Shown here: piece by piece, positions 1 through 57,296 of the stretch | Position numbering within the stretch: the first letter of the stretch is position 1 | Layout of the letters: the number at the start of each line of letters is the position of its first letter | NCBI GenBank assembly: GCA_027592325.1 | Contig: JAQCKO010000007.1 | Span: 1 to 57,296 of the forward strand | Reading direction: 5' to 3' | DNA length: 57,296 nt | Source: a bacterium | GTDB taxonomy: Bacteria > Patescibacteriota > Patescibacteriia > UBA9934 | Notes under the pieces: generated by a model | What the model saw: only the letters and a program-made list of their open reading frames with translations | Told to the model about the DNA's origin: nothing | Databases searched by the model: none | Translations under genes and position numbers: made by a program

Positions 1-1
1 C

Positions 2-361
2 TCAAATCCAGAAATCTTCCTTCAGAGCAGCTCCCTTCACCATGTTTATCGCTATGATAGTTTGACCGAAAGTCAGCTCGCAAAGGTTGGGGAGGTGGAA
101 GCGGGTGATCGCATGCGCATCACTGTACAAGAAATCGATGAACGACGCCTCATTCCAAGCGAAGCACAAGAGGTTGGAGAAGATATGTATCGCAATATTC
201 GCTGTGAAGATGAAAGTTGCACAGGCGCAAATACGCTTCCCGTTGAGTACTACAAGGAATTTCCTTCAGGTGCAAGGTACCTTTTCCTTATTCAGCAAAT
301 AGGTGAGCTTTACGACGAGCCGGTTGCACGTTCGATTATTGAAAGCGCAACGGAACTATAA
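2..361 (+). CDS. hypothetical protein, 5'-truncated by window edge
   Basis: Frame is open from base 2 (SNPEIFLQSSSLHHVYRYDSLTESQ...) and ends at TAA 361; the listed 62 start is an internal TTG. Confidence 0.55.
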   Translation, partial: SNPEIFLQSSSLHHVYRYDSLTESQLAKVGEVEAGDRMRITVQEIDERRLIPSEAQEVGEDMYRNIRCEDESCTGANTLPVEYYKEFPSGARYLFLIQQIGELYDEPVARSIIESATEL

Positions 362-421
362 GAAGAACGTCATCTCTCAACGAAGAAGAAAAAAACAGGA
401 CAGTAGTCCTGTTTTTTTTGG

Positions 422-493
422 AGGCCAGAGCGGGAATCGAACCCGCGCATCGAGGTTTTGCAGACCCCAGCGTTACCACTTCGCCATCTGGCC
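422..493 (-). tRNA. tRNA-Cys (anticodon GCA)
   Basis: Reverse complement ggccagatggcgaagtggtaacgctggggtctgcaaaacctc...ggttcgattcccgctctggcct: acceptor GGCCAGA/TCTGGCC, loop CTGCAAA, U73 as in Cys tRNAs. Confidence 0.93.
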
Positions 494-650
494 GCGCAAA
501 GAATGTAGCAGAATAGCCTCAAGAACTCAATATTTACCTTACCGCGTACAAGGGATACACCTGTATGGCGGACATGCACAGAGAATGGATATAGGGTAGA
601 TCGCGATGACCGGGCTCCTGACGAAGGCGTTAAATGAGCGGTTGAGGCGT

Positions 651-1037
651 TTATCTCTGTCTATTCTCTTGCAAAATACGAATAACCTGGTCCGGCGTAA
701 GCTTCGCAAGATTTTTTGGAATAATATCGCCGATAATTTCTTTTATCGGCGTTGAGAGTGTTTCTTCGATGTCTTCGCGAAGCGCTTCTGGCGCGCAAAG
801 AATCAAATACGCCATTTCCTTTGCTGCACATTCAATTCGTTTCCCAAGCTCCGCGTATAGTGTAGCGCGCGCTTGTTGCCGTTCCAGGTCACTAGCCCCT
901 TCTTTTTCGTCCACAATAATTTGATCAACCTCTACGACCGTATGTCCGTGCGCCCGTAAAAATCGGGCTTCATGATTATTTGTGAGGATAATCATCGTCG
1001 GCGCATCGTAACCACGATATTGAGACGAGAATTCCAT
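651..1037 (-). CDS. host-attachment/baeRF-like (eRF1-like fold) conserved hypothetical protein
   Basis: Start MEFSSQYRGYDAPTMIIL preferred over the longer ORF start, which would overlap the divergent gene. C-terminal 'LTPDQVIRILQ' and 'LILCAPEALREDIEETL' resemble host-attachment-type proteins. Confidence 0.5.
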   Translation of the reverse strand: MEFSSQYRGYDAPTMIILTNNHEARFLRAHGHTVVEVDQIIVDEKEGASDLERQQARATLYAELGKRIECAAKEMAYLILCAPEALREDIEETLSTPIKEIIGDIIPKNLAKLTPDQVIRILQENRQR

Positions 1038-1077
1038 ACGAATCAAGTATAGCAGCTCATGGTATACTTTTGCTATT

Positions 1078-1590
1078 ATGATAGGAGGTTTTCGCTCATC
1101 TGTACGCGAAATAGTCTTTGGACTTGAAGACAGTCTCGTCTCTACGCTCGGCACAGTCACAGGAATTGCGGTTGGGGTAGGTGAGACATCTATTGTTATT
1201 CTTTCAGGAGTCGTTTTGATTGCGGTTGAATCTCTTTCTATGGCGGCTGGAAGTTATCTTTCCACAAAGGCCGATATTGAGGTGAATCGAACATCGAAGC
1301 GCACAACACAACGCGCAGCCACTTCTGCCGGGTATATGTGGGTTTTTTATGCGGTTGGCGGCATTGTACCGCTTGCGCCATACTTTTTTCTCAGTGTTAC
1401 TGCCGCAATTCTGCCATCGGTTCTTCTTTCTATTGTCGCGCTTGGTTTTCTCGGTATCTTTACCGCAAAGCTTTCCGGCCGCCCAATCCTTGTGTCCGCA
1501 CTAGAAATGATCGCTGTCTCGATGGCTGCTGCAGCACTAGGATTTAGCATTGGACATCTACTCGGCGGCGTTCTTGGTATTACGGTATGA
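1078..1590 (+). CDS. VIT1/CCC1 family (iron/manganese) transporter-like membrane protein
   Basis: MIGGFRSSVREIVFGLEDSLVSTLGTVTGIAVGVGE...AAGSYLSTKADIE is the typical VIT1/CCC1 N-terminal signature. Confidence 0.85.
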   Translation: MIGGFRSSVREIVFGLEDSLVSTLGTVTGIAVGVGETSIVILSGVVLIAVESLSMAAGSYLSTKADIEVNRTSKRTTQRAATSAGYMWVFYAVGGIVPLAPYFFLSVTAAILPSVLLSIVALGFLGIFTAKLSGRPILVSALEMIAVSMAAAALGFSIGHLLGGVLGITV

Positions 1591-2585
1591 GTATGTTTTT
1601 ACGAAAACCAGCCACTGTCCGCGCACCTGAATTTCCTCAGGGGCTTGATTGGATAGGGAAAAAAGCATCAATGAAAACGCTGCGCGGAAAAGTAGTACTC
1701 ATCGATTTTTGGACGTATTCTTGTGTGAATTGCATACGAACCATGCCGCATTTGGTGGAGTGGCATGAGCGTTACAAAGACGAGGGGCTTGTAATTCTTG
1801 GGATTCATACCCCAGAATTTGCTTTTGAGCGCGAGGAGGCACTTGTAACCGCGGCAATGAAACGATTTGGCATTACCTATCCTGTGGCGCTCGATAACGA
1901 TTTTCTTGTTTGGAAGTCATACGCGAACCGTTGGTGGCCAAGAAAATTTCTTGTGAATCATAAAGGTGAAATCGTTTATGACCACATAGGGGAGGGGGGA
2001 TATGTTGAAACAGAAGCTGCCATTCAGGCCGCACTTCATGAAATCGGCGCGAAGCATTTACCAGCGATTGTTGCCGATGATTCCATTGGTGGCGGTGTTT
2101 GCTATCGCACAACACCCGAGTTGTATTTAGGATTTTTGCGTGGAACATTCGGAAACCATCAAAAAATCATCCCAAATGATGAAGAAGTTTACGATGACAA
2201 AGGTAATCACGATGAAGACCATGTGTATTTGCATGGGCATTGGATGGTCGCAGGTGAGTCACTTCGCCATGAGCGCGCGCTCCCAATCCTGAATGAGTAT
2301 TTGCTTCTTCGCTATAGCGCCTTTTCGGTGAATTTGGTGATGGGCGGCACAAATGGGAAGAAAATCAAGGTTGAGCTAGAGCTCGATGGACAGCCTGTGC
2401 CGGAAGATATGGCCGGAGCAGATGTGAAAATAGAAGAAGGCCGTAGTTTTGTAGAAATTAAAGATCCGCGCATGTACCGACTGATAGATGCCGACACCTA
2501 CCACCGAGGAACCCTGAAAATTAAAACAAGTTCGCCCTATTTTGAAGCGTTTGCATTTACGTTTGGAGGGTGTAAGGGGGTATAG
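1587..2585 (+). CDS. DipZ/TlpA-like thioredoxin-domain protein with C-terminal extension
   Basis: WTYSCVNCIRTMPHLVEWHERYKDEGLVILGIHTPEFAFE: redoxin CxxC motif plus DipZ-like C-terminal domain. Overlaps the preceding stop by 4 nt. Confidence 0.85.
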   Translation: MSMFLRKPATVRAPEFPQGLDWIGKKASMKTLRGKVVLIDFWTYSCVNCIRTMPHLVEWHERYKDEGLVILGIHTPEFAFEREEALVTAAMKRFGITYPVALDNDFLVWKSYANRWWPRKFLVNHKGEIVYDHIGEGGYVETEAAIQAALHEIGAKHLPAIVADDSIGGGVCYRTTPELYLGFLRGTFGNHQKIIPNDEEVYDDKGNHDEDHVYLHGHWMVAGESLRHERALPILNEYLLLRYSAFSVNLVMGGTNGKKIKVELELDGQPVPEDMAGADVKIEEGRSFVEIKDPRMYRLIDADTYHRGTLKIKTSSPYFEAFAFTFGGCKGV

Positions 2586-2620
2586 CGAATATACGGCAAG
2601 ATCTGCTATGATTTTCCTGT

Positions 2621-3379
2621 ATGAATTTAGATGATTGGAAGCGTTATTTTGGAGGCGAGGATCGTGGAGACGGTGATAAGCGAGGAGCCTATGAACGCGT
2701 TGTGGAGTTTTTAGCGCCTCACAGGCAGCTCGTGAAAGAGCTTGTTGAGCTGTCTCAAATTGAAAACGGCATGCGTATTGTTGATACGGGCTGTGGTGTA
2801 GGGGCTGTAGTTAGAGAACTGATTGCTACGGGAAAAATTATAGATATCGTCGGGCTTGATTTTAATGACCTCGCCATCGCACGCGCTAAACAACGATTCC
2901 CGAACGTAGATTTTTACGTACAAGATCTCTCTATGGACAGTTGGTGGAAGAATAAAGACATTGAAGAGGGAAGCGCTGATATCGTAACTTCGTCGAATCT
3001 TTTATACGCACTTCCTGAGGTTAAATGGTATTTGAAGGGTGTACATGCACTGCTAAAAAGTGAAGGTCGGTTTGTTTTAACGAATCCAAGAGGAAAAAAA
3101 CCGGACCCAGCCCCTATCTTTAAGGAACAGGAGCGATACATGATTGAAGATGCAAGCGAGGATGAGCGGAAGCATTGGAGTGAAGTGCAGAACAATAGAG
3201 AAGTTCAACTTGTTAAGGGAATCAACCAAAACATAGCAGCTAGTTCGTCTATGCAATTTTTTGATGATGATGAGCTGTTTGCATTATTTGCTGAACACGG
3301 ATTCAGCGTAAAAGTATCGGGACCTTCTTATGAAGGATCCAATATTACAATCATGGCGACAAAACAGTCATTGAGCTAA
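2621..3379 (+). CDS. class I SAM-dependent methyltransferase
   Basis: 'MRIVDTGCGVGAVVRELIATGKIIDIVGLDFNDLAIARAKQRFPNVDF' motif I-II; TATGAT -10 directly upstream. Confidence 0.85.
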   Translation: MNLDDWKRYFGGEDRGDGDKRGAYERVVEFLAPHRQLVKELVELSQIENGMRIVDTGCGVGAVVRELIATGKIIDIVGLDFNDLAIARAKQRFPNVDFYVQDLSMDSWWKNKDIEEGSADIVTSSNLLYALPEVKWYLKGVHALLKSEGRFVLTNPRGKKPDPAPIFKEQERYMIEDASEDERKHWSEVQNNREVQLVKGINQNIAASSSMQFFDDDELFALFAEHGFSVKVSGPSYEGSNITIMATKQSLS

Positions 3380-3422
3380 GAACGTTAAGTTGATAGGATG
3401 TCCTCACATCGAAGGAGACAAA

Positions 3423-4181
3423 ATGACCAGTGTTGTGCTGATAGAACGTGTCGGCACCGTAACGTGCCGCGCGCTAGACTTGCATGAGCTTGATAACGAC
3501 GAGGCATGGCTCGCCTACCAGAGGCTGCGTCACGATGTCTATGTGCATGTTTTGAAGTCGTTCCGCGCCTCGGAATGCCCCGACGGAATCGAAGTCGACA
3601 CCTTTGACGACTGGAGTCGGCACGTCCTATGCGTTGCCAATCTGCCGGGACCTTGCCACATTGATCCGAGGGTGCGCCCCCAGTCCCTTGGGGATGAGAT
3701 GGTCATCGGATGTGCACGCATCGTTCTTGCAGAAGACGGGCATAGCAGTCACCCTCTGATCAGCGAAGGTTCAGAGGGGTTCGGAGACGGACCGCTCGCA
3801 ATTCCATTGCACTGTCCAATCACGGGCGACGCGGTGAGGCGAGCACAGGTATGTGAGTTTTCACGCTGGATCGGTGGGGCAAGACCTCATCCTGACGGCG
3901 GAACTTTGCTTGCTGGCTCTTTCGCATTTCGTGCTGCGACAGTACTCGCTCGGCAACGTGGGCTTCAATGGATGCTCACGGCGCAGAATCACAGGAGCTG
4001 CAAGCGGCAACGAGACAATGGGTATCCGTGGCATCAGTTGGGTGAAAACTATAATTACCACAATACCCATGCGGTTGCTGCTTGGACGGACCTGCGGAAT
4101 GCTGACGAAACATGTATTCCGCTCTGGCTCAGCATCGACGGCAACCCCGTAAGTGTAGAGTCTGCGCGCGAAGGGGGCTAA
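3423..4181 (+). CDS. GNAT-fold autoinducer synthase (LuxI)/FeeM-like N-acyltransferase candidate
   Basis: ATG after GAAGGAGACAAA SD. Pattern R..VYV...EVDTFDDWSRHVLCVA...GCARIVLAED...CEFSRWI resembles the LuxI-type R...F/E-D-x-F-D/G..R/E-x-S-R signature. GC-rich. Confidence 0.5.
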   Translation: MTSVVLIERVGTVTCRALDLHELDNDEAWLAYQRLRHDVYVHVLKSFRASECPDGIEVDTFDDWSRHVLCVANLPGPCHIDPRVRPQSLGDEMVIGCARIVLAEDGHSSHPLISEGSEGFGDGPLAIPLHCPITGDAVRRAQVCEFSRWIGGARPHPDGGTLLAGSFAFRAATVLARQRGLQWMLTAQNHRSCKRQRDNGYPWHQLGENYNYHNTHAVAAWTDLRNADETCIPLWLSIDGNPVSVESAREGG

Positions 4182-4185
4182 ATTG

Positions 4186-4208
4186 AGGAGTCTACGGACT
4201 CCTTTTCT
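4186..4208 (+). terminator. rho-independent terminator
   Basis: aggagtc-tacg-gactcct followed by tttctct. Confidence 0.7.
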
Positions 4209-4241
4209 CTATGCTATACTGTTTAGAAACAGCTCGGAGGT

Positions 4242-6371
4242 ATGCAAACAGCCATTGTTTTGATCAACTTTTTTACGCTTGTTGTCGGGCTCGTTTTGAC
4301 GTTCTATGTATTTTCGCGAGGATTAAAAAATCCGTTTATTCCTGCCTTTGCGACAACAATGATTGGTATTGTTGGATGGAATCTCTGTATTTTTTTGCTC
4401 ATTGCTCACATTGGTCCAACACTGGCCCCGGGTAAGCTGGCATTTTCTTTTCTTGCGCTGATGGTTGCTGGACTTGTTTGGTTCGTTTCAGTCTATCCAA
4501 CCAAAGCAAAGCTTGGAATGGCTATTTCAATGCTTTTTGGCCTTGCCGGACTCGCCTTTTTTATTATTCCAATCACAAATTTATTCGTTACAGAAGTGGT
4601 GATTGCCCCAGAAGGGTTTATTACAGGTGATTTGCATCCAGTCCTATTCCCAGCTTGGTTCAATTTCTATTTTGGTTCGCTGCTCTTCGTCCTGATTTAT
4701 CTCTTGATTCGCACAATACTTGCAAAAGGAGTTCAAAAACTACAACTTGTTCAGGTGCTTGTTGGATTCACCCTTTTCTTGATGCCGATGGTCATAACAC
4801 AACTTGTTCTTCCTCGATTCTTTGGAGATTTTCGTTTTAATAATCTAGGGCCGGCATTTACCATGATCATGACGGCATTTTTGGCACATGCCATTATGCG
4901 GTACCGCCTTCTAGACATTCGGTGGATTGTCAGTAAAAGCCTTGGCTTCTCTCTTCTTACCGGTTTTGTTATTTGGGTCGTGGCATCTGCATCGCTACTA
5001 CTCGCAAATACGGTGAATCAAAGCGCTGCAATTTTTATCGCGGCATTTATTCTGGTGGCGATTTATCAGCCGGTGGCGAATTTTGCGAATATAATCATTA
5101 CAAAAATCGCCCATAAGGGCTCCTACGATCCCGCAGCGGCGACGAAAGAAGTATTCGATATTGTGCGAAAAGAGGGAGATCTTGCTGATTTGATGTCACA
5201 GCTCTCTGGAAAAATCAAAGGATACTTCTCAGCAGACGAAATTGCCTTCTTCGCCTTTGATGCAAAGCGCAGCGAATTGATTGAGGCGAGTGTCATCGGT
5301 TTCAAACTTTCTCTGAAAGAAGAAGCGGCAAAACTCTATAAACTTTCAGCTCGTCGAGGGGATGCCATAGTGGAAGCGGGAGAGCTTGAGTGGAAGAAAA
5401 AATTTACGCCAGAGAAACTCGCGAAATCTGATGCTGTTGATATTGAGTACCTGCATCGAATTGGGGTCGATACACTGATCCCGTGTAGCGTTGAGGGACG
5501 TTTAGTTGGGCTTATGGTCTTTGGGGACCGTCGTTATGATCGCGCCCTTCGATCTCGTGACGTTGAGTTCTTGAACCTTATTCGATCTGGAATTTCTCCG
5601 GCACTTGAAAATGCGGTGAAGTTCGCAGAAATGAAGCGTCTCTACGAACAGCTTGCTGAAGTTGATAAGGTAAAAACGCAATTCATTGATATTGTTTCGC
5701 ATCGTTTCCGTACGCCACTTTCGGCACTTCGGTGGAATCTTGAAACGGTTGCGGAAGGTTCTGAACGTCTTAGCAGTGATCTTCGGGAAATGCTCACTGA
5801 TGCGGGGAATAGAGCGAATTTTCTCTCAAGCACACTCGATGTACTCTTTGATATGTTGGCGCTTGAAAATGGCAAGTTGAGTCTTAACATCGCACAGACA
5901 TCTCTTGCATCGATTGTCGATCCGATTGTGAAGGCGCGCATTAATGAAGCGCGGGAAAAAGGGCTCGACATTCAAACAACTGTTCAAGAGGCAAAAATTG
6001 TCGCCGATGCGAAACGTCTTCGTATGGTTTTTGAAGTGCTGCTTGCAAATGCGATTGCGTATACACCCGAGGGCTCCATCAAGGTCGTCGCTGGACTGCG
6101 TGAAGACGGAAGTACCACAATTCAAGTTGAAGACACAGGGATTGGAATGACGAAACATCAGCTTGAGCGCGTATTCGAAAAATTCTTCCGTGCAAAAGAG
6201 GCAAAGCTTACCTATGCGGACGGGCAGGGAATTGAGCTGTATGTCGCGCGCGAAATTGTACGACTTCATAAGGGCGACATTTTGGTTACATCATCGAAGA
6301 AAGGATCAACCTTCACTGTTCTCATACCACCACTCAAGATGACCGATGTGAAAAAGGCGCGGATCAAGTAG
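4242..6371 (+). CDS. 7TM sensor histidine kinase (7TMR-HISK-like N-term, GAF-like, HisKA, HATPase)
   Basis: SD cggaggt; N-terminal TM helices; H-box 'QFIDIVSHRFRTPLSALRWNLE'; N/G1 boxes 'VLLANAIAYTPEG', 'VEDTGIGM'. Confidence 0.9.
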   Translation: MQTAIVLINFFTLVVGLVLTFYVFSRGLKNPFIPAFATTMIGIVGWNLCIFLLIAHIGPTLAPGKLAFSFLALMVAGLVWFVSVYPTKAKLGMAISMLFGLAGLAFFIIPITNLFVTEVVIAPEGFITGDLHPVLFPAWFNFYFGSLLFVLIYLLIRTILAKGVQKLQLVQVLVGFTLFLMPMVITQLVLPRFFGDFRFNNLGPAFTMIMTAFLAHAIMRYRLLDIRWIVSKSLGFSLLTGFVIWVVASASLLLANTVNQSAAIFIAAFILVAIYQPVANFANIIITKIAHKGSYDPAAATKEVFDIVRKEGDLADLMSQLSGKIKGYFSADEIAFFAFDAKRSELIEASVIGFKLSLKEEAAKLYKLSARRGDAIVEAGELEWKKKFTPEKLAKSDAVDIEYLHRIGVDTLIPCSVEGRLVGLMVFGDRRYDRALRSRDVEFLNLIRSGISPALENAVKFAEMKRLYEQLAEVDKVKTQFIDIVSHRFRTPLSALRWNLETVAEGSERLSSDLREMLTDAGNRANFLSSTLDVLFDMLALENGKLSLNIAQTSLASIVDPIVKARINEAREKGLDIQTTVQEAKIVADAKRLRMVFEVLLANAIAYTPEGSIKVVAGLREDGSTTIQVEDTGIGMTKHQLERVFEKFFRAKEAKLTYADGQGIELYVAREIVRLHKGDILVTSSKKGSTFTVLIPPLKMTDVKKARIK

Positions 6372-6374
6372 GAA

Positions 6375-6620
6375 GGGATAGGGTTAGAGGTGTGAGGTTG
6401 TAGGTTGGAGGCGTTGAAATCGTCGAAGCGGTGGTTTTTCGTCACCCCTGCGAAGGCAGGGGTCCAGCGTACACTGACGGTGATTCGATAGATTCTCTGT
6501 CAGAGCCGGGAAGGCTAGTAATCGGCTACTAGCTGCTAATAGCTGCGTAGAACGAGTAGATCTCTCGCTACGCTCGAGAATTGATGAATTCCCGAACGGA
6601 TGTGAGGAATCTATACGACT
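6375..6620. repeat. dispersed intergenic mosaic repeat block A
   Basis: Contains gtcacccctgcgaaggcaggggtcca, ctagtaatcggctactagctgctaatagc and ctctcgctacgctcgagaattgatgaattcccgaacggatgtgaggaatctat. Confidence 0.8.
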
Positions 6621-6624
6621 TGTA

Positions 6625-6653
6625 TTGACTCACGCATAAATACACGCTACTCT
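6625..6653 (+). promoter_or_regulatory. sigma70-type promoter for the cysteine desulfurase gene
   Basis: TTGACT-N17-TACTCT, ending 8 nt before ATG 6662 (near-leaderless). Confidence 0.6.
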
Positions 6654-6661
6654 CATACCTT

Positions 6662-7852
6662 ATGGATATGCGCGAAGTTTACGTAGATCATGCTGCGGCG
6701 GCACCTATTGATACACGAGTTGCGGCGAATATGCAGGAATTTTTAGGGGCGGCAGGAAATCCGTCCTCTTTTCATACAAAAGGGAAGGTGTTGCGTGATG
6801 CAATTGATGCAGTGCGAGCACAGGTAGCAAGCGTGATTGGTGCGCGTCCCGATGAAGTCATTTTCACCTCAGGCGGAACCGAATCTGACAATCTCGCTAT
6901 TCTGGGTACAGCCCGTCAGTATGCCGAAAAAGGGAAGCACATTATTTCGGTGAAATCTGAGCATGAAGCTGTGCTTGAAGCACTAAATCAACTGGAAAAA
7001 GAAGGATTTGAGGTCACGCTTCTTGATCCAGATGCATTTGGTGCTGTTTCTGCCGATCAGGTTATCGCTGCGCTTCGCGACAATACGATTCTCGTTTCGG
7101 TGATGCTCGCAAATAATGAAATTGGCACCATCAACCCGATTGCGGAGATTGGCCGTGCGCTCAACAGCAATAAACGCGAAAATCTTTTCCCACTTTTTCA
7201 TACTGATGCTTGCCAGGCAATTGGATCTATGGAGGTGAACATCGACGCATTACACGTTGATATGCTCACCCTTAATGCCGCAAAGATTTACGGGCCAAAG
7301 GGGATTGGAGCACTCTACACACACCGCGGAGTGAAACTCAAATCGCTGCAGTATGGAGGGTCACAAGAAAAACGCATCCGCCCCGGAACGGAGAATCTTC
7401 TCGGCATCATTGGTCTTGGTGAGGCAATTCGCCTTGCGGAAGAAGAGCGTGAAGCGTATGTTCCGCGCGTTACTGCCCTGCGCGACAAGCTTATTGCGGG
7501 TATTCAGGAACGTATTCCAAAAGTGCGGCTGAATGGGCACAGAGAGAATCGCCTGCCGAATAATGTGAATATCTCGTTCATGGACATTGAGGGAGAAGCG
7601 CTCTTGCTCTACCTCGATGCGGCGGGCATCTATGCTTCAACGGGGTCGGCTTGCACAAGCGCCTCACTCGACCCCAGCCATGTGATTCTTTCGCTTGGCG
7701 TGCCATACGAGGTCGCGCACGGGAGCATTCGCTTCAGCCTTGGACGATCGACCACGGAAGAAGATATTGACTATATCCTCGAACAACTTCCACCACTTGT
7801 GGAGAAACTTCGCAAAATTAGCCCAGTAAATGTAGACGAAAGGCACTTTTAG
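6662..7852 (+). CDS. cysteine desulfurase (IscS/NifS family)
   Basis: VYVDHAAAAPIDTRV...FTSGGTESDNLAI...HTDACQAIGSM...LNAAKIYGPKGIGALY...STGSACTSASLDPSHV. Confidence 0.95.
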   Translation: MDMREVYVDHAAAAPIDTRVAANMQEFLGAAGNPSSFHTKGKVLRDAIDAVRAQVASVIGARPDEVIFTSGGTESDNLAILGTARQYAEKGKHIISVKSEHEAVLEALNQLEKEGFEVTLLDPDAFGAVSADQVIAALRDNTILVSVMLANNEIGTINPIAEIGRALNSNKRENLFPLFHTDACQAIGSMEVNIDALHVDMLTLNAAKIYGPKGIGALYTHRGVKLKSLQYGGSQEKRIRPGTENLLGIIGLGEAIRLAEEEREAYVPRVTALRDKLIAGIQERIPKVRLNGHRENRLPNNVNISFMDIEGEALLLYLDAAGIYASTGSACTSASLDPSHVILSLGVPYEVAHGSIRFSLGRSTTEEDIDYILEQLPPLVEKLRKISPVNVDERHF

Positions 7853-7853
7853 T

Positions 7854-8483
7854 ATGGCCATGCAAGTAACCCATATTCGATTTGCACGGGAATTACTTGA
7901 GCCCGCAAAGCCAAAGGACCTGATTGCGTATTATTCTGGCGCGACCTATCCAGATTCACGCTACTTCACAAAACTCCCGCGTGAGTGCACACATAACGGT
8001 GATGTTCCGCGCATGCCATTTAAAGGCGCGCAAAGTGATTTTGAAAAAGGCTGGGCCACGCATTTATTTTATGATGAAACGGCAGGCGATATGCTGCGCG
8101 AGATTTTCTCGATTGAAGGGAAATACACCTATATGGACGAGAACTGGCAGCTTATGACGGCGGCGAAAGCGGTCGAAAATCTGACGAGCTATCGTGAGCT
8201 TGGCGAGGATCGTGATTTGATGCAAAAAATTCGCTACACCAATTCACCCAACGGGGAAAATGTTGAAGCGTTAAAAGCGTTTTATGTAATGCAACACAAT
8301 CGGTATAACACCGATTTCATCGATCTTGATCACGTCGCCAGTTCGTGGAAACAGGCCATGGGAGAAGATATTGCACCGCTTATTAACCGAGCGCGAGAAA
8401 TGCTCGAAAACAAGGCCCTCTGTACGAAGATTGATGCGATTTATCCAGCTGTGGTACAACAAGCCTATGAGTTACAAAGCTAA
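7854..8483 (+). CDS. conserved hypothetical in Fe-S operon (possible Zn-phospholipase-like/HD-type helical protein)
   Basis: Good ORF between iscS-like and nifU-like genes; 'IAYYSGATYPDSRYFTKL' motif. Confidence 0.6.
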   Translation: MAMQVTHIRFARELLEPAKPKDLIAYYSGATYPDSRYFTKLPRECTHNGDVPRMPFKGAQSDFEKGWATHLFYDETAGDMLREIFSIEGKYTYMDENWQLMTAAKAVENLTSYRELGEDRDLMQKIRYTNSPNGENVEALKAFYVMQHNRYNTDFIDLDHVASSWKQAMGEDIAPLINRAREMLENKALCTKIDAIYPAVVQQAYELQS

Positions 8484-9156
8484 AGCAGTACAAGGGAAGG
8501 AAGGAGATGTTTCCTCGCATGATGGCGGTACATCTTGGTTTTACTCCGATATCGTTAAAGATCATTTTTTTAACCCGAAGAATTTTCTCGATCGTAATCC
8601 TGAACCGGGAGAGTTTAATGCGGTTGGGAAAGTTGGTTCGCCTGCATGCGGAGACGAGCTCAAGCTTTGGCTATTTGTGAATCCGAAAACACGGCGCATT
8701 GAAAAATGTAATTGGAAGACGTTTGGATGCGGTTCGGCAATCGCTTCAACATCGATGGCATCGGTGATGGTGCTTGAGAATGGCGGAATGACTCTCGATG
8801 ATGCACGAAAAATGAAACCGCAGCATATTATGGAGCGCCTTGGGGGGCTTCCACAGCGAAAATTCCACTGCTCGGTACTCTGCGATAAGGCGCTACGCGA
8901 TGCGATTAATGATTTTTACCGCCGCGCAGAAGAATTTGATAAAATCATTGTAGAGGCATCGCGCGTAATCGACCCAATTTCAAAAGCCACTGATCGTGAT
9001 ATTGAAGAAGCGGTGCTTGAAGGCGCAGTGACGCTCGAAGCCGTGCAACGCAAGACAAAGGTGGCGGTTGGAAATCCGGCCATTGTCGCCGCCGTCGAAG
9101 ATCTTATCCGGTTTTACCGTGAGAAGTACTTCGGAGCTGATGAGACTCACATCTAA
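8467..9156 (+). CDS. NifU/IscU-like Fe-S scaffold protein
   Basis: VGSPACGDELKLWLFVN...KTFGCGSAIASTSM...KFHCSVLC; ATG 8467 preferred over the longer frame. Confidence 0.92.
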   Translation: MSYKAKAVQGKEGDVSSHDGGTSWFYSDIVKDHFFNPKNFLDRNPEPGEFNAVGKVGSPACGDELKLWLFVNPKTRRIEKCNWKTFGCGSAIASTSMASVMVLENGGMTLDDARKMKPQHIMERLGGLPQRKFHCSVLCDKALRDAINDFYRRAEEFDKIIVEASRVIDPISKATDRDIEEAVLEGAVTLEAVQRKTKVAVGNPAIVAAVEDLIRFYREKYFGADETHI

Positions 9157-9170
9157 CATTTCGCTAATAT

Positions 9171-9440
9171 ATGCAGAAGTATAAAATTGTCGTCGACCCG
9201 GACTTATGTATCGGAGCGGCGAGCTGTGTGACCATTGATCCAAATACGTTTATCATGAACGATGAAAATAAGGCCGAGGTTCTGGATCATGGAGAAGCGC
9301 AAGGCGGTCCTACGTACGAACGCGAAATTGAGATGACCGATGATGAGCGTGAAACGCTTATTATGGCAGCAGAATCATGCCCGACTCTTGCGATTTTCGT
9401 TTACGATGAAACAGGCGAGCAGCTGTATCCTGACATGTAG
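9171..9440 (+). CDS. ferredoxin (three-cysteine, [3Fe-4S]-like)
   Basis: VDPDLCIGAASCVTIDPNTF...AAESCPTLAIFVYDETG; CxxAxxC...CP pattern. Confidence 0.85.
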   Translation: MQKYKIVVDPDLCIGAASCVTIDPNTFIMNDENKAEVLDHGEAQGGPTYEREIEMTDDERETLIMAAESCPTLAIFVYDETGEQLYPDM

Positions 9441-9735
9441 ATTCGTTTGGTACCATAACTAGTAGCAAGTAGTTTGGAAACGCGTCATCCCTGAGTGGGC
9501 AGGGATTCATTGAATCACAAGCGGTATACGCCCGGCCTCTGGTCCCCACTTCGATCTTTTGAAGCTACGAGGGGCATGCAGAGCCAGTGGTGACAAAAAA
9601 TACGCAAATTCTCGAGCGCAGCGAGAGATCCATTCGCACAGATCCCTCACATCCATTCGGGAATTTACGAACTGACTATGCAGCCGCTGACATCGCACCT
9701 CACTCCTCCAACCTCTAACCTTTCACTCCTCTCAC
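9440..9735. repeat. dispersed intergenic mosaic repeat block B
   Basis: gtcatccctgagtgggcagggattcattg; aattctcgagcgcagcgagagatc...ctcacatccattcgggaattt; cctccaacctctaacc. Confidence 0.75.
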
Positions 9736-9736
9736 T

Positions 9737-10915
9737 ATGAACATTCTCATCATCGGCGGTGGTATTTGCGGCACAACAGCCGCGGGAGAGCTGCGAAAGG
9801 CATTGCCTGATGCAAGCATCACTATTTTTGAGGAAGAGTATCACCGACTGTATTCGCGTGTTCTCCTTCCACACTATCTCAAAGGAAAGGTTGAGCGTGA
9901 AAAGGTCTTTTTGAAATCACTTGAATGGTATTCGGAGCAGAATATTGAACTATTGACGGGCGTTCGCGCAGAAGGAATTGACACGAAGAATCAATTTGTC
10001 TTTGCAAATTACGGACGTGAGTATCCTTACGACAAGCTCCTTCTTGCGACGGGTCACGATGTACGGCTCGCGTCAGAGGATGCCCGCGGGGTGCATTATT
10101 TACGAACGCTCGATGATGCGGACGGGATTCTAGCACGTATCAAAACACTTCGCGCAGACGGAGAAAAGACGCATGCGGTTGTGTATGGCGGTGGATTTAT
10201 TGCTCTCGAATTCCTCAATGCCTTTCATCAGTTTGACTTGGAGACCACGCTTCTTCTGCGGTCGCGCTTTTTTTCTCAGAGCCTAGGGGAGAATGGCCAC
10301 AATCTCCTCCTTACTCATGCGGAAAATCAAGGCGTGAAGATTCTCACGGAAGTAGAAGATATTGAACTCGTAAAAAATGGAGAAGATTTGACCGGTATTC
10401 GAGCGGGTGGCGGAACAATTCCAGCGAAAATACTTGGCGTTGGCCTTGGGAATCATCTTGATGAAGCGTATTACAAAGTAGCGGGTATCGATTTTGGCAA
10501 TGGGATTATTGTGAATCAGAAATTCGAAACTTCAGCAGAACATGTCTATGCCGCAGGTGATATTGTGCAATATCCTGATGTATTATTGGGCGCTCATATG
10601 CGCTACGGGAATTATATGAATGCCATGATGCATGGACGATTTGTCGCGAAGGCAATAGCAGGAAGTGCCGAAGAGATGTCGCTTGTTTCTAGCTATGCGA
10701 CAAATCTTCTTGGGAAAGAAATTGTCATGGTAGGAGATACGCGTCGCAGTGAAGTTAATGAAATAGAAGTTGTACACGAAGCGGAAGGAGAGCTTGTTGA
10801 AGTCTTTTCGCGCGGAGGTCGTGCTGTTGGAGGCATTATGATAGGCTATACAAAACCTCGCGCTACGATTACGAAAGCGATTAAAGAGAACATCCGCTAT
10901 GAAAACCCGTCTTGA
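9737..10915 (+). CDS. FAD/NAD(P)-dependent oxidoreductase (rubredoxin/nitrite reductase-like)
   Basis: MNILIIGGGICGTTAAGELRK; 'VVYGGGFIALEFLNAF'; 'HVYAAGDIVQYPD'. Confidence 0.9.
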   Translation: MNILIIGGGICGTTAAGELRKALPDASITIFEEEYHRLYSRVLLPHYLKGKVEREKVFLKSLEWYSEQNIELLTGVRAEGIDTKNQFVFANYGREYPYDKLLLATGHDVRLASEDARGVHYLRTLDDADGILARIKTLRADGEKTHAVVYGGGFIALEFLNAFHQFDLETTLLLRSRFFSQSLGENGHNLLLTHAENQGVKILTEVEDIELVKNGEDLTGIRAGGGTIPAKILGVGLGNHLDEAYYKVAGIDFGNGIIVNQKFETSAEHVYAAGDIVQYPDVLLGAHMRYGNYMNAMMHGRFVAKAIAGSAEEMSLVSSYATNLLGKEIVMVGDTRRSEVNEIEVVHEAEGELVEVFSRGGRAVGGIMIGYTKPRATITKAIKENIRYENPS

Positions 10916-11963
10916 TGCGATTAAGACTTACGAATTAGATGAAAGCGATATCAATTTTGGGATTGAGCGCCTTTCAGATCAGCTTCTTCAAGCTTGGGAG
11001 GGGATGGCACAAATTTCACTGCCAAAATCATACCGCGATGTAGAAAATGTCGTTATCGTTGGGATGGGCGGGTCAGCTCTGGGCGCACAGCTGCTTTGGT
11101 ATGGTTGGCTTGATCAATTAAGCGTACCGGTAGAAATTGTGAATAATTATACGCTTCCAGCGCATGTCGGCAGCAAAACGCTTCTTGTTCTCTCGAGCTA
11201 CTCAGGAAATACCGAAGAGATTCTTGAGGCGCTGAAGCAGGCAAGAAAAACAAAGGCGAAGCTTTTTGTTATTGCATCGGGTGGAAAACTCAAATCGGCG
11301 GCTATTCGCTACAAAATCCCATACTACTGTTTTGATCCCGGCGAACTTGCTCCAAAGCCGCGTCTAGCGGTTGGATTTTCTCTTGGCGCGATGACGGGAC
11401 TTATGTCGGCACTCGGATGCGTAAAACTAGGCAAAGATGCAAAGGAGGAGATGCTCATGGCTATGGAAGAAGTTGTCTCTGTTTCAAGCATGCATGTGAA
11501 AGAAAAAAAGAATCCAGCGAAAACCGTGGCGGCCGAATTGCATGGGCGGGAATTGTTGATTGTCGCAGCGGATCATCTCATAGGGAATGCGCATGTGCTA
11601 CGTAATCAAATTCACGAAACGGCAAAGCAATACGCGCACTTTTTGACCCTGCCAGAATTGAACCATCATTTACTTGAGGGGATGTCTCATCCAAAGTTGG
11701 CGATTGAGAATATGACGGTGCTTATGATTCGCTCAGAGCTCTATCATGCACGAACAAAAAAGCGTTTCGATATTACCGCGGGTGTCTTTGAAGAGCAGGG
11801 GGCGCGCGTCGTGGAATATGATACCGGCGGGCCGAGCAACGAGGCGGAAGTTGCAGAAGTGTTGCAATGGGGGAGCTTTCTTGCCTACTACATGGCAATG
11901 ATGAATGACCTCGACCCGGGGGAGATCCCGTTCGTCGATCGCTTCAAAGCGGAATTGGGCTAG
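10899..11963 (+). CDS. bifunctional phosphoglucose/phosphomannose isomerase (SIS domain)
   Basis: NVVIVGMGGSALGAQLL...LLVLSSYSGNTEEILEAL...LPELNHHLLEG. Confidence 0.88.
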   Translation: MKTRLDAIKTYELDESDINFGIERLSDQLLQAWEGMAQISLPKSYRDVENVVIVGMGGSALGAQLLWYGWLDQLSVPVEIVNNYTLPAHVGSKTLLVLSSYSGNTEEILEALKQARKTKAKLFVIASGGKLKSAAIRYKIPYYCFDPGELAPKPRLAVGFSLGAMTGLMSALGCVKLGKDAKEEMLMAMEEVVSVSSMHVKEKKNPAKTVAAELHGRELLIVAADHLIGNAHVLRNQIHETAKQYAHFLTLPELNHHLLEGMSHPKLAIENMTVLMIRSELYHARTKKRFDITAGVFEEQGARVVEYDTGGPSNEAEVAEVLQWGSFLAYYMAMMNDLDPGEIPFVDRFKAELG

Positions 11964-11997
11964 AAATACTCAAATCACCGTTTCGTACATTTGCAAG

Positions 11998-12283
11998 TTG
12001 TGACGAAATCGCTTCGCTTCTTCGTCACAACGGCGGCGATAGGCGCCGCCGTTAGCTGAAATATTCCTTTTCTTATTCGAGCTACCGCCCAATTATTTTA
12101 AAAATTTGGAAATTTTTAAAACAACCGACCGTCGTCGGAAAAGAAAACGAATACATCAGCTAACAGCGTATATCTGGTTCGCGCTTGCCTAACGGCAAAT
12201 GCTCACCCATATTGCTCCCTGCGGTCGCAACATCAGATATACGCGAACGTTGTGACGAAATCGCTTCGCTTTTTCGTACAACT
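11998..12283. repeat. foldback/palindrome-rich intergenic element
   Basis: Hairpin gttgtgacgaaatcgcttcgcttcttcgtcacaac (11998-12032) recurs at 12249-12283; central palindrome ttttaaaaatttggaaatttttaaaa (12096-12121); flanks roughly inverted (ttagctgaaatattccttttcttattcg vs cgaatacatcagctaa). Confidence 0.65.
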
Positions 12284-12313
12284 TAGTAATTCGTAACCCT
12301 TTTGAAAATGAAG

Positions 12314-12357
12314 ACCCCCTCCTGCGACCTACGCAAGGAGGGGGTTGAGTTTTTTTT
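12314..12357 (+). terminator. rho-independent terminator-like hairpin
   Basis: accccctcct...aggagggggt then T8. Confidence 0.7.
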
Positions 12358-12370
12358 GGTTCGCGCGACC

Positions 12371-14332
12371 CTAACGCGTTCCAAACGGGTCGGCGGCAAC
12401 CTCGGCGCCGAAGATGGTCTCGACCACGCCACCGAAGGTACCCGCACAGAGGAGCAGCATGGCGCCAAGCATCGTCAGTGCCAGAAGCACGTAGAAGCTG
12501 CGAAGGATAGCCGTCATTGCGCCATCAATGAGATTCTCCTTTTTCTCTTGCGTGATCGCGTCTCGCCAGTTGCGCGTCAGCTCAGCTAGCACAACAATTG
12601 AGAGAAGGGCGCTGTACCCGAGACCGGCAAGCGTCGTGATGCCGGCTTCCATGCTGAACTGACGGAGGGTATACAGCGCTGCTGACCCAGTCAGTCCGAG
12701 CATGAGGAACAGCGCTACCGCATTCACTACCACCGAAAAGATGATCAGCATCCCGGTGATGGGTGCCGGTTTCTTTTTTGGGTTCGGATAGCTTTGAGAG
12801 TCGATGTTAATCCGATCCGGTTCGTCTGCACTCGTATCGCGCGAACCTTGGAGGAAGCTCAGGAAGCTGTCCCCAGGGTTGATCGCGCCCGCGCTCGTCA
12901 TGATCTTGTTGAGCGCGGTTTCAAGCGGCGGGAAGCCGAATCGAACGCCAAACACCGTGATTCCGGCAAGCAGCGTTTGGGCCATCATCTTGCGAATTAG
13001 TCCCAGGTCCCTCATCGCTTCTCCAGCGTTCTGTGAGAGCCAGATGAGGTTACTGCCGAGGGTGTAAACACCGAAGGAGGCTCCGCCAACCAGGTCGATG
13101 ACCATGGTTGTCGGTACAGCGAGCAGCAGAGCAGCGGGAATGCCGGCGAGCAAGGCTGCGCTCACCACCCAACTCATGCGCATCTTGGCCGCGGACCCAT
13201 TCCACATGGCGTCACGCAAGTCATGGAGCGCGTGGAAGCTGAACCAGCCGGGCCAGTACTCGCTTGCGCGCAGATCCGCAACGAGCGGCATGATCATGAC
13301 GAACTTCGCAGCCTTCATGTCATCGAATGGCAGGCTGGTGAGACCATGCCTCTCAATCACGGCGCGCAGCTCGTCCTGGTCATCCTTCTGCCACGCGGTG
13401 AGCGCAGCAAGGGCGCGGACGGCCGCGCCATCGAGGGTAGCCGCTTCGTCCTTCGGCGGCGTATAGCCCTCGAAGGTCTGCCAGCACAGGTAGAGGCCGC
13501 CAAAGGCCCCCATCAGCTGAAGAAGGCCAGTGACAACCATCAGCCGCAAGCTGACAGCCTGATACCACCAGCGCCCTTCAAGCACAACCCACTTCCCAAG
13601 GCCTTCGTAGATGCCGATGGTCAACAGGGTCATCCAGCCGGTCGCGCAGGCAAAGACCAGGACGGTCAATACCGCGGTTCCCAGCCAGGCCATGGCGACG
13701 GAATCAATCTTCGGCGTCTTGATGCCGAAAATCTGGTCATGGTCGAGTTTTGCGTACTCCAGCAAGACCTTTCGCAGCTTGCGCAGCGTCGCCTGGAAGG
13801 CCGTGTCTCTGGCTTCTTTGGCCGCTTCTTTGCGCCTCAGGCCCTCCATAATGCGCGCTAGCACGGGGAGCTTGTCGGCATCCTCGAACTGGTGTCGTTC
13901 GGCTGCCTTCTCGATGGTGGCGGTGACTTTGGTCTGCAGCGCAGCCTTGTCTAGCTCGAACTTCGGCTGACCTTGTTGGGCTCCTTGCCTGCGTTTGATC
14001 GCCCCCTTCAGACTGTCCGACGCCTCGTTGAGCGCCCGGAATATCACCATGATCACGGCGCGTAGGCGCGGATCAGGTACTAAGTGAGTCAGTGCGCTGA
14101 GCACGTTCATGAGGAACTGCAGTGCCGTCGGCGATATACCAACATGGTTCAATGCCGCGTCGACGGCGTCGGTCAGCCTTGCGGCCAAATCCGTTGCCGG
14201 GGTGTCCTTGTCTACCTTGCTGAAGAAATTCTGGATGAAGTCATCCGTCAGCTCTCCAGCAATGGCAGATTGGAATCCCGCATCCGTAAGCGCGTTTCCA
14301 AGGAAGCTCTTCACACTGTCGATGTTTGACAT
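12371..14332 (-). CDS. multi-TM membrane protein of unknown function, GC-rich
   Basis: Start MSNIDSVKSFLGNAL preceded by ctggagatcaag SD; several hydrophobic segments (WLGTAVLTVLVFACATGWMTLLTIGI etc.). Confidence 0.75.
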   Translation of the reverse strand: MSNIDSVKSFLGNALTDAGFQSAIAGELTDDFIQNFFSKVDKDTPATDLAARLTDAVDAALNHVGISPTALQFLMNVLSALTHLVPDPRLRAVIMVIFRALNEASDSLKGAIKRRQGAQQGQPKFELDKAALQTKVTATIEKAAERHQFEDADKLPVLARIMEGLRRKEAAKEARDTAFQATLRKLRKVLLEYAKLDHDQIFGIKTPKIDSVAMAWLGTAVLTVLVFACATGWMTLLTIGIYEGLGKWVVLEGRWWYQAVSLRLMVVTGLLQLMGAFGGLYLCWQTFEGYTPPKDEAATLDGAAVRALAALTAWQKDDQDELRAVIERHGLTSLPFDDMKAAKFVMIMPLVADLRASEYWPGWFSFHALHDLRDAMWNGSAAKMRMSWVVSAALLAGIPAALLLAVPTTMVIDLVGGASFGVYTLGSNLIWLSQNAGEAMRDLGLIRKMMAQTLLAGITVFGVRFGFPPLETALNKIMTSAGAINPGDSFLSFLQGSRDTSADEPDRINIDSQSYPNPKKKPAPITGMLIIFSVVVNAVALFLMLGLTGSAALYTLRQFSMEAGITTLAGLGYSALLSIVVLAELTRNWRDAITQEKKENLIDGAMTAILRSFYVLLALTMLGAMLLLCAGTFGGVVETIFGAEVAADPFGTR

Positions 14333-14404
14333 CTTGATCTCCAGTATCTGTTGTTGTCTTTTATGGAACGAATTGAGCAGTCTCATGAGCTGAGACTGAC
14401 CGCA

Positions 14405-14508
14405 AAACGTACCATAAAATACCCATTTTGTCAATCTATTTCATGAATCATGCATGCTGAGCGAAATTCCTGTCGATATTGACAAAATGGGTATTTTATG
14501 GTACGTTT
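14405..14508. promoter_or_regulatory. mirrored divergent promoter: perfect 31-bp inverted repeat
   Basis: 14405-14435 is the exact reverse complement of 14478-14508; each arm carries TTGACA-N17-TACGTT reading outward. Confidence 0.85.
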
Positions 14509-14572
14509 ACACGTCGAGTTTTGAACGGAATAAGCCGTTTCACGACTCGTAATCTTCGATACGGAGCTACTC

Positions 14573-15103
14573 ATGTTCATTTACCTGTTTTTGGTGTCAT
14601 TTTTTGCTTTCGCCCAGCCTGTGCAGCAGCCGCTGCCGGGCGGTGTCTGGGCGCAGCCCTGGGGCCAGCCCATGTGGGGTCAGCCTCAGGTGGTCGCCGT
14701 CCCAAGGGGGGTGGTGAACCGCATGGCGGGCGCCCAACGCCGCCTCGTGCAGACTGCACGTCCCGTGGCCATTGGGCCGCCCGGGGCCATGGTCGTGCCC
14801 GGCTTCGGCTGGGGTGGCCAGGCTCAGGTGGCAGGACCCATGTGGGCCGCACGCATCGAAGAGGGTGAGTACCTGCGCGAGCGTGTGCAAACCCTCGAGG
14901 AACAGGCGTTATGGACAAATATTCGTCTGAACCGCTTGGAGCAAGTCGTGCAGGGGCACATGTCCATGCCTCCCGCACGGCGCGAGCCAAATTCCGCTCC
15001 GCTGGCGGATGACCCGCCAGCGAGCACCCCAAACCTGGCCCGGCCCGTCACCGAGTACTGTCTCGGAAATATGTGCTGGAAAATCCGTTCCTGGAGGGAG
15101 TGA
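14573..15103 (+). CDS. secreted hypothetical protein, W/P/G/Q-rich N-term and coiled-coil-like C-term
   Basis: Signal peptide MFIYLFLVSFFAFAQP, then GGVWAQPWGQPMWGQP. Confidence 0.7.
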   Translation: MFIYLFLVSFFAFAQPVQQPLPGGVWAQPWGQPMWGQPQVVAVPRGVVNRMAGAQRRLVQTARPVAIGPPGAMVVPGFGWGGQAQVAGPMWAARIEEGEYLRERVQTLEEQALWTNIRLNRLEQVVQGHMSMPPARREPNSAPLADDPPASTPNLARPVTEYCLGNMCWKIRSWRE

Positions 15104-15825
15104 TGATGAGCTTCGTCTTGATGTTCTTCTTCTCCCTCGCCGCCATGGCGGGGGATACGAATGCCGATGCGCTGACGGCGCTCCAGAACACTCAGACGGT
15201 AACGTTTGGGGTCCTGGAGGACATCATTGGTGTTGTGGAGCAGAACGCTGCTGCCATCAGGAGTATGGATTCCAGCGCTGCGACCACGCGCTCTGTCCCT
15301 CCTGCACCTGCAGCAGTTCCCGCGCCCGCAATGCCGGAACTGGTCAGCAAGTACCAGTGTTACATCGCGGATGGGAATCATCCGCCGCAGGCGTACGCGC
15401 GGGTGTTCAACCCGAGCCCCTATGCGATCGAAATTCGCATCGGTGGCGCGGCGGTGCCGGTCTACCGGCGTATGATCAATCCCGCGACGGGTATGTCTGT
15501 CGAGGTACCGGTCACGGGCAGGGCCCCGAACGGCGCGTTGTTCATGCGGCTGGATGCGGGGCAGACCTGCTACCTGGCCATCATGGACAATGAAGTCCCT
15601 GCCCGTACGGTGGTTGAGGCCCGCGCTTTCGAGCCACTCACCACCACTCGGACGGTCATCGCCCAGGCGGTGACTCTCGATGGAGTCTCGGCCGCGAATG
15701 CATTCCTGCCCGTTATGGGTGGATGTACGGTGCGTCAAACGATGTACCAGCACCAGTTCTTCGGAACTCGGGTGCCGGTGCAATTCGGGCCCGGTTGGTG
15801 GAGTCCTCTAAGCTGTCCTAGCTGA
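15103..15825 (+). CDS. secreted hypothetical protein
   Basis: ATG overlaps upstream TGA (TGATGATG); signal peptide MMSFVLMFFFSLAAMAGD. Confidence 0.75.
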   Translation: MMSFVLMFFFSLAAMAGDTNADALTALQNTQTVTFGVLEDIIGVVEQNAAAIRSMDSSAATTRSVPPAPAAVPAPAMPELVSKYQCYIADGNHPPQAYARVFNPSPYAIEIRIGGAAVPVYRRMINPATGMSVEVPVTGRAPNGALFMRLDAGQTCYLAIMDNEVPARTVVEARAFEPLTTTRTVIAQAVTLDGVSAANAFLPVMGGCTVRQTMYQHQFFGTRVPVQFGPGWWSPLSCPS

Positions 15826-15841
15826 GGCACCGTCAACGTCA

Positions 15842-15880
15842 AACGCCCACCCGGCGATCCGGGCGGGCGTTCTTCTTTTT
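15842..15880 (+). terminator. rho-independent terminator
   Basis: cgcccacccggcgatccgggcgggcg followed by ttcttcttttt. Confidence 0.8.
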
Positions 15881-15897
15881 CACAATTTCTATGTATG

Positions 15898-16281
15898 TTA
15901 TCCAGAGACTCCAGCCGTTGTTAAGCTGCTAAGAACGAATTGGGTAATCGCATATGCAGAAAGCATGATAATGATTCCCACAACGCCATTGAGAAGCAAT
16001 TTCTTGGCCTTTTTAATATTATCGTCACTTCCCCCAGCGGTTGCCCAGAGGAATCCGGCATAAATCACCATAACAAGGAAGACGATCCCAAGAAGTCCAA
16101 GAAGAATGCTAATGACAGTACCAATGGTTTCTTCAAGACTCTGGTCATTAAGATCCGCAGCATCATTTACTTGGCCAAGACCGACATCAATTTCGACGGC
16201 GTGAGCAGTGAATGAGAGGCCGAATAGGCCGGTGAGGGCAATGATTCCGATCGTAGAGATCTTTTTAAGCGCATTTGTCAT
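15898..16281 (-). CDS. VirB2/TrbC-like (T4SS_pilin-type) small two-TM protein
   Basis: Signal peptide; ETIGTVISILLGLLGIVFLVMVIYAGFLWATAGGSDDNIKKAKKLLLNGVVGIIIMLSAYAIT. Confidence 0.85.
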   Translation of the reverse strand: MTNALKKISTIGIIALTGLFGLSFTAHAVEIDVGLGQVNDAADLNDQSLEETIGTVISILLGLLGIVFLVMVIYAGFLWATAGGSDDNIKKAKKLLLNGVVGIIIMLSAYAITQFVLSSLTTAGVSG

Positions 16282-16326
16282 AAGATATGTTTAGTCGATT
16301 ATACCAAATTATTCGTGGCGCGTGTA

Positions 16327-16710
16327 TTAGAGTACAGGCGAGTCGGTAAGGAGCCCAAGAACAAAGGTGGTGATGGCATAAGACGAAAGCATGAGCACCA
16401 TTCCAATAACACCGTTTACGAGGAGCTTTTTTGCCTTTTTAATATTCTCGTCGCTTCCAGCGGCCGTTGCCCAGAGGAATCCAGCATAGACAGTAAGAAT
16501 AAGGAAGAAAATTCCTAAAAGGCCAAGTGCCGCACGAATGAGTTGTCCAATAAGCGTTGGGAGATTTTGAGCCGTATCTATGTTTGCGCTATTTGCCGTT
16601 GGTGTCACGATGCTATCTACACCAAAATCGATCGCATGCGTCGGTTCTCCAGGCAAAGCAATGAGCAATATGACTGCAAATACTGCGATAAAAAATCTAC
16701 ACATATACAA
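16327..16710 (-). CDS. VirB2/TrbC-like (T4SS_pilin-type) small two-TM protein
   Basis: LLGIFFLILTVYAGFLWATAAGSDENIKKAKKLLVNGVIGMVLMLSSYAITTFVL. Confidence 0.85.
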   Translation of the reverse strand: MYMCRFFIAVFAVILLIALPGEPTHAIDFGVDSIVTPTANSANIDTAQNLPTLIGQLIRAALGLLGIFFLILTVYAGFLWATAAGSDENIKKAKKLLVNGVIGMVLMLSSYAITTFVLGLLTDSPVL

Positions 16711-16718
16711 TAGAATTA

Positions 16719-17120
16719 TTAAGGCGCAGGGGTTCCACCACCGGCGCCGGTTATTGATCCAACACTGATTGCATTAATGACGGCAACGGTAATCACATAG
16801 GCAGAAGCAATAAGCACCACACCAATCACAGCGGTTTGCATCATAGTCTTTGCTTTTCCGACTTGCGTTGTATTCCCCGCAGCGGTCAGGTAGAGAAATC
16901 CCGCATAGGTGAAAAAGAGCATAAAAACGAGACCAACAATGCCAAAGGCAGGCAAGAGAATGCGTGTACCAATGTATTCAGAAAGTGACAGCGACTCCCC
17001 GTAGATGGGGCTTCCTGTTGCTTCAAGTCCAGATTCGCTCGGTGTGAGCACGGTCTGCGCCATTGCAAAACTTGGCAAGAAAACAATAGTAAGGGCGATA
17101 ACGGCGAGAATTCGTCGCAT
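16719..17120 (-). CDS. VirB2/TrbC-like (T4SS_pilin-type) small two-TM protein
   Basis: Start MRRILAVIALTIVF; GLVFMLFFTYAGFLYLTAAGNTTQVGKAKTMMQTAVIGVVLIASAYVIT. Confidence 0.8.
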   Translation of the reverse strand: MRRILAVIALTIVFLPSFAMAQTVLTPSESGLEATGSPIYGESLSLSEYIGTRILLPAFGIVGLVFMLFFTYAGFLYLTAAGNTTQVGKAKTMMQTAVIGVVLIASAYVITVAVINAISVGSITGAGGGTPAP

Positions 17121-17163
17121 AATGAAAGGTCGAAAGTGTTTTCGACCAATCATCATGGGGCGA

Positions 17164-17589
17164 TTAGCTTGATGCATTGAGAAGCGACGAGAGAACGAAG
17201 CTTGTAATGGCGTAGGCAGAGAGGATAATCGCGAGCCCAATGACACCTGCAATAAGGAGCTTTTTTGCGTCGTCGGTTTTCGTTGTATTTCCACCGGCTG
17301 TCATATATTTGAATCCACCAATGAGGACAATAACAACGGCTACAATTCCAAGGAGCCCGAGCACAACACTGATAATGCCCCCAATCGTTGTTTCAAAATC
17401 TTGATTCCCAAGACCAGTGCTTGATTGGAATTCCGGGGAAAGCAAGTCTTCGACTTGAAGTGAACCTCCACCATCATCAACCGTACCCTGCGCGTGAGCG
17501 AATTGGGTGATGGCAAAAAATGGAAGAGCAATGAGCGTACCGACAAGGGCGCTAACTGCAAACGTAATAAGTGAACGAGTCATAAGCAT
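17164..17589 (-). CDS. VirB2/TrbC-like (T4SS_pilin-type) small two-TM protein
   Basis: VVLGLLGIVAVVIVLIGGFKYMTAGGNTTKTDDAKKLLIAGVIGLAIILSAYAITSFVLSSL. Confidence 0.85.
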   Translation of the reverse strand: MLMTRSLITFAVSALVGTLIALPFFAITQFAHAQGTVDDGGGSLQVEDLLSPEFQSSTGLGNQDFETTIGGIISVVLGLLGIVAVVIVLIGGFKYMTAGGNTTKTDDAKKLLIAGVIGLAIILSAYAITSFVLSSLLNASS

Positions 17590-17619
17590 GGGTTAATGTT
17601 TTGGCTTTTGGTGATTGAA

Positions 17620-18006
17620 TTAACTGGTTACATTTCCTGTTGTCACAGCATTGAAAACTGCCGTAGTCGCAACGTAAGCAGATGCAATGACGACAATGCC
17701 GATGATGGACCACACGAGAATCTTCTTTGCTTTTTCTACAGGGCCTGGCCTTCCACCTGCTGTGAGAAAGAGCAATCCACTATAAATAAACATGAGAAGC
17801 GCAACCGTTCCTGAAACAGAAAGCGCTGCTTGAATGAGACGCGCCACAATGAGACGCGGATCACTGATTCCTATGGGGTTTGCGATCGTTGCCGCCATGG
17901 CTACTGCGGGAGATGTAAAAAGTGCAATCACGGCCAGCCATAGTTGCCGTTTCATACGCCGAATTATAGCATAGCGCCAAGTGAGCGCGTGGTTTATCCA
18001 CTGCAT
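17620..18006 (-). CDS. VirB2/TrbC-like (T4SS_pilin-type) small two-TM protein
   Basis: VALLMFIYSGLLFLTAGGRPGPVEKAKKILVWSIIGIVVIASAYVATTAVFNAV. Confidence 0.82.
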   Translation of the reverse strand: MQWINHALTWRYAIIRRMKRQLWLAVIALFTSPAVAMAATIANPIGISDPRLIVARLIQAALSVSGTVALLMFIYSGLLFLTAGGRPGPVEKAKKILVWSIIGIVVIASAYVATTAVFNAVTTGNVTS

Positions 18007-18521
18007 TATGGCGAACTCGCGCCTTCGAAGGGTGCATTCTCGACCGGACGTAGTTCAAGCGCATCTTCGAGTGTATCGTCTGGCTCGGGGAGTTCTCCCG
18101 TTTTGACGACGGTGAGTAAAATTACAATGAGCGCATAAGAGCTCATCATAATCACAAATCCAACAATTGCGGCAACAATGATGCGCTTTCCACTATCGAT
18201 GCGCGTAGAGTTGCCCTCTGATGTGAGCCAGGTTATTCCTCCCCAAATAAACATAAGAAGCAACATAGAGCCGCTTATGCCGAGCAAAAAGACGCCAGCA
18301 TTTACGAGTAGCTGCAGCATATCCTCAAGCGTACAGTCGCCTGTTTCGCGGCAGGGACACGGACCCCCGGTACAGATTCCAGCAAAAATGAGGCCTTCGC
18401 GCTGAATGTCTTCGTAGGTTGAGGAAGACTGTGCAAGCGCAGGTTTTGGAGCCGATAAGAGAACGGCGATTGTTGCGCTTGCTGTTAGTATGGTTACAAA
18501 AAAATACAGAGCACGTTTCAT
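18006..18521 (-). CDS. VirB2/TrbC-like (T4SS_pilin-type) two-TM protein with Cys-rich insertion
   Basis: GSMLLLMFIWGGITWLTSEGNSTRIDSGKRIIVAAIVGFVIMMSSYALIVILL; CTGGPCPCRETGDC. Confidence 0.8.
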   Translation of the reverse strand: MKRALYFFVTILTASATIAVLLSAPKPALAQSSSTYEDIQREGLIFAGICTGGPCPCRETGDCTLEDMLQLLVNAGVFLLGISGSMLLLMFIWGGITWLTSEGNSTRIDSGKRIIVAAIVGFVIMMSSYALIVILLTVVKTGELPEPDDTLEDALELRPVENAPFEGASSP

Positions 18522-18545
18522 GCTCTGTATTATACCCTAAGGTGA

Positions 18546-19919
18546 TCAATAGGTTTGTTGAACTTTTGTGGCGGCAAGATTGATCGCATTATCAGGCTCA
18601 ATGTCGCTATTGAGGTAGTTGTCAATGAGCTCTTTGAGGGCCTCCTCGGCGGCGTCGACGTTTTTCCCGCGGTACCAGCTTTGAGCGGTGAGAACTTGTT
18701 CGGTAAATTCTCCCACAGTTGCATCATTTAATTGCGTTTCTATCAGGCTGCGAAGGGCGGTTGGTTTACCAGATGCAGAAAGATAGCTTGGAACAATGTC
18801 TTCTGAGGCCGCGAACTGTAAGAAATGCCATGCCCAGTCACTGTGTTCTGTTTGATTTGAAACAACCTCGGTCCAGTAGTTTGCAATATTTACCTGTCTT
18901 ACCGAGCTTGCATCTGCAATTTGAGGAACATTTGTTATCCCAAAGCTGAGTTTTGGTGCCGCAGCGCGAAGGAGTGGCGCGTGGTAGCTGTACCCAAGAA
19001 AAAACGCAGTTTCTCCATTTGAAAAGCTTTCGAATGAACCAGCAAAATTGTTGTTCCAGCTATATACTTCTTTCGTTGGGTTTGCGAAATCGGTATAAAA
19101 CTCAAGGGCATTGAGGCTGGGAAGCTGTCCTTCGCGCTCTCCTTCAGGATAGAGATGAAATGCGACATTCCCGCGTGCATCATTCATTGGTGCGCCCGTT
19201 TGCATCATAAGGAGCGCCAAAACGTCGGTACTGCGCTCCACATTCTCGGCCGTTCCAAGTGCAGCTCCAGACTGTACAATCTCACCTTGTAAATTTGTTG
19301 ACGTGAGGAGGGTTGTTTGCTCTTGAAATGCGTCCCAGGTTGCTGGCGGATTCGGTATGCCGGCATTGTTTAGTAGCTCGGTATTGTAGTAAAGACCAAG
19401 AGTATCAACACTTAGCGGGAAGCCATAAATGTCACCGTCAATAATCATGTCGTTCGCAACAACGTCTACGTACTGATTTTTATATTGTTTTTCTGAAATG
19501 GTTGCGATTTCGCGAGCTATGTTGACCGTTTCTTTTCGAATAGTTCCGCGTGTTTCGATTTGCGAGATTTGGACAGAAGACGGCATGGGTTCAATAAGTG
19601 TTCCATACTCACGCACCCATGTGTTGTGGATGGAGAATATGTCCGGACCGCGACCTTCTGCAAAGGCACGGATGAGCTCATCTTCATATTCTTCAAAACG
19701 AAGGCGGCGATAATTGATACGCACATTTGAATAGGCCGTTTCATAGGCACGAATTGTGTCTTCTAAATCATCTTCTCCATCAAAAACACGCCAGTAATCA
19801 AGAACAATGTCTTCAACTGGCGCGCCTTTAACTTGATTCCCGCCCGATAGGCATCCTTGACCGGTCGTTATAAGAACAGAGAGGAGAAGGCCAAAGGCGA
19901 TTGGGCGGGGGAATGACAT
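18546..19919 (-). CDS. ABC transporter extracellular solute-binding lipoprotein (sugar/MalE type)
   Basis: Lipobox LITTGQGC; 'GRGPDIFSIHNTWVREYG', 'YGFPLSVDTLGLYYNTELL', 'NGETAFFLGYSYHAPLL'. Confidence 0.88.
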   Translation of the reverse strand: MSFPRPIAFGLLLSVLITTGQGCLSGGNQVKGAPVEDIVLDYWRVFDGEDDLEDTIRAYETAYSNVRINYRRLRFEEYEDELIRAFAEGRGPDIFSIHNTWVREYGTLIEPMPSSVQISQIETRGTIRKETVNIAREIATISEKQYKNQYVDVVANDMIIDGDIYGFPLSVDTLGLYYNTELLNNAGIPNPPATWDAFQEQTTLLTSTNLQGEIVQSGAALGTAENVERSTDVLALLMMQTGAPMNDARGNVAFHLYPEGEREGQLPSLNALEFYTDFANPTKEVYSWNNNFAGSFESFSNGETAFFLGYSYHAPLLRAAAPKLSFGITNVPQIADASSVRQVNIANYWTEVVSNQTEHSDWAWHFLQFAASEDIVPSYLSASGKPTALRSLIETQLNDATVGEFTEQVLTAQSWYRGKNVDAAEEALKELIDNYLNSDIEPDNAINLAATKVQQTY

Positions 19920-19921
19920 AA

Positions 19922-20785
19922 TTAGCGGTTATCGAGATATTCTTTGAGCTGTTCTTTTACAGAGTCATGCATGAGGCCGAGTTCGATCTGTGCGCGGATA
20001 AATTCGAAAATGTTTCCACAGTCGTATCGCTCACCCTCAAATTTGCATCCGTACATGAGTTTACCATGCGACAGGCGCTCAATAAAAGCATCTGCAAGGC
20101 GAATCTCACCATCTTTGCCCGGTGTTTGACGACGTAAAAGATCGAGCACATCAGGAGTAATGACATATCTTCCAACAATCGCGAGGTTTGACGGCGCTTC
20201 TTCGCGTGTGGGTTTTTCCACAAACTGGGTAATTCTCCAATTTTTTCCATCTACGTCATCGCCAGCAATCACGCCGTAGCGAGAAACGTGTTCCATCGGT
20301 ACTTCTTGTACAGCCGCCACAGGCTCACCGTATGTTTCGTATGTTTCGATTAGCTGACCAATTGCCGGTGCATCACCTGAAATGATATCGTCTCCGAAAA
20401 GGACAGCAACTGCTTCATCCTTTCCAATAAAGGGTGCCGCCGATAGAAGAGCATGTCCATCTCCGAGGGGTTTTGCCTGTCGCACGAAGGCAAATTTTGC
20501 AAGCTTTCCGATGTCTTTCACGCGCTGAAGTTCATCTAGCTTCTGCCTTTGTTCCAATCGGTATTCGAGTTCAAAATTGCGATCGAAATGATCTTCAATT
20601 GCGCGCTTCCCAAGCGCAGTCACGAAAATCACCTCTTCAATCCCAGCCGCAACAGCCTCCTCTACAATGTACTGAATAACCGGTTTATCGACGACAGGGA
20701 GCATTTCCTTTGGCTGAGCTTTTGTAGCGGGAAGAAAACGGGTTCCCATCCCGGCAACAGGGATAATCGCTTTTTTAATCTTCAT
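19922..20785 (-). CDS. galU: UTP-glucose-1-phosphate uridylyltransferase
   Basis: MKIKKAIIPVAGMGTRFLPATKAQPKEMLPVVDKPVIQYIVEEA; start reset from 20824. Confidence 0.95.
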   Translation of the reverse strand: MKIKKAIIPVAGMGTRFLPATKAQPKEMLPVVDKPVIQYIVEEAVAAGIEEVIFVTALGKRAIEDHFDRNFELEYRLEQRQKLDELQRVKDIGKLAKFAFVRQAKPLGDGHALLSAAPFIGKDEAVAVLFGDDIISGDAPAIGQLIETYETYGEPVAAVQEVPMEHVSRYGVIAGDDVDGKNWRITQFVEKPTREEAPSNLAIVGRYVITPDVLDLLRRQTPGKDGEIRLADAFIERLSHGKLMYGCKFEGERYDCGNIFEFIRAQIELGLMHDSVKEQLKEYLDNR

Positions 20786-20910
20786 ACAAGGGGTAAGAAT
20801 TGAATTCAGCCTTAGCGTAACCAAAAATATGACTTTTTACCAGTCTAATCAGTATTGTTCATAAAAATTCACATTGTTGTGTCGTGTTCTGTAGGTAATA
20901 TCATGTGAAT

Positions 20911-20946
20911 CAGAACATTCCGACTTCCTAGGTGTTCTGATATAGT
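20911..20946 (+). promoter_or_regulatory. putative operator palindrome overlapping the crt promoter
   Basis: CAGAACA-N15-TGTTCTG immediately upstream of TATAGT (-10) and ATG 20957; another TGTTCTG at 20885. Confidence 0.5.
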
Positions 20947-20956
20947 TTGCGAGACT

Positions 20957-22003
20957 ATGGACAGACAAGCATTTATTGCGTGGTTTAATCCGCGTCTTCA
21001 GGCCTTTGTTGAGGAGAGAATTGAGAAACTGCAAAGCGCGGTCAAAGATGACGTGCTTGCATCGTTGGTGAGCCATGTGAGCAAATTGACCAATGAAGGA
21101 AAGCGCATTCGTCCATTTATTGCGTATCTTGCCGCAGAAGAGACAAGGAATGAACAATATGCACAGTATATAAATATCTTTGCGGCGATTGAGCTTTTTC
21201 ATGTCTTTGGCCTTATTCATGATGACATTATTGATCGCGGAGCTTTGAGGCGCGGTATTCCAACCCTTCATGTCGAGGCTGAAGCCCGCATGAAGCAAGA
21301 AGGGAGGGTGGGAGATATATCACATATGGCGCACGCACAAGCACTGCTGCTTGGTGATTTGGTGCATGGATGGGTGATTGAATTGTTCCACGAGCTGCGA
21401 GGAAAGAACGAAGCAACGGTGCGCGCGGCAGAGTATGAACTTCAGGCAATGACACGTGAAGTTGTTGCGGGGCAAATGATTGACGTCGACCTCATGACAA
21501 AAGAACGCGGAACAATGGAGCTCATTGAGCAAAAAATGGAACTCAAAACAGCGAGTTATACCTTTACGCGGCCCATGCGCATGGGGTTTGCGATTGCTGG
21601 TGGCACAGAGGATCAGCTTGCGTTTGCAGATACATTCGGTAAAGAGCTTGGACTTGGTTTTCAAATTCAAGACGATTATTTAGATCTATTTGGCGATCCG
21701 AATAAAACGGGAAAAGTAAATTTTTCTGATCTTGAAGTGGGACAGCACACCTATTTTACGCAGTACATTTTTGACCATGGATCTGTTGAGCATATTCGAG
21801 CGCTTGAGGCTGTCTTCCGTAAAAAAATTGATCTTCCGGCACAAGATGTACAAAGGCTTTTTGAAGAAAGTGGTGCAAAAGATGCGGGACTGAAACGTAT
21901 CGAGCAGCATATGCAGGAAGCGCGCCAGTTACTTGACTTGACAAATCGCAGCGAGAGCCGATTTGCCGATCTTCTCTCGATGATTGAATCACGGACATGT
22001 TAA
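20957..22003 (+). CDS. polyprenyl/geranylgeranyl diphosphate synthase (CrtE/IspA-like)
   Basis: GKRIRPFIAYLAA; FARM-like HDDIIDRGALRRG; SARM DDYLDLFGD. Confidence 0.92.
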   Translation: MDRQAFIAWFNPRLQAFVEERIEKLQSAVKDDVLASLVSHVSKLTNEGKRIRPFIAYLAAEETRNEQYAQYINIFAAIELFHVFGLIHDDIIDRGALRRGIPTLHVEAEARMKQEGRVGDISHMAHAQALLLGDLVHGWVIELFHELRGKNEATVRAAEYELQAMTREVVAGQMIDVDLMTKERGTMELIEQKMELKTASYTFTRPMRMGFAIAGGTEDQLAFADTFGKELGLGFQIQDDYLDLFGDPNKTGKVNFSDLEVGQHTYFTQYIFDHGSVEHIRALEAVFRKKIDLPAQDVQRLFEESGAKDAGLKRIEQHMQEARQLLDLTNRSESRFADLLSMIESRTC

Positions 22004-22845
22004 CGCTAGCTTCGCGGGCCGACTATCGATTTTGCAAACAAATCCAGCAGGAACGCGGGGCGAATTATTTTGTGGCAACACGCTTTTTCCCTCGAGACAT
22101 GCGTCTTGGGACGTGGGCTTTGTATGCATTCTTCCGTCTACCTGACGATATTGTTGATGTCGCAAATGTCTCGCAAGAAGAGGCATCGCAACGACTTCAG
22201 CAATTTAAAGCAGACTGGGAACAGGCTATCAAAACAAAAACAAGTGATTCGCCAGTCTTGCGTGCGGCGCTCGATACGCATTTGCATTTCCAGATTCCGT
22301 TTTCCTATAGTCACGATTTTTTCGCAGCCATGGAACAAGATACAGTGAAAGATCGTTACAAAGACTACGAAGAATTGCGCGAATACATGTATGGTTCAGC
22401 GGCGGTTGTTGGCCTTATGATGAGCTATCTGATTGGATTTTCGTCTGAACGGGCGCTTCCCTATGCGGAAGATTTGGGCTATGCCATGCAGCTTACGAAT
22501 TTTCTTCGAGATCTGCGCGAAGATATTGAAGAGCGAAATCGTATTTATATTCCGGGTGTCGATTTGTATGCATTTGCCGTCTCAGAGGCAGATCTTGCAG
22601 CGGGGAGGATCACTCCGGCATTCCGTGAGCTCATGAAATTTGAAATTACGCGTGCTCGCGCACTTTACAGACGTTCAGAACAGGGAATACCAATGCTAAG
22701 ACGCCGTGGTCAATTTGCTGTCCGCGCCGCGCTTCGCCTTTATGAAGCCATCCTCGACGAAATCGAAGCGCGCGATTACGATGTATTTTCAGAGAGGATA
22801 CTCTTTTCAACCGGCAAAAAATTGCGAATTGCAGTTGGATTATGA
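21997..22845 (+). CDS. crtB: phytoene/squalene synthase
   Basis: ATRFFPRDMRLGTWALYAFFRLPDDIVD; YAEDLGYAMQLTNFLRDLREDIEERNRIYIP. Confidence 0.93.
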   Translation: MLTLASRADYRFCKQIQQERGANYFVATRFFPRDMRLGTWALYAFFRLPDDIVDVANVSQEEASQRLQQFKADWEQAIKTKTSDSPVLRAALDTHLHFQIPFSYSHDFFAAMEQDTVKDRYKDYEELREYMYGSAAVVGLMMSYLIGFSSERALPYAEDLGYAMQLTNFLRDLREDIEERNRIYIPGVDLYAFAVSEADLAAGRITPAFRELMKFEITRARALYRRSEQGIPMLRRRGQFAVRAALRLYEAILDEIEARDYDVFSERILFSTGKKLRIAVGL

Positions 22846-24356
22846 AATCAATCAAAGGAAAACGTATTGTCATTATTGGATCCGGATTTGGTGGGCTGGG
22901 CGCGGCGTGTTTGCTAGCGCGTGCCGGGGCAAGTGTGACCATCCTTGAAAAAAACGAACAAACAGGTGGGCGTGCGAGCGTTTTTGAAGCAGATGGATTT
23001 CGTTTTGATATGGGACCATCGTGGTACTTGATGCCAGATGTATTCTCACAATTTTTTCAGCTGCTCGGTGAGCGCGAGGAAGATTATTTTGAACTCGAAC
23101 GCCTTTCGCCTTCGTATCGCATTTTTTTTAAAGATACAGAAAGGTTTGTTGATATTTATTCAGATCGCGACAAAGATCGTGCGACGATTGAATCGCTTGA
23201 AGTGGGAGCGGCGGAAAAGCTCGACCGTTACCTTGAGAGGGCAAAGCAACAATACGAAATTGCCGTGCGTGATTTCATGTACAAGAACTATCGTTCTATC
23301 TTCGACTTTTTCACTTGGCGTGTAGTGACGCAAGGAACCAAGCTCTCCGTTTTCACGAAGATGCAAACATATGTTGCGCGGTATTTTAAGAGCGAGGAAA
23401 TGCAAAAAATTCTGCAGTATCCACTCGTTTTTCTTGGGAGTTCACCTTACAACACACCAGCGCTTTATAATATTATGAGCCATATTGATTTTAGAATGGG
23501 CGTGTTTTATCCAAAACGCGGATTTCATGCAGTCATTGAGGCTCTGCAAACCATTGCGGAAAAGGATGGGACGACAATTCGGTTGAATAGTGAGGTCGAT
23601 GAAATTGTTACAGAAAATGGGATTGCAAAGGCCGTTCGGCTCGCGACTGGAGAAGAAATTGAGGCCGATGTGGTTATTTCGAATGCGGACATGTATCACA
23701 CGGAGATGCATTTGTTAAAGGAGAAGAAAGATCGATCATTTTCACAACGTTATTGGGATAAGCGTGTGATGGCGCCGTCAGCTTTAGTCCTTTATCTTGG
23801 TGTAAAAGGAGAAATTCCTTCACTAAGGCATCATACGCTTCTATTTAGTAAAGATTGGCAGAAGAATTTTGGAGAAATTTTCGAGCATCCTGCGTGGCCG
23901 GAAGATCCATCGTTGTATGTTTGTAATCCTTCAAAAACCGATGACGTAGCACCTTCGGGACATGAAAACCTCTTTGTGCTTGTGCCGATTGCCGCCGGAC
24001 TTGCATACGATGATGCCCCTCTGAAGTCCTATACCGAGAAAATCCTTACTACCATGGAGAATCATATGGATATTCCGGACTTACGAAAGCGCATTGTCTA
24101 TAAGCGGACGTTTTGTGTCGATGATTTTGCTGCTAGGTACAATAGTTATAAAGGTTCGGCGCTTGGACTCGCACATACGCTTTCGCAAACGGCAGCATTT
24201 CGTCCGGATACAAAAAGCAAAAAGGTGAAGAATCTCTATTATGTTGGCGCTGGAACAAATCCGGGTATTGGTATGCCGGTTTGCCTTATTTCTGCGCAGC
24301 TTGTGTATAAGCGCCTTACAGGGGATAGGAGCGCTGGGGCACTAGAGGAGTTGTAG
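22842..24356 (+). CDS. crtI: phytoene desaturase (CrtI family)
   Basis: IVIIGSGFGGLGAACLLARAGASVTILEKNEQTGGRASVF; C-term 'NLYYVGAGTNPGIGMPVCLISAQLV'. Confidence 0.94.
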   Translation: MKSIKGKRIVIIGSGFGGLGAACLLARAGASVTILEKNEQTGGRASVFEADGFRFDMGPSWYLMPDVFSQFFQLLGEREEDYFELERLSPSYRIFFKDTERFVDIYSDRDKDRATIESLEVGAAEKLDRYLERAKQQYEIAVRDFMYKNYRSIFDFFTWRVVTQGTKLSVFTKMQTYVARYFKSEEMQKILQYPLVFLGSSPYNTPALYNIMSHIDFRMGVFYPKRGFHAVIEALQTIAEKDGTTIRLNSEVDEIVTENGIAKAVRLATGEEIEADVVISNADMYHTEMHLLKEKKDRSFSQRYWDKRVMAPSALVLYLGVKGEIPSLRHHTLLFSKDWQKNFGEIFEHPAWPEDPSLYVCNPSKTDDVAPSGHENLFVLVPIAAGLAYDDAPLKSYTEKILTTMENHMDIPDLRKRIVYKRTFCVDDFAARYNSYKGSALGLAHTLSQTAAFRPDTKSKKVKNLYYVGAGTNPGIGMPVCLISAQLVYKRLTGDRSAGALEEL

Positions 24357-25184
24357 AATCGCAATGAGCGTTAGTGTCATCCCTGAAGCGGTGTTTACTG
24401 CGGGGAAATAGCGATAAATGGACATAATGTCTTTACTCTGAGCAGAAAAGACCATGATCGCGAGGTAAAGGGCGGCAAGTAAAATGGCATAGACGCCAAT
24501 ATACGGGATGACGAGTAGTCCAGAAGCCAGATACATAAGCGCGCAGAACAGAAGTGTCCCATTTTTGTTAAGCACCGTCGCAATGGTTGCAAGGCCCGCC
24601 TTTGTATCAGCGTGTATATCTGGAATAGCAGAATACGCATGCATTGCCATCACCCAGCATATTCCGGCAAGGAGCGGGGCAAGAGTGAAAGATGTATGTC
24701 CATCAAGAAAATGGCCAGCATAGACGGGAAAAATGTAGAGAATATTGAAAAACGCATCTAAAAACGGTTTTGTTTTTGCGCGAATGGGCTTCGCTGAATA
24801 GAAAATTCCAAAAAAGAGAAAGGTGAACATTGAAAAAATCGTCATCGATGGCAAAAACGGAATGAGTGCAAGAAAGGGGATATTTAGCCCGAGAATGCTG
24901 TTTGTGAGTAGCTTGTGGGAGTTGGGCCGTACTAATTCCTCATAGCCTCCTTTTTTTGTATTAAGCTTATCAGTTTCATAATCGAATACATCGTTTACGC
25001 CATAAATGAGTAAATTCGCCGGTAGGCTGAAGTATAGTGCGAGCAAATAAGTAAGGGGATTCGTTAGGCTGCTTGTAAGTGGTGCACCGGAAAAGAAGAG
25101 CCCAAGAAAAAACGTACCAAGTAGATAGACCCAAAAGCGCGGACGGCTGATATTTATCACTTTCCGAAGAAATCGTTTTTGCAT
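24342..25184 (-). CDS. UbiA-family prenyltransferase (lycopene elongase-like candidate)
   Basis: 'LIYGVNDVFDYETDKLNTKKGGYEE' and 'AIPDIHADTKAGLATIATVLNKNG'; convergent, overlaps the crtI 3' end by 15 nt. Confidence 0.85.
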   Translation of the reverse strand: MQKRFLRKVINISRPRFWVYLLGTFFLGLFFSGAPLTSSLTNPLTYLLALYFSLPANLLIYGVNDVFDYETDKLNTKKGGYEELVRPNSHKLLTNSILGLNIPFLALIPFLPSMTIFSMFTFLFFGIFYSAKPIRAKTKPFLDAFFNILYIFPVYAGHFLDGHTSFTLAPLLAGICWVMAMHAYSAIPDIHADTKAGLATIATVLNKNGTLLFCALMYLASGLLVIPYIGVYAILLAALYLAIMVFSAQSKDIMSIYRYFPAVNTASGMTLTLIAILQLL

Positions 25185-25216
25185 ACGTTTGCATGATATC
25201 GTAGCTTTACCAAAGT

Positions 25217-26560
25217 ATGAATGAAAAACGGGTAAGACAGCTGAATACGGCTGATTATAAAGGCGGGATCATTGTGTATTGGATGGATCGTGATGAGCGG
25301 TATCGGCACAATCATGCGCTTCTGTATGCGGGAGCCCAGGCGAAGGAGCATAATGCTCCTCTGGTTGTTGTGTTTAATCTCGTTGTCGACTTTTTGAGTG
25401 GCGGTATGCGTCAATTTGATTTCAAGCGTCGCGGGCTAAGAGAGCTGCAAGATACATTTATAAAGCATGGTATCGCGTTTACGATTTTGCTTACCGATGA
25501 TTCCCCGCGTGACTTATTACATTTTTTTCAAGAGGTGCAGGCTGGCATGGTGGTGACAGATTTTTCTCCGCTTCGTATTCAGCGAACATGGAAACGGGCC
25601 GTAAAAAAAGAGCTCAAGATCCCATTTTTTGAAGTCGATGCGCATAATATTGTCCCTGTTTGGGAGGTAAGTGAGAAAAAAGAATTTGCCGCGTACACCA
25701 TTCGAAAAAAAATTCATACACAGTTGCCAGAATTTTTAGTCGATTATCCACGCATGCCAGAAGTGAAAACCATACGCGCGCCGAAAACAGATTGGGAGGC
25801 GATTCAGAACGTGAAGCTTGATGGTCCGGACATTGTAGACACGTCCTCAGGGGAAAGAGCGGCGCATAATACACTGCGAAGGTTTATTGCATCGCGCCTT
25901 GATGGCTATGCCGAGAAGCGTAACGATCCGAATGAAGAAGCGCTTTCTGGACTCTCGCCGTATTTGCATTATGGGCAAATCTCTCCGCAATATGTTGCTC
26001 TCAGCGTCCGAGGCGCAAATGCTCCTCTTAACGATCGTGAAGCCTTTTTAGAAGAGCTTATTGTTCGCCGCGAACTTGCAGACAATTTTTGCTATTACGA
26101 ACCAAAATACGATGCATTCGAGGGCTTTCATGAATGGGCGCGAAAGAGCCTCGATGAACATCGGAAAGACAAACGTGAATATGTGTATACCCGCGCACAA
26201 TTTGAAAAGGCAAAAACGCATGACAATCTTTGGAATGCGGCGCAGCGGGAAGTGGTAGATACGGGAAAAATGCATGGATACATGCGCATGTACTGGGCAA
26301 AGAAGATTTTAGAATGGACTGAGTCGCCGGAAGATGCGCTGAAAATCGCGATCTACTTAAATGACAAATACGAGCTTGATGGCCGCGACCCGAATGGATA
26401 TGTAGGGATTGCGTGGTCGATTGGCGGCGTACACGACCGTGCGTGGAATGAGCGGCCAATTTTTGGAAAAGTCCGTTATATGAATGCAAATGGCGCAAAG
26501 CGAAAATTCGATACAGAAGGGTATATTCGGCGATTTTTGGGAGAAGATAAATTTATCTAG
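25217..26560 (+). CDS. phrB: class II CPD DNA photolyase
   Basis: IVYWMDRDERYRHNHALLYAG; 'LSPYLHYGQISPQYVAL'; 'LWNAAQREVVDTGKMHGYMRMYWAKKILEWTESPEDAL...NDKYELDGRDPNGYVGIAWSIGGVHDRAWNERPIFGKVRYM'. Confidence 0.95.
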   Translation: MNEKRVRQLNTADYKGGIIVYWMDRDERYRHNHALLYAGAQAKEHNAPLVVVFNLVVDFLSGGMRQFDFKRRGLRELQDTFIKHGIAFTILLTDDSPRDLLHFFQEVQAGMVVTDFSPLRIQRTWKRAVKKELKIPFFEVDAHNIVPVWEVSEKKEFAAYTIRKKIHTQLPEFLVDYPRMPEVKTIRAPKTDWEAIQNVKLDGPDIVDTSSGERAAHNTLRRFIASRLDGYAEKRNDPNEEALSGLSPYLHYGQISPQYVALSVRGANAPLNDREAFLEELIVRRELADNFCYYEPKYDAFEGFHEWARKSLDEHRKDKREYVYTRAQFEKAKTHDNLWNAAQREVVDTGKMHGYMRMYWAKKILEWTESPEDALKIAIYLNDKYELDGRDPNGYVGIAWSIGGVHDRAWNERPIFGKVRYMNANGAKRKFDTEGYIRRFLGEDKFI

Positions 26561-26618
26561 TTTTGGCTAAATTTTATACAAGTGAATGGTTGTATTATTG
26601 ATGCCTGTGACAGCAAGG

Positions 26619-27839
26619 CTAATTGGCTCGCGTATCGTGAAATGTCAACATTGCAAAAAAGAATATCGTCAGAATTGCGAGGTCATTTTTGAAAAACGGA
26701 ACATCTACCAGACCATGAATCAGCATGGTTAAGAGCGCCGCACCCGCCGCCAGCGTTAATGCGTCTGTCCCATTTCGTCTTAATTGTCCAAGTCCAACGC
26801 CTATGAATCCCACAAGTCCAAGAAGTCCAAGAAGCCCCAACTCTGACCAAATGTTCAACACAATAGCATGCGGGTAGGCAAAAATCTCGAATTGCGTCGC
26901 ATCATGATATGGCTCAATGGCCGCTTCAAACCCCGCAAGTCCAGCACCAAAGATTGGCTTATCCAGCAGCATCTCGATTGATTCACTCCAACCAATACGC
27001 CGTACTTCTCCGGAATAATCTTGCAAAAGTAGTTTGGTGCGAATGGCCGGCGCCATAACAGCGGCGATAATCATAACGATCGAAATAGCAAGAATGCCGA
27101 GTTTTGTTTTTATCTCGTGGTCTGCTGTGAGAAGAATAAAAATGATAGCAGCGGGAACAGCAATATAGGCCGCCTCGGTTTCAGCAAGGATAATCGCAAT
27201 GGCCATCAGAACAAATGCGGGATTCCATTTCCAAAGACGCTCGCGTAGAGCGTACACCATCCCTGCACTCAGAATCGGAGCAAGATACAGGCCGAGGGCA
27301 TTCGGAAACGGGTAGACGCTTGTGACGCGCCGCTCAATATCCCAGGGAATCGGAATGCCGACTCCTGTAAACCATTGCAAAATGGCAAAGATGGAGAGAA
27401 TCGATCCACTGAGGATCAACACCTTGAGCCCACAAATCCAATCATCTTTCTCAAATGTCGCACGCAAAATGCCAAAGAAGATCATTGGCTCAAGAATGTA
27501 CGCGCGGAAGAGGCCAAGAGCGGCAAGGGGATTTGGGGAGATAAGAATGGAGAGGAGGGAGGCGATTGAGAGAGTAGAGAGTAGAACGTAGAAAGTAGTA
27601 TGGACGTGATCGATATGATAGGCGGAAAGCCAAGCTTTGAAGCCTTGCTTTGCGAAATACACCACGAAGGTGATGAGCAAAAATACCTCAAGCAGCGTTG
27701 AAGGAAAGGGTCCGATTTCGAAGCGAAGGAGATAAATGGGAAGAAGGCCGAGGAGAACAAAAAGACTGAGCGTGAAACTGCGTAGACTCAAGACAAGAAA
27801 ACTCGCCGAAAGCAATAGGAGAAGCGCTGCGTATAGCAT
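26619..27839 (-). CDS. O-antigen ligase/polymerase-like (Wzy/WaaL) membrane protein
   Basis: Multi-TM; 'PNALGLYLAPIL', 'FGAGLAGFEAAIEPY', 'YPHAIVLNIWSELGLLGLLG'. Confidence 0.85.
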   Translation of the reverse strand: MLYAALLLLLSASFLVLSLRSFTLSLFVLLGLLPIYLLRFEIGPFPSTLLEVFLLITFVVYFAKQGFKAWLSAYHIDHVHTTFYVLLSTLSIASLLSILISPNPLAALGLFRAYILEPMIFFGILRATFEKDDWICGLKVLILSGSILSIFAILQWFTGVGIPIPWDIERRVTSVYPFPNALGLYLAPILSAGMVYALRERLWKWNPAFVLMAIAIILAETEAAYIAVPAAIIFILLTADHEIKTKLGILAISIVMIIAAVMAPAIRTKLLLQDYSGEVRRIGWSESIEMLLDKPIFGAGLAGFEAAIEPYHDATQFEIFAYPHAIVLNIWSELGLLGLLGLVGFIGVGLGQLRRNGTDALTLAAGAALLTMLIHGLVDVPFFKNDLAILTIFFFAMLTFHDTRAN

Positions 27840-27840
27840 A

Positions 27841-29256
27841 TTACGGCTTCAAAAGATCAATCAATTTTTTTGGATGGGGTCCGCCAAATAGCGGGAGCGC
27901 AGAAAAAAAGATGATCATACCTATGAGTACAGCAATAAGGACGTGCATTTGGGGGAGGAAAAGTAAAGCGGCCGCCATGACGAGCGTTGCACCAATGGAT
28001 TGTGCTGTCCGAGTGAGCTTCGGGCGAAAATCGCTATACGCGAGGACAAAGCTTCCGGTGATGATCGTGATGAGAAGCTCGGCAAAGACGGTCATCCACG
28101 CAGCACCGTAAATTCCGTGTACAGGGATGAGGAGCATGTAACCGATGATGGTAATAGCAGCGACAAGGGCGTAGGCGACGGTCATGATGCGCTGTTTTTG
28201 AAGGCCTACAACAGCGTGCCCAAAGAGCGCGCCGAAAAAGACAATACTCGATGCAGGGACAAGATATTTCAGCACCTCGCCTGATTCAGAAAATGCGTTG
28301 CCGGCGACAAATTCCATGAGCGGAACCCCAAGAACAATTCCACCGACAGCAATTGGAATAGCAGCAATCGCAAATAAATCGAATGTTTGCTGTAGGCGCG
28401 CTCGGAATACCTTGTGATTCTGCGCCGACCAAGCAGCAACGAGTATGGGAAGAATAAGCCCCATATAAAGTGTTGGAATGATCGTAAGAACATCGACGAT
28501 TTTATACGCAGCACCATAAATACCAATCTCTTCGGGACTCCGGTAAATTGATAAAAAGACAATGTCGCCTTTGAGGTAGATTAGATTAAAGAAAATTGAT
28601 ATCCCAATCGGCCATGTACGACCGAGGATCGTTTTCCATATCTTGAGATGAATTCTTGGTTTGAGGAGGGTGAAGCTTCGAGCGGAAAGAACGGTAATCA
28701 ATAACTGAATAGCGTTTCCAGTAACAAGGATCCAGATAAACGTCAGAATATCGGCGCCCAAAACAGCGAATACTGCGGTGAGGCCAAAAATGGTTGCGCG
28801 ACTCAAAAATTCCGCGAGAACGATATAGCCCATCTTTAAACGCTTTTGAAAGAGGCCGGTAAATAATTGCGATGTTGAACCAAACAGATACGCCATTGAC
28901 CCAACGGCAATTCCAAGATGCTCTATGGCCGAATAGGGAAACAAGATGGCAATAACCGGTGCTGCGCCTAAAAAGAGCATACCGCTCACGAGGCGAAGGC
29001 TGATCAAATTACCCAGGATTGTATGCTCATCAGCGCCATCTTCAGAAATCATTTGTGTTGTCGTGAGCGTGAGCCCAAAATCTACGAGCGTTGCGAAGAT
29101 AGAAAGGAAGGTAATAACAAGGGTAAACGATCCATATCCCTCTGTACCAAGCGCGCGCGCCAAAACAGCGACGGTCAACAGACCGAAAAGGGTGATGAAG
29201 CCTTTGCCGAGTACTTGTAAGGCGGCATTCTTCGCAATTTTACGCTCAATATCCAT
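27841..29256 (-). CDS. polysaccharide flippase (Wzx/MATE superfamily)
   Basis: 'LGKGFITLFGLLTVAVLARALGTEGYGSFTLVITFLSIFATLVDFGLTL'. Confidence 0.9.
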   Translation of the reverse strand: MDIERKIAKNAALQVLGKGFITLFGLLTVAVLARALGTEGYGSFTLVITFLSIFATLVDFGLTLTTTQMISEDGADEHTILGNLISLRLVSGMLFLGAAPVIAILFPYSAIEHLGIAVGSMAYLFGSTSQLFTGLFQKRLKMGYIVLAEFLSRATIFGLTAVFAVLGADILTFIWILVTGNAIQLLITVLSARSFTLLKPRIHLKIWKTILGRTWPIGISIFFNLIYLKGDIVFLSIYRSPEEIGIYGAAYKIVDVLTIIPTLYMGLILPILVAAWSAQNHKVFRARLQQTFDLFAIAAIPIAVGGIVLGVPLMEFVAGNAFSESGEVLKYLVPASSIVFFGALFGHAVVGLQKQRIMTVAYALVAAITIIGYMLLIPVHGIYGAAWMTVFAELLITIITGSFVLAYSDFRPKLTRTAQSIGATLVMAAALLFLPQMHVLIAVLIGMIIFFSALPLFGGPHPKKLIDLLKP

Positions 29257-29302
29257 GCGCCTTAGTCTATCGGACTTCTACATTATGGTAAAATCGAACT
29301 AT

Positions 29303-31150
29303 ATGAGGCTTCCCCAGTATTCTGTTTTTGTGCAGATGTTTATACTTACTTTTCTTACTGTCTTGGGCGTGTTTTTTATTGGGCTAGGCAGTGCCGAGGC
29401 GCGCGTGCATGATGCGAGGCTGGTATCTGGAGATACGACGATCACTATGACGCCGGGTGAGCGACGGGAAGTTATGCTTACCTTCGAAAATACGGGCGAC
29501 TATATTTGGCAAAATGATGGATTCGGCCACATTTCTTTGTATACTCACGGACCAAAATATCGAAACAGCAGCTTCGATCCTGGGAAGTGGCTTTCTCCCT
29601 CCCAGGTCGCGCGTATTCGTGAGGCTGCGGTAACACCAGGAGAGGTTGCGACCCTTCGTTTTGAGCTACATGCGCCGGAAAACGAGGGAGAATACCGTGA
29701 AGTATTCATGCTTGCTTCAGAGGATATTGCTTGGCTTGAGGGTGGATATGTGGAGCTTGAGATAACGGTTCAATCCGGAGCGGAGATGAATGTCAATGAA
29801 GAAGCATTAGAGAGGGCTCCCATTCAGGAAGTATCAGCTGTTTCGTCCTTGTCTGCCGAGATGACAATAGCCCCATCCACGATTCGCGCTCGCGCGATAA
29901 AGCCGATACTGCAAACGGTCCAGTTTAAAAATACAGGCACTGAACCTTGGTTTACCTACGAAATTCATGCGCCGGAATTTATTCAGCAAGCGGCAGAAGG
30001 GTCAGACTTTACGCATCCGGCTTGGCAAGGCGCGCAAGTTGCTGTGGTTGAAGGAGCACCTGTTGGCCCAGGTGAACTTGCGACCATCACCTTTCCTGTG
30101 ATGGCACCTGAGGTGAATGGAGATCATGAAGCACACTTTACGCTATATGCGAATGGGCAGATGATTGATGAGAGTGCATTTGTGTTTCCGATCACCGTGA
30201 CGGATGGAAAAAGTTCGCCAACTTCTAGGTTGCCACGCTTTAATGAGGAAACCGAGGTCACCTATTTGACTGAAGAACCTATGATACGCGTAGGAATTCT
30301 GATTGTTGATGAAGAAACTGACGACGAGGTGGTGATTACATCTGATACAAGTGATTTTACGCTCACGAATCTCGCTGGCGAGTCACTTCTCAGTTTAAGC
30401 CGCGGAGAAAAAGTGACTGCGTGGTATGCGGGCGGTGTGTACTACTACTCTTTTGAAGGAGAGGTGAAATCGACGCCGGACGGACTGCGTTTTGTTCCAG
30501 AACAAGATCACGCCGTCATGACCATTACAAACTTTGACTGGCGCGAAACGCGTGGGGCGGCACAGGCATTTAATCAATATCGCGGGATATTAGAGCTTCG
30601 GTACAATACGTATAAGGACCGCATTTGGCTCATTAATGAGCTTGGCATGGAATGGTATTTGCGTGGACTAGCAGAGGCATCAAATACATCGCCAGGTGAA
30701 TTTCAAAAAGCGCTGGCAACCGCGGCACGAAGTTTTGCCTACTATCACCTAACGCATGGTTCACCGCGGAATCGAGAGTTCTTAAACCTTGTTTCAACCT
30801 CGCACGATCAGGTATACAAAGGATATGATCAGGAAAAATGGGGGGCAAATTGGGTAAAGGCGGTAGAGGTGTCGCGAGGGCAAATAGTGACGTATGAAGA
30901 ACAAGTTGCGCTGACACCGTATTTTTCACAATCAGATGGATCAACCCGTGACTGGTTCGATGTTTGGTGGGGAGATCGTGCCTACGCGCGCGCCGTTCCT
31001 GTGCCATGCGACGCTGGTAAAGCGCTTCTTGGTCATGGCGTCGGAATGTCTGCGCGAGGCGCGATGTGCATGGCGGAAGAGGGAATGAAATGGGATGAAC
31101 TCTTAACGTATTTTTACACGGGCATCGACATCATCCGTTTTTGGAAGTAG
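29303..31150 (+). CDS. SpoIID/LytB-domain exported protein with N-terminal Ig-like modules
   Basis: Start MRLPQYSVFVQMFILTFL after TGGTAAAAT promoter-like motif; 'RGILELRYNTYKDRIWLINELGMEWYLRGLAEA', 'GHGVGMSARGAMCMAEEGMKWDELLTYFYTG'. Confidence 0.85.
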   Translation: MRLPQYSVFVQMFILTFLTVLGVFFIGLGSAEARVHDARLVSGDTTITMTPGERREVMLTFENTGDYIWQNDGFGHISLYTHGPKYRNSSFDPGKWLSPSQVARIREAAVTPGEVATLRFELHAPENEGEYREVFMLASEDIAWLEGGYVELEITVQSGAEMNVNEEALERAPIQEVSAVSSLSAEMTIAPSTIRARAIKPILQTVQFKNTGTEPWFTYEIHAPEFIQQAAEGSDFTHPAWQGAQVAVVEGAPVGPGELATITFPVMAPEVNGDHEAHFTLYANGQMIDESAFVFPITVTDGKSSPTSRLPRFNEETEVTYLTEEPMIRVGILIVDEETDDEVVITSDTSDFTLTNLAGESLLSLSRGEKVTAWYAGGVYYYSFEGEVKSTPDGLRFVPEQDHAVMTITNFDWRETRGAAQAFNQYRGILELRYNTYKDRIWLINELGMEWYLRGLAEASNTSPGEFQKALATAARSFAYYHLTHGSPRNREFLNLVSTSHDQVYKGYDQEKWGANWVKAVEVSRGQIVTYEEQVALTPYFSQSDGSTRDWFDVWWGDRAYARAVPVPCDAGKALLGHGVGMSARGAMCMAEEGMKWDELLTYFYTGIDIIRFWK

Positions 31151-31239
31151 GAGCACTCAAATTTCTACAACTGCATCTACTGCAATTTGAACACCCCTTG
31201 CAGTGCAATGATTTTCGATTTTCATCATTAAACTAAGGT

Positions 31240-31570
31240 AGTTTGAGCAGTCCCATCGTTCATTATTCCTGCGAAATGATGGCCGCCAAGGTGGAGTCCG
31301 GTTCAGCTACGCCTGAGAATCTATCGGGTCGAAATTTAGAATACGCTGGACCCCTGGTCAGAGCCAGTGGTGACGAATTGATCCTTTACTGCGCTCAGGA
31401 ATTTACAAATTCCCGCTTGCACGTCTCCGCCAGGAACGAATGTGAGAGATCTATACGAGTCGAGCGATTGCCACGTCGTCGCAAGCGCCCCTCCTCACAA
31501 TGACAAACATGATGAATTCCTGCCTTCGCAGAAATGACGAACAAACCTCAAACCTGTAACCTGTTCTACG
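31240..31570. repeat. dispersed intergenic mosaic repeat block C
   Basis: cctggtcagagccagtggtgac; gaacgaatgtgagagatctatacgag; gaattcctgccttcgcagaaatgacgaa; aacctcaaacctgtaacctg. Confidence 0.75.
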
Positions 31571-32138
31571 CCCCCTCCCAGCCTCCTTTGAATGGTTCTA
31601 ATTCTCCATGACGCACTTTCGCTGCATGGGTGAGGCGGAGAATGTCCTCTTTCACATGTTCCGGATTATCGATTTGTTTAAAATTGAAACGCTCGCGTGT
31701 TGCGGCAGTTTGTATGTATACATTTCCGTAACTAAGGAGCGTTGCGAGCACACCTGTCGTTTCAGCAGTAATGTCTTGAATTTCAGGAAGATTCAATTCA
31801 GAAACAACACGGGTGAAAAGTCCTATTTGTTCAATATTGATAATCCGTTCGGTGGTGACAATCCATGTATCAAGATAGTAATCGGTGAATTGTGTCATGG
31901 TGACGATCATAATCATCATGACGTAACACGCCATGAGTACTGATACGAGCGGGCCAATAAGTACGGTGTTGAAGATAGAAAGATCAGCAACGGAAAGAAA
32001 TACGAGAATAATCACCGGTATGAGCATGAGGGCAGCGAAATAGAGTCCAATCATCACAATGGCAATCCAATGCCTCCGTAAAAAAACTTCCGCTGTTTCT
32101 CCTCGCTGATGATTAGGGAGCTTATTTAAATGGATCAT
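31566..32138 (-). CDS. PH (bPH2)-domain-like membrane protein
   Basis: Two TM then 'YYLDTWIVTTERIINIEQIGLFTRVVSELNLPEIQDITAETTGVLATLLSYGNVYIQTA'. Confidence 0.8.
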   Translation of the reverse strand: MIHLNKLPNHQRGETAEVFLRRHWIAIVMIGLYFAALMLIPVIILVFLSVADLSIFNTVLIGPLVSVLMACYVMMIMIVTMTQFTDYYLDTWIVTTERIINIEQIGLFTRVVSELNLPEIQDITAETTGVLATLLSYGNVYIQTAATRERFNFKQIDNPEHVKEDILRLTHAAKVRHGELEPFKGGWEGA

Positions 32139-32401
32139 AGATCTTTCAGATTATGAATGTCACCCGTGAACTCAAAACTCCCGAGGTCAATTGTGCGAGA
32201 CCAGTCATAGCGAAACAGCAGTGCCCCAGAAATGAGCACTGTAACAAAAAATCCTACCAAATATGCTCCAATGATAGCGGTTGTTTTTGTGCTTTGCAGA
32301 CCGTATCGCGAAATATGAAATATGTTGACGATAAAAAATACAAAACTAACAAAAAACATGATACCGAATGGAATGAGAAGGATGGAAAGTGGGACCTGCA
32401 T
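32135..32401 (-). CDS. small membrane protein
   Basis: ATG overlaps downstream gene start by 4 nt; two hydrophobic segments. Confidence 0.65.
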   Translation of the reverse strand: MQVPLSILLIPFGIMFFVSFVFFIVNIFHISRYGLQSTKTTAIIGAYLVGFFVTVLISGALLFRYDWSRTIDLGSFEFTGDIHNLKDL

Positions 32402-32413
32402 GCAGGTAGTTTA

Positions 32414-33424
32414 TCACGGAGCAAGATGCTTCTCCGCGGCTTCTGTGATCATACGTCCGCGCGGTGTGCGTTTTAAAAAGCCAATTTGAAGCAAAAACGG
32501 TTCATAAATATCTACAAGCGTTGAAGTTTCTTCACGCGTTGCCGCGGCAAGCGTTGAAAGACCGACCGGTCCACCCAAGAATGTGGTTTGAATAGTGGTG
32601 AGAATATGCCGATCGGTAGCATCGAGGCCAAGCGGATCAACGGCGAGATGATCGAGCGCCTCATTTGCAATTAGCGGATTCAGTGTACCGTCATGGCGGA
32701 CCTCGGCATAATCACGGACGCGTTTTAAAAGACGGTTTGCAATACGCGGAGTGCGCCGCGCACGCTTTGCAATAGTTTCACAGGTCGGTTGGTCGGCTGG
32801 AAGGGAGAGAATGTGACTGCTACGCGCAATGATATCAGTCATTTCTTCGTCGCTATAAAATTGTAGGCGGTGTACAAAGCCAAAACGGTCACGCAACGGG
32901 GCAGAGAGAAGTGACAGACGTGTGGTTGCGCCAATCACGGTGAAGCGCTCCAGATTAAGTCGCATGGTTCGCGCCGATGGACCTTTTCCGACCACTAAAT
33001 CGAGCGCGTAATCTTCCATGGCAGGGTAGAGTACTTCTTCAATCGATTTGCTGAGGCGGTGAATTTCATCAATGAAAAGAATATCTCCACGTTGTAAATT
33101 CGAGAGTATTGCAGCGAGGTCGCCAACGCGCTCAAGCGCAGGGCCGCTGGTGATCTTAATTTGCGAAGCAAGTTCGTTCGCAATAATGCTGGCAAGTGTC
33201 GTTTTGCCAAGGCCAGGATTGCCGTGTAAAAGAACATGTTCAATAGGCTCTTCACGCTTTTTCGCCGCCTCGAGAAAAATGTGCAAATTTCGTTTTAAAT
33301 CCGTTTGGCCGATGAAATCGTCTAATCGTTGCGGCCGAAGACTGACATCAAGATGCTCATCTTCACTTTTTTGCTCGCCATCTATAACCCGCTCTTCATT
33401 TGCTTGTACATCTGACTCGATCAT
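32414..33424 (-). CDS. ruvB: Holliday junction branch migration helicase RuvB
   Basis: [19 protein letters not shown]...[21 protein letters not shown]...[41 protein letters not shown]; start reset. Confidence 0.96.
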
Positions 33425-33528
33425 ATACGCGCATTGTACAGGAGTGATGAGCGGTTCGTGAATAGCGGCTCGTAATGCGAGACCTTGAAAAAACGGTGAA
33501 AAATAGATACAGTCAGCATAGATTTTCT

Positions 33529-33614
33529 GCCGCGGTGATGGAATGGTAGACATAGGGGACTTAAAATCCCCGGGCCGAAAGGCCGTGCGGGTTCAATTCC
33601 CGCCCGCGGTACCA
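33529..33614 (+). tRNA. tRNA-Leu (anticodon UAA), encoded CCA
   Basis: gccgcggtgatggaatggtagacataggggacttaaaatccccgggccgaaaggccgtgcgggttcaattcccgcccgcggtacca; long variable arm. Confidence 0.95.
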
Positions 33615-33619
33615 ACTAT

Positions 33620-34231
33620 ATGAAAAATATCCTTTTGTTTGATTTTGACGGCGTGATTGCGAATTCTTTTTCGCTTGCGCTCTATGCATTTCAGCAGCTC
33701 GTACCAGGTGCAACAGCGGAAATGTACAGGGAATTGTATAGTGGTAATATCAATCAAATGGTGAAAGAGCGAAACCTTGGTATAACGTCGAAGCAATTTA
33801 CGGACGTTTACAATCCTCTCGTTCTTAAAGAATTACAGCCGTTTGATGGAATGGTTGAACTTGTTGATGAGCTGCGAAACGATTTTTCGATGGTGATCAT
33901 CACCTCATCAGACTCGCATACGGTGAAAGATTTTTTGAAGAAAAACGCGATATCGCATGCCTTTTTAGACGTCATGGGTACGGATGTTGATCCGAGCAAG
34001 GAGCGAAAGATTGATTTAGCAAGTAAGTGGTTCGAATTTCATCCGAAAGAGAGCTTGTTTATTACCGATACGCTCGGTGATATGCATGAAGCAGAAAAAA
34101 AATCGGTACCTTCTATTGGCGTCACGTGGGGATTTCAAGCGCGCGAGACGCTTATACATGGATCAGCAAAGGCGCTTGTTGATACTCCGGAAGAACTACA
34201 CGTTGAAATTAACAAGCATTTTGTCAAATAA
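33620..34231 (+). CDS. HAD-family hydrolase (phosphoglycolate phosphatase-like)
   Basis: NILLFDFDGVIANSFSLAL...VIITSSDSHTVKDFLKKN...FITDTLGDMHEAEKKSV. Confidence 0.92.
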   Translation: MKNILLFDFDGVIANSFSLALYAFQQLVPGATAEMYRELYSGNINQMVKERNLGITSKQFTDVYNPLVLKELQPFDGMVELVDELRNDFSMVIITSSDSHTVKDFLKKNAISHAFLDVMGTDVDPSKERKIDLASKWFEFHPKESLFITDTLGDMHEAEKKSVPSIGVTWGFQARETLIHGSAKALVDTPEELHVEINKHFVK

Positions 34232-34275
34232 AATACCCCGGAAGGGGGTTTTTTCTTGAGTCGTTTGAGGTCTGG

Positions 34276-34347
34276 AGCGGCAGAGCGGGATCGAACCGCC
34301 GACCTCTTCCTTGGCAAGGAAGCGCTCTACCACTGAGCCACTGCCGC
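34276..34347 (-). tRNA. tRNA-Gly (anticodon GCC)
   Basis: Reverse complement gcggcagtggctcagtggtagagcgcttccttgccaaggaagaggtcggcggttcgatcccgctctgccgct. Confidence 0.95.
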
Positions 34348-34381
34348 ATGTTGAAGAGGGTACAAAAATTGTATGCAGTCG

Positions 34382-34990
34382 TCAATCAAGGAAGGTAAAT
34401 CCATCGAGAACTGCTTTTAAAATCGTTTTTCCATCCATGGTTCTTGGGTCGTAGCTAAGCCTAAATATGTATTCAAGTCCGTCTTTATTTACAGTTGCCT
34501 CTGCAAAACGACCTCGCTTCGTGCTTGGCTCGGTGAAGATCACATAACGCCCAGGAAGGCCGTCTATTGCGTAGATACCTTCTTCTTGAATATCGTAAAG
34601 GTCGCTCGGTGCAGAACCTAATACGCTCAGCGCGCGAATAGAAAGACTTGCTCCACTTTCGATCACCATCCACGAAAACGGTCCATCGGTATTATCGAGC
34701 GACCACACAAAATCAGGTGATTCAAAGCTACGAAATGTTTCCTGTACACCTCTTTTTCCTTCATTGTCGATAGGGATCCATTCATCGGGGAGTTCAACGC
34801 GGTAATATTCTCTACTGTCGGTATAGATGCGGGTACGGTCAAAAAGCTCCAGAGCTACTTTCTCTTGGCTATTGCGTGTAATCGTCTCAGAATCTTCACG
34901 GTGCATGTTGAGCTGCCAAAAGATCAGCACGACCGCTATAATTGCCGCGAGGAGAAAAAAGAGAATTGAAATTGTTCCTGTACTTCGCAT
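34382..34990 (-). CDS. membrane-anchored hypothetical protein
   Basis: Start MRSTGTISILFFLLAAIIAVVLIFW; single N-terminal TM. Confidence 0.65.
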   Translation of the reverse strand: MRSTGTISILFFLLAAIIAVVLIFWQLNMHREDSETITRNSQEKVALELFDRTRIYTDSREYYRVELPDEWIPIDNEGKRGVQETFRSFESPDFVWSLDNTDGPFSWMVIESGASLSIRALSVLGSAPSDLYDIQEEGIYAIDGLPGRYVIFTEPSTKRGRFAEATVNKDGLEYIFRLSYDPRTMDGKTILKAVLDGFTFLD

Positions 34991-35023
34991 ATAATCAATT
35001 GTAACAAAATCTAACCCCACATT

Positions 35024-35440
35024 ATGACCCTTGATGTTAATTACCTTGCTATCGTTCTTGCGGCGATTGCGCAAATTGTGATCGGGATGCCCTGGTATGG
35101 AGAAATGCTATTCGGAAAAATTTGGATGGCAGAAACGGGCATGACGAAAGAAAAAGCAAATAGCAACATGAAGAAAAATGGTGCACTTATTATGATGGGG
35201 GCTTTTATTGGATCATTTGTCATGGCTTTTGTCCTTACACAGGTTATGCGTGAATTTGGATCGGACTCTTGGACGGGAGCTGTTTCAGCGGCGTTCTGGA
35301 TTTGGCTTGGATTTTATGCGACCACGCAGCTTGGCCCGGTGCTTTGGGAAGGGAAGAGCATGCAGTTGTGGCTAGTAAATACAACGTATTCGCTTGTATC
35401 ACTTGTGGTGTCAGCGCTCATTATTTTCGCTTTCGTGTAA
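35024..35440 (+). CDS. DUF1761-like membrane protein
   Basis: MTLDVNYLAIVLAAIAQIVIGMPWYGEMLFGKIWMAETGMTKEKA, four TM; downstream terminator cccggccgatcgtacggccgggtcttttt. Confidence 0.85.
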   Translation: MTLDVNYLAIVLAAIAQIVIGMPWYGEMLFGKIWMAETGMTKEKANSNMKKNGALIMMGAFIGSFVMAFVLTQVMREFGSDSWTGAVSAAFWIWLGFYATTQLGPVLWEGKSMQLWLVNTTYSLVSLVVSALIIFAFV

Positions 35441-35450
35441 ACAAGCAGGA

Positions 35451-35483
35451 GGCCCGGCCGATCGTACGGCCGGGTCTTTTTGT
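35451..35483 (+). terminator. rho-independent terminator
   Basis: ggcccggccgatcgtacggccgggtctttttg. Confidence 0.8.
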
Positions 35484-35699
35484 TTAGACTGCTGCGGGTA
35501 CTCCTTGCATCTTTTCACGCATCCAGCGAATACCAGACTTATTTCCAGCCATGTACTGATCACGCGCAACCCCGAGGAGCAGCGATTTTACGGCTTCCGC
35601 AACTTCATCTGGGAGAGCATGTAGTTCAACCAAATTCCCAAATTTTTCCATGAGTTCGATGTACCACTTTGCTCGTGGATTTTTTGTGTTTACAGACAT
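35484..35699 (-). CDS. small hypothetical protein
   Basis: Start MSVNTKNPRAKWYIELMEKFGNLVELHALPDEVAEAVKSLLLG. Confidence 0.55.
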   Translation of the reverse strand: MSVNTKNPRAKWYIELMEKFGNLVELHALPDEVAEAVKSLLLGVARDQYMAGNKSGIRWMREKMQGVPAAV

Positions 35700-35703
35700 A
35701 TGA

Positions 35704-37974
35704 TTACTTGTTAATACCTTTTTTAGACATTGCATGAGCAATGAAGAGGATGACGAGCGCAAGCACGGAAAGACTGAAAATGATTGCGCCTATACGTCCT
35801 GTTTTTGGCGTTTTAGGAAGGACAATGGTTTGATCACTTGTATCTTCGTCTTGCACGGCTGCTTCGACTGCTATTTGAACGATGTGTTCGACATCTTTTG
35901 GACTTCTTGGGTGAAGTGAGTGTTCTCCATGTATTTCTCGAATAATTCCTGTAATCCGCATCGATGTACCTGCAAGATCATTCCAGTTTATGCCCGTATT
36001 GTCGTGTGCGAGAACACGGATCGTTCCATATGCGTCACTTAGCACAAGCTCCTTTCCATTCAGTCCCTCCATTTTTGCTTCGATGGTGACGAGTTCGCCA
36101 GGGCGAAGGCTTTGAATTTGTGCCGTATTCACATTTGTTCCTGAGACGTTCCCAGATTCAAGAACGACGATATCGTTCGAAGATGAGATTTTGATGCGCT
36201 TCTCTCCACGGCTTTCCGTTTCCTCGCCGCTCACGCGGACCAAGTCACCAAGCGCAAGCGCGGGCCAATCAGCATAGTAGGAATAGATTGCCGTTCCTTC
36301 TATAAACATGAGCTGCGATCCGAAGAGCCCGGGCAGGGCAGTCACACGGCCTGTTTTAACATCAAGGATGGCCGTCGTTTTCGTTTCTGAGGGGCTTTTC
36401 GTCGATTGCGCCGTCTTCTGTTCTTTTGCAATGTCAACAATCGTTACCGTTTTCTTTACATCGCTCTCGCTCCCACGAGTTTCAGTAGGTACTTCGGCCG
36501 CAGAAGCAAGATGCGCCTTAGGCTCATCAGGGACGATGCGCCAATCGTGCGATACTGCTTGCGCTGTTTCGATTTGGAGCTCTTTTGGTTCGTGTTCATA
36601 GGTGGGGATAATAATGTCATTGAATGTATTTTTGTTCTTTGGAGTTGGTTCACGTGTTTCGCGCCATGTATCTCCATCACGGCCGAGCGATTGTCCTTTT
36701 TCCGGGGCAGGGACGGTGCTGCCAAATTGCATGTCATCAATTTTCAGGCTTTCATCGGTATAAAGCGCCAGGCTATCACCGCTATTATTGAGGTAGCTTG
36801 CACTGAGCTCGATGACCGCATATTCGCCTGGTTCAAGATGTATATCTTCGATCAGGATGGCACGTCCACTTTCATCCTCGAAGTACCAGCTTGTAAGGCG
36901 AATGTCATGTTGAGATGCATTGAAGAGTTCTGCCCATTCATCGCCAGAGGATGGGTTTGGCATAATCTCGGTAATGACGATATCGCCATAGCGCGTCGGC
37001 TCGTCGATGATTTCTTTAACGATAACAGGATCATCGATTTCTACTGGGGCATCGAAAAGTATTTCATCAACGGGGTCATCGTGTGGATCAAGTTCAGATT
37101 CTTCTGCTTCCTCGATTTGATCGATGTCATCGGGAAGATCATCCACGACTTCCTCGACAACAACTTCAACGAATTCTTCATCAAGGGTCTCCTCCTCAGG
37201 ATCAGACTCGATGAGTTCATCTTCTTCATCCAGTGAATCGACAACCGTTTCTTCGATAGGGTCTTCTATCGGATTGTGTTCAGCTTCATCTATTTCAGCG
37301 ACATCTTCAATCTCCACGTTATCTTCTTCGGCAACTTCTATCGGATCGCTCTCTTCTTCAACGATTTCGATCGGACCAACTTCTTCTGGAGTATCATAGG
37401 GATCCTCCTCAAAAATTGGCGCAGGAAGCGTGAAGTATGTCGGTGTGCCAAACTGTCCTTCAGGAAGATGAAGCGTTTCCTCTGCCGTCATCCATTCCTT
37501 GGTTTCCGGATCACGAATCATAGACGCATACGGGTCAGTACTACCGAATTCTGGCGCGCCACTGTCAATGACTTCATCGATCACACGTCCATCTGGTGTG
37601 ATCAGCATGATTTCAAGATCACGATTCGGCAGCGAGAGACTGCTCGTCACTAGGTCGGGCTCCACCTCAAGCGTTGTTCGCTCATCATCAAGCGCATAAT
37701 TGCTGATGAGCAGCGTGTCGAGCCCGGCGACAATGGTTCCTTCTGCAATTTGCAGCGCATCTCCGCCTGTTGCGGCTCCTGCTATCACGTAACCACCGAG
37801 GTCGGCCGGAGCGTCCACTGGATTATAGATTTCGATCCATTCGTCTGCCGCCGACGCTTCGCTTCCTGCCCAATTGATTTCTGAGAAATAAGGGCTTGGT
37901 ACGTCTTCTGCACTTGCGGCGAGAGGGAGCAAAGTAAGCAATCCGAAGCATGTATATGCATAGAATAATTTCAT
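35704..37974 (-). CDS. exported lamin-tail-domain protein with acidic linker and C-terminal TM anchor
   Basis: Two LTD-like segments ('YFSEINWAGSEASAADEWIEIYNPVDAPADLGGYVI', 'IVITEIMPNPSSGDEWAELFNASQHDIRLTSWYFED'); long E/D-rich region; C-term LPKTPKTG-TM-KKGINK. Confidence 0.85.
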   Translation of the reverse strand: MKLFYAYTCFGLLTLLPLAASAEDVPSPYFSEINWAGSEASAADEWIEIYNPVDAPADLGGYVIAGAATGGDALQIAEGTIVAGLDTLLISNYALDDERTTLEVEPDLVTSSLSLPNRDLEIMLITPDGRVIDEVIDSGAPEFGSTDPYASMIRDPETKEWMTAEETLHLPEGQFGTPTYFTLPAPIFEEDPYDTPEEVGPIEIVEEESDPIEVAEEDNVEIEDVAEIDEAEHNPIEDPIEETVVDSLDEEDELIESDPEEETLDEEFVEVVVEEVVDDLPDDIDQIEEAEESELDPHDDPVDEILFDAPVEIDDPVIVKEIIDEPTRYGDIVITEIMPNPSSGDEWAELFNASQHDIRLTSWYFEDESGRAILIEDIHLEPGEYAVIELSASYLNNSGDSLALYTDESLKIDDMQFGSTVPAPEKGQSLGRDGDTWRETREPTPKNKNTFNDIIIPTYEHEPKELQIETAQAVSHDWRIVPDEPKAHLASAAEVPTETRGSESDVKKTVTIVDIAKEQKTAQSTKSPSETKTTAILDVKTGRVTALPGLFGSQLMFIEGTAIYSYYADWPALALGDLVRVSGEETESRGEKRIKISSSNDIVVLESGNVSGTNVNTAQIQSLRPGELVTIEAKMEGLNGKELVLSDAYGTIRVLAHDNTGINWNDLAGTSMRITGIIREIHGEHSLHPRSPKDVEHIVQIAVEAAVQDEDTSDQTIVLPKTPKTGRIGAIIFSLSVLALVILFIAHAMSKKGINK

Positions 37975-38153
37975 AGTGAGTTGTTTGAATGAACGGACGT
38001 CCGGTAGATAAAAACACTCCCCGCCAATGTAATATAGGCAAAGGGAGTGTGTTTTCTACATATCTATTGCAGCAGGTTCAGGAAGTTTGGTCAAGGTTTG
38101 GATGGGGATAAATAAAAACAAAATGACAACGCGTCTGCGATGCCATCTTCATG

Positions 38154-38238
38154 TGGTACCGGGGACAGGACTCGAACCTGCACACCTTGCGGCACTAGAT
38201 CCTAAGTCTAGCGTGTCTACCAATTCCACCACCCCGGC
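38154..38238 (-). tRNA. tRNA-Leu (anticodon UAG), encoded CCA
   Basis: Reverse complement gccggggtggtggaattggtagacacgctagacttaggatctagtgccgcaaggtgtgcaggttcgagtcctgtccccggtacca. Confidence 0.95.
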
Positions 38239-38304
38239 ATGTATTTGTGCACGGATATTGTCACAAAAAAGACGAGGAGTCAATAAAGCGAGCACCTCGC
38301 CGGG

Positions 38305-38478
38305 TTACCGGCAGGCGATTCGGTATTCGCAGTAGGTTATGTTTGGATCGATTTCGCGGCGGCACGTAAGCCCACTTTTGTCGTTAATACCGAATGGATG
38401 CAGGAATGCGGCCGGGTGACCAATAAGATAAAAAATGAAGAAGAGATTCGAAACGGCAAGCCCGATCGCGATTAGCAT
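38305..38478 (-). CDS. small ORF, single-TM hypothetical (57 aa)
   Basis: MLIAIGLAVSNLFFIFYLIGHPAAFLHPFGINDKSGLTCRREIDPNITYCEYRIACR, read directly from the minus strand; not in the supplied ORF list. Confidence 0.35.
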   Translation of the reverse strand: MLIAIGLAVSNLFFIFYLIGHPAAFLHPFGINDKSGLTCRREIDPNITYCEYRIACR

Positions 38479-38496
38479 AAGGCCAAGCGATGACGT

Positions 38497-38802
38497 TCAA
38501 ATGACGAATGAGAGGGCAAAAAGCACTGAAAACATGGTCGAAATCCAAAGCCGATTGCGTTTCTCGATGTTATGCTGATGCGCGAATGTGAGCGTGACTC
38601 CCAAAAAGGCGATTTGCATCAATAGGACACTGAGTCCGAGTCTATGCGTTTTATAAAAGAGGGTATCGAAGACAATTCCGAGAAGAAATGCGCCGGCGGC
38701 GAGTTTAGCAGGGGGGAAGATTTCATATGGTTGTAGTAGAACATGCCCGCGAGCGATTGGCATTGTGATAGGGTGCCTGTATGAACCACATAAAATCAAC
38801 AA
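38497..38802 (-). CDS. multi-TM hypothetical protein, possibly a fragment of a longer membrane protein
   Basis: 'FPPAKLAAGAFLLGIVFDTLFYKTHRLGLSVLLMQIAFLGVTLTFAH'; probably starts at the internal MPIARGH. Confidence 0.45.
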   Translation of the reverse strand: MLILCGSYRHPITMPIARGHVLLQPYEIFPPAKLAAGAFLLGIVFDTLFYKTHRLGLSVLLMQIAFLGVTLTFAHQHNIEKRNRLWISTMFSVLFALSFVI

Positions 38803-38992
38803 CCTGGCCCGAGGGTTGTAGACTGTAAAATAGTAGACGAATGCAAATAGTTCTCTCGCTATGCTTGAGAATTTGTCAATTCATGAACAAATGTGAGGGA
38901 TCTGTTCATATCGCATAGATGGTTTCGTCGAGATGCGCCCCGCAATGGCCATTGCGCTTGCGCGAATATCCTTGTCCTGATAGCGTTTTTAC

Positions 38993-39592
38993 ATGAAGAT
39001 TTTACTGGTGCATGGCTACAAAGCCTCACCTGAACACAATTTTTTCCCATGGCTTCATGATAGACTCCGCGATCTTGGGCATGAGGTGATTTTACCAGCG
39101 CTTCCTGAGCCTGCAGCACCTGATCCAGAAGCCTGGACGAAGACGCTCCTTGAGGCGTTTCCCGTTGTGGACGATGAAACCATTGTGGTCGGCCATAGCC
39201 TAGGGGCGGTTTCGGCTCTCCGGTTTTTGGAAGCAGCTGAGGCGCGTAGCCGACCAAAAGGCGCGCTTTTGGTTGCTCCTCCGTGGCGGATTAAAAGCGA
39301 GACCTTCAACGGATTTTTCCTCGATGAACTCGATTTTGAAGTCCTTATGTGGAAAGCGTCACGGTTTACGGTGCTGCATGCGAATGATGATGCGCTTATC
39401 CCTCGCGATCATGCCGATAAATACGCAAAAGAATTATCAGCAAAACTCGTCACGCCAGAAACGGGCGGGCATTTTCAAGGCCAAAAATACGATGTGATTT
39501 TCCATGAGGTTAAAGCGCTTCTTGATGAAACGATCGTTTACGCGCCAGGAAAGAGCCTCGATGATGAATTTGAAGGGGTGAAGGAGATATAA
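38993..39592 (+). CDS. RBBP9/YdeN-type serine hydrolase (alpha/beta fold)
   Basis: MKILLVHGYKASPEHNFFPWL...ETIVVGHSLGAVSALRFLE...ETGGHFQG. Confidence 0.88.
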   Translation: MKILLVHGYKASPEHNFFPWLHDRLRDLGHEVILPALPEPAAPDPEAWTKTLLEAFPVVDDETIVVGHSLGAVSALRFLEAAEARSRPKGALLVAPPWRIKSETFNGFFLDELDFEVLMWKASRFTVLHANDDALIPRDHADKYAKELSAKLVTPETGGHFQGQKYDVIFHEVKALLDETIVYAPGKSLDDEFEGVKEI

Positions 39593-39614
39593 TTTAGTCG
39601 CTGTTGGGATAACT

Positions 39615-40235
39615 ATGTTCACAGGGATAGTAAAGGTCATGGGGGAGATTGCCGATATTTCGGGTTCCGAAGCGGCAAAGCGCTTTTTGATTAAATTTCC
39701 TGAAGGATTTTTACACGAGGTGGAAACGGGGGCGAGTATTGCAATAAATGGAACCTGTTTGACGCTCGTGGAATTTGATGGCAATCGCGGGAGCTTCGAT
39801 GTGATGGGGGAGACGCTTGTGAAGACGAATCTTGGTACGTCAAAGATCGGCGACAAGGTAAATGTAGAGCGATCATTCAAAGTCGGAGACGAAATCGGCG
39901 GTCACCCGATGAGTGGACATATCGCCGGCATGGCAGAAGTGATATTGATTGATGCAGATGGGGAGAATACGACCATGCGATTTTTGTATCCTCAGAACTT
40001 CTCAAAATATCTTTTTGAAAAAGGCTTCATTGGCCTAAATGGGGCAAGTCTTACCGTGACAAATCTCGACAAAAACGCCTCAGTATTCACTATTTGGTTT
40101 ATTCCAGAAACGCTTGAGCGTACAACATTTGGTGCGCTTCAGATTGGCGATAAGGTGAATATGGAAATTGATAGTCAAACTCAGGTGATTGTCGATACGG
40201 TTGAGCGCGTAATGAAAGAGGCAGGAAATTCGTGA
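39615..40235 (+). CDS. ribE: riboflavin synthase (alpha-chain type)
   Basis: MFTGIVKVMGEIADI...GASIAINGTCLTLV...GHPMSGHIAGMAEV...FIGLNGASLTV. Confidence 0.93.
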   Translation: MFTGIVKVMGEIADISGSEAAKRFLIKFPEGFLHEVETGASIAINGTCLTLVEFDGNRGSFDVMGETLVKTNLGTSKIGDKVNVERSFKVGDEIGGHPMSGHIAGMAEVILIDADGENTTMRFLYPQNFSKYLFEKGFIGLNGASLTVTNLDKNASVFTIWFIPETLERTTFGALQIGDKVNMEIDSQTQVIVDTVERVMKEAGNS

Positions 40236-41119
40236 TTATGGACATTGGTGATAAAGCAATAGTTGGATCTGTAATCTTGGTTGTTTTAGTGTTGATCGCA
40301 TCGATCACGGTAAATTACTGGAAGGAAATTGAAGCATATGTAGTGGGACTATCTGGTCCGTCCACGTCTGATCTTGAGATAGAACTGATGCGCGAAATTA
40401 ATAGTGAGAAAGAAGAGAGAGTTAGACTTGAAACACAGATTGCAGAACTGTCACGTATTTCCGAGGAGTTGCAAGAAGTGAATCGATTGCATAACGAACA
40501 AGAACTCGATACGAGTTACTCTGTTACAGATATATTGAATACATGGAGGCCAGTATCTGCGCATATAGTTTGCGACTATGAGTCCTATTATGGAACGGGC
40601 TCGGGCACCCTCGTGGATTATCCAGATGGATCGGTGATTGTTGTTACTAATCAGCATGTAATTTTGGATGATTTCGGCTATGCGCCAGACTATTGCGGTA
40701 TATTTTTACCCGAAAGTTCAACGCCGTTGATTGTGTATAGCGAGGACATGTTTACATCATTTGATGGTACTGATTGGGGCTACTTGGAGATTGAAGAAAG
40801 CAGCATCGATCTTCTCTTGTATGAGGTTATCGACAGAGAGGATAGGTATTACTGTACTGATCTGATGGTTGGTGATGAGGTTATAATACTAGGATATCCA
40901 TCAATCGGCGATGTGGATGATGTAACTGTCACGAGTGGCCTTATTTCCGGATTGGATGAAGATTTCTACATTACCGATGCAAAGATCGAAGCTGGTAATT
41001 CTGGCGGTGCTGCCATATCTCGGAATGGTAACTGCATTTTCGGAATACCTACAGCGACACAAGCGGGGAATTACGAATCGTTAGGTAGAATATTAGATAT
41101 AGGTCTAGTTTTTGAATAA
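40232..41119 (+). CDS. membrane-anchored trypsin-like serine protease (DegP/HtrA-like, no PDZ)
   Basis: N-terminal TM; 'GTGSGTLVDYPDGSVIVVTNQHVI', 'SSIDLLLYEV', 'DAKIEAGNSGGAAIS' consistent with a His/Asp/Ser triad. Confidence 0.85.
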   Translation: MIMDIGDKAIVGSVILVVLVLIASITVNYWKEIEAYVVGLSGPSTSDLEIELMREINSEKEERVRLETQIAELSRISEELQEVNRLHNEQELDTSYSVTDILNTWRPVSAHIVCDYESYYGTGSGTLVDYPDGSVIVVTNQHVILDDFGYAPDYCGIFLPESSTPLIVYSEDMFTSFDGTDWGYLEIEESSIDLLLYEVIDREDRYYCTDLMVGDEVIILGYPSIGDVDDVTVTSGLISGLDEDFYITDAKIEAGNSGGAAISRNGNCIFGIPTATQAGNYESLGRILDIGLVFE

Positions 41120-41143
41120 TAGACTTGTGATCATTGGTTCGCT

Positions 41144-41171
41144 GGATTCCTGCCTTCGCAGGAATGACGAT
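41144..41171. repeat. short dispersed repeat E
   Basis: ggattcctgccttcgcaggaatgacga. Confidence 0.85.
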
Positions 41172-41205
41172 TTGATACGTAATATTTGTACAATTAGTAA
41201 CTAAT

Positions 41206-41607
41206 ATGAATATTGGAATTGTCTACGGAACCTTTCATAAAGAAGTGGAGGAAATTATGCTAAAGGCAGCCGAAAAAGAGGCTGCTGAGCTTGGTATTGA
41301 GGTTGTGGAGCGTGTTCCTGTGCCGGGTTCGGTAGAAAAACCACTCGCGGCGAAGCGTCTGTTGATGCGTGATGATATCGACGGTGTGGTCTTGCTCGGG
41401 ATTATTGAGCGGGGAGAAACGAAACATGGATTCATCATGGGGCAGTCGCTCATGCATGTTGCCATGCAGCTTTCGCTTGAGTTTATGAAGCCAGTGACAC
41501 TTGGGGTAATTGGACCAGAAGTTTTGCCAGAACAAATTGCGCCAAGACTTGAGGCATATGCGAAAAAAGCGGTAAACGCTCAGAAACAGTTATTCACAGA
41601 ATCTTGA
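41206..41607 (+). CDS. ribH: 6,7-dimethyl-8-ribityllumazine synthase-like protein
   Basis: VERVPVPGSVEKPLAAKRLL...DGVVLLGIIERGETKHGFIMGQSLMHVAMQLSLEFMKPVTLGVIGP. Confidence 0.85.
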   Translation: MNIGIVYGTFHKEVEEIMLKAAEKEAAELGIEVVERVPVPGSVEKPLAAKRLLMRDDIDGVVLLGIIERGETKHGFIMGQSLMHVAMQLSLEFMKPVTLGVIGPEVLPEQIAPRLEAYAKKAVNAQKQLFTES

Positions 41608-41785
41608 CAAGAAAAACAAGCTGTTTTACTATCTTTTTAGATATGCAATCTTTCTTCGGAACAATTATTTGCAAGTTTTACGTCATTCGTCTGCTGACGC
41701 TTGGCTGGAATTTTGCATAATTGTTTTGAGACACAAATAGCGATTTTGCAAGATGCCAGTCGGAATCGGTTGGCATCTTTCTTTG
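41604..41785 (+). ncRNA. candidate short transcript (sRNA or 25-aa peptide mRNA)
   Basis: TTGACA-N17-TACTAT (41604-41632); 25-codon ORF MQSFFGTIICKFYVIRLLTLGWNFA from ATG 41643; terminator gatgccagtcggaatcggttggcatctttcttt. Confidence 0.45.
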
Positions 41786-41873
41786 TACACACATCTTATG
41801 AGGACTGAGGGGTTACTCCTAGGATGTGCGCACAAAGCGTACAAATCGTCTCCCTTCGGGGATTGTGGAGGAA

Positions 41874-42098
41874 ATGATGCGTGGAGATCACTACGAGCTT
41901 GATGGATTTTTCGATCCCAACCGGTCGGGTGCTCGCCTTCAGAAAAGGGGGCATGCCGCCGACAAGCCCTCGGAGGGCGCCATTCAACCTGGTACCAGCG
42001 GTGACAAGCGCCGTTTCAGCATCGGTTGTCCAGCGCCCGGTCCGCAGCTCGTCGAGCCACCCGTGAACCCGGTCATCACGACCATTATGCCCCAGTAG
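41874..42098 (+). CDS. short GC-rich hypothetical protein
   Basis: GTGGAGGAA SD before ATGATG; MMRGDHYELDGFFDPNRSGARLQKRGHAADKPSEG... Confidence 0.35.
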   Translation: MMRGDHYELDGFFDPNRSGARLQKRGHAADKPSEGAIQPGTSGDKRRFSIGCPAPGPQLVEPPVNPVITTIMPQ

Positions 42099-42111
42099 GA
42101 GCACTAGAACG

Positions 42112-42309
42112 ATGCAGCTAGATCCCTTACTTCGGTTCGAGAGCAGTGGGACCTCTGGTTTTCCTCCTGATTCCGGCGACACTCCGCTCGTCCAGACGCA
42201 CTGTCTCGACGGTTCCGTAGCCCCGCCGCGCAAGCAGGTGCGCGGTCTGCCTCGTCCCACGGTCCTTGCGGGCCTGCAGTCACTGCAGTGGTCCACGGGA
42301 CCGCTCTAG
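42112..42309 (+). CDS. short GC-rich hypothetical protein
   Basis: SD-like AGGAG before ATG 42112; followed by terminator cccccgtcagcacggctggcgggggagttt. Confidence 0.3.
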   Translation: MQLDPLLRFESSGTSGFPPDSGDTPLVQTHCLDGSVAPPRKQVRGLPRPTVLAGLQSLQWSTGPL

Positions 42310-42559
42310 CGCTTCGGCGCACCTCTCGCGGCATGTAGCGTCCAGCTACTGCGTCCGCCGGGCACTCGCCCGAACTCTATTCCCCCGTCAGCACGGCTGG
42401 CGGGGGAGTTTCATTTGCGTTGGAATCGTTGTATCGCAGCGCTCGATGAATTTGTTGGTTTCGAAATCAGATTCGTTATTCACCCTCTTTGAGGGGTATT
42501 TCATTCATATGTCTGGAAAAATAGATTCTTCGACCTCGTTTCGTTAGAAGGGACTTCGC

Positions 42560-42680
42560 GCAGAAAAACCGCAATTTCCTGCCTGCCCGGCCCGTCCGGC
42601 TCCGCCGTGACTCCGCCGGGAACGAAGTGAAGGATCTATTCGATACGATGGATCCCTGCCTTCGCAGGGATGACGAAATA
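42560..42680. repeat. dispersed repeat block F
   Basis: gaacgaagtgaaggatctattcgatacgatggatccctgccttcgcagggatgacgaaat. Confidence 0.8.
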
Positions 42681-42889
42681 CCCGATTGCTAAATCCCGTC
42701 AATACAGCTGCGCCACAGCAGATAAATCGTTCACTGTATTTCCGTCAGAGTCGGGCAGGTAGGGACCGAAGTGCTTGTCCCTCGAAGCTTCGAAGAAGCG
42801 AAGTGGGAAGACTTACTTGAACGTACGTTGAACGAGGACCGAAGCTGCAAGCCTGCAGATGCAGTGATTTAAGTGTTCCGACTTCCAAA

Positions 42890-42931
42890 ATAAAAGCGGG
42901 CCGTCTTCTAAAAGAGAGGACGACCCGCGAG
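42890..42931 (-). terminator. rho-independent terminator (minus strand)
   Basis: Reverse complement gcgggtcgtcctctc...gaagacggcccgcttttatttt. Confidence 0.75.
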
Positions 42932-42933
42932 GG

Positions 42934-43530
42934 TCACTTGGAGGCCTGGTGATAGCCGGGCTTTCCGTAGCGAGGTCCATGCGACCGCTCTGGGCGCTGG
43001 AGCCAGGCGTGGTAGGTGCCGCGAAGCTCATCGTGAAGGACACGCAGTCCATGGAGCACACGCCCCCAAACGACGCTGCGCACCGTCACAGATGCGCCCA
43101 CGATCCCTTCTCGCCAGAGCGCATTGCGAAGCTGGATTGCGGCCCGAGGACCGTGATACCAGCAGGTGACGAGCGTAATGTTGCCAATGCTGTTACCGGT
43201 ATCGATGAACGCCTTGATATTGCACGCCGCCACAGCGCAGTCACCGAAGGTATTCATGTTGGTTCCGCCATTATTGGCGGGGGAGCATGGAACCCCTGCG
43301 GCTTTGATCAGCCGCACCATCTCGGCGAGGTCTTCGCCGTGAACGGGCGCTGCGTCCCCGCAGGGAATCACGACGACATGCTCACCCATTGTTGCAAGCC
43401 GCTTCGCGACCGCGACCGCTTTCTCTGTCCTTGCCGGATCGAAACGACCTTCATCGTCTCCTCGCGCAGGGAAGCCATGCGCATTCAGCCGCGGTCCGTT
43501 CAGAACCACAACGACATAATTTTTCTGCAT
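42934..43530 (-). CDS. DUF218/YdcF-SanA-like protein, GC-rich
   Basis: 'GGTNMNTFGDCAVAACNIKAFIDTGNSIGNITLVTCWYHGPRAAIQLRNALWREGI' matches the nT..nA...LVTs.yH.pRA pattern; start at second M. Confidence 0.6.
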   Translation of the reverse strand: MQKNYVVVVLNGPRLNAHGFPARGDDEGRFDPARTEKAVAVAKRLATMGEHVVVIPCGDAAPVHGEDLAEMVRLIKAAGVPCSPANNGGTNMNTFGDCAVAACNIKAFIDTGNSIGNITLVTCWYHGPRAAIQLRNALWREGIVGASVTVRSVVWGRVLHGLRVLHDELRGTYHAWLQRPERSHGPRYGKPGYHQASK

Positions 43531-43595
43531 CACTTGTCTCCAATCTTACATTCACAGGTTGGATCGACCTCTTTCTGGCCGAACCAGCCCGTCAA

Positions 43596-44351
43596 TTAGA
43601 GAATGGTCCAAAGACTATCGAAAATCATGCGCTGGGTGGTGCTAATGGCTTTGTCATCAATCACGGCGCCGAATAATTCGCCTTTTTCGCTTGCGGCAAC
43701 ATAGGCCGTTTTGCGTCCATAGACGAAAATATAACTTGGCGCGGCGCTATCGGTGCGTAGCCATTTGCGTTCATCGAGTCCATGCGTGGTTCCGCCTTCG
43801 CCAATGGCAATGGCTTTCACTTTCACCTTGGCCTGCTTTCTGAGCACATTGTAGCGAGGCATGGCAGCTGCAATGAGGTCACGAATGCCGGCAGATGAAT
43901 ACACACGGTATGTTTTCGATGATTGCTTTTTGGTGTGCGAAAGAACATCCCGGAGCAAGTCGCGCACTCCTTCTCGACCCTCGTAGTATCGAACGGATGG
44001 CTCTTCGCCAGCGCTCCCAAGGAGGTCTTGAAGGTGGGGGATATGCTCCGTCACTTTTTGTCGCGCTTCCTGAATCGCTACTTCACGCCGCGTTAAGAGT
44101 CCCCGTAGCTTTTGTGGGTCCTCGGGCATAAAGTGCCGCCTCGCAGAGCTGTCCACGAAACGAATAAGTCCCGCTTGCTGCAAACGCTTAATGGCGTCAT
44201 ACGTGGTCCCGCGATTCAGGTGCGCTTCTTCTGCAATTCTGCGAAGCGGAGCGGATCCAAGCGTAAGGAGTGTCTTGTAAACAAGATAGTCCCGTTCCTT
44301 TATGCCAAGAAGCTCAATTGTTTGCTTAGATAGAGTAGATTTTGATGCCAT
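43596..44351 (-). CDS. TrmB-family transcriptional regulator
   Basis: LLGIKERDYLVYKTLLTLGSAPLRRIAEEAHLNRGTTYDAIKRLQQAGLIRFV; effector region 'VRYYEGREGVRDLLRDVL'. Confidence 0.85.
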   Translation of the reverse strand: MASKSTLSKQTIELLGIKERDYLVYKTLLTLGSAPLRRIAEEAHLNRGTTYDAIKRLQQAGLIRFVDSSARRHFMPEDPQKLRGLLTRREVAIQEARQKVTEHIPHLQDLLGSAGEEPSVRYYEGREGVRDLLRDVLSHTKKQSSKTYRVYSSAGIRDLIAAAMPRYNVLRKQAKVKVKAIAIGEGGTTHGLDERKWLRTDSAAPSYIFVYGRKTAYVAASEKGELFGAVIDDKAISTTQRMIFDSLWTIL

Positions 44352-44497
44352 ATCTGTCTATATTTTTTCGATGACTACTATCATATATATCTATTATCAC
44401 TAATTCTAGCGTATTTCAATGCGTTCATTTGTGTCAAGAACTATTCGGCAATATTGGCTCTTCCATCAGTACATTGCGGCATGTATCATAAAGCCGT

Positions 44498-45478
44498 ATG
44501 AAAAAAACTCTAGAATCAGTTCTGCAGAATTATGATATTGGTGTGGTGCGCCAAATAAAAAAGATGACGAGCGGTCTGATTCATCAGAGTTTTCGCGTAA
44601 ATACAGAGAGCGGCATGTATACCCTGCAAGCAATTCACGACGTCCTTGGAAGCAATGGCGTTTTTGCTGATGTCGCTGCCGTAATGGATCACCTTGCAAA
44701 AAAGAACGTAGAGGCGCCGCAGCTTGTGCGAACACGGGAAGGGGGACTGTATGCGGAGCATGATGGGCATCGGTATCGGCTGCAAACCTATGTGGAGGGT
44801 GATGTTATAAATGTCGTTGAATCAGAAGATCAGGCGCGCGCGGCCGGGGCCATGCTTGGGCGTTTTCATGCGGCAATGGCCGATATTGACCACCAGTTTC
44901 AAACCGAGCTTGGGCTGCACCGGACAGGGAAGGTGATTGCCGCGCTTCGCGAGGCAGCAGAGGAGTATAAACACGAAGAAATTTTTGCCGAGGTTGCCGA
45001 TGACGTTGATTTTGTTCTTGAAACGCTTCCAGCGCTTGTGTTTCCAGACTCGCTTCCAAAGCGCGTTATGCATGGCGATCCGAAAATATCGAATGTTGTC
45101 TTTCGCGGAGGGGAGGCTGTGGCGATGATTGACCTCGATACCTGCGATCGCCTCACTGTTCTTGCCGATGTAGGCGATGCCTTTCGTTCATGGTGTGGGG
45201 GCAATGAAAGCGCAGAAGAGAATCACTTTCGCGCAGAATTTATGCAAGCCGGGCTTGAAGGATACCTTTCAGAAATGGATGGTGTGCTAACGGAAGCAGA
45301 ACACGCTTGGCTGCCAAAATGCGCCAAAACCATCACCCTCGAGCTTGTTGCGCGCTTTTTGACCGACTATTTCCGCGATACGTACTTTGGCTGGGACGAA
45401 CATCGTTTTGCATCACGTCGCGCTCATAACCTTCGCCGCGCGCGTAATCAGCTGATGTTGTTTAAGAGTATTTCGTAA
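44498..45478 (+). CDS. aminoglycoside phosphotransferase/choline kinase-like kinase (possibly N-acetylhexosamine kinase-like)
   Basis: 'MLGRFHAAMADI', 'RVMHGDPKISNVVFRGGEAVAMIDLDTCDRLTVLADVGDAFRSW'. Confidence 0.87.
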   Translation: MKKTLESVLQNYDIGVVRQIKKMTSGLIHQSFRVNTESGMYTLQAIHDVLGSNGVFADVAAVMDHLAKKNVEAPQLVRTREGGLYAEHDGHRYRLQTYVEGDVINVVESEDQARAAGAMLGRFHAAMADIDHQFQTELGLHRTGKVIAALREAAEEYKHEEIFAEVADDVDFVLETLPALVFPDSLPKRVMHGDPKISNVVFRGGEAVAMIDLDTCDRLTVLADVGDAFRSWCGGNESAEENHFRAEFMQAGLEGYLSEMDGVLTEAEHAWLPKCAKTITLELVARFLTDYFRDTYFGWDEHRFASRRAHNLRRARNQLMLFKSIS

Positions 45479-45483
45479 CAACC

Positions 45484-45512
45484 TTGACAATTTTTGGTAA
45501 AACAAGTAAGTT
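45484..45512 (+). promoter_or_regulatory. sigma70-type promoter
   Basis: TTGACA-N17-TAAGTT upstream of the 45540 gene (coordinates +/-2 nt). Confidence 0.6.
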
Positions 45513-45539
45513 CAGCTGTTCTTTTTCAGTGGAGGAAAG

Positions 45540-46184
45540 GTGGTGAAAAGAGTGGATAGTCTGAAGCTCCAATTCGGAGCGCGTCTTCACGGAGCGCTGG
45601 AGGCGGCAGAGGACGTGCGGCTTCTGCGCATTTCACGTGAGGATGACGAGCGCCGGTTGCAAATGCTCGAGGGGGTGGCACGATTCGTGATCATTCTCTC
45701 GTCGGCGCTGCTAGCCATTGGGCTTGCCGTGCTGATGCATGGTTTTTTCATGGAGGAGGTGTTTTGGCGGGGCACGCGTCTCGCTTACTTCGTTGGGAAC
45801 GACGGAGCCTTGACGTTTTTGACGGTATTGCCGATGGCGCTCGGCCTTCTGCCGTTACTGCTCGTCCTTGAGAGCATGTGGCAGGTGGAGTGCCGGCTCG
45901 GGCGGGTCGAGGTGCATCCTGCGGAGGACGATCCTCGCTTGCCGTATGTAGAAGCGCTCGTCGCCTTCGTGAAGCAGGATGCTGCGATTGAACGCGCGGC
46001 GCGTGTCGCTGCTGCTCGTGGGGGGACGGCAAACTCGCCTCCGCTGCCTCGCTACAGCCTTTATGCGGAAGCAGAAGTGTTGCTTGAGGCAGAGGGCCCC
46101 CTTGGTCAGCTCCCGCAAGGTCACTCCGATCTGCTCGATCGGTGGCGCGCGCTCATTCGGACGCGAGCTGCACAGGTCGACTGA
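45540..46184 (+). CDS. two-TM hypothetical protein, GC-rich, GTG start
   Basis: SD ggagg; TM segments 'FVIILSSALLAIGLAVLMHGFFM' and 'ALTFLTVLPMALGLLPLLLVL'; terminator gcccgttccacacattcgtggtgcgggcg downstream. Confidence 0.75.
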   Translation: MVKRVDSLKLQFGARLHGALEAAEDVRLLRISREDDERRLQMLEGVARFVIILSSALLAIGLAVLMHGFFMEEVFWRGTRLAYFVGNDGALTFLTVLPMALGLLPLLLVLESMWQVECRLGRVEVHPAEDDPRLPYVEALVAFVKQDAAIERAARVAAARGGTANSPPLPRYSLYAEAEVLLEAEGPLGQLPQGHSDLLDRWRALIRTRAAQVD

Positions 46185-46294
46185 CGCCCGTTCCACACAT
46201 TCGTGGTGCGGGCGTCTTCTTATTCGTCGTTTCTCGACCTTCGCCACTTAGGCTCGCAGCTGCACCTGAGCAGTCTAAGGTATTTTCAATTTGT

Positions 46295-46545
46295 AAAGAA
46301 TAGATCTCTCGCTGCTCGAGAATTTGCGCATCTTGTCACTCTTGGCTCCGCATGCCCCTCGAATCTCCTAAGGAGCAAAGCGGGGACTAGGAGAATATCG
46401 CTTGTCGAATGTGATTTGCTGGATTCCTGCCTTCGCAGGAATGACGAAATACGAAAGACCCCTCAAAACCTCATACCTGAAACCTGTCAACTGTAACCTA
46501 TCCTCCCTAACGCCTAATAGCTACCAGCTACTTGCTAGTAGTGAT
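46295..46545. repeat. dispersed intergenic mosaic repeat block G
   Basis: agatctctcgctgctcgagaatttg; ggattcctgccttcgcaggaatgacgaaat; aacctcatacctgaaacctgtcaactgtaacct; aatagctaccagctacttgctagtag. Confidence 0.8.
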
Positions 46546-46957
46546 ACTCCTTCCCACGATTAATCGTTCCGGCGCGGTAGAGCTGCTCTAAAAAGAAGAG
46601 ATGCGCCATATCGTGTGTGGTCGTCATCGGAGAGAGAGATATACGCCGGCCTGCACGTGCTTTTTGTTGTTTTGTAAATCCTTTCGGCCCGCCAAGAAGG
46701 ACGGAAAGATGCACCCCGTCGTTTTCATATCCTCGGAGCATTTCGGCAAATCGTTCTGAATGCATTGAATCGCCGTCTGCATCGAGGAGCAATACCGTGT
46801 CACCGGCAGGAATACTCGTGAAAGCGCGATCGGCATTTTTTACTGCAATATGCGTAAGCCTAACGAAGCCAGAAAGTCGTTTTACGAATTCATTACGAAG
46901 CTCAAAAAACGGTCCCTTCGGAAGATCTCCAACCGTAATAAATGTAAGGTAAATCAT
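46535..46957 (-). CDS. rlmH: 23S rRNA (pseudouridine1915-N3)-methyltransferase
   Basis: 'TVLLLDADGDSMHSERFAEML...LGGPKGF...ISLSPMTTTHDMAHLFFLEQLYRAGTINRGKEYHY'. Confidence 0.9.
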   Translation of the reverse strand: MIYLTFITVGDLPKGPFFELRNEFVKRLSGFVRLTHIAVKNADRAFTSIPAGDTVLLLDADGDSMHSERFAEMLRGYENDGVHLSVLLGGPKGFTKQQKARAGRRISLSPMTTTHDMAHLFFLEQLYRAGTINRGKEYHY

Positions 46958-46985
46958 ATGTCCCCAGATTAACACAAGAACGCTC

Positions 46986-47014
46986 TTGACAAGAAAAACA
47001 CAATGATTTACAAT
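46986..47014 (+). promoter_or_regulatory. rRNA promoter
   Basis: TTGACA-N17-TACAAT upstream of the 23S leader. Confidence 0.75.
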
Positions 47015-47317
47015 CGCACCCGTAATCTAAATTCACTGCTTCACTTGTCCCGCAGGGGACTTCAGGAAGACAGGCTCGTAGGGAAGTATGTTCGGGAAGC
47101 TGCTTCAGGTAAGGTAGTGAGATGTACACATCTCGCTCATGCGAGTTTTTTGTTCGCCAAATAGTATTTGGCACTACAGATAGAGTTCTTGGCATCAAGC
47201 GTTCCTCTGTGGTCTTTGAAAAAGAAAGCGAAAAGATTTTTTCGCAGTAGAGCAAACAATCAAAGATGTAGAGAAAAAAATAGAATCATTCATATCAAAG
47301 GTAATCATATGATTGCC

Positions 47318-50366
<3,049 letters not shown>

Positions 50367-50600
50367 TTCGATTGTCCCTGTGTCACGTCATGTGATGACT
50401 TAAATTGTCGTCGCTTGGTCAACGTACTTTATGTACGTCTCCTGGCGCCCCTCAATTTGCACCATCATCTAACACAACACAGAGCCAATCAACTAGAGTG
50501 ATATGTGATTCGATTCATAAACTTACTTTGTCATCCTGAGCGAGCAAAGCAAGTCGAAGGATCTTCTCGCATCCAAGTTGTTTGAAAATTGAGGTAAGAG

Positions 50601-50712
50601 ATTCCGGTGCTAGCTCCTGATGGGTCACACCCGTTCCCTTCCCGAACACGGAAGTTAAGCCATTAGGGCCGATGGTAGTCAAGTTTGGCGAGAGTAGGTG
50701 AGTGCCGGATTC
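50601..50712 (+). rRNA. 5S ribosomal RNA
   Basis: attccggtgctagctcctgatgggtcacacccgttcccttcccgaacacggaagttaagcc...gccgatggtagt...gcgagagtaggtgagtgccggattcc. Confidence 0.93.
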
Positions 50713-50768
50713 CTTTATCTCAATTGCAAGAAAACACTCCTTAAACGGGGGTGTTTTCTTGACGTTTG

Positions 50769-50942
50769 AGTATTTTACTAGTATACTATGATGTCTTTCT
50801 GATTTGGAGGTGAGGACATGGAATTCAGTAAGTGGGCAATGGCTGAGGTGGAGAAGTGCAATCACGGGGAGCCTAGCGCGATGATGACCGTCGTATTCTC
50901 TCGCTCGCACAAGCGTCCTTCGGGGCGCTTGATTTTTTTTGC
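50769..50942 (+). ncRNA. candidate short transcription unit (ORF runs into terminator)
   Basis: TTGACG-N17-TATACT promoter; SD ggaggtgag + ATG 50818; terminator caagcgtccttcggggcgcttgatttttttt with no in-frame stop before it. Confidence 0.4.
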
Positions 50943-51001
50943 GAAGACATATTGCACAAAAAGAAATACAGCCAATGCGCGGCTGTATTTCTCCAAGATC
51001 A

Positions 51002-51739
51002 CTACGCTTCGTGAATTGATTTCGTGTCTTTATTCGCCTCCCAAAGCGTTTTGAAGAATTGCTTTTGCTGCTTTGCAAGCTCACTGTGCCGCAGTACCAC
51101 AATCTCGGCAGAAAGTCGGGTGCTCCAAAAAAGATATGCCACATAGGTTCCAAAAATCCAGAGCACGCTTGCATACTGTTTTCCCTCGAAGAAACGATAG
51201 GAAATTTTATCTACATCTTTGAATGAACTTGGGTGAATCTGATTAGAAACGAGGAACTTGAATGGGATACCGTTTTCAACACGCTTTTTATTCCAGAGTT
51301 CAAAAATTTCTGGATAGTAGGTGCGAAAACGAATATTTGCTCCGAGCACATATAATGGTTTGCCAACCTCAAGCACAAGGTCAGTAAATTTATTCACGCC
51401 CTCTACGCCCTCATAAATTTGTAGCGCTTTATTGCGCGCACCGCGTTTTTTCTCCACTTCTTGAGCGAGCTCTTTTGTCGCCTTGTAGGTAGCTTCGGCA
51501 TCGTGAAGAAGTTGATCAAAACTCAAAATTCGAAAATGTGCGACACCATTGCGTTGTATGCGCTTCACAACATGTTTTTCCTCGAGCCATTTGAGAGCAT
51601 CATACACAAGCTGTCTGTGAAGGCCGGTAAGCTGAATAATCTGCGTTGCTTTTACCTCTTCAGCGTCAAGCATTGCGCCTAAAACGACGTCTGCATGTTT
51701 TGGAAGATGAAGGGCATCAAGATGGCGACGCATAGTCAT
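51002..51739 (-). CDS. TrmB-family transcriptional regulator (paralogue of 43596 gene)
   Basis: 'GAMLDAEEVKATQIIQLTGLHRQLVYDALKWLEEKHVVKRIQRNGVAHFRI', 'LQIYEGVEGVNKFTDLVLEVGKPLYVLGA'. Confidence 0.82.
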   Translation of the reverse strand: MTMRRHLDALHLPKHADVVLGAMLDAEEVKATQIIQLTGLHRQLVYDALKWLEEKHVVKRIQRNGVAHFRILSFDQLLHDAEATYKATKELAQEVEKKRGARNKALQIYEGVEGVNKFTDLVLEVGKPLYVLGANIRFRTYYPEIFELWNKKRVENGIPFKFLVSNQIHPSSFKDVDKISYRFFEGKQYASVLWIFGTYVAYLFWSTRLSAEIVVLRHSELAKQQKQFFKTLWEANKDTKSIHEA

Positions 51740-51946
51740 GATATGATGACAGTTTATAGCTTAAACCTACTAATAAAATGCAATTTTGTCAACCTGTAGT
51801 GACAAAAATCTATGAACAATCGGCATGTCCTCGGTACCGAGGATTCTGCAGAGCATAGATTCGTGGCTAGGAAAGAGTGTGAATGTCTGCTAGACTCGAT
51901 TCGCCTGTCCATAGTGGATAGGTAAAACCCCCCCCCGGGCAAAAAA

Positions 51947-52969
51947 ATGCATAGCACCATTTTTGATAGGGTGCTTCAGAGGAGGTCCGTATGGTTACCT
52001 CATGTTCGCCGCCTCCTCGAGAAGCGCGCGGACCACCTTCGCAAGGAGGCCGTAGAGGAACACGGCCCGGCTGAGAACTGCGGTGTGATCACGCCGGCGT
52101 ATGTAGCCGATGTCTGCGACGCCAATTGTCGCGGCTGTGGGTATGCAAAGTCGGCTGGAGGTCGGCGCTACGTACTGACTGTGGCGCAAATGTGCCAAGA
52201 GATGGCTGCACATGCTGCTGCCATCGGTACCAATAATGCGGCCATCATTGTCCTCACCGGTAGTTACGAGCACGGTTCCATCAGTAAGCGTAACTCGATG
52301 GTCTGGGCGAATGCTATGGGCTGTAAGGCGGCTGCTGAGGCTGGCTTCGGTGTGATTCTTGAGTCCTCTCCGTTCACGCAGGAAGGGTTTGGGGAGATTC
52401 TTGAGGCCATGCCAAGGGCGGCACACGATCGCGCACGATCCACGCTCTTCCAGGAGACGTGGGACCTTAAGCGGTACCGCGCCTTCTGCGGCGAGGACGT
52501 GCCGGAGAACCCGAAGGGCAATCCGGTATCGCGCGCGGAGCAGCACAGGCTCGCCTTCGAGGCGGGGTGGAGGCATGCCGGAGTCGGCGTACTCCTCGGG
52601 CTTGGGTCAGATATCGCGATTGATATCGCCTCTACCATCGCGCAAGCCCACGTGCTGCGCGACATGGGCTACAGGTCGGTCACGATTTCAATCCCGCGTC
52701 TTGTTGGTGGGAGCTTCCCGGAGGCATGGCGCTGCGACGACGAAACGTTCAAGAAGGCGGTCGCCATCTATCGACTGCTCTGTCCTTGGGCGAAGATTCT
52801 CATTACGGCCCGCGAAACGGCTGCAATGAGGGACGAACTTCACGACCTCTGCCACATTCTTGGCGTTCTTGGAACGACCAAGGTGGGAGGGAGGGCGGTC
52901 TATCCGGACCGCGGGATTGAACAATTCAAACTCGCCGATACCCGTACACGGGACGAGCTCGGAGTCTGA
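51947..52969 (+). CDS. ThiH/HydG-like radical SAM protein, GC-rich
   Basis: CDANCRGC (CxxxCxxC); 'FQETWDLKRYRAFCG...PKGNPVSRAEQHRLAFEAGWRHAGVGVLLGLGSDIAIDI...SVTISIPRLVGG' parallels ThiH/HydG ETY..../aGi..vg.G.LlGL/vs.PR. Start codon uncertain. Confidence 0.72.
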   Translation: MHSTIFDRVLQRRSVWLPHVRRLLEKRADHLRKEAVEEHGPAENCGVITPAYVADVCDANCRGCGYAKSAGGRRYVLTVAQMCQEMAAHAAAIGTNNAAIIVLTGSYEHGSISKRNSMVWANAMGCKAAAEAGFGVILESSPFTQEGFGEILEAMPRAAHDRARSTLFQETWDLKRYRAFCGEDVPENPKGNPVSRAEQHRLAFEAGWRHAGVGVLLGLGSDIAIDIASTIAQAHVLRDMGYRSVTISIPRLVGGSFPEAWRCDDETFKKAVAIYRLLCPWAKILITARETAAMRDELHDLCHILGVLGTTKVGGRAVYPDRGIEQFKLADTRTRDELGV

Positions 52970-52976
52970 ATTCCTG

Positions 52977-53012
52977 CCCATGTCTCACGGAGATGTGGGC
53001 ATCATTCTTTCT
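52977..53012 (+). terminator. rho-independent terminator
   Basis: tgcccatgtctcacggagatgtgggca followed by tcattctttctt. Confidence 0.75.
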
Positions 53013-53014
53013 TG

Positions 53015-53256
53015 ACACTCTTATAGATTGTATATACAGATTATTTACACAAAAAGTTAGTCTTTTTAACATGACGGGTTCCCGTGTGAACGATATATCC
53101 ATTAGATTACACGCACGGAGGGGTTCATTCACTGAACGTAATACCCTCCCAAGGAGTTCTTTGCGGCCACGTCTCTCGGTCGCTCTCGTAAAAAAAATCT
53201 CTATAGAGGAGAGGTAGCTTAGCAAGATATGCGCGATTAGGCGCATATTTTGCTAT
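53015..53256 (+). ncRNA. candidate ncRNA or ~48-aa basic peptide transcript
   Basis: TTGACA-N17-TACAGA promoter; ORF from ATG ~53070 MTGSRVNDISIRLHARRGSFTERNTLPRSSLRPRLSVALVKKISIEER; terminator atatgcgcgattaggcgcatatttt. Confidence 0.4.
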
Positions 53257-53301
53257 TTACGAAATACGGAATATTTTGTAAAATTTGGCCAATTATTGTC
53301 T

Positions 53302-54051
53302 ATGTCTGATACAAGAATTTTAGTACTTGCAGCAGGAAAGGGAAAAAGAATGCGCGCCGATATTCCGAAGCCGCTTGTAGAAATTGCAGGACGCCCGATG
53401 GTTGATCATTTACTCGACAGCATACATGCAAGCGAAATTGACGAAACACCCGTGCTGATCGTTGCGCCCGATAGCGTTGAACATTTTCGGAATCTTTGCA
53501 GCGAGCAGCGCTGTGAATTTGCGCTTCAACAGGAGCAGCTTGGGACGGGTCATGCCGTAAGCAGTGCAGAAGACATTGCGCGTGACGCAAAGACCGTCAT
53601 TGTGCTTTACGGGGATCATCCTTTTATCAGTTCGGAACTTATGCGGTCGCTGAAGCATATGCATGATGAGCAAGGGGCGGTCATTTCGATGATTACAACT
53701 GAAGTTCCATCATTTGATGGTGATTATGAAGGGTTCAAAAATTGGGGGCGTATTATTCGCGATGATGCTGGCCGTATCATTGCGATTCGTGAAGCAAAGG
53801 ATGCATCTAATGATGAACGAGAGATTAAAGAAGTGAATCCTTCACTTTTTGCCTTTGATGGCGAGTGGCTATGGGAACATCTTCCAACAATACAGAACAA
53901 AAATGCGAGTGGTGAGTATTACTTAACTGATCTTGTCGCGATGGCGATTGAGGAAGGAGAGGATGTTGCCTCAACGACGGCAAAACCAATGGAGGTTATA
54001 GGGGTTAATACACCAGAAGAACTTGCTAGAGCAGAGGAATTTTTTGGATAA
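53302..54051 (+). CDS. nucleotidyltransferase (GlmU N-terminal-like UDP-GlcNAc/hexose pyrophosphorylase)
   Basis: ILVLAAGKGKRMRADIPKPLVEIAGRPMVDHLLDSI...LQQEQLGTGHAVSSAEDI...VLYGDHPFIS. Confidence 0.9.
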   Translation: MSDTRILVLAAGKGKRMRADIPKPLVEIAGRPMVDHLLDSIHASEIDETPVLIVAPDSVEHFRNLCSEQRCEFALQQEQLGTGHAVSSAEDIARDAKTVIVLYGDHPFISSELMRSLKHMHDEQGAVISMITTEVPSFDGDYEGFKNWGRIIRDDAGRIIAIREAKDASNDEREIKEVNPSLFAFDGEWLWEHLPTIQNKNASGEYYLTDLVAMAIEEGEDVASTTAKPMEVIGVNTPEELARAEEFFG

Positions 54052-54060
54052 TAGAGGCAT

Positions 54061-54645
54061 ATGCAAAATCTTTGGCGCGATTTACAAAAACTCTGGGGCG
54101 CGTCGAGGCTATATGCATCGGGAATCGTTCTTGCATCTGTATGGCTTGGCATTTTCCCGCATGTTCTTCTCATACGGGTAACACATTTTTATTTCAAACT
54201 TGATGGAGCAATTCGGCTTGGCATTTGGACCTCTGATCTGACTGAATTTATGTGGTGGACAGTGCTTTTGAGTGTCCTCGCCGCTGGTGCTCTGCAATTC
54301 TTTTTCCTCCAGCGCGGACGTGCACAAATCGCTAGTCGTGCACTGGTATTTAGCTCATTCATCACTGCATTGCTTATTGTTGTGTTTCTATTAACGCCGA
54401 TTTTTGGCTTCGCGGCACTTCTTATTGCCTGTACCGTATATGCAGCGAAGCAAATGTATCTAAAACTGGCATTGCCATATATAGTGATGTTGTTATTTCT
54501 TGGTTTCTTTGCAAATCGTCTCACGTACATGACACAGCGACTAGTGGACGGTGACACAATTTTTCTCTGGTTGTTTGAAGTTAGTTCTGTGATTGCGCTG
54601 CTTGTCTGGTTTTCGACCAGAACGCAAGTGATAAAAATGAGATAA
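54061..54645 (+). CDS. multi-TM hypothetical protein
   Basis: MQNLWRDLQKLWGASRLYASGIVLASVWLGIFPHVLL, ~6 hydrophobic segments. Confidence 0.7.
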   Translation: MQNLWRDLQKLWGASRLYASGIVLASVWLGIFPHVLLIRVTHFYFKLDGAIRLGIWTSDLTEFMWWTVLLSVLAAGALQFFFLQRGRAQIASRALVFSSFITALLIVVFLLTPIFGFAALLIACTVYAAKQMYLKLALPYIVMLLFLGFFANRLTYMTQRLVDGDTIFLWLFEVSSVIALLVWFSTRTQVIKMR

Positions 54646-54648
54646 AGA

Positions 54649-54677
54649 AAACGCCGCGGTATCGCGGTGTTTTCTTG
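54649..54677. terminator. bidirectional rho-independent terminator
   Basis: gaaaacgccgcggtatcgcggtgttttct between convergent genes. Confidence 0.75.
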
Positions 54678-54698
54678 CTCCCCCTCAGGGGAAAGAAA

Positions 54699-54947
54699 TT
54701 AACGACGTTTCTTCGTAGATTTCTTTTTAGCTGCAGGCTTGCGCTTTGCAGCCGTTGTCTTCTTCTTAGGAGTAGACTTTTTCTTAGCTGCAGGCTTGCG
54801 CTTTGCAGCCGTTGTCTTCTTCTTAGGAGTAGACTTTTTCTTAGCTGCAGGCTTGCGCTTTGCAGCCGTTGTCTTCTTCTTAGGAGTAGACTTTTTCTTA
54901 GCTGCAGGCTTGCGCTTTGCAGTTGTTTTTCGTTTTGTTGCTGGCAT
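54699..54947 (-). CDS. lysine/alanine-rich histone H1-like repeat protein
   Basis: MPATKRKTTAKRKPAAKKKSTPKKKTTAAKRKPAAKKKSTPKKKTT... 19-aa repeats; SD gaggtgcc upstream. Confidence 0.85.
   Translation of the reverse strand: MPATKRKTTAKRKPAAKKKSTPKKKTTAAKRKPAAKKKSTPKKKTTAAKRKPAAKKKSTPKKKTTAAKRKPAAKKKSTKKRR
54727..54922. repeat. 57-bp perfect tandem repeat (3 full units plus partial) within the H1-like gene
   Basis: Unit ttagctgcaggcttgcgctttgcagccgttgtcttcttcttaggagtagactttttc starts at 54727, 54784, 54841; partial at 54898. Confidence 0.95.
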
Positions 54948-55291
54948 GTTGTGGCACCTCCTTTCCGCATTGGATAGTTTGCACACCTGTCGACACAGGT
55001 GTTTTATTGTGCAAGCTCCGAGCGGTAGTGAATGTCGTGTGCACGTGCGTCACGACTTTCAGCTACTATCACAATTATATCCCGCTTAGATAAATTCAAA
55101 CATGTTTTCGTTCGTACTTATACACACTATACATATATGTCGAGACAGTCTTGACGAATACGGCTGCTTGCGATACAATTGCGCCACGAATTTTCTGAGC
55201 AGAAAGATCGATCAGGTTCTTCGATTCGCTCACTCAGGATAATGATTCTTTGTCACAATAGGTTCCTGTCTTTGCAGGCATGAAGAAATTT

Positions 55292-55368
55292 GGGCCCTTA
55301 GCTCAGTTGGCTAGAGCGCCTCGTTTGCACCGAGGAGGTCATCGGTTCGAATCCGATAGGGTCCACCA
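55292..55368 (+). tRNA. tRNA-Ala (anticodon UGC), encoded CCA
   Basis: gggcccttagctcagttggctagagcgcctcgtttgcaccgaggaggtcatcggttcgaatccgatagggtccacca. Confidence 0.96.
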
Positions 55369-55369
55369 C

Positions 55370-55401
55370 AAAAAACTCATCGTTATGATGAGTTTTTTGT
55401 A
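55370..55401 (+). terminator. rho-independent terminator
   Basis: aaaaaactcatcgttatgatgagttttttgt. Confidence 0.8.
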
Positions 55402-55586
55402 TCCTGAGTGAGCGAATCGAGTCGAAGGGTAGGCAACATGTATTATTTACGATGAGTTCTTTGTGTCTTGTACATCCTTTTGAAGTATTTCAGATAAAAG
55501 AATAGGGCGGACAGATGCGAATACAAATTGGTCTGTAGTGATGCAAAAATCACCCTCGACTACGAGGGTGATTTTTATGATGAATG

Positions 55587-56264
55587 CTATTCCGTGCAAT
55601 TTTCTGCGTAATCAGTCCATCCAGCGCGTGCAGCTTCAGATGGCTCATAATCCTCTAAGCCTCCATACGGATCATCGAGCGACATTGTGACGAATCGCGC
55701 GGCAGCACTTTGCCCAGTCACAAACTCATATGGATTCGCGCAGCTTTCAGGATCAAGTACGCGTTCCGATATCGCGAGAACAAGATTCCTATCCTCGACG
55801 CCAAGGACATGGAATGTTGGAAGGCCCGTTTCAGTCAGTTCAAGATCGCCACGTTCATAGGTGTTACGGAAAAGTCGCTCCCAGGTGTAGTCATCTAGAC
55901 GATAAGCATAAATGCTGAGAAGGGATTCTTTTACATCAGCACCTCCTGGTGTTCCGGTTGCGAAGTAGATACGATCTTTATCTTCTGGGTCTGCCACAAT
56001 CGCAAAGCGCATTATTTGATCTTCAGCGAGAGTTGCAATCGATGCTTCAGCACGTTCTGTCTGCTCCCAAGTGGAGGGGTGGATAAGCGCGAAGTTGCTT
56101 GCTGTCCCCGTGTCGGATTGTGTTATGTGTTGCCGCTGAGTACGACGATCTGTCCATTCTCTATCTCCTTTTTTTGGATTTATAAGCGCAATGTACGCTA
56201 CGACGATAATCATTAATAGAAAAACAATGGTAATCAAGATAGATTGTTTGTGCTTATTCAACAT
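55587..56264 (-). CDS. membrane-anchored hypothetical protein, paralogue A
   Basis: N-terminal TM 'ILITIVFLLMIIVVAYIALI'; shares 'YxxDxYxxERxFxxTYE' and 'DPYGGL/KPYGGF' with the adjacent gene. Confidence 0.7.
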   Translation of the reverse strand: MLNKHKQSILITIVFLLMIIVVAYIALINPKKGDREWTDRRTQRQHITQSDTGTASNFALIHPSTWEQTERAEASIATLAEDQIMRFAIVADPEDKDRIYFATGTPGGADVKESLLSIYAYRLDDYTWERLFRNTYERGDLELTETGLPTFHVLGVEDRNLVLAISERVLDPESCANPYEFVTGQSAAARFVTMSLDDPYGGLEDYEPSEAARAGWTDYAENCTE

Positions 56265-56269
56265 AGCCG

Positions 56270-56947
56270 TTATAATGTTTTATTGAGACAAGTGTCTTGG
56301 CGTGCAATGGCTGCAGAGATAGCGTCTTCAGGAAGCGTGTACTCTGCAATAAATCCTCCATACGGTTTTTCAAGGTCAAGTGCTACAACATTGCGATTGT
56401 ATTCTCCACCGGCCGCGAGTACGATAGGTTCAGCGCATCTTCCAGGTGAATCATTTGCATCTTGGAAGAAGAGGACAAGCTTTCCGTTGTCGTATCCAAG
56501 CACATGCGCTTCATATAAAACGTTCCATTCAGCTTCCCAGTCCGCGGGCTTTCCAAATGGCTCGAAGCCTTCATAGGTTGCCTTAAAGATGCGTTCGAAT
56601 TCATAGGTGTCTTGCTGATAGCGAATGATACTAACGGTATTTTGTTTCGTAGGTGTTCCTTCAAAGTCTGACGTTGCAAAGTAGAGTACATTTGCATCAG
56701 TTGGATCTTCAACGATACCGAATGTAATCGAATGATCTCCCCCAAGATAGGTGTTCAAATCAACTTCAGTTGTTGTTGTACGCTCCCAATCATGAGGAAG
56801 GAGATAATCAAAGTTCTGCTGTGCTAAGTTGTTGCTCCTTTGTGTGTTCGTTTCACCTGGCGCATTTGCGACCGAAACACCGACAGCCACGCCGATGGCA
56901 ATGATCGCAATGAGGCCCGCGTATTGTGTAAATGTTTGTAATTTCAT
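56270..56947 (-). CDS. membrane-anchored hypothetical protein, paralogue B
   Basis: N-terminal TM 'YAGLIAIIAIGVAVGVSVA'; see paralogue A. Confidence 0.7.
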   Translation of the reverse strand: MKLQTFTQYAGLIAIIAIGVAVGVSVANAPGETNTQRSNNLAQQNFDYLLPHDWERTTTTEVDLNTYLGGDHSITFGIVEDPTDANVLYFATSDFEGTPTKQNTVSIIRYQQDTYEFERIFKATYEGFEPFGKPADWEAEWNVLYEAHVLGYDNGKLVLFFQDANDSPGRCAEPIVLAAGGEYNRNVVALDLEKPYGGFIAEYTLPEDAISAAIARQDTCLNKTL

Positions 56948-56979
56948 AAGGGAATAATTTACCTAACTATAGCATGTGC

Positions 56980-57296
56980 CTATACAGAATTTGGTAGCTT
57001 CTTTCCATCAAGATGCGCAATGATATTTTTTGCGGCCACAAGGCTCATTGCGCTACGCGTTTCTTTTGTCGCAGAAGCAGTATGGGGCGTGACGACCACA
57101 TTCGGCAGTTTACGGAAGAGTTTTCGCGCATACATTGAGCAGCCAAGATGCGGTTCACATTCATAGACATCGAGTCCAGCGCCAGCGATTGAGCCGTTTA
57201 CAAGCGCATCAAGAAGTGCCGCTTCATCGACAACTGGTCCTCGTGCTGTATTGATCAGAATAGCCGTTTCTTTCATCATCTTCAATTCTTTTTTCG
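56980..57296 (-). CDS. D-isomer-specific 2-hydroxyacid dehydrogenase, 5' part beyond window
   Basis: 'ETAILINTARGPVVDEAALLDALVNGSIAGAGLDVYECEP...LPNVVVTPHTASATKETRSAM'; frame open to the window edge. Confidence 0.92.
   Translation of the reverse strand, partial: KKELKMMKETAILINTARGPVVDEAALLDALVNGSIAGAGLDVYECEPHLGCSMYARKLFRKLPNVVVTPHTASATKETRSAMSLVAAKNIIAHLDGKKLPNSV

Follow-up and report, generated by a model that had tools for sequence, protein, structure and literature searches.

In the back-to-back divergent sigma70 promoters of bacteria, a single intergenic region contains a pair of outward promoters that serve two transcription units. The locus described here, which lies in a window of 57,296 nucleotides (the whole stretch of DNA analysed), follows the same plan, but differs in that its core promoters are perfect mirrors of one another, including the 17-bp spacer, and in that the layout persists in relatives whose proteins have diverged beyond recognition. 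Bidirectional promoters that arise from sequence symmetry (Warman et al., PMC12825309) likewise associate symmetric DNA with divergent transcripts, which at our locus are predicted ones. Those are pseudo-symmetrical sequences at which two orientations of polymerase compete, whereas here there is a complete promoter for each direction and the -35 elements of the two arms are 44 bp apart.

Template switching is documented to homogenise the arms of short inverted repeats (PMC8604942; PMC7202029), imperfect repeats turning perfect as one arm is copied from the other, and this resembles what we propose below. The published events were observed directly between strains, whereas here we infer one, and the starting imperfect repeat would have been two facing promoters. 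T4SS of patescibacteria that include arrays of VirB2-like pilins have also been described (PMC12102498), and an array of very variable PF18895 pilins adjoins the present cassette; the passages of that account considered here mention no GC-rich divergent cassette attached to such an array.

The inverted repeat and its two promoters

The two arms of the repeat are exact reverse complements (31 nt, 100% complementary by repeat search) on either side of a 42-nt loop (Table 1), and on inspection each contains TTGACA-N17-TACGTT pointing outward, in agreement with a preliminary description of this DNA. The pair has several distinctive properties. First, no other perfect inverted repeat of the genome is as long, all contigs being considered (826 kb in 21 contigs) and loops of up to 300 allowed; next come two hairpins without a loop, 26 and 25 bp in length, and about 5e-11 such repeats would be expected by chance genome-wide. 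Second, no extra copy of the 31-mer occurs genome-wide when up to three mismatches are permitted, a search that the preliminary description had proposed, and the repeat is also absent from the genome_contigs collection (as an exact 29-mer) and from viral_contigs (as an exact 24-mer). Third, identity between the arms ends within one or two bases of the promoter hexamers; beyond these the flanks agree at 4 of 20 positions upstream and 7 of 20 downstream, and the leaders and the halves of the loop are unrelated. Folding of the region as single-stranded DNA gives the hairpin expected of such a repeat (z -9.6), and since the predicted starts lie outside the arms and the promoters point outward, the hairpin of the repeat would not be transcribed.

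Table 1. Features of the divergent locus, in window coordinates.
Feature	Coordinates	Strand	Remarks
Left arm	14405..14435	-	Predicted promoter toward membrane-protein gene; -35 TTGACA 14434-14429; -10 TACGTT 14411-14406, with TGG before -10
Right arm	14478..14508	+	Predicted promoter toward secreted two-gene operon; -35 14479-14484; -10 14502-14507
Loop between arms	14436..14477		42 bp; halves without mirror similarity
Start-site element GTC	14398..14400	-	5 nt after -10; predicted transcription start region
Start-site element GTC	14513..14515	+	5 nt after -10; predicted transcription start region
Possible 5′ stem-loop, minus transcript	14378..14399	-	CAGTCTCA/TGAGACTG; entire leader no stabler than shuffles (z -0.87)
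Possible 5′ stem-loop, plus transcript	14514..14549	+	Leader z -2.2
P0001, 653 aa	12371..14332	-	Several hydrophobic segments; no family match; ATG, GGAG upstream
P0002, 176 aa	14573..15103	+	Signal-like N-terminus; no family match
P0003, 240 aa	15103..15825	+	Signal-like N-terminus; no family match; overlaps P0002 stop
Terminator-like hairpin, cassette left end	12315..12358		CCCCCTCC...GGAGGGGG; T-rich tails on both strands
Terminator-like hairpin, cassette right end	15842..15882	+	-23.3 kcal/mol, z -4.8; T-rich tail
Small T4SS-pilin-like gene array	15898..18521	-	Adjoins cassette; all three ORFs scanned match PF18895

Among 52 TTGACA motifs that precede genes of this genome and have TAnnnT at a spacing of 15–19, the spacing is 17 in 43. 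The arms have the same sigma70-type elements, TTGACA, a 17-bp spacer and TAnnnT, and they rank 7 and 8 in the whole genome against a matrix built from 32 of its promoters with the arm locus excluded. Judged in this way they are strong native sigma70-type promoters and very probably functional. The native promoter statistics, together with the start-site element and the outward promoters at the equivalent place in relatives (see below), uphold the earlier view of the arms as promoters. The minus-strand promoter had been assigned to a 687-codon ORF; that ORF exists, but its TTG start (14434) is formed by the first bases of the promoter itself, and the start of the minus gene is therefore more probably the ATG at 14332 that gives P0001.

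The divergent cassette and its counterparts in relatives

The cassette (12.3–15.9 kb) has a GC content of about 0.56–0.61 against 0.465 for the genome, and sits between a bact-PGI_C gene and the T4SS pilin-like array (PF18895). These pilins, together with the size of the genome, suggest a patescibacterium (CPR). It appears to be self-contained. The two back-to-back vegetative sigma70-type promoters would transcribe it outward, with RNA polymerase binding each of them separately and initiating near a conserved GT[C/T]; the minus transcript would encode the 653-aa membrane protein and the plus transcript the two small secreted proteins, and the hairpin terminators would close both ends. Transcription at equal strength and co-expression of the two halves, which the preliminary description took to follow from identical promoters, are plausible consequences, and the products may have a surface role with the pilus. 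Hairpins at the 5′ end are weakly supported as a general feature of transcript starts. To the left of the cassette a hairpin repeat of the TTGTGACGAAATCGCTTCGCTT type is present twice (11996-12030 and 12248-12282) and may be a dispersed repeat of the genome. More GC-rich stretches between AT-richer core genes occur elsewhere in the window (41604-44351 and 51947-52969), possibly cassettes of the same kind.

No convincing homologue of P0001, P0002 or P0003 was found in Pfam, PHROGs or NCBIfam. Neither 145 relatives nor the viral contigs gave a convincing match to P0001 or P0003. For P0001 there was likewise nothing convincing in 380 genomes of the phylum, or in the genome collection, phages and plasmids. 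The searches of relatives and phylum genomes yielded one marginal match (1e-4 over 83 residues), which is unconvincing, and single-sequence structure models (mean pLDDT 40 and 42) were too poor for use.

By position, a divergent GC-rich pair is present beside the last T4SS-pilin gene in eleven genomes of the same family (G001, G002, G003, G004, G007, G012, G013, G014, G017, G020 and G022), in which a gene of roughly 530–745 aa is set against one small gene or a pair of them, the majority of these small genes having a signal-like start. In G010 and G008 a large gene adjoins the isomerase gene and the contig ends after it; in G016 the promoter pair is present and the secreted side was read. Other relatives had no such cassette at the places read. 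Outward sigma70-type promoters were found at every relative locus scored, one promoter of G012 being read by eye. The comparison with equivalent loci that the preliminary description had recommended finds the layout kept and the promoter pairs less similar than here.

Our cassette shares its position and divergent layout with those beside the pilin arrays of relatives. Neither P0001 nor P0003 is recovered by profiles made from the relatives; sequence homology was seen only among near genera, and a three-sequence test gave one weak match between P0003 and G012. P0001, P0002 and P0003 look like orphans by sequence, but not by position. Their counterparts in relatives may be fast-evolving orthologues, or one slot may have been refilled with similar cassettes. 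A GC-rich divergent cassette with very diverged proteins recurs beside the pilin array within one family (loci L087, L088, L089, L090, L095, L097, L102, L105, L111, L112 and L114). It was the mirrored pair that led to this divergent cassette, which is conserved in position next to the T4SS pilin array but changes rapidly.

Origin of the mirrored pair

The spacers of the two promoters of a locus agree at 17 of 17 bases here, at 15 in G004 and G022, 14 in G013, 13 in G007 and G016, and 3–10 in the others; among the loci compared, the perfect mirror is found only in this genome, and relatives range from 3 to 15 of 17 spacer bases. The pair of G004 is identical at 26 of 29 positions and there is no other close copy. 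Ordinary promoter pairs (n=496) reach at most 11/17, as do pairs of the class marked by GT[C/T] (n=190), and the nearest other promoter of that class in this genome agrees at only 12/17, so a common promoter style fails to explain the perfect copy. Pairs within a locus are more similar than pairs across loci (mean 10.6 versus 8.8; permutation p 0.005), with p 0.03 when this genome is left out and 0.07 when, in addition, each genus is represented by one genome.

A lineage-specific promoter style accounts for part of the within-locus similarity. In genus g7 both promoters of the locus have the form TTTACTTTTC...TTTTTCTGCTATnnT, and the rnpB promoter there does likewise; in G007, 8% of the pairs of the class match each other as closely as the two promoters of the locus do. 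The rnpB promoters of g7 (L123, L124) read TTTACTTTTC..TTTTTCTGCTATTCT, a lineage-specific shift from the usual TTGACAAAA style, and the RNase P RNAs at these two loci score under the Rfam gathering cut-off. We considered a dedicated, genus-specific sigma factor for the TTTACTTTTC... promoters of g7 and rejected it because rnpB of those genomes has the same form.

Our preferred interpretation, to which we assign a probability of about 0.6, is that two older outward promoters of one class were lately made identical by template-switch homogenisation. An outward pair would predate the species, relatives carrying one at the equivalent place beside the T4SS pilin array; the arms would already have been alike through their common promoter elements, and the segment from -35 to -10 would recently have been made identical, the likeliest route being template switching of the quasipalindrome type, by which one arm would have been copied from its partner. 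If the conserved hexamers at the ends paired and the middle was copied, identity would stop at the hexamers, as is seen. The 42-nt loop, long for such copying, speaks against homogenisation, and the ancestral imperfect repeat is a presumed one. The preliminary description had suggested recent duplication or gene conversion; this is plausible, and we prefer it in the form of arm homogenisation because the pairs of relatives are imperfect mirrors. Complete promoters that mirror one another perfectly are rare in nature, and here two elements that function keeps similar have apparently been copied one onto the other.

The second promoter could also have arisen from the first if a 31-bp promoter piece was recently duplicated, once and in inverted orientation, and perfect identity between unrelated flanks is what such an event would leave. 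Two outward promoters are, however, already present at this place in relatives, GT[C/T] occurs in the flanks of both arms outside the repeat with unrelated bases intervening, and a random event is not expected to stop exactly at promoter hexamers, all of which makes a duplication improbable. A different proposal, that a shared regulator binds an operator in both arms and that selection keeps the spacers identical for a joint response, would give a reason for spacer identity that sigma70 recognition does not need, and could draw on the dyad AAAAT-N4-ATTTT within each arm and on the GT[C/T] element common to the promoters of the locus. The dyad is apparent only, and arises because spacers of the genome's ordinary promoters are A-rich after the -35 and T-rich later. 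Moreover, the 14-mer is not in excess in the window, the putative operator does not recur at further targets and is not conserved in the spacers of relatives, and the cassette has no regulator gene. We regard such control as unlikely, and the shared dimeric regulator of the preliminary description is not sustained.

A long perfect inverted repeat within DNA of atypical GC content might suggest a mobile element or an invertible switch. We rejected both a MITE or similar element and an invertible promoter switch: the repeat is single-copy in the genome and absent from viral contigs and the genome collection, there is no target-site duplication and no recombinase in the cassette, and with the promoters inside the arms rather than between them a flip of the loop would switch nothing. 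Any origin of this kind is very improbable. Assembly artefact or contaminating DNA is scarcely credible; the GC content of the cassette and the lack of homologues by sequence could be read in that way, but the promoters are of native type, the corresponding place next to the pilin array is occupied in relatives by GC-rich divergent pairs of an equivalent kind, and a sequencing read is longer than the repeat.

The GT[C/T] start-site element

The promoter class to which the mirrored arms belong is a more surprising result than the mirror itself. In an alignment of 27 promoters from 14 loci, G and T occupy positions 6 and 7 after the -10 in all 27, and position 8 is C (78%) or T; the hand-read promoter of G012 also fits this register. 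In this genome GT[C/T] begins exactly 5 nt after the -10 in 23 of 107 promoters, compared with 0–6 at 13 other registers. Of the 25 promoters whose targets are GC-rich (0.52 or more downstream), 20 carry it, compared with only 3 of the 82 others (Fisher p = 3e-14). Across the order, when any gap from 3 to 7 was allowed, it was exactly 5 in about 119 of the 150 matches listed, by hand count, and mean downstream GC was 0.57 in 20 regions sampled from relatives, a figure without a matched control.

This start-site mark sets the promoters of GC-rich, family-less genes apart from the rest. Ten of the targets in this genome were scanned, and two of them matched a family: one has an alpha C-terminal-like domain (PF03118, 4e-11), and the other is a lipoprotein-like sequence with a transglycosylase domain (PF01464, 2e-9). 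We found no description of the element in the open-access literature. GT[C/T] could have a part in initiation, serve as an operator, or exert its effect at the 5′ end of the RNA. Tentatively, and with more doubt than confidence, we propose that it defines a promoter class devoted to the selective expression of genes that evolve fast, are GC-rich and mostly lack a family, within this order, whose members have small genomes, that a dedicated initiation factor reads the element (the alpha C-terminal-like protein being one candidate), and that the mirrored pair is a divergent hub of this class. If 5′-end mapping bears out the mark, it would offer a sequence-only route to listing many unknown genes, which may be expressed together.

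On contig C18 of G000, a minus-strand promoter at 25831 that belongs to the GT[C/T] class precedes the gene for a 162-aa protein with the RNA polymerase alpha C-terminal-like domain (PF03118), and this protein is a candidate co-factor of the class. Within the window, GT[C/T] start-site elements at this register are found at 45518-45520 and 50793-50795 in addition to the two at the arms.
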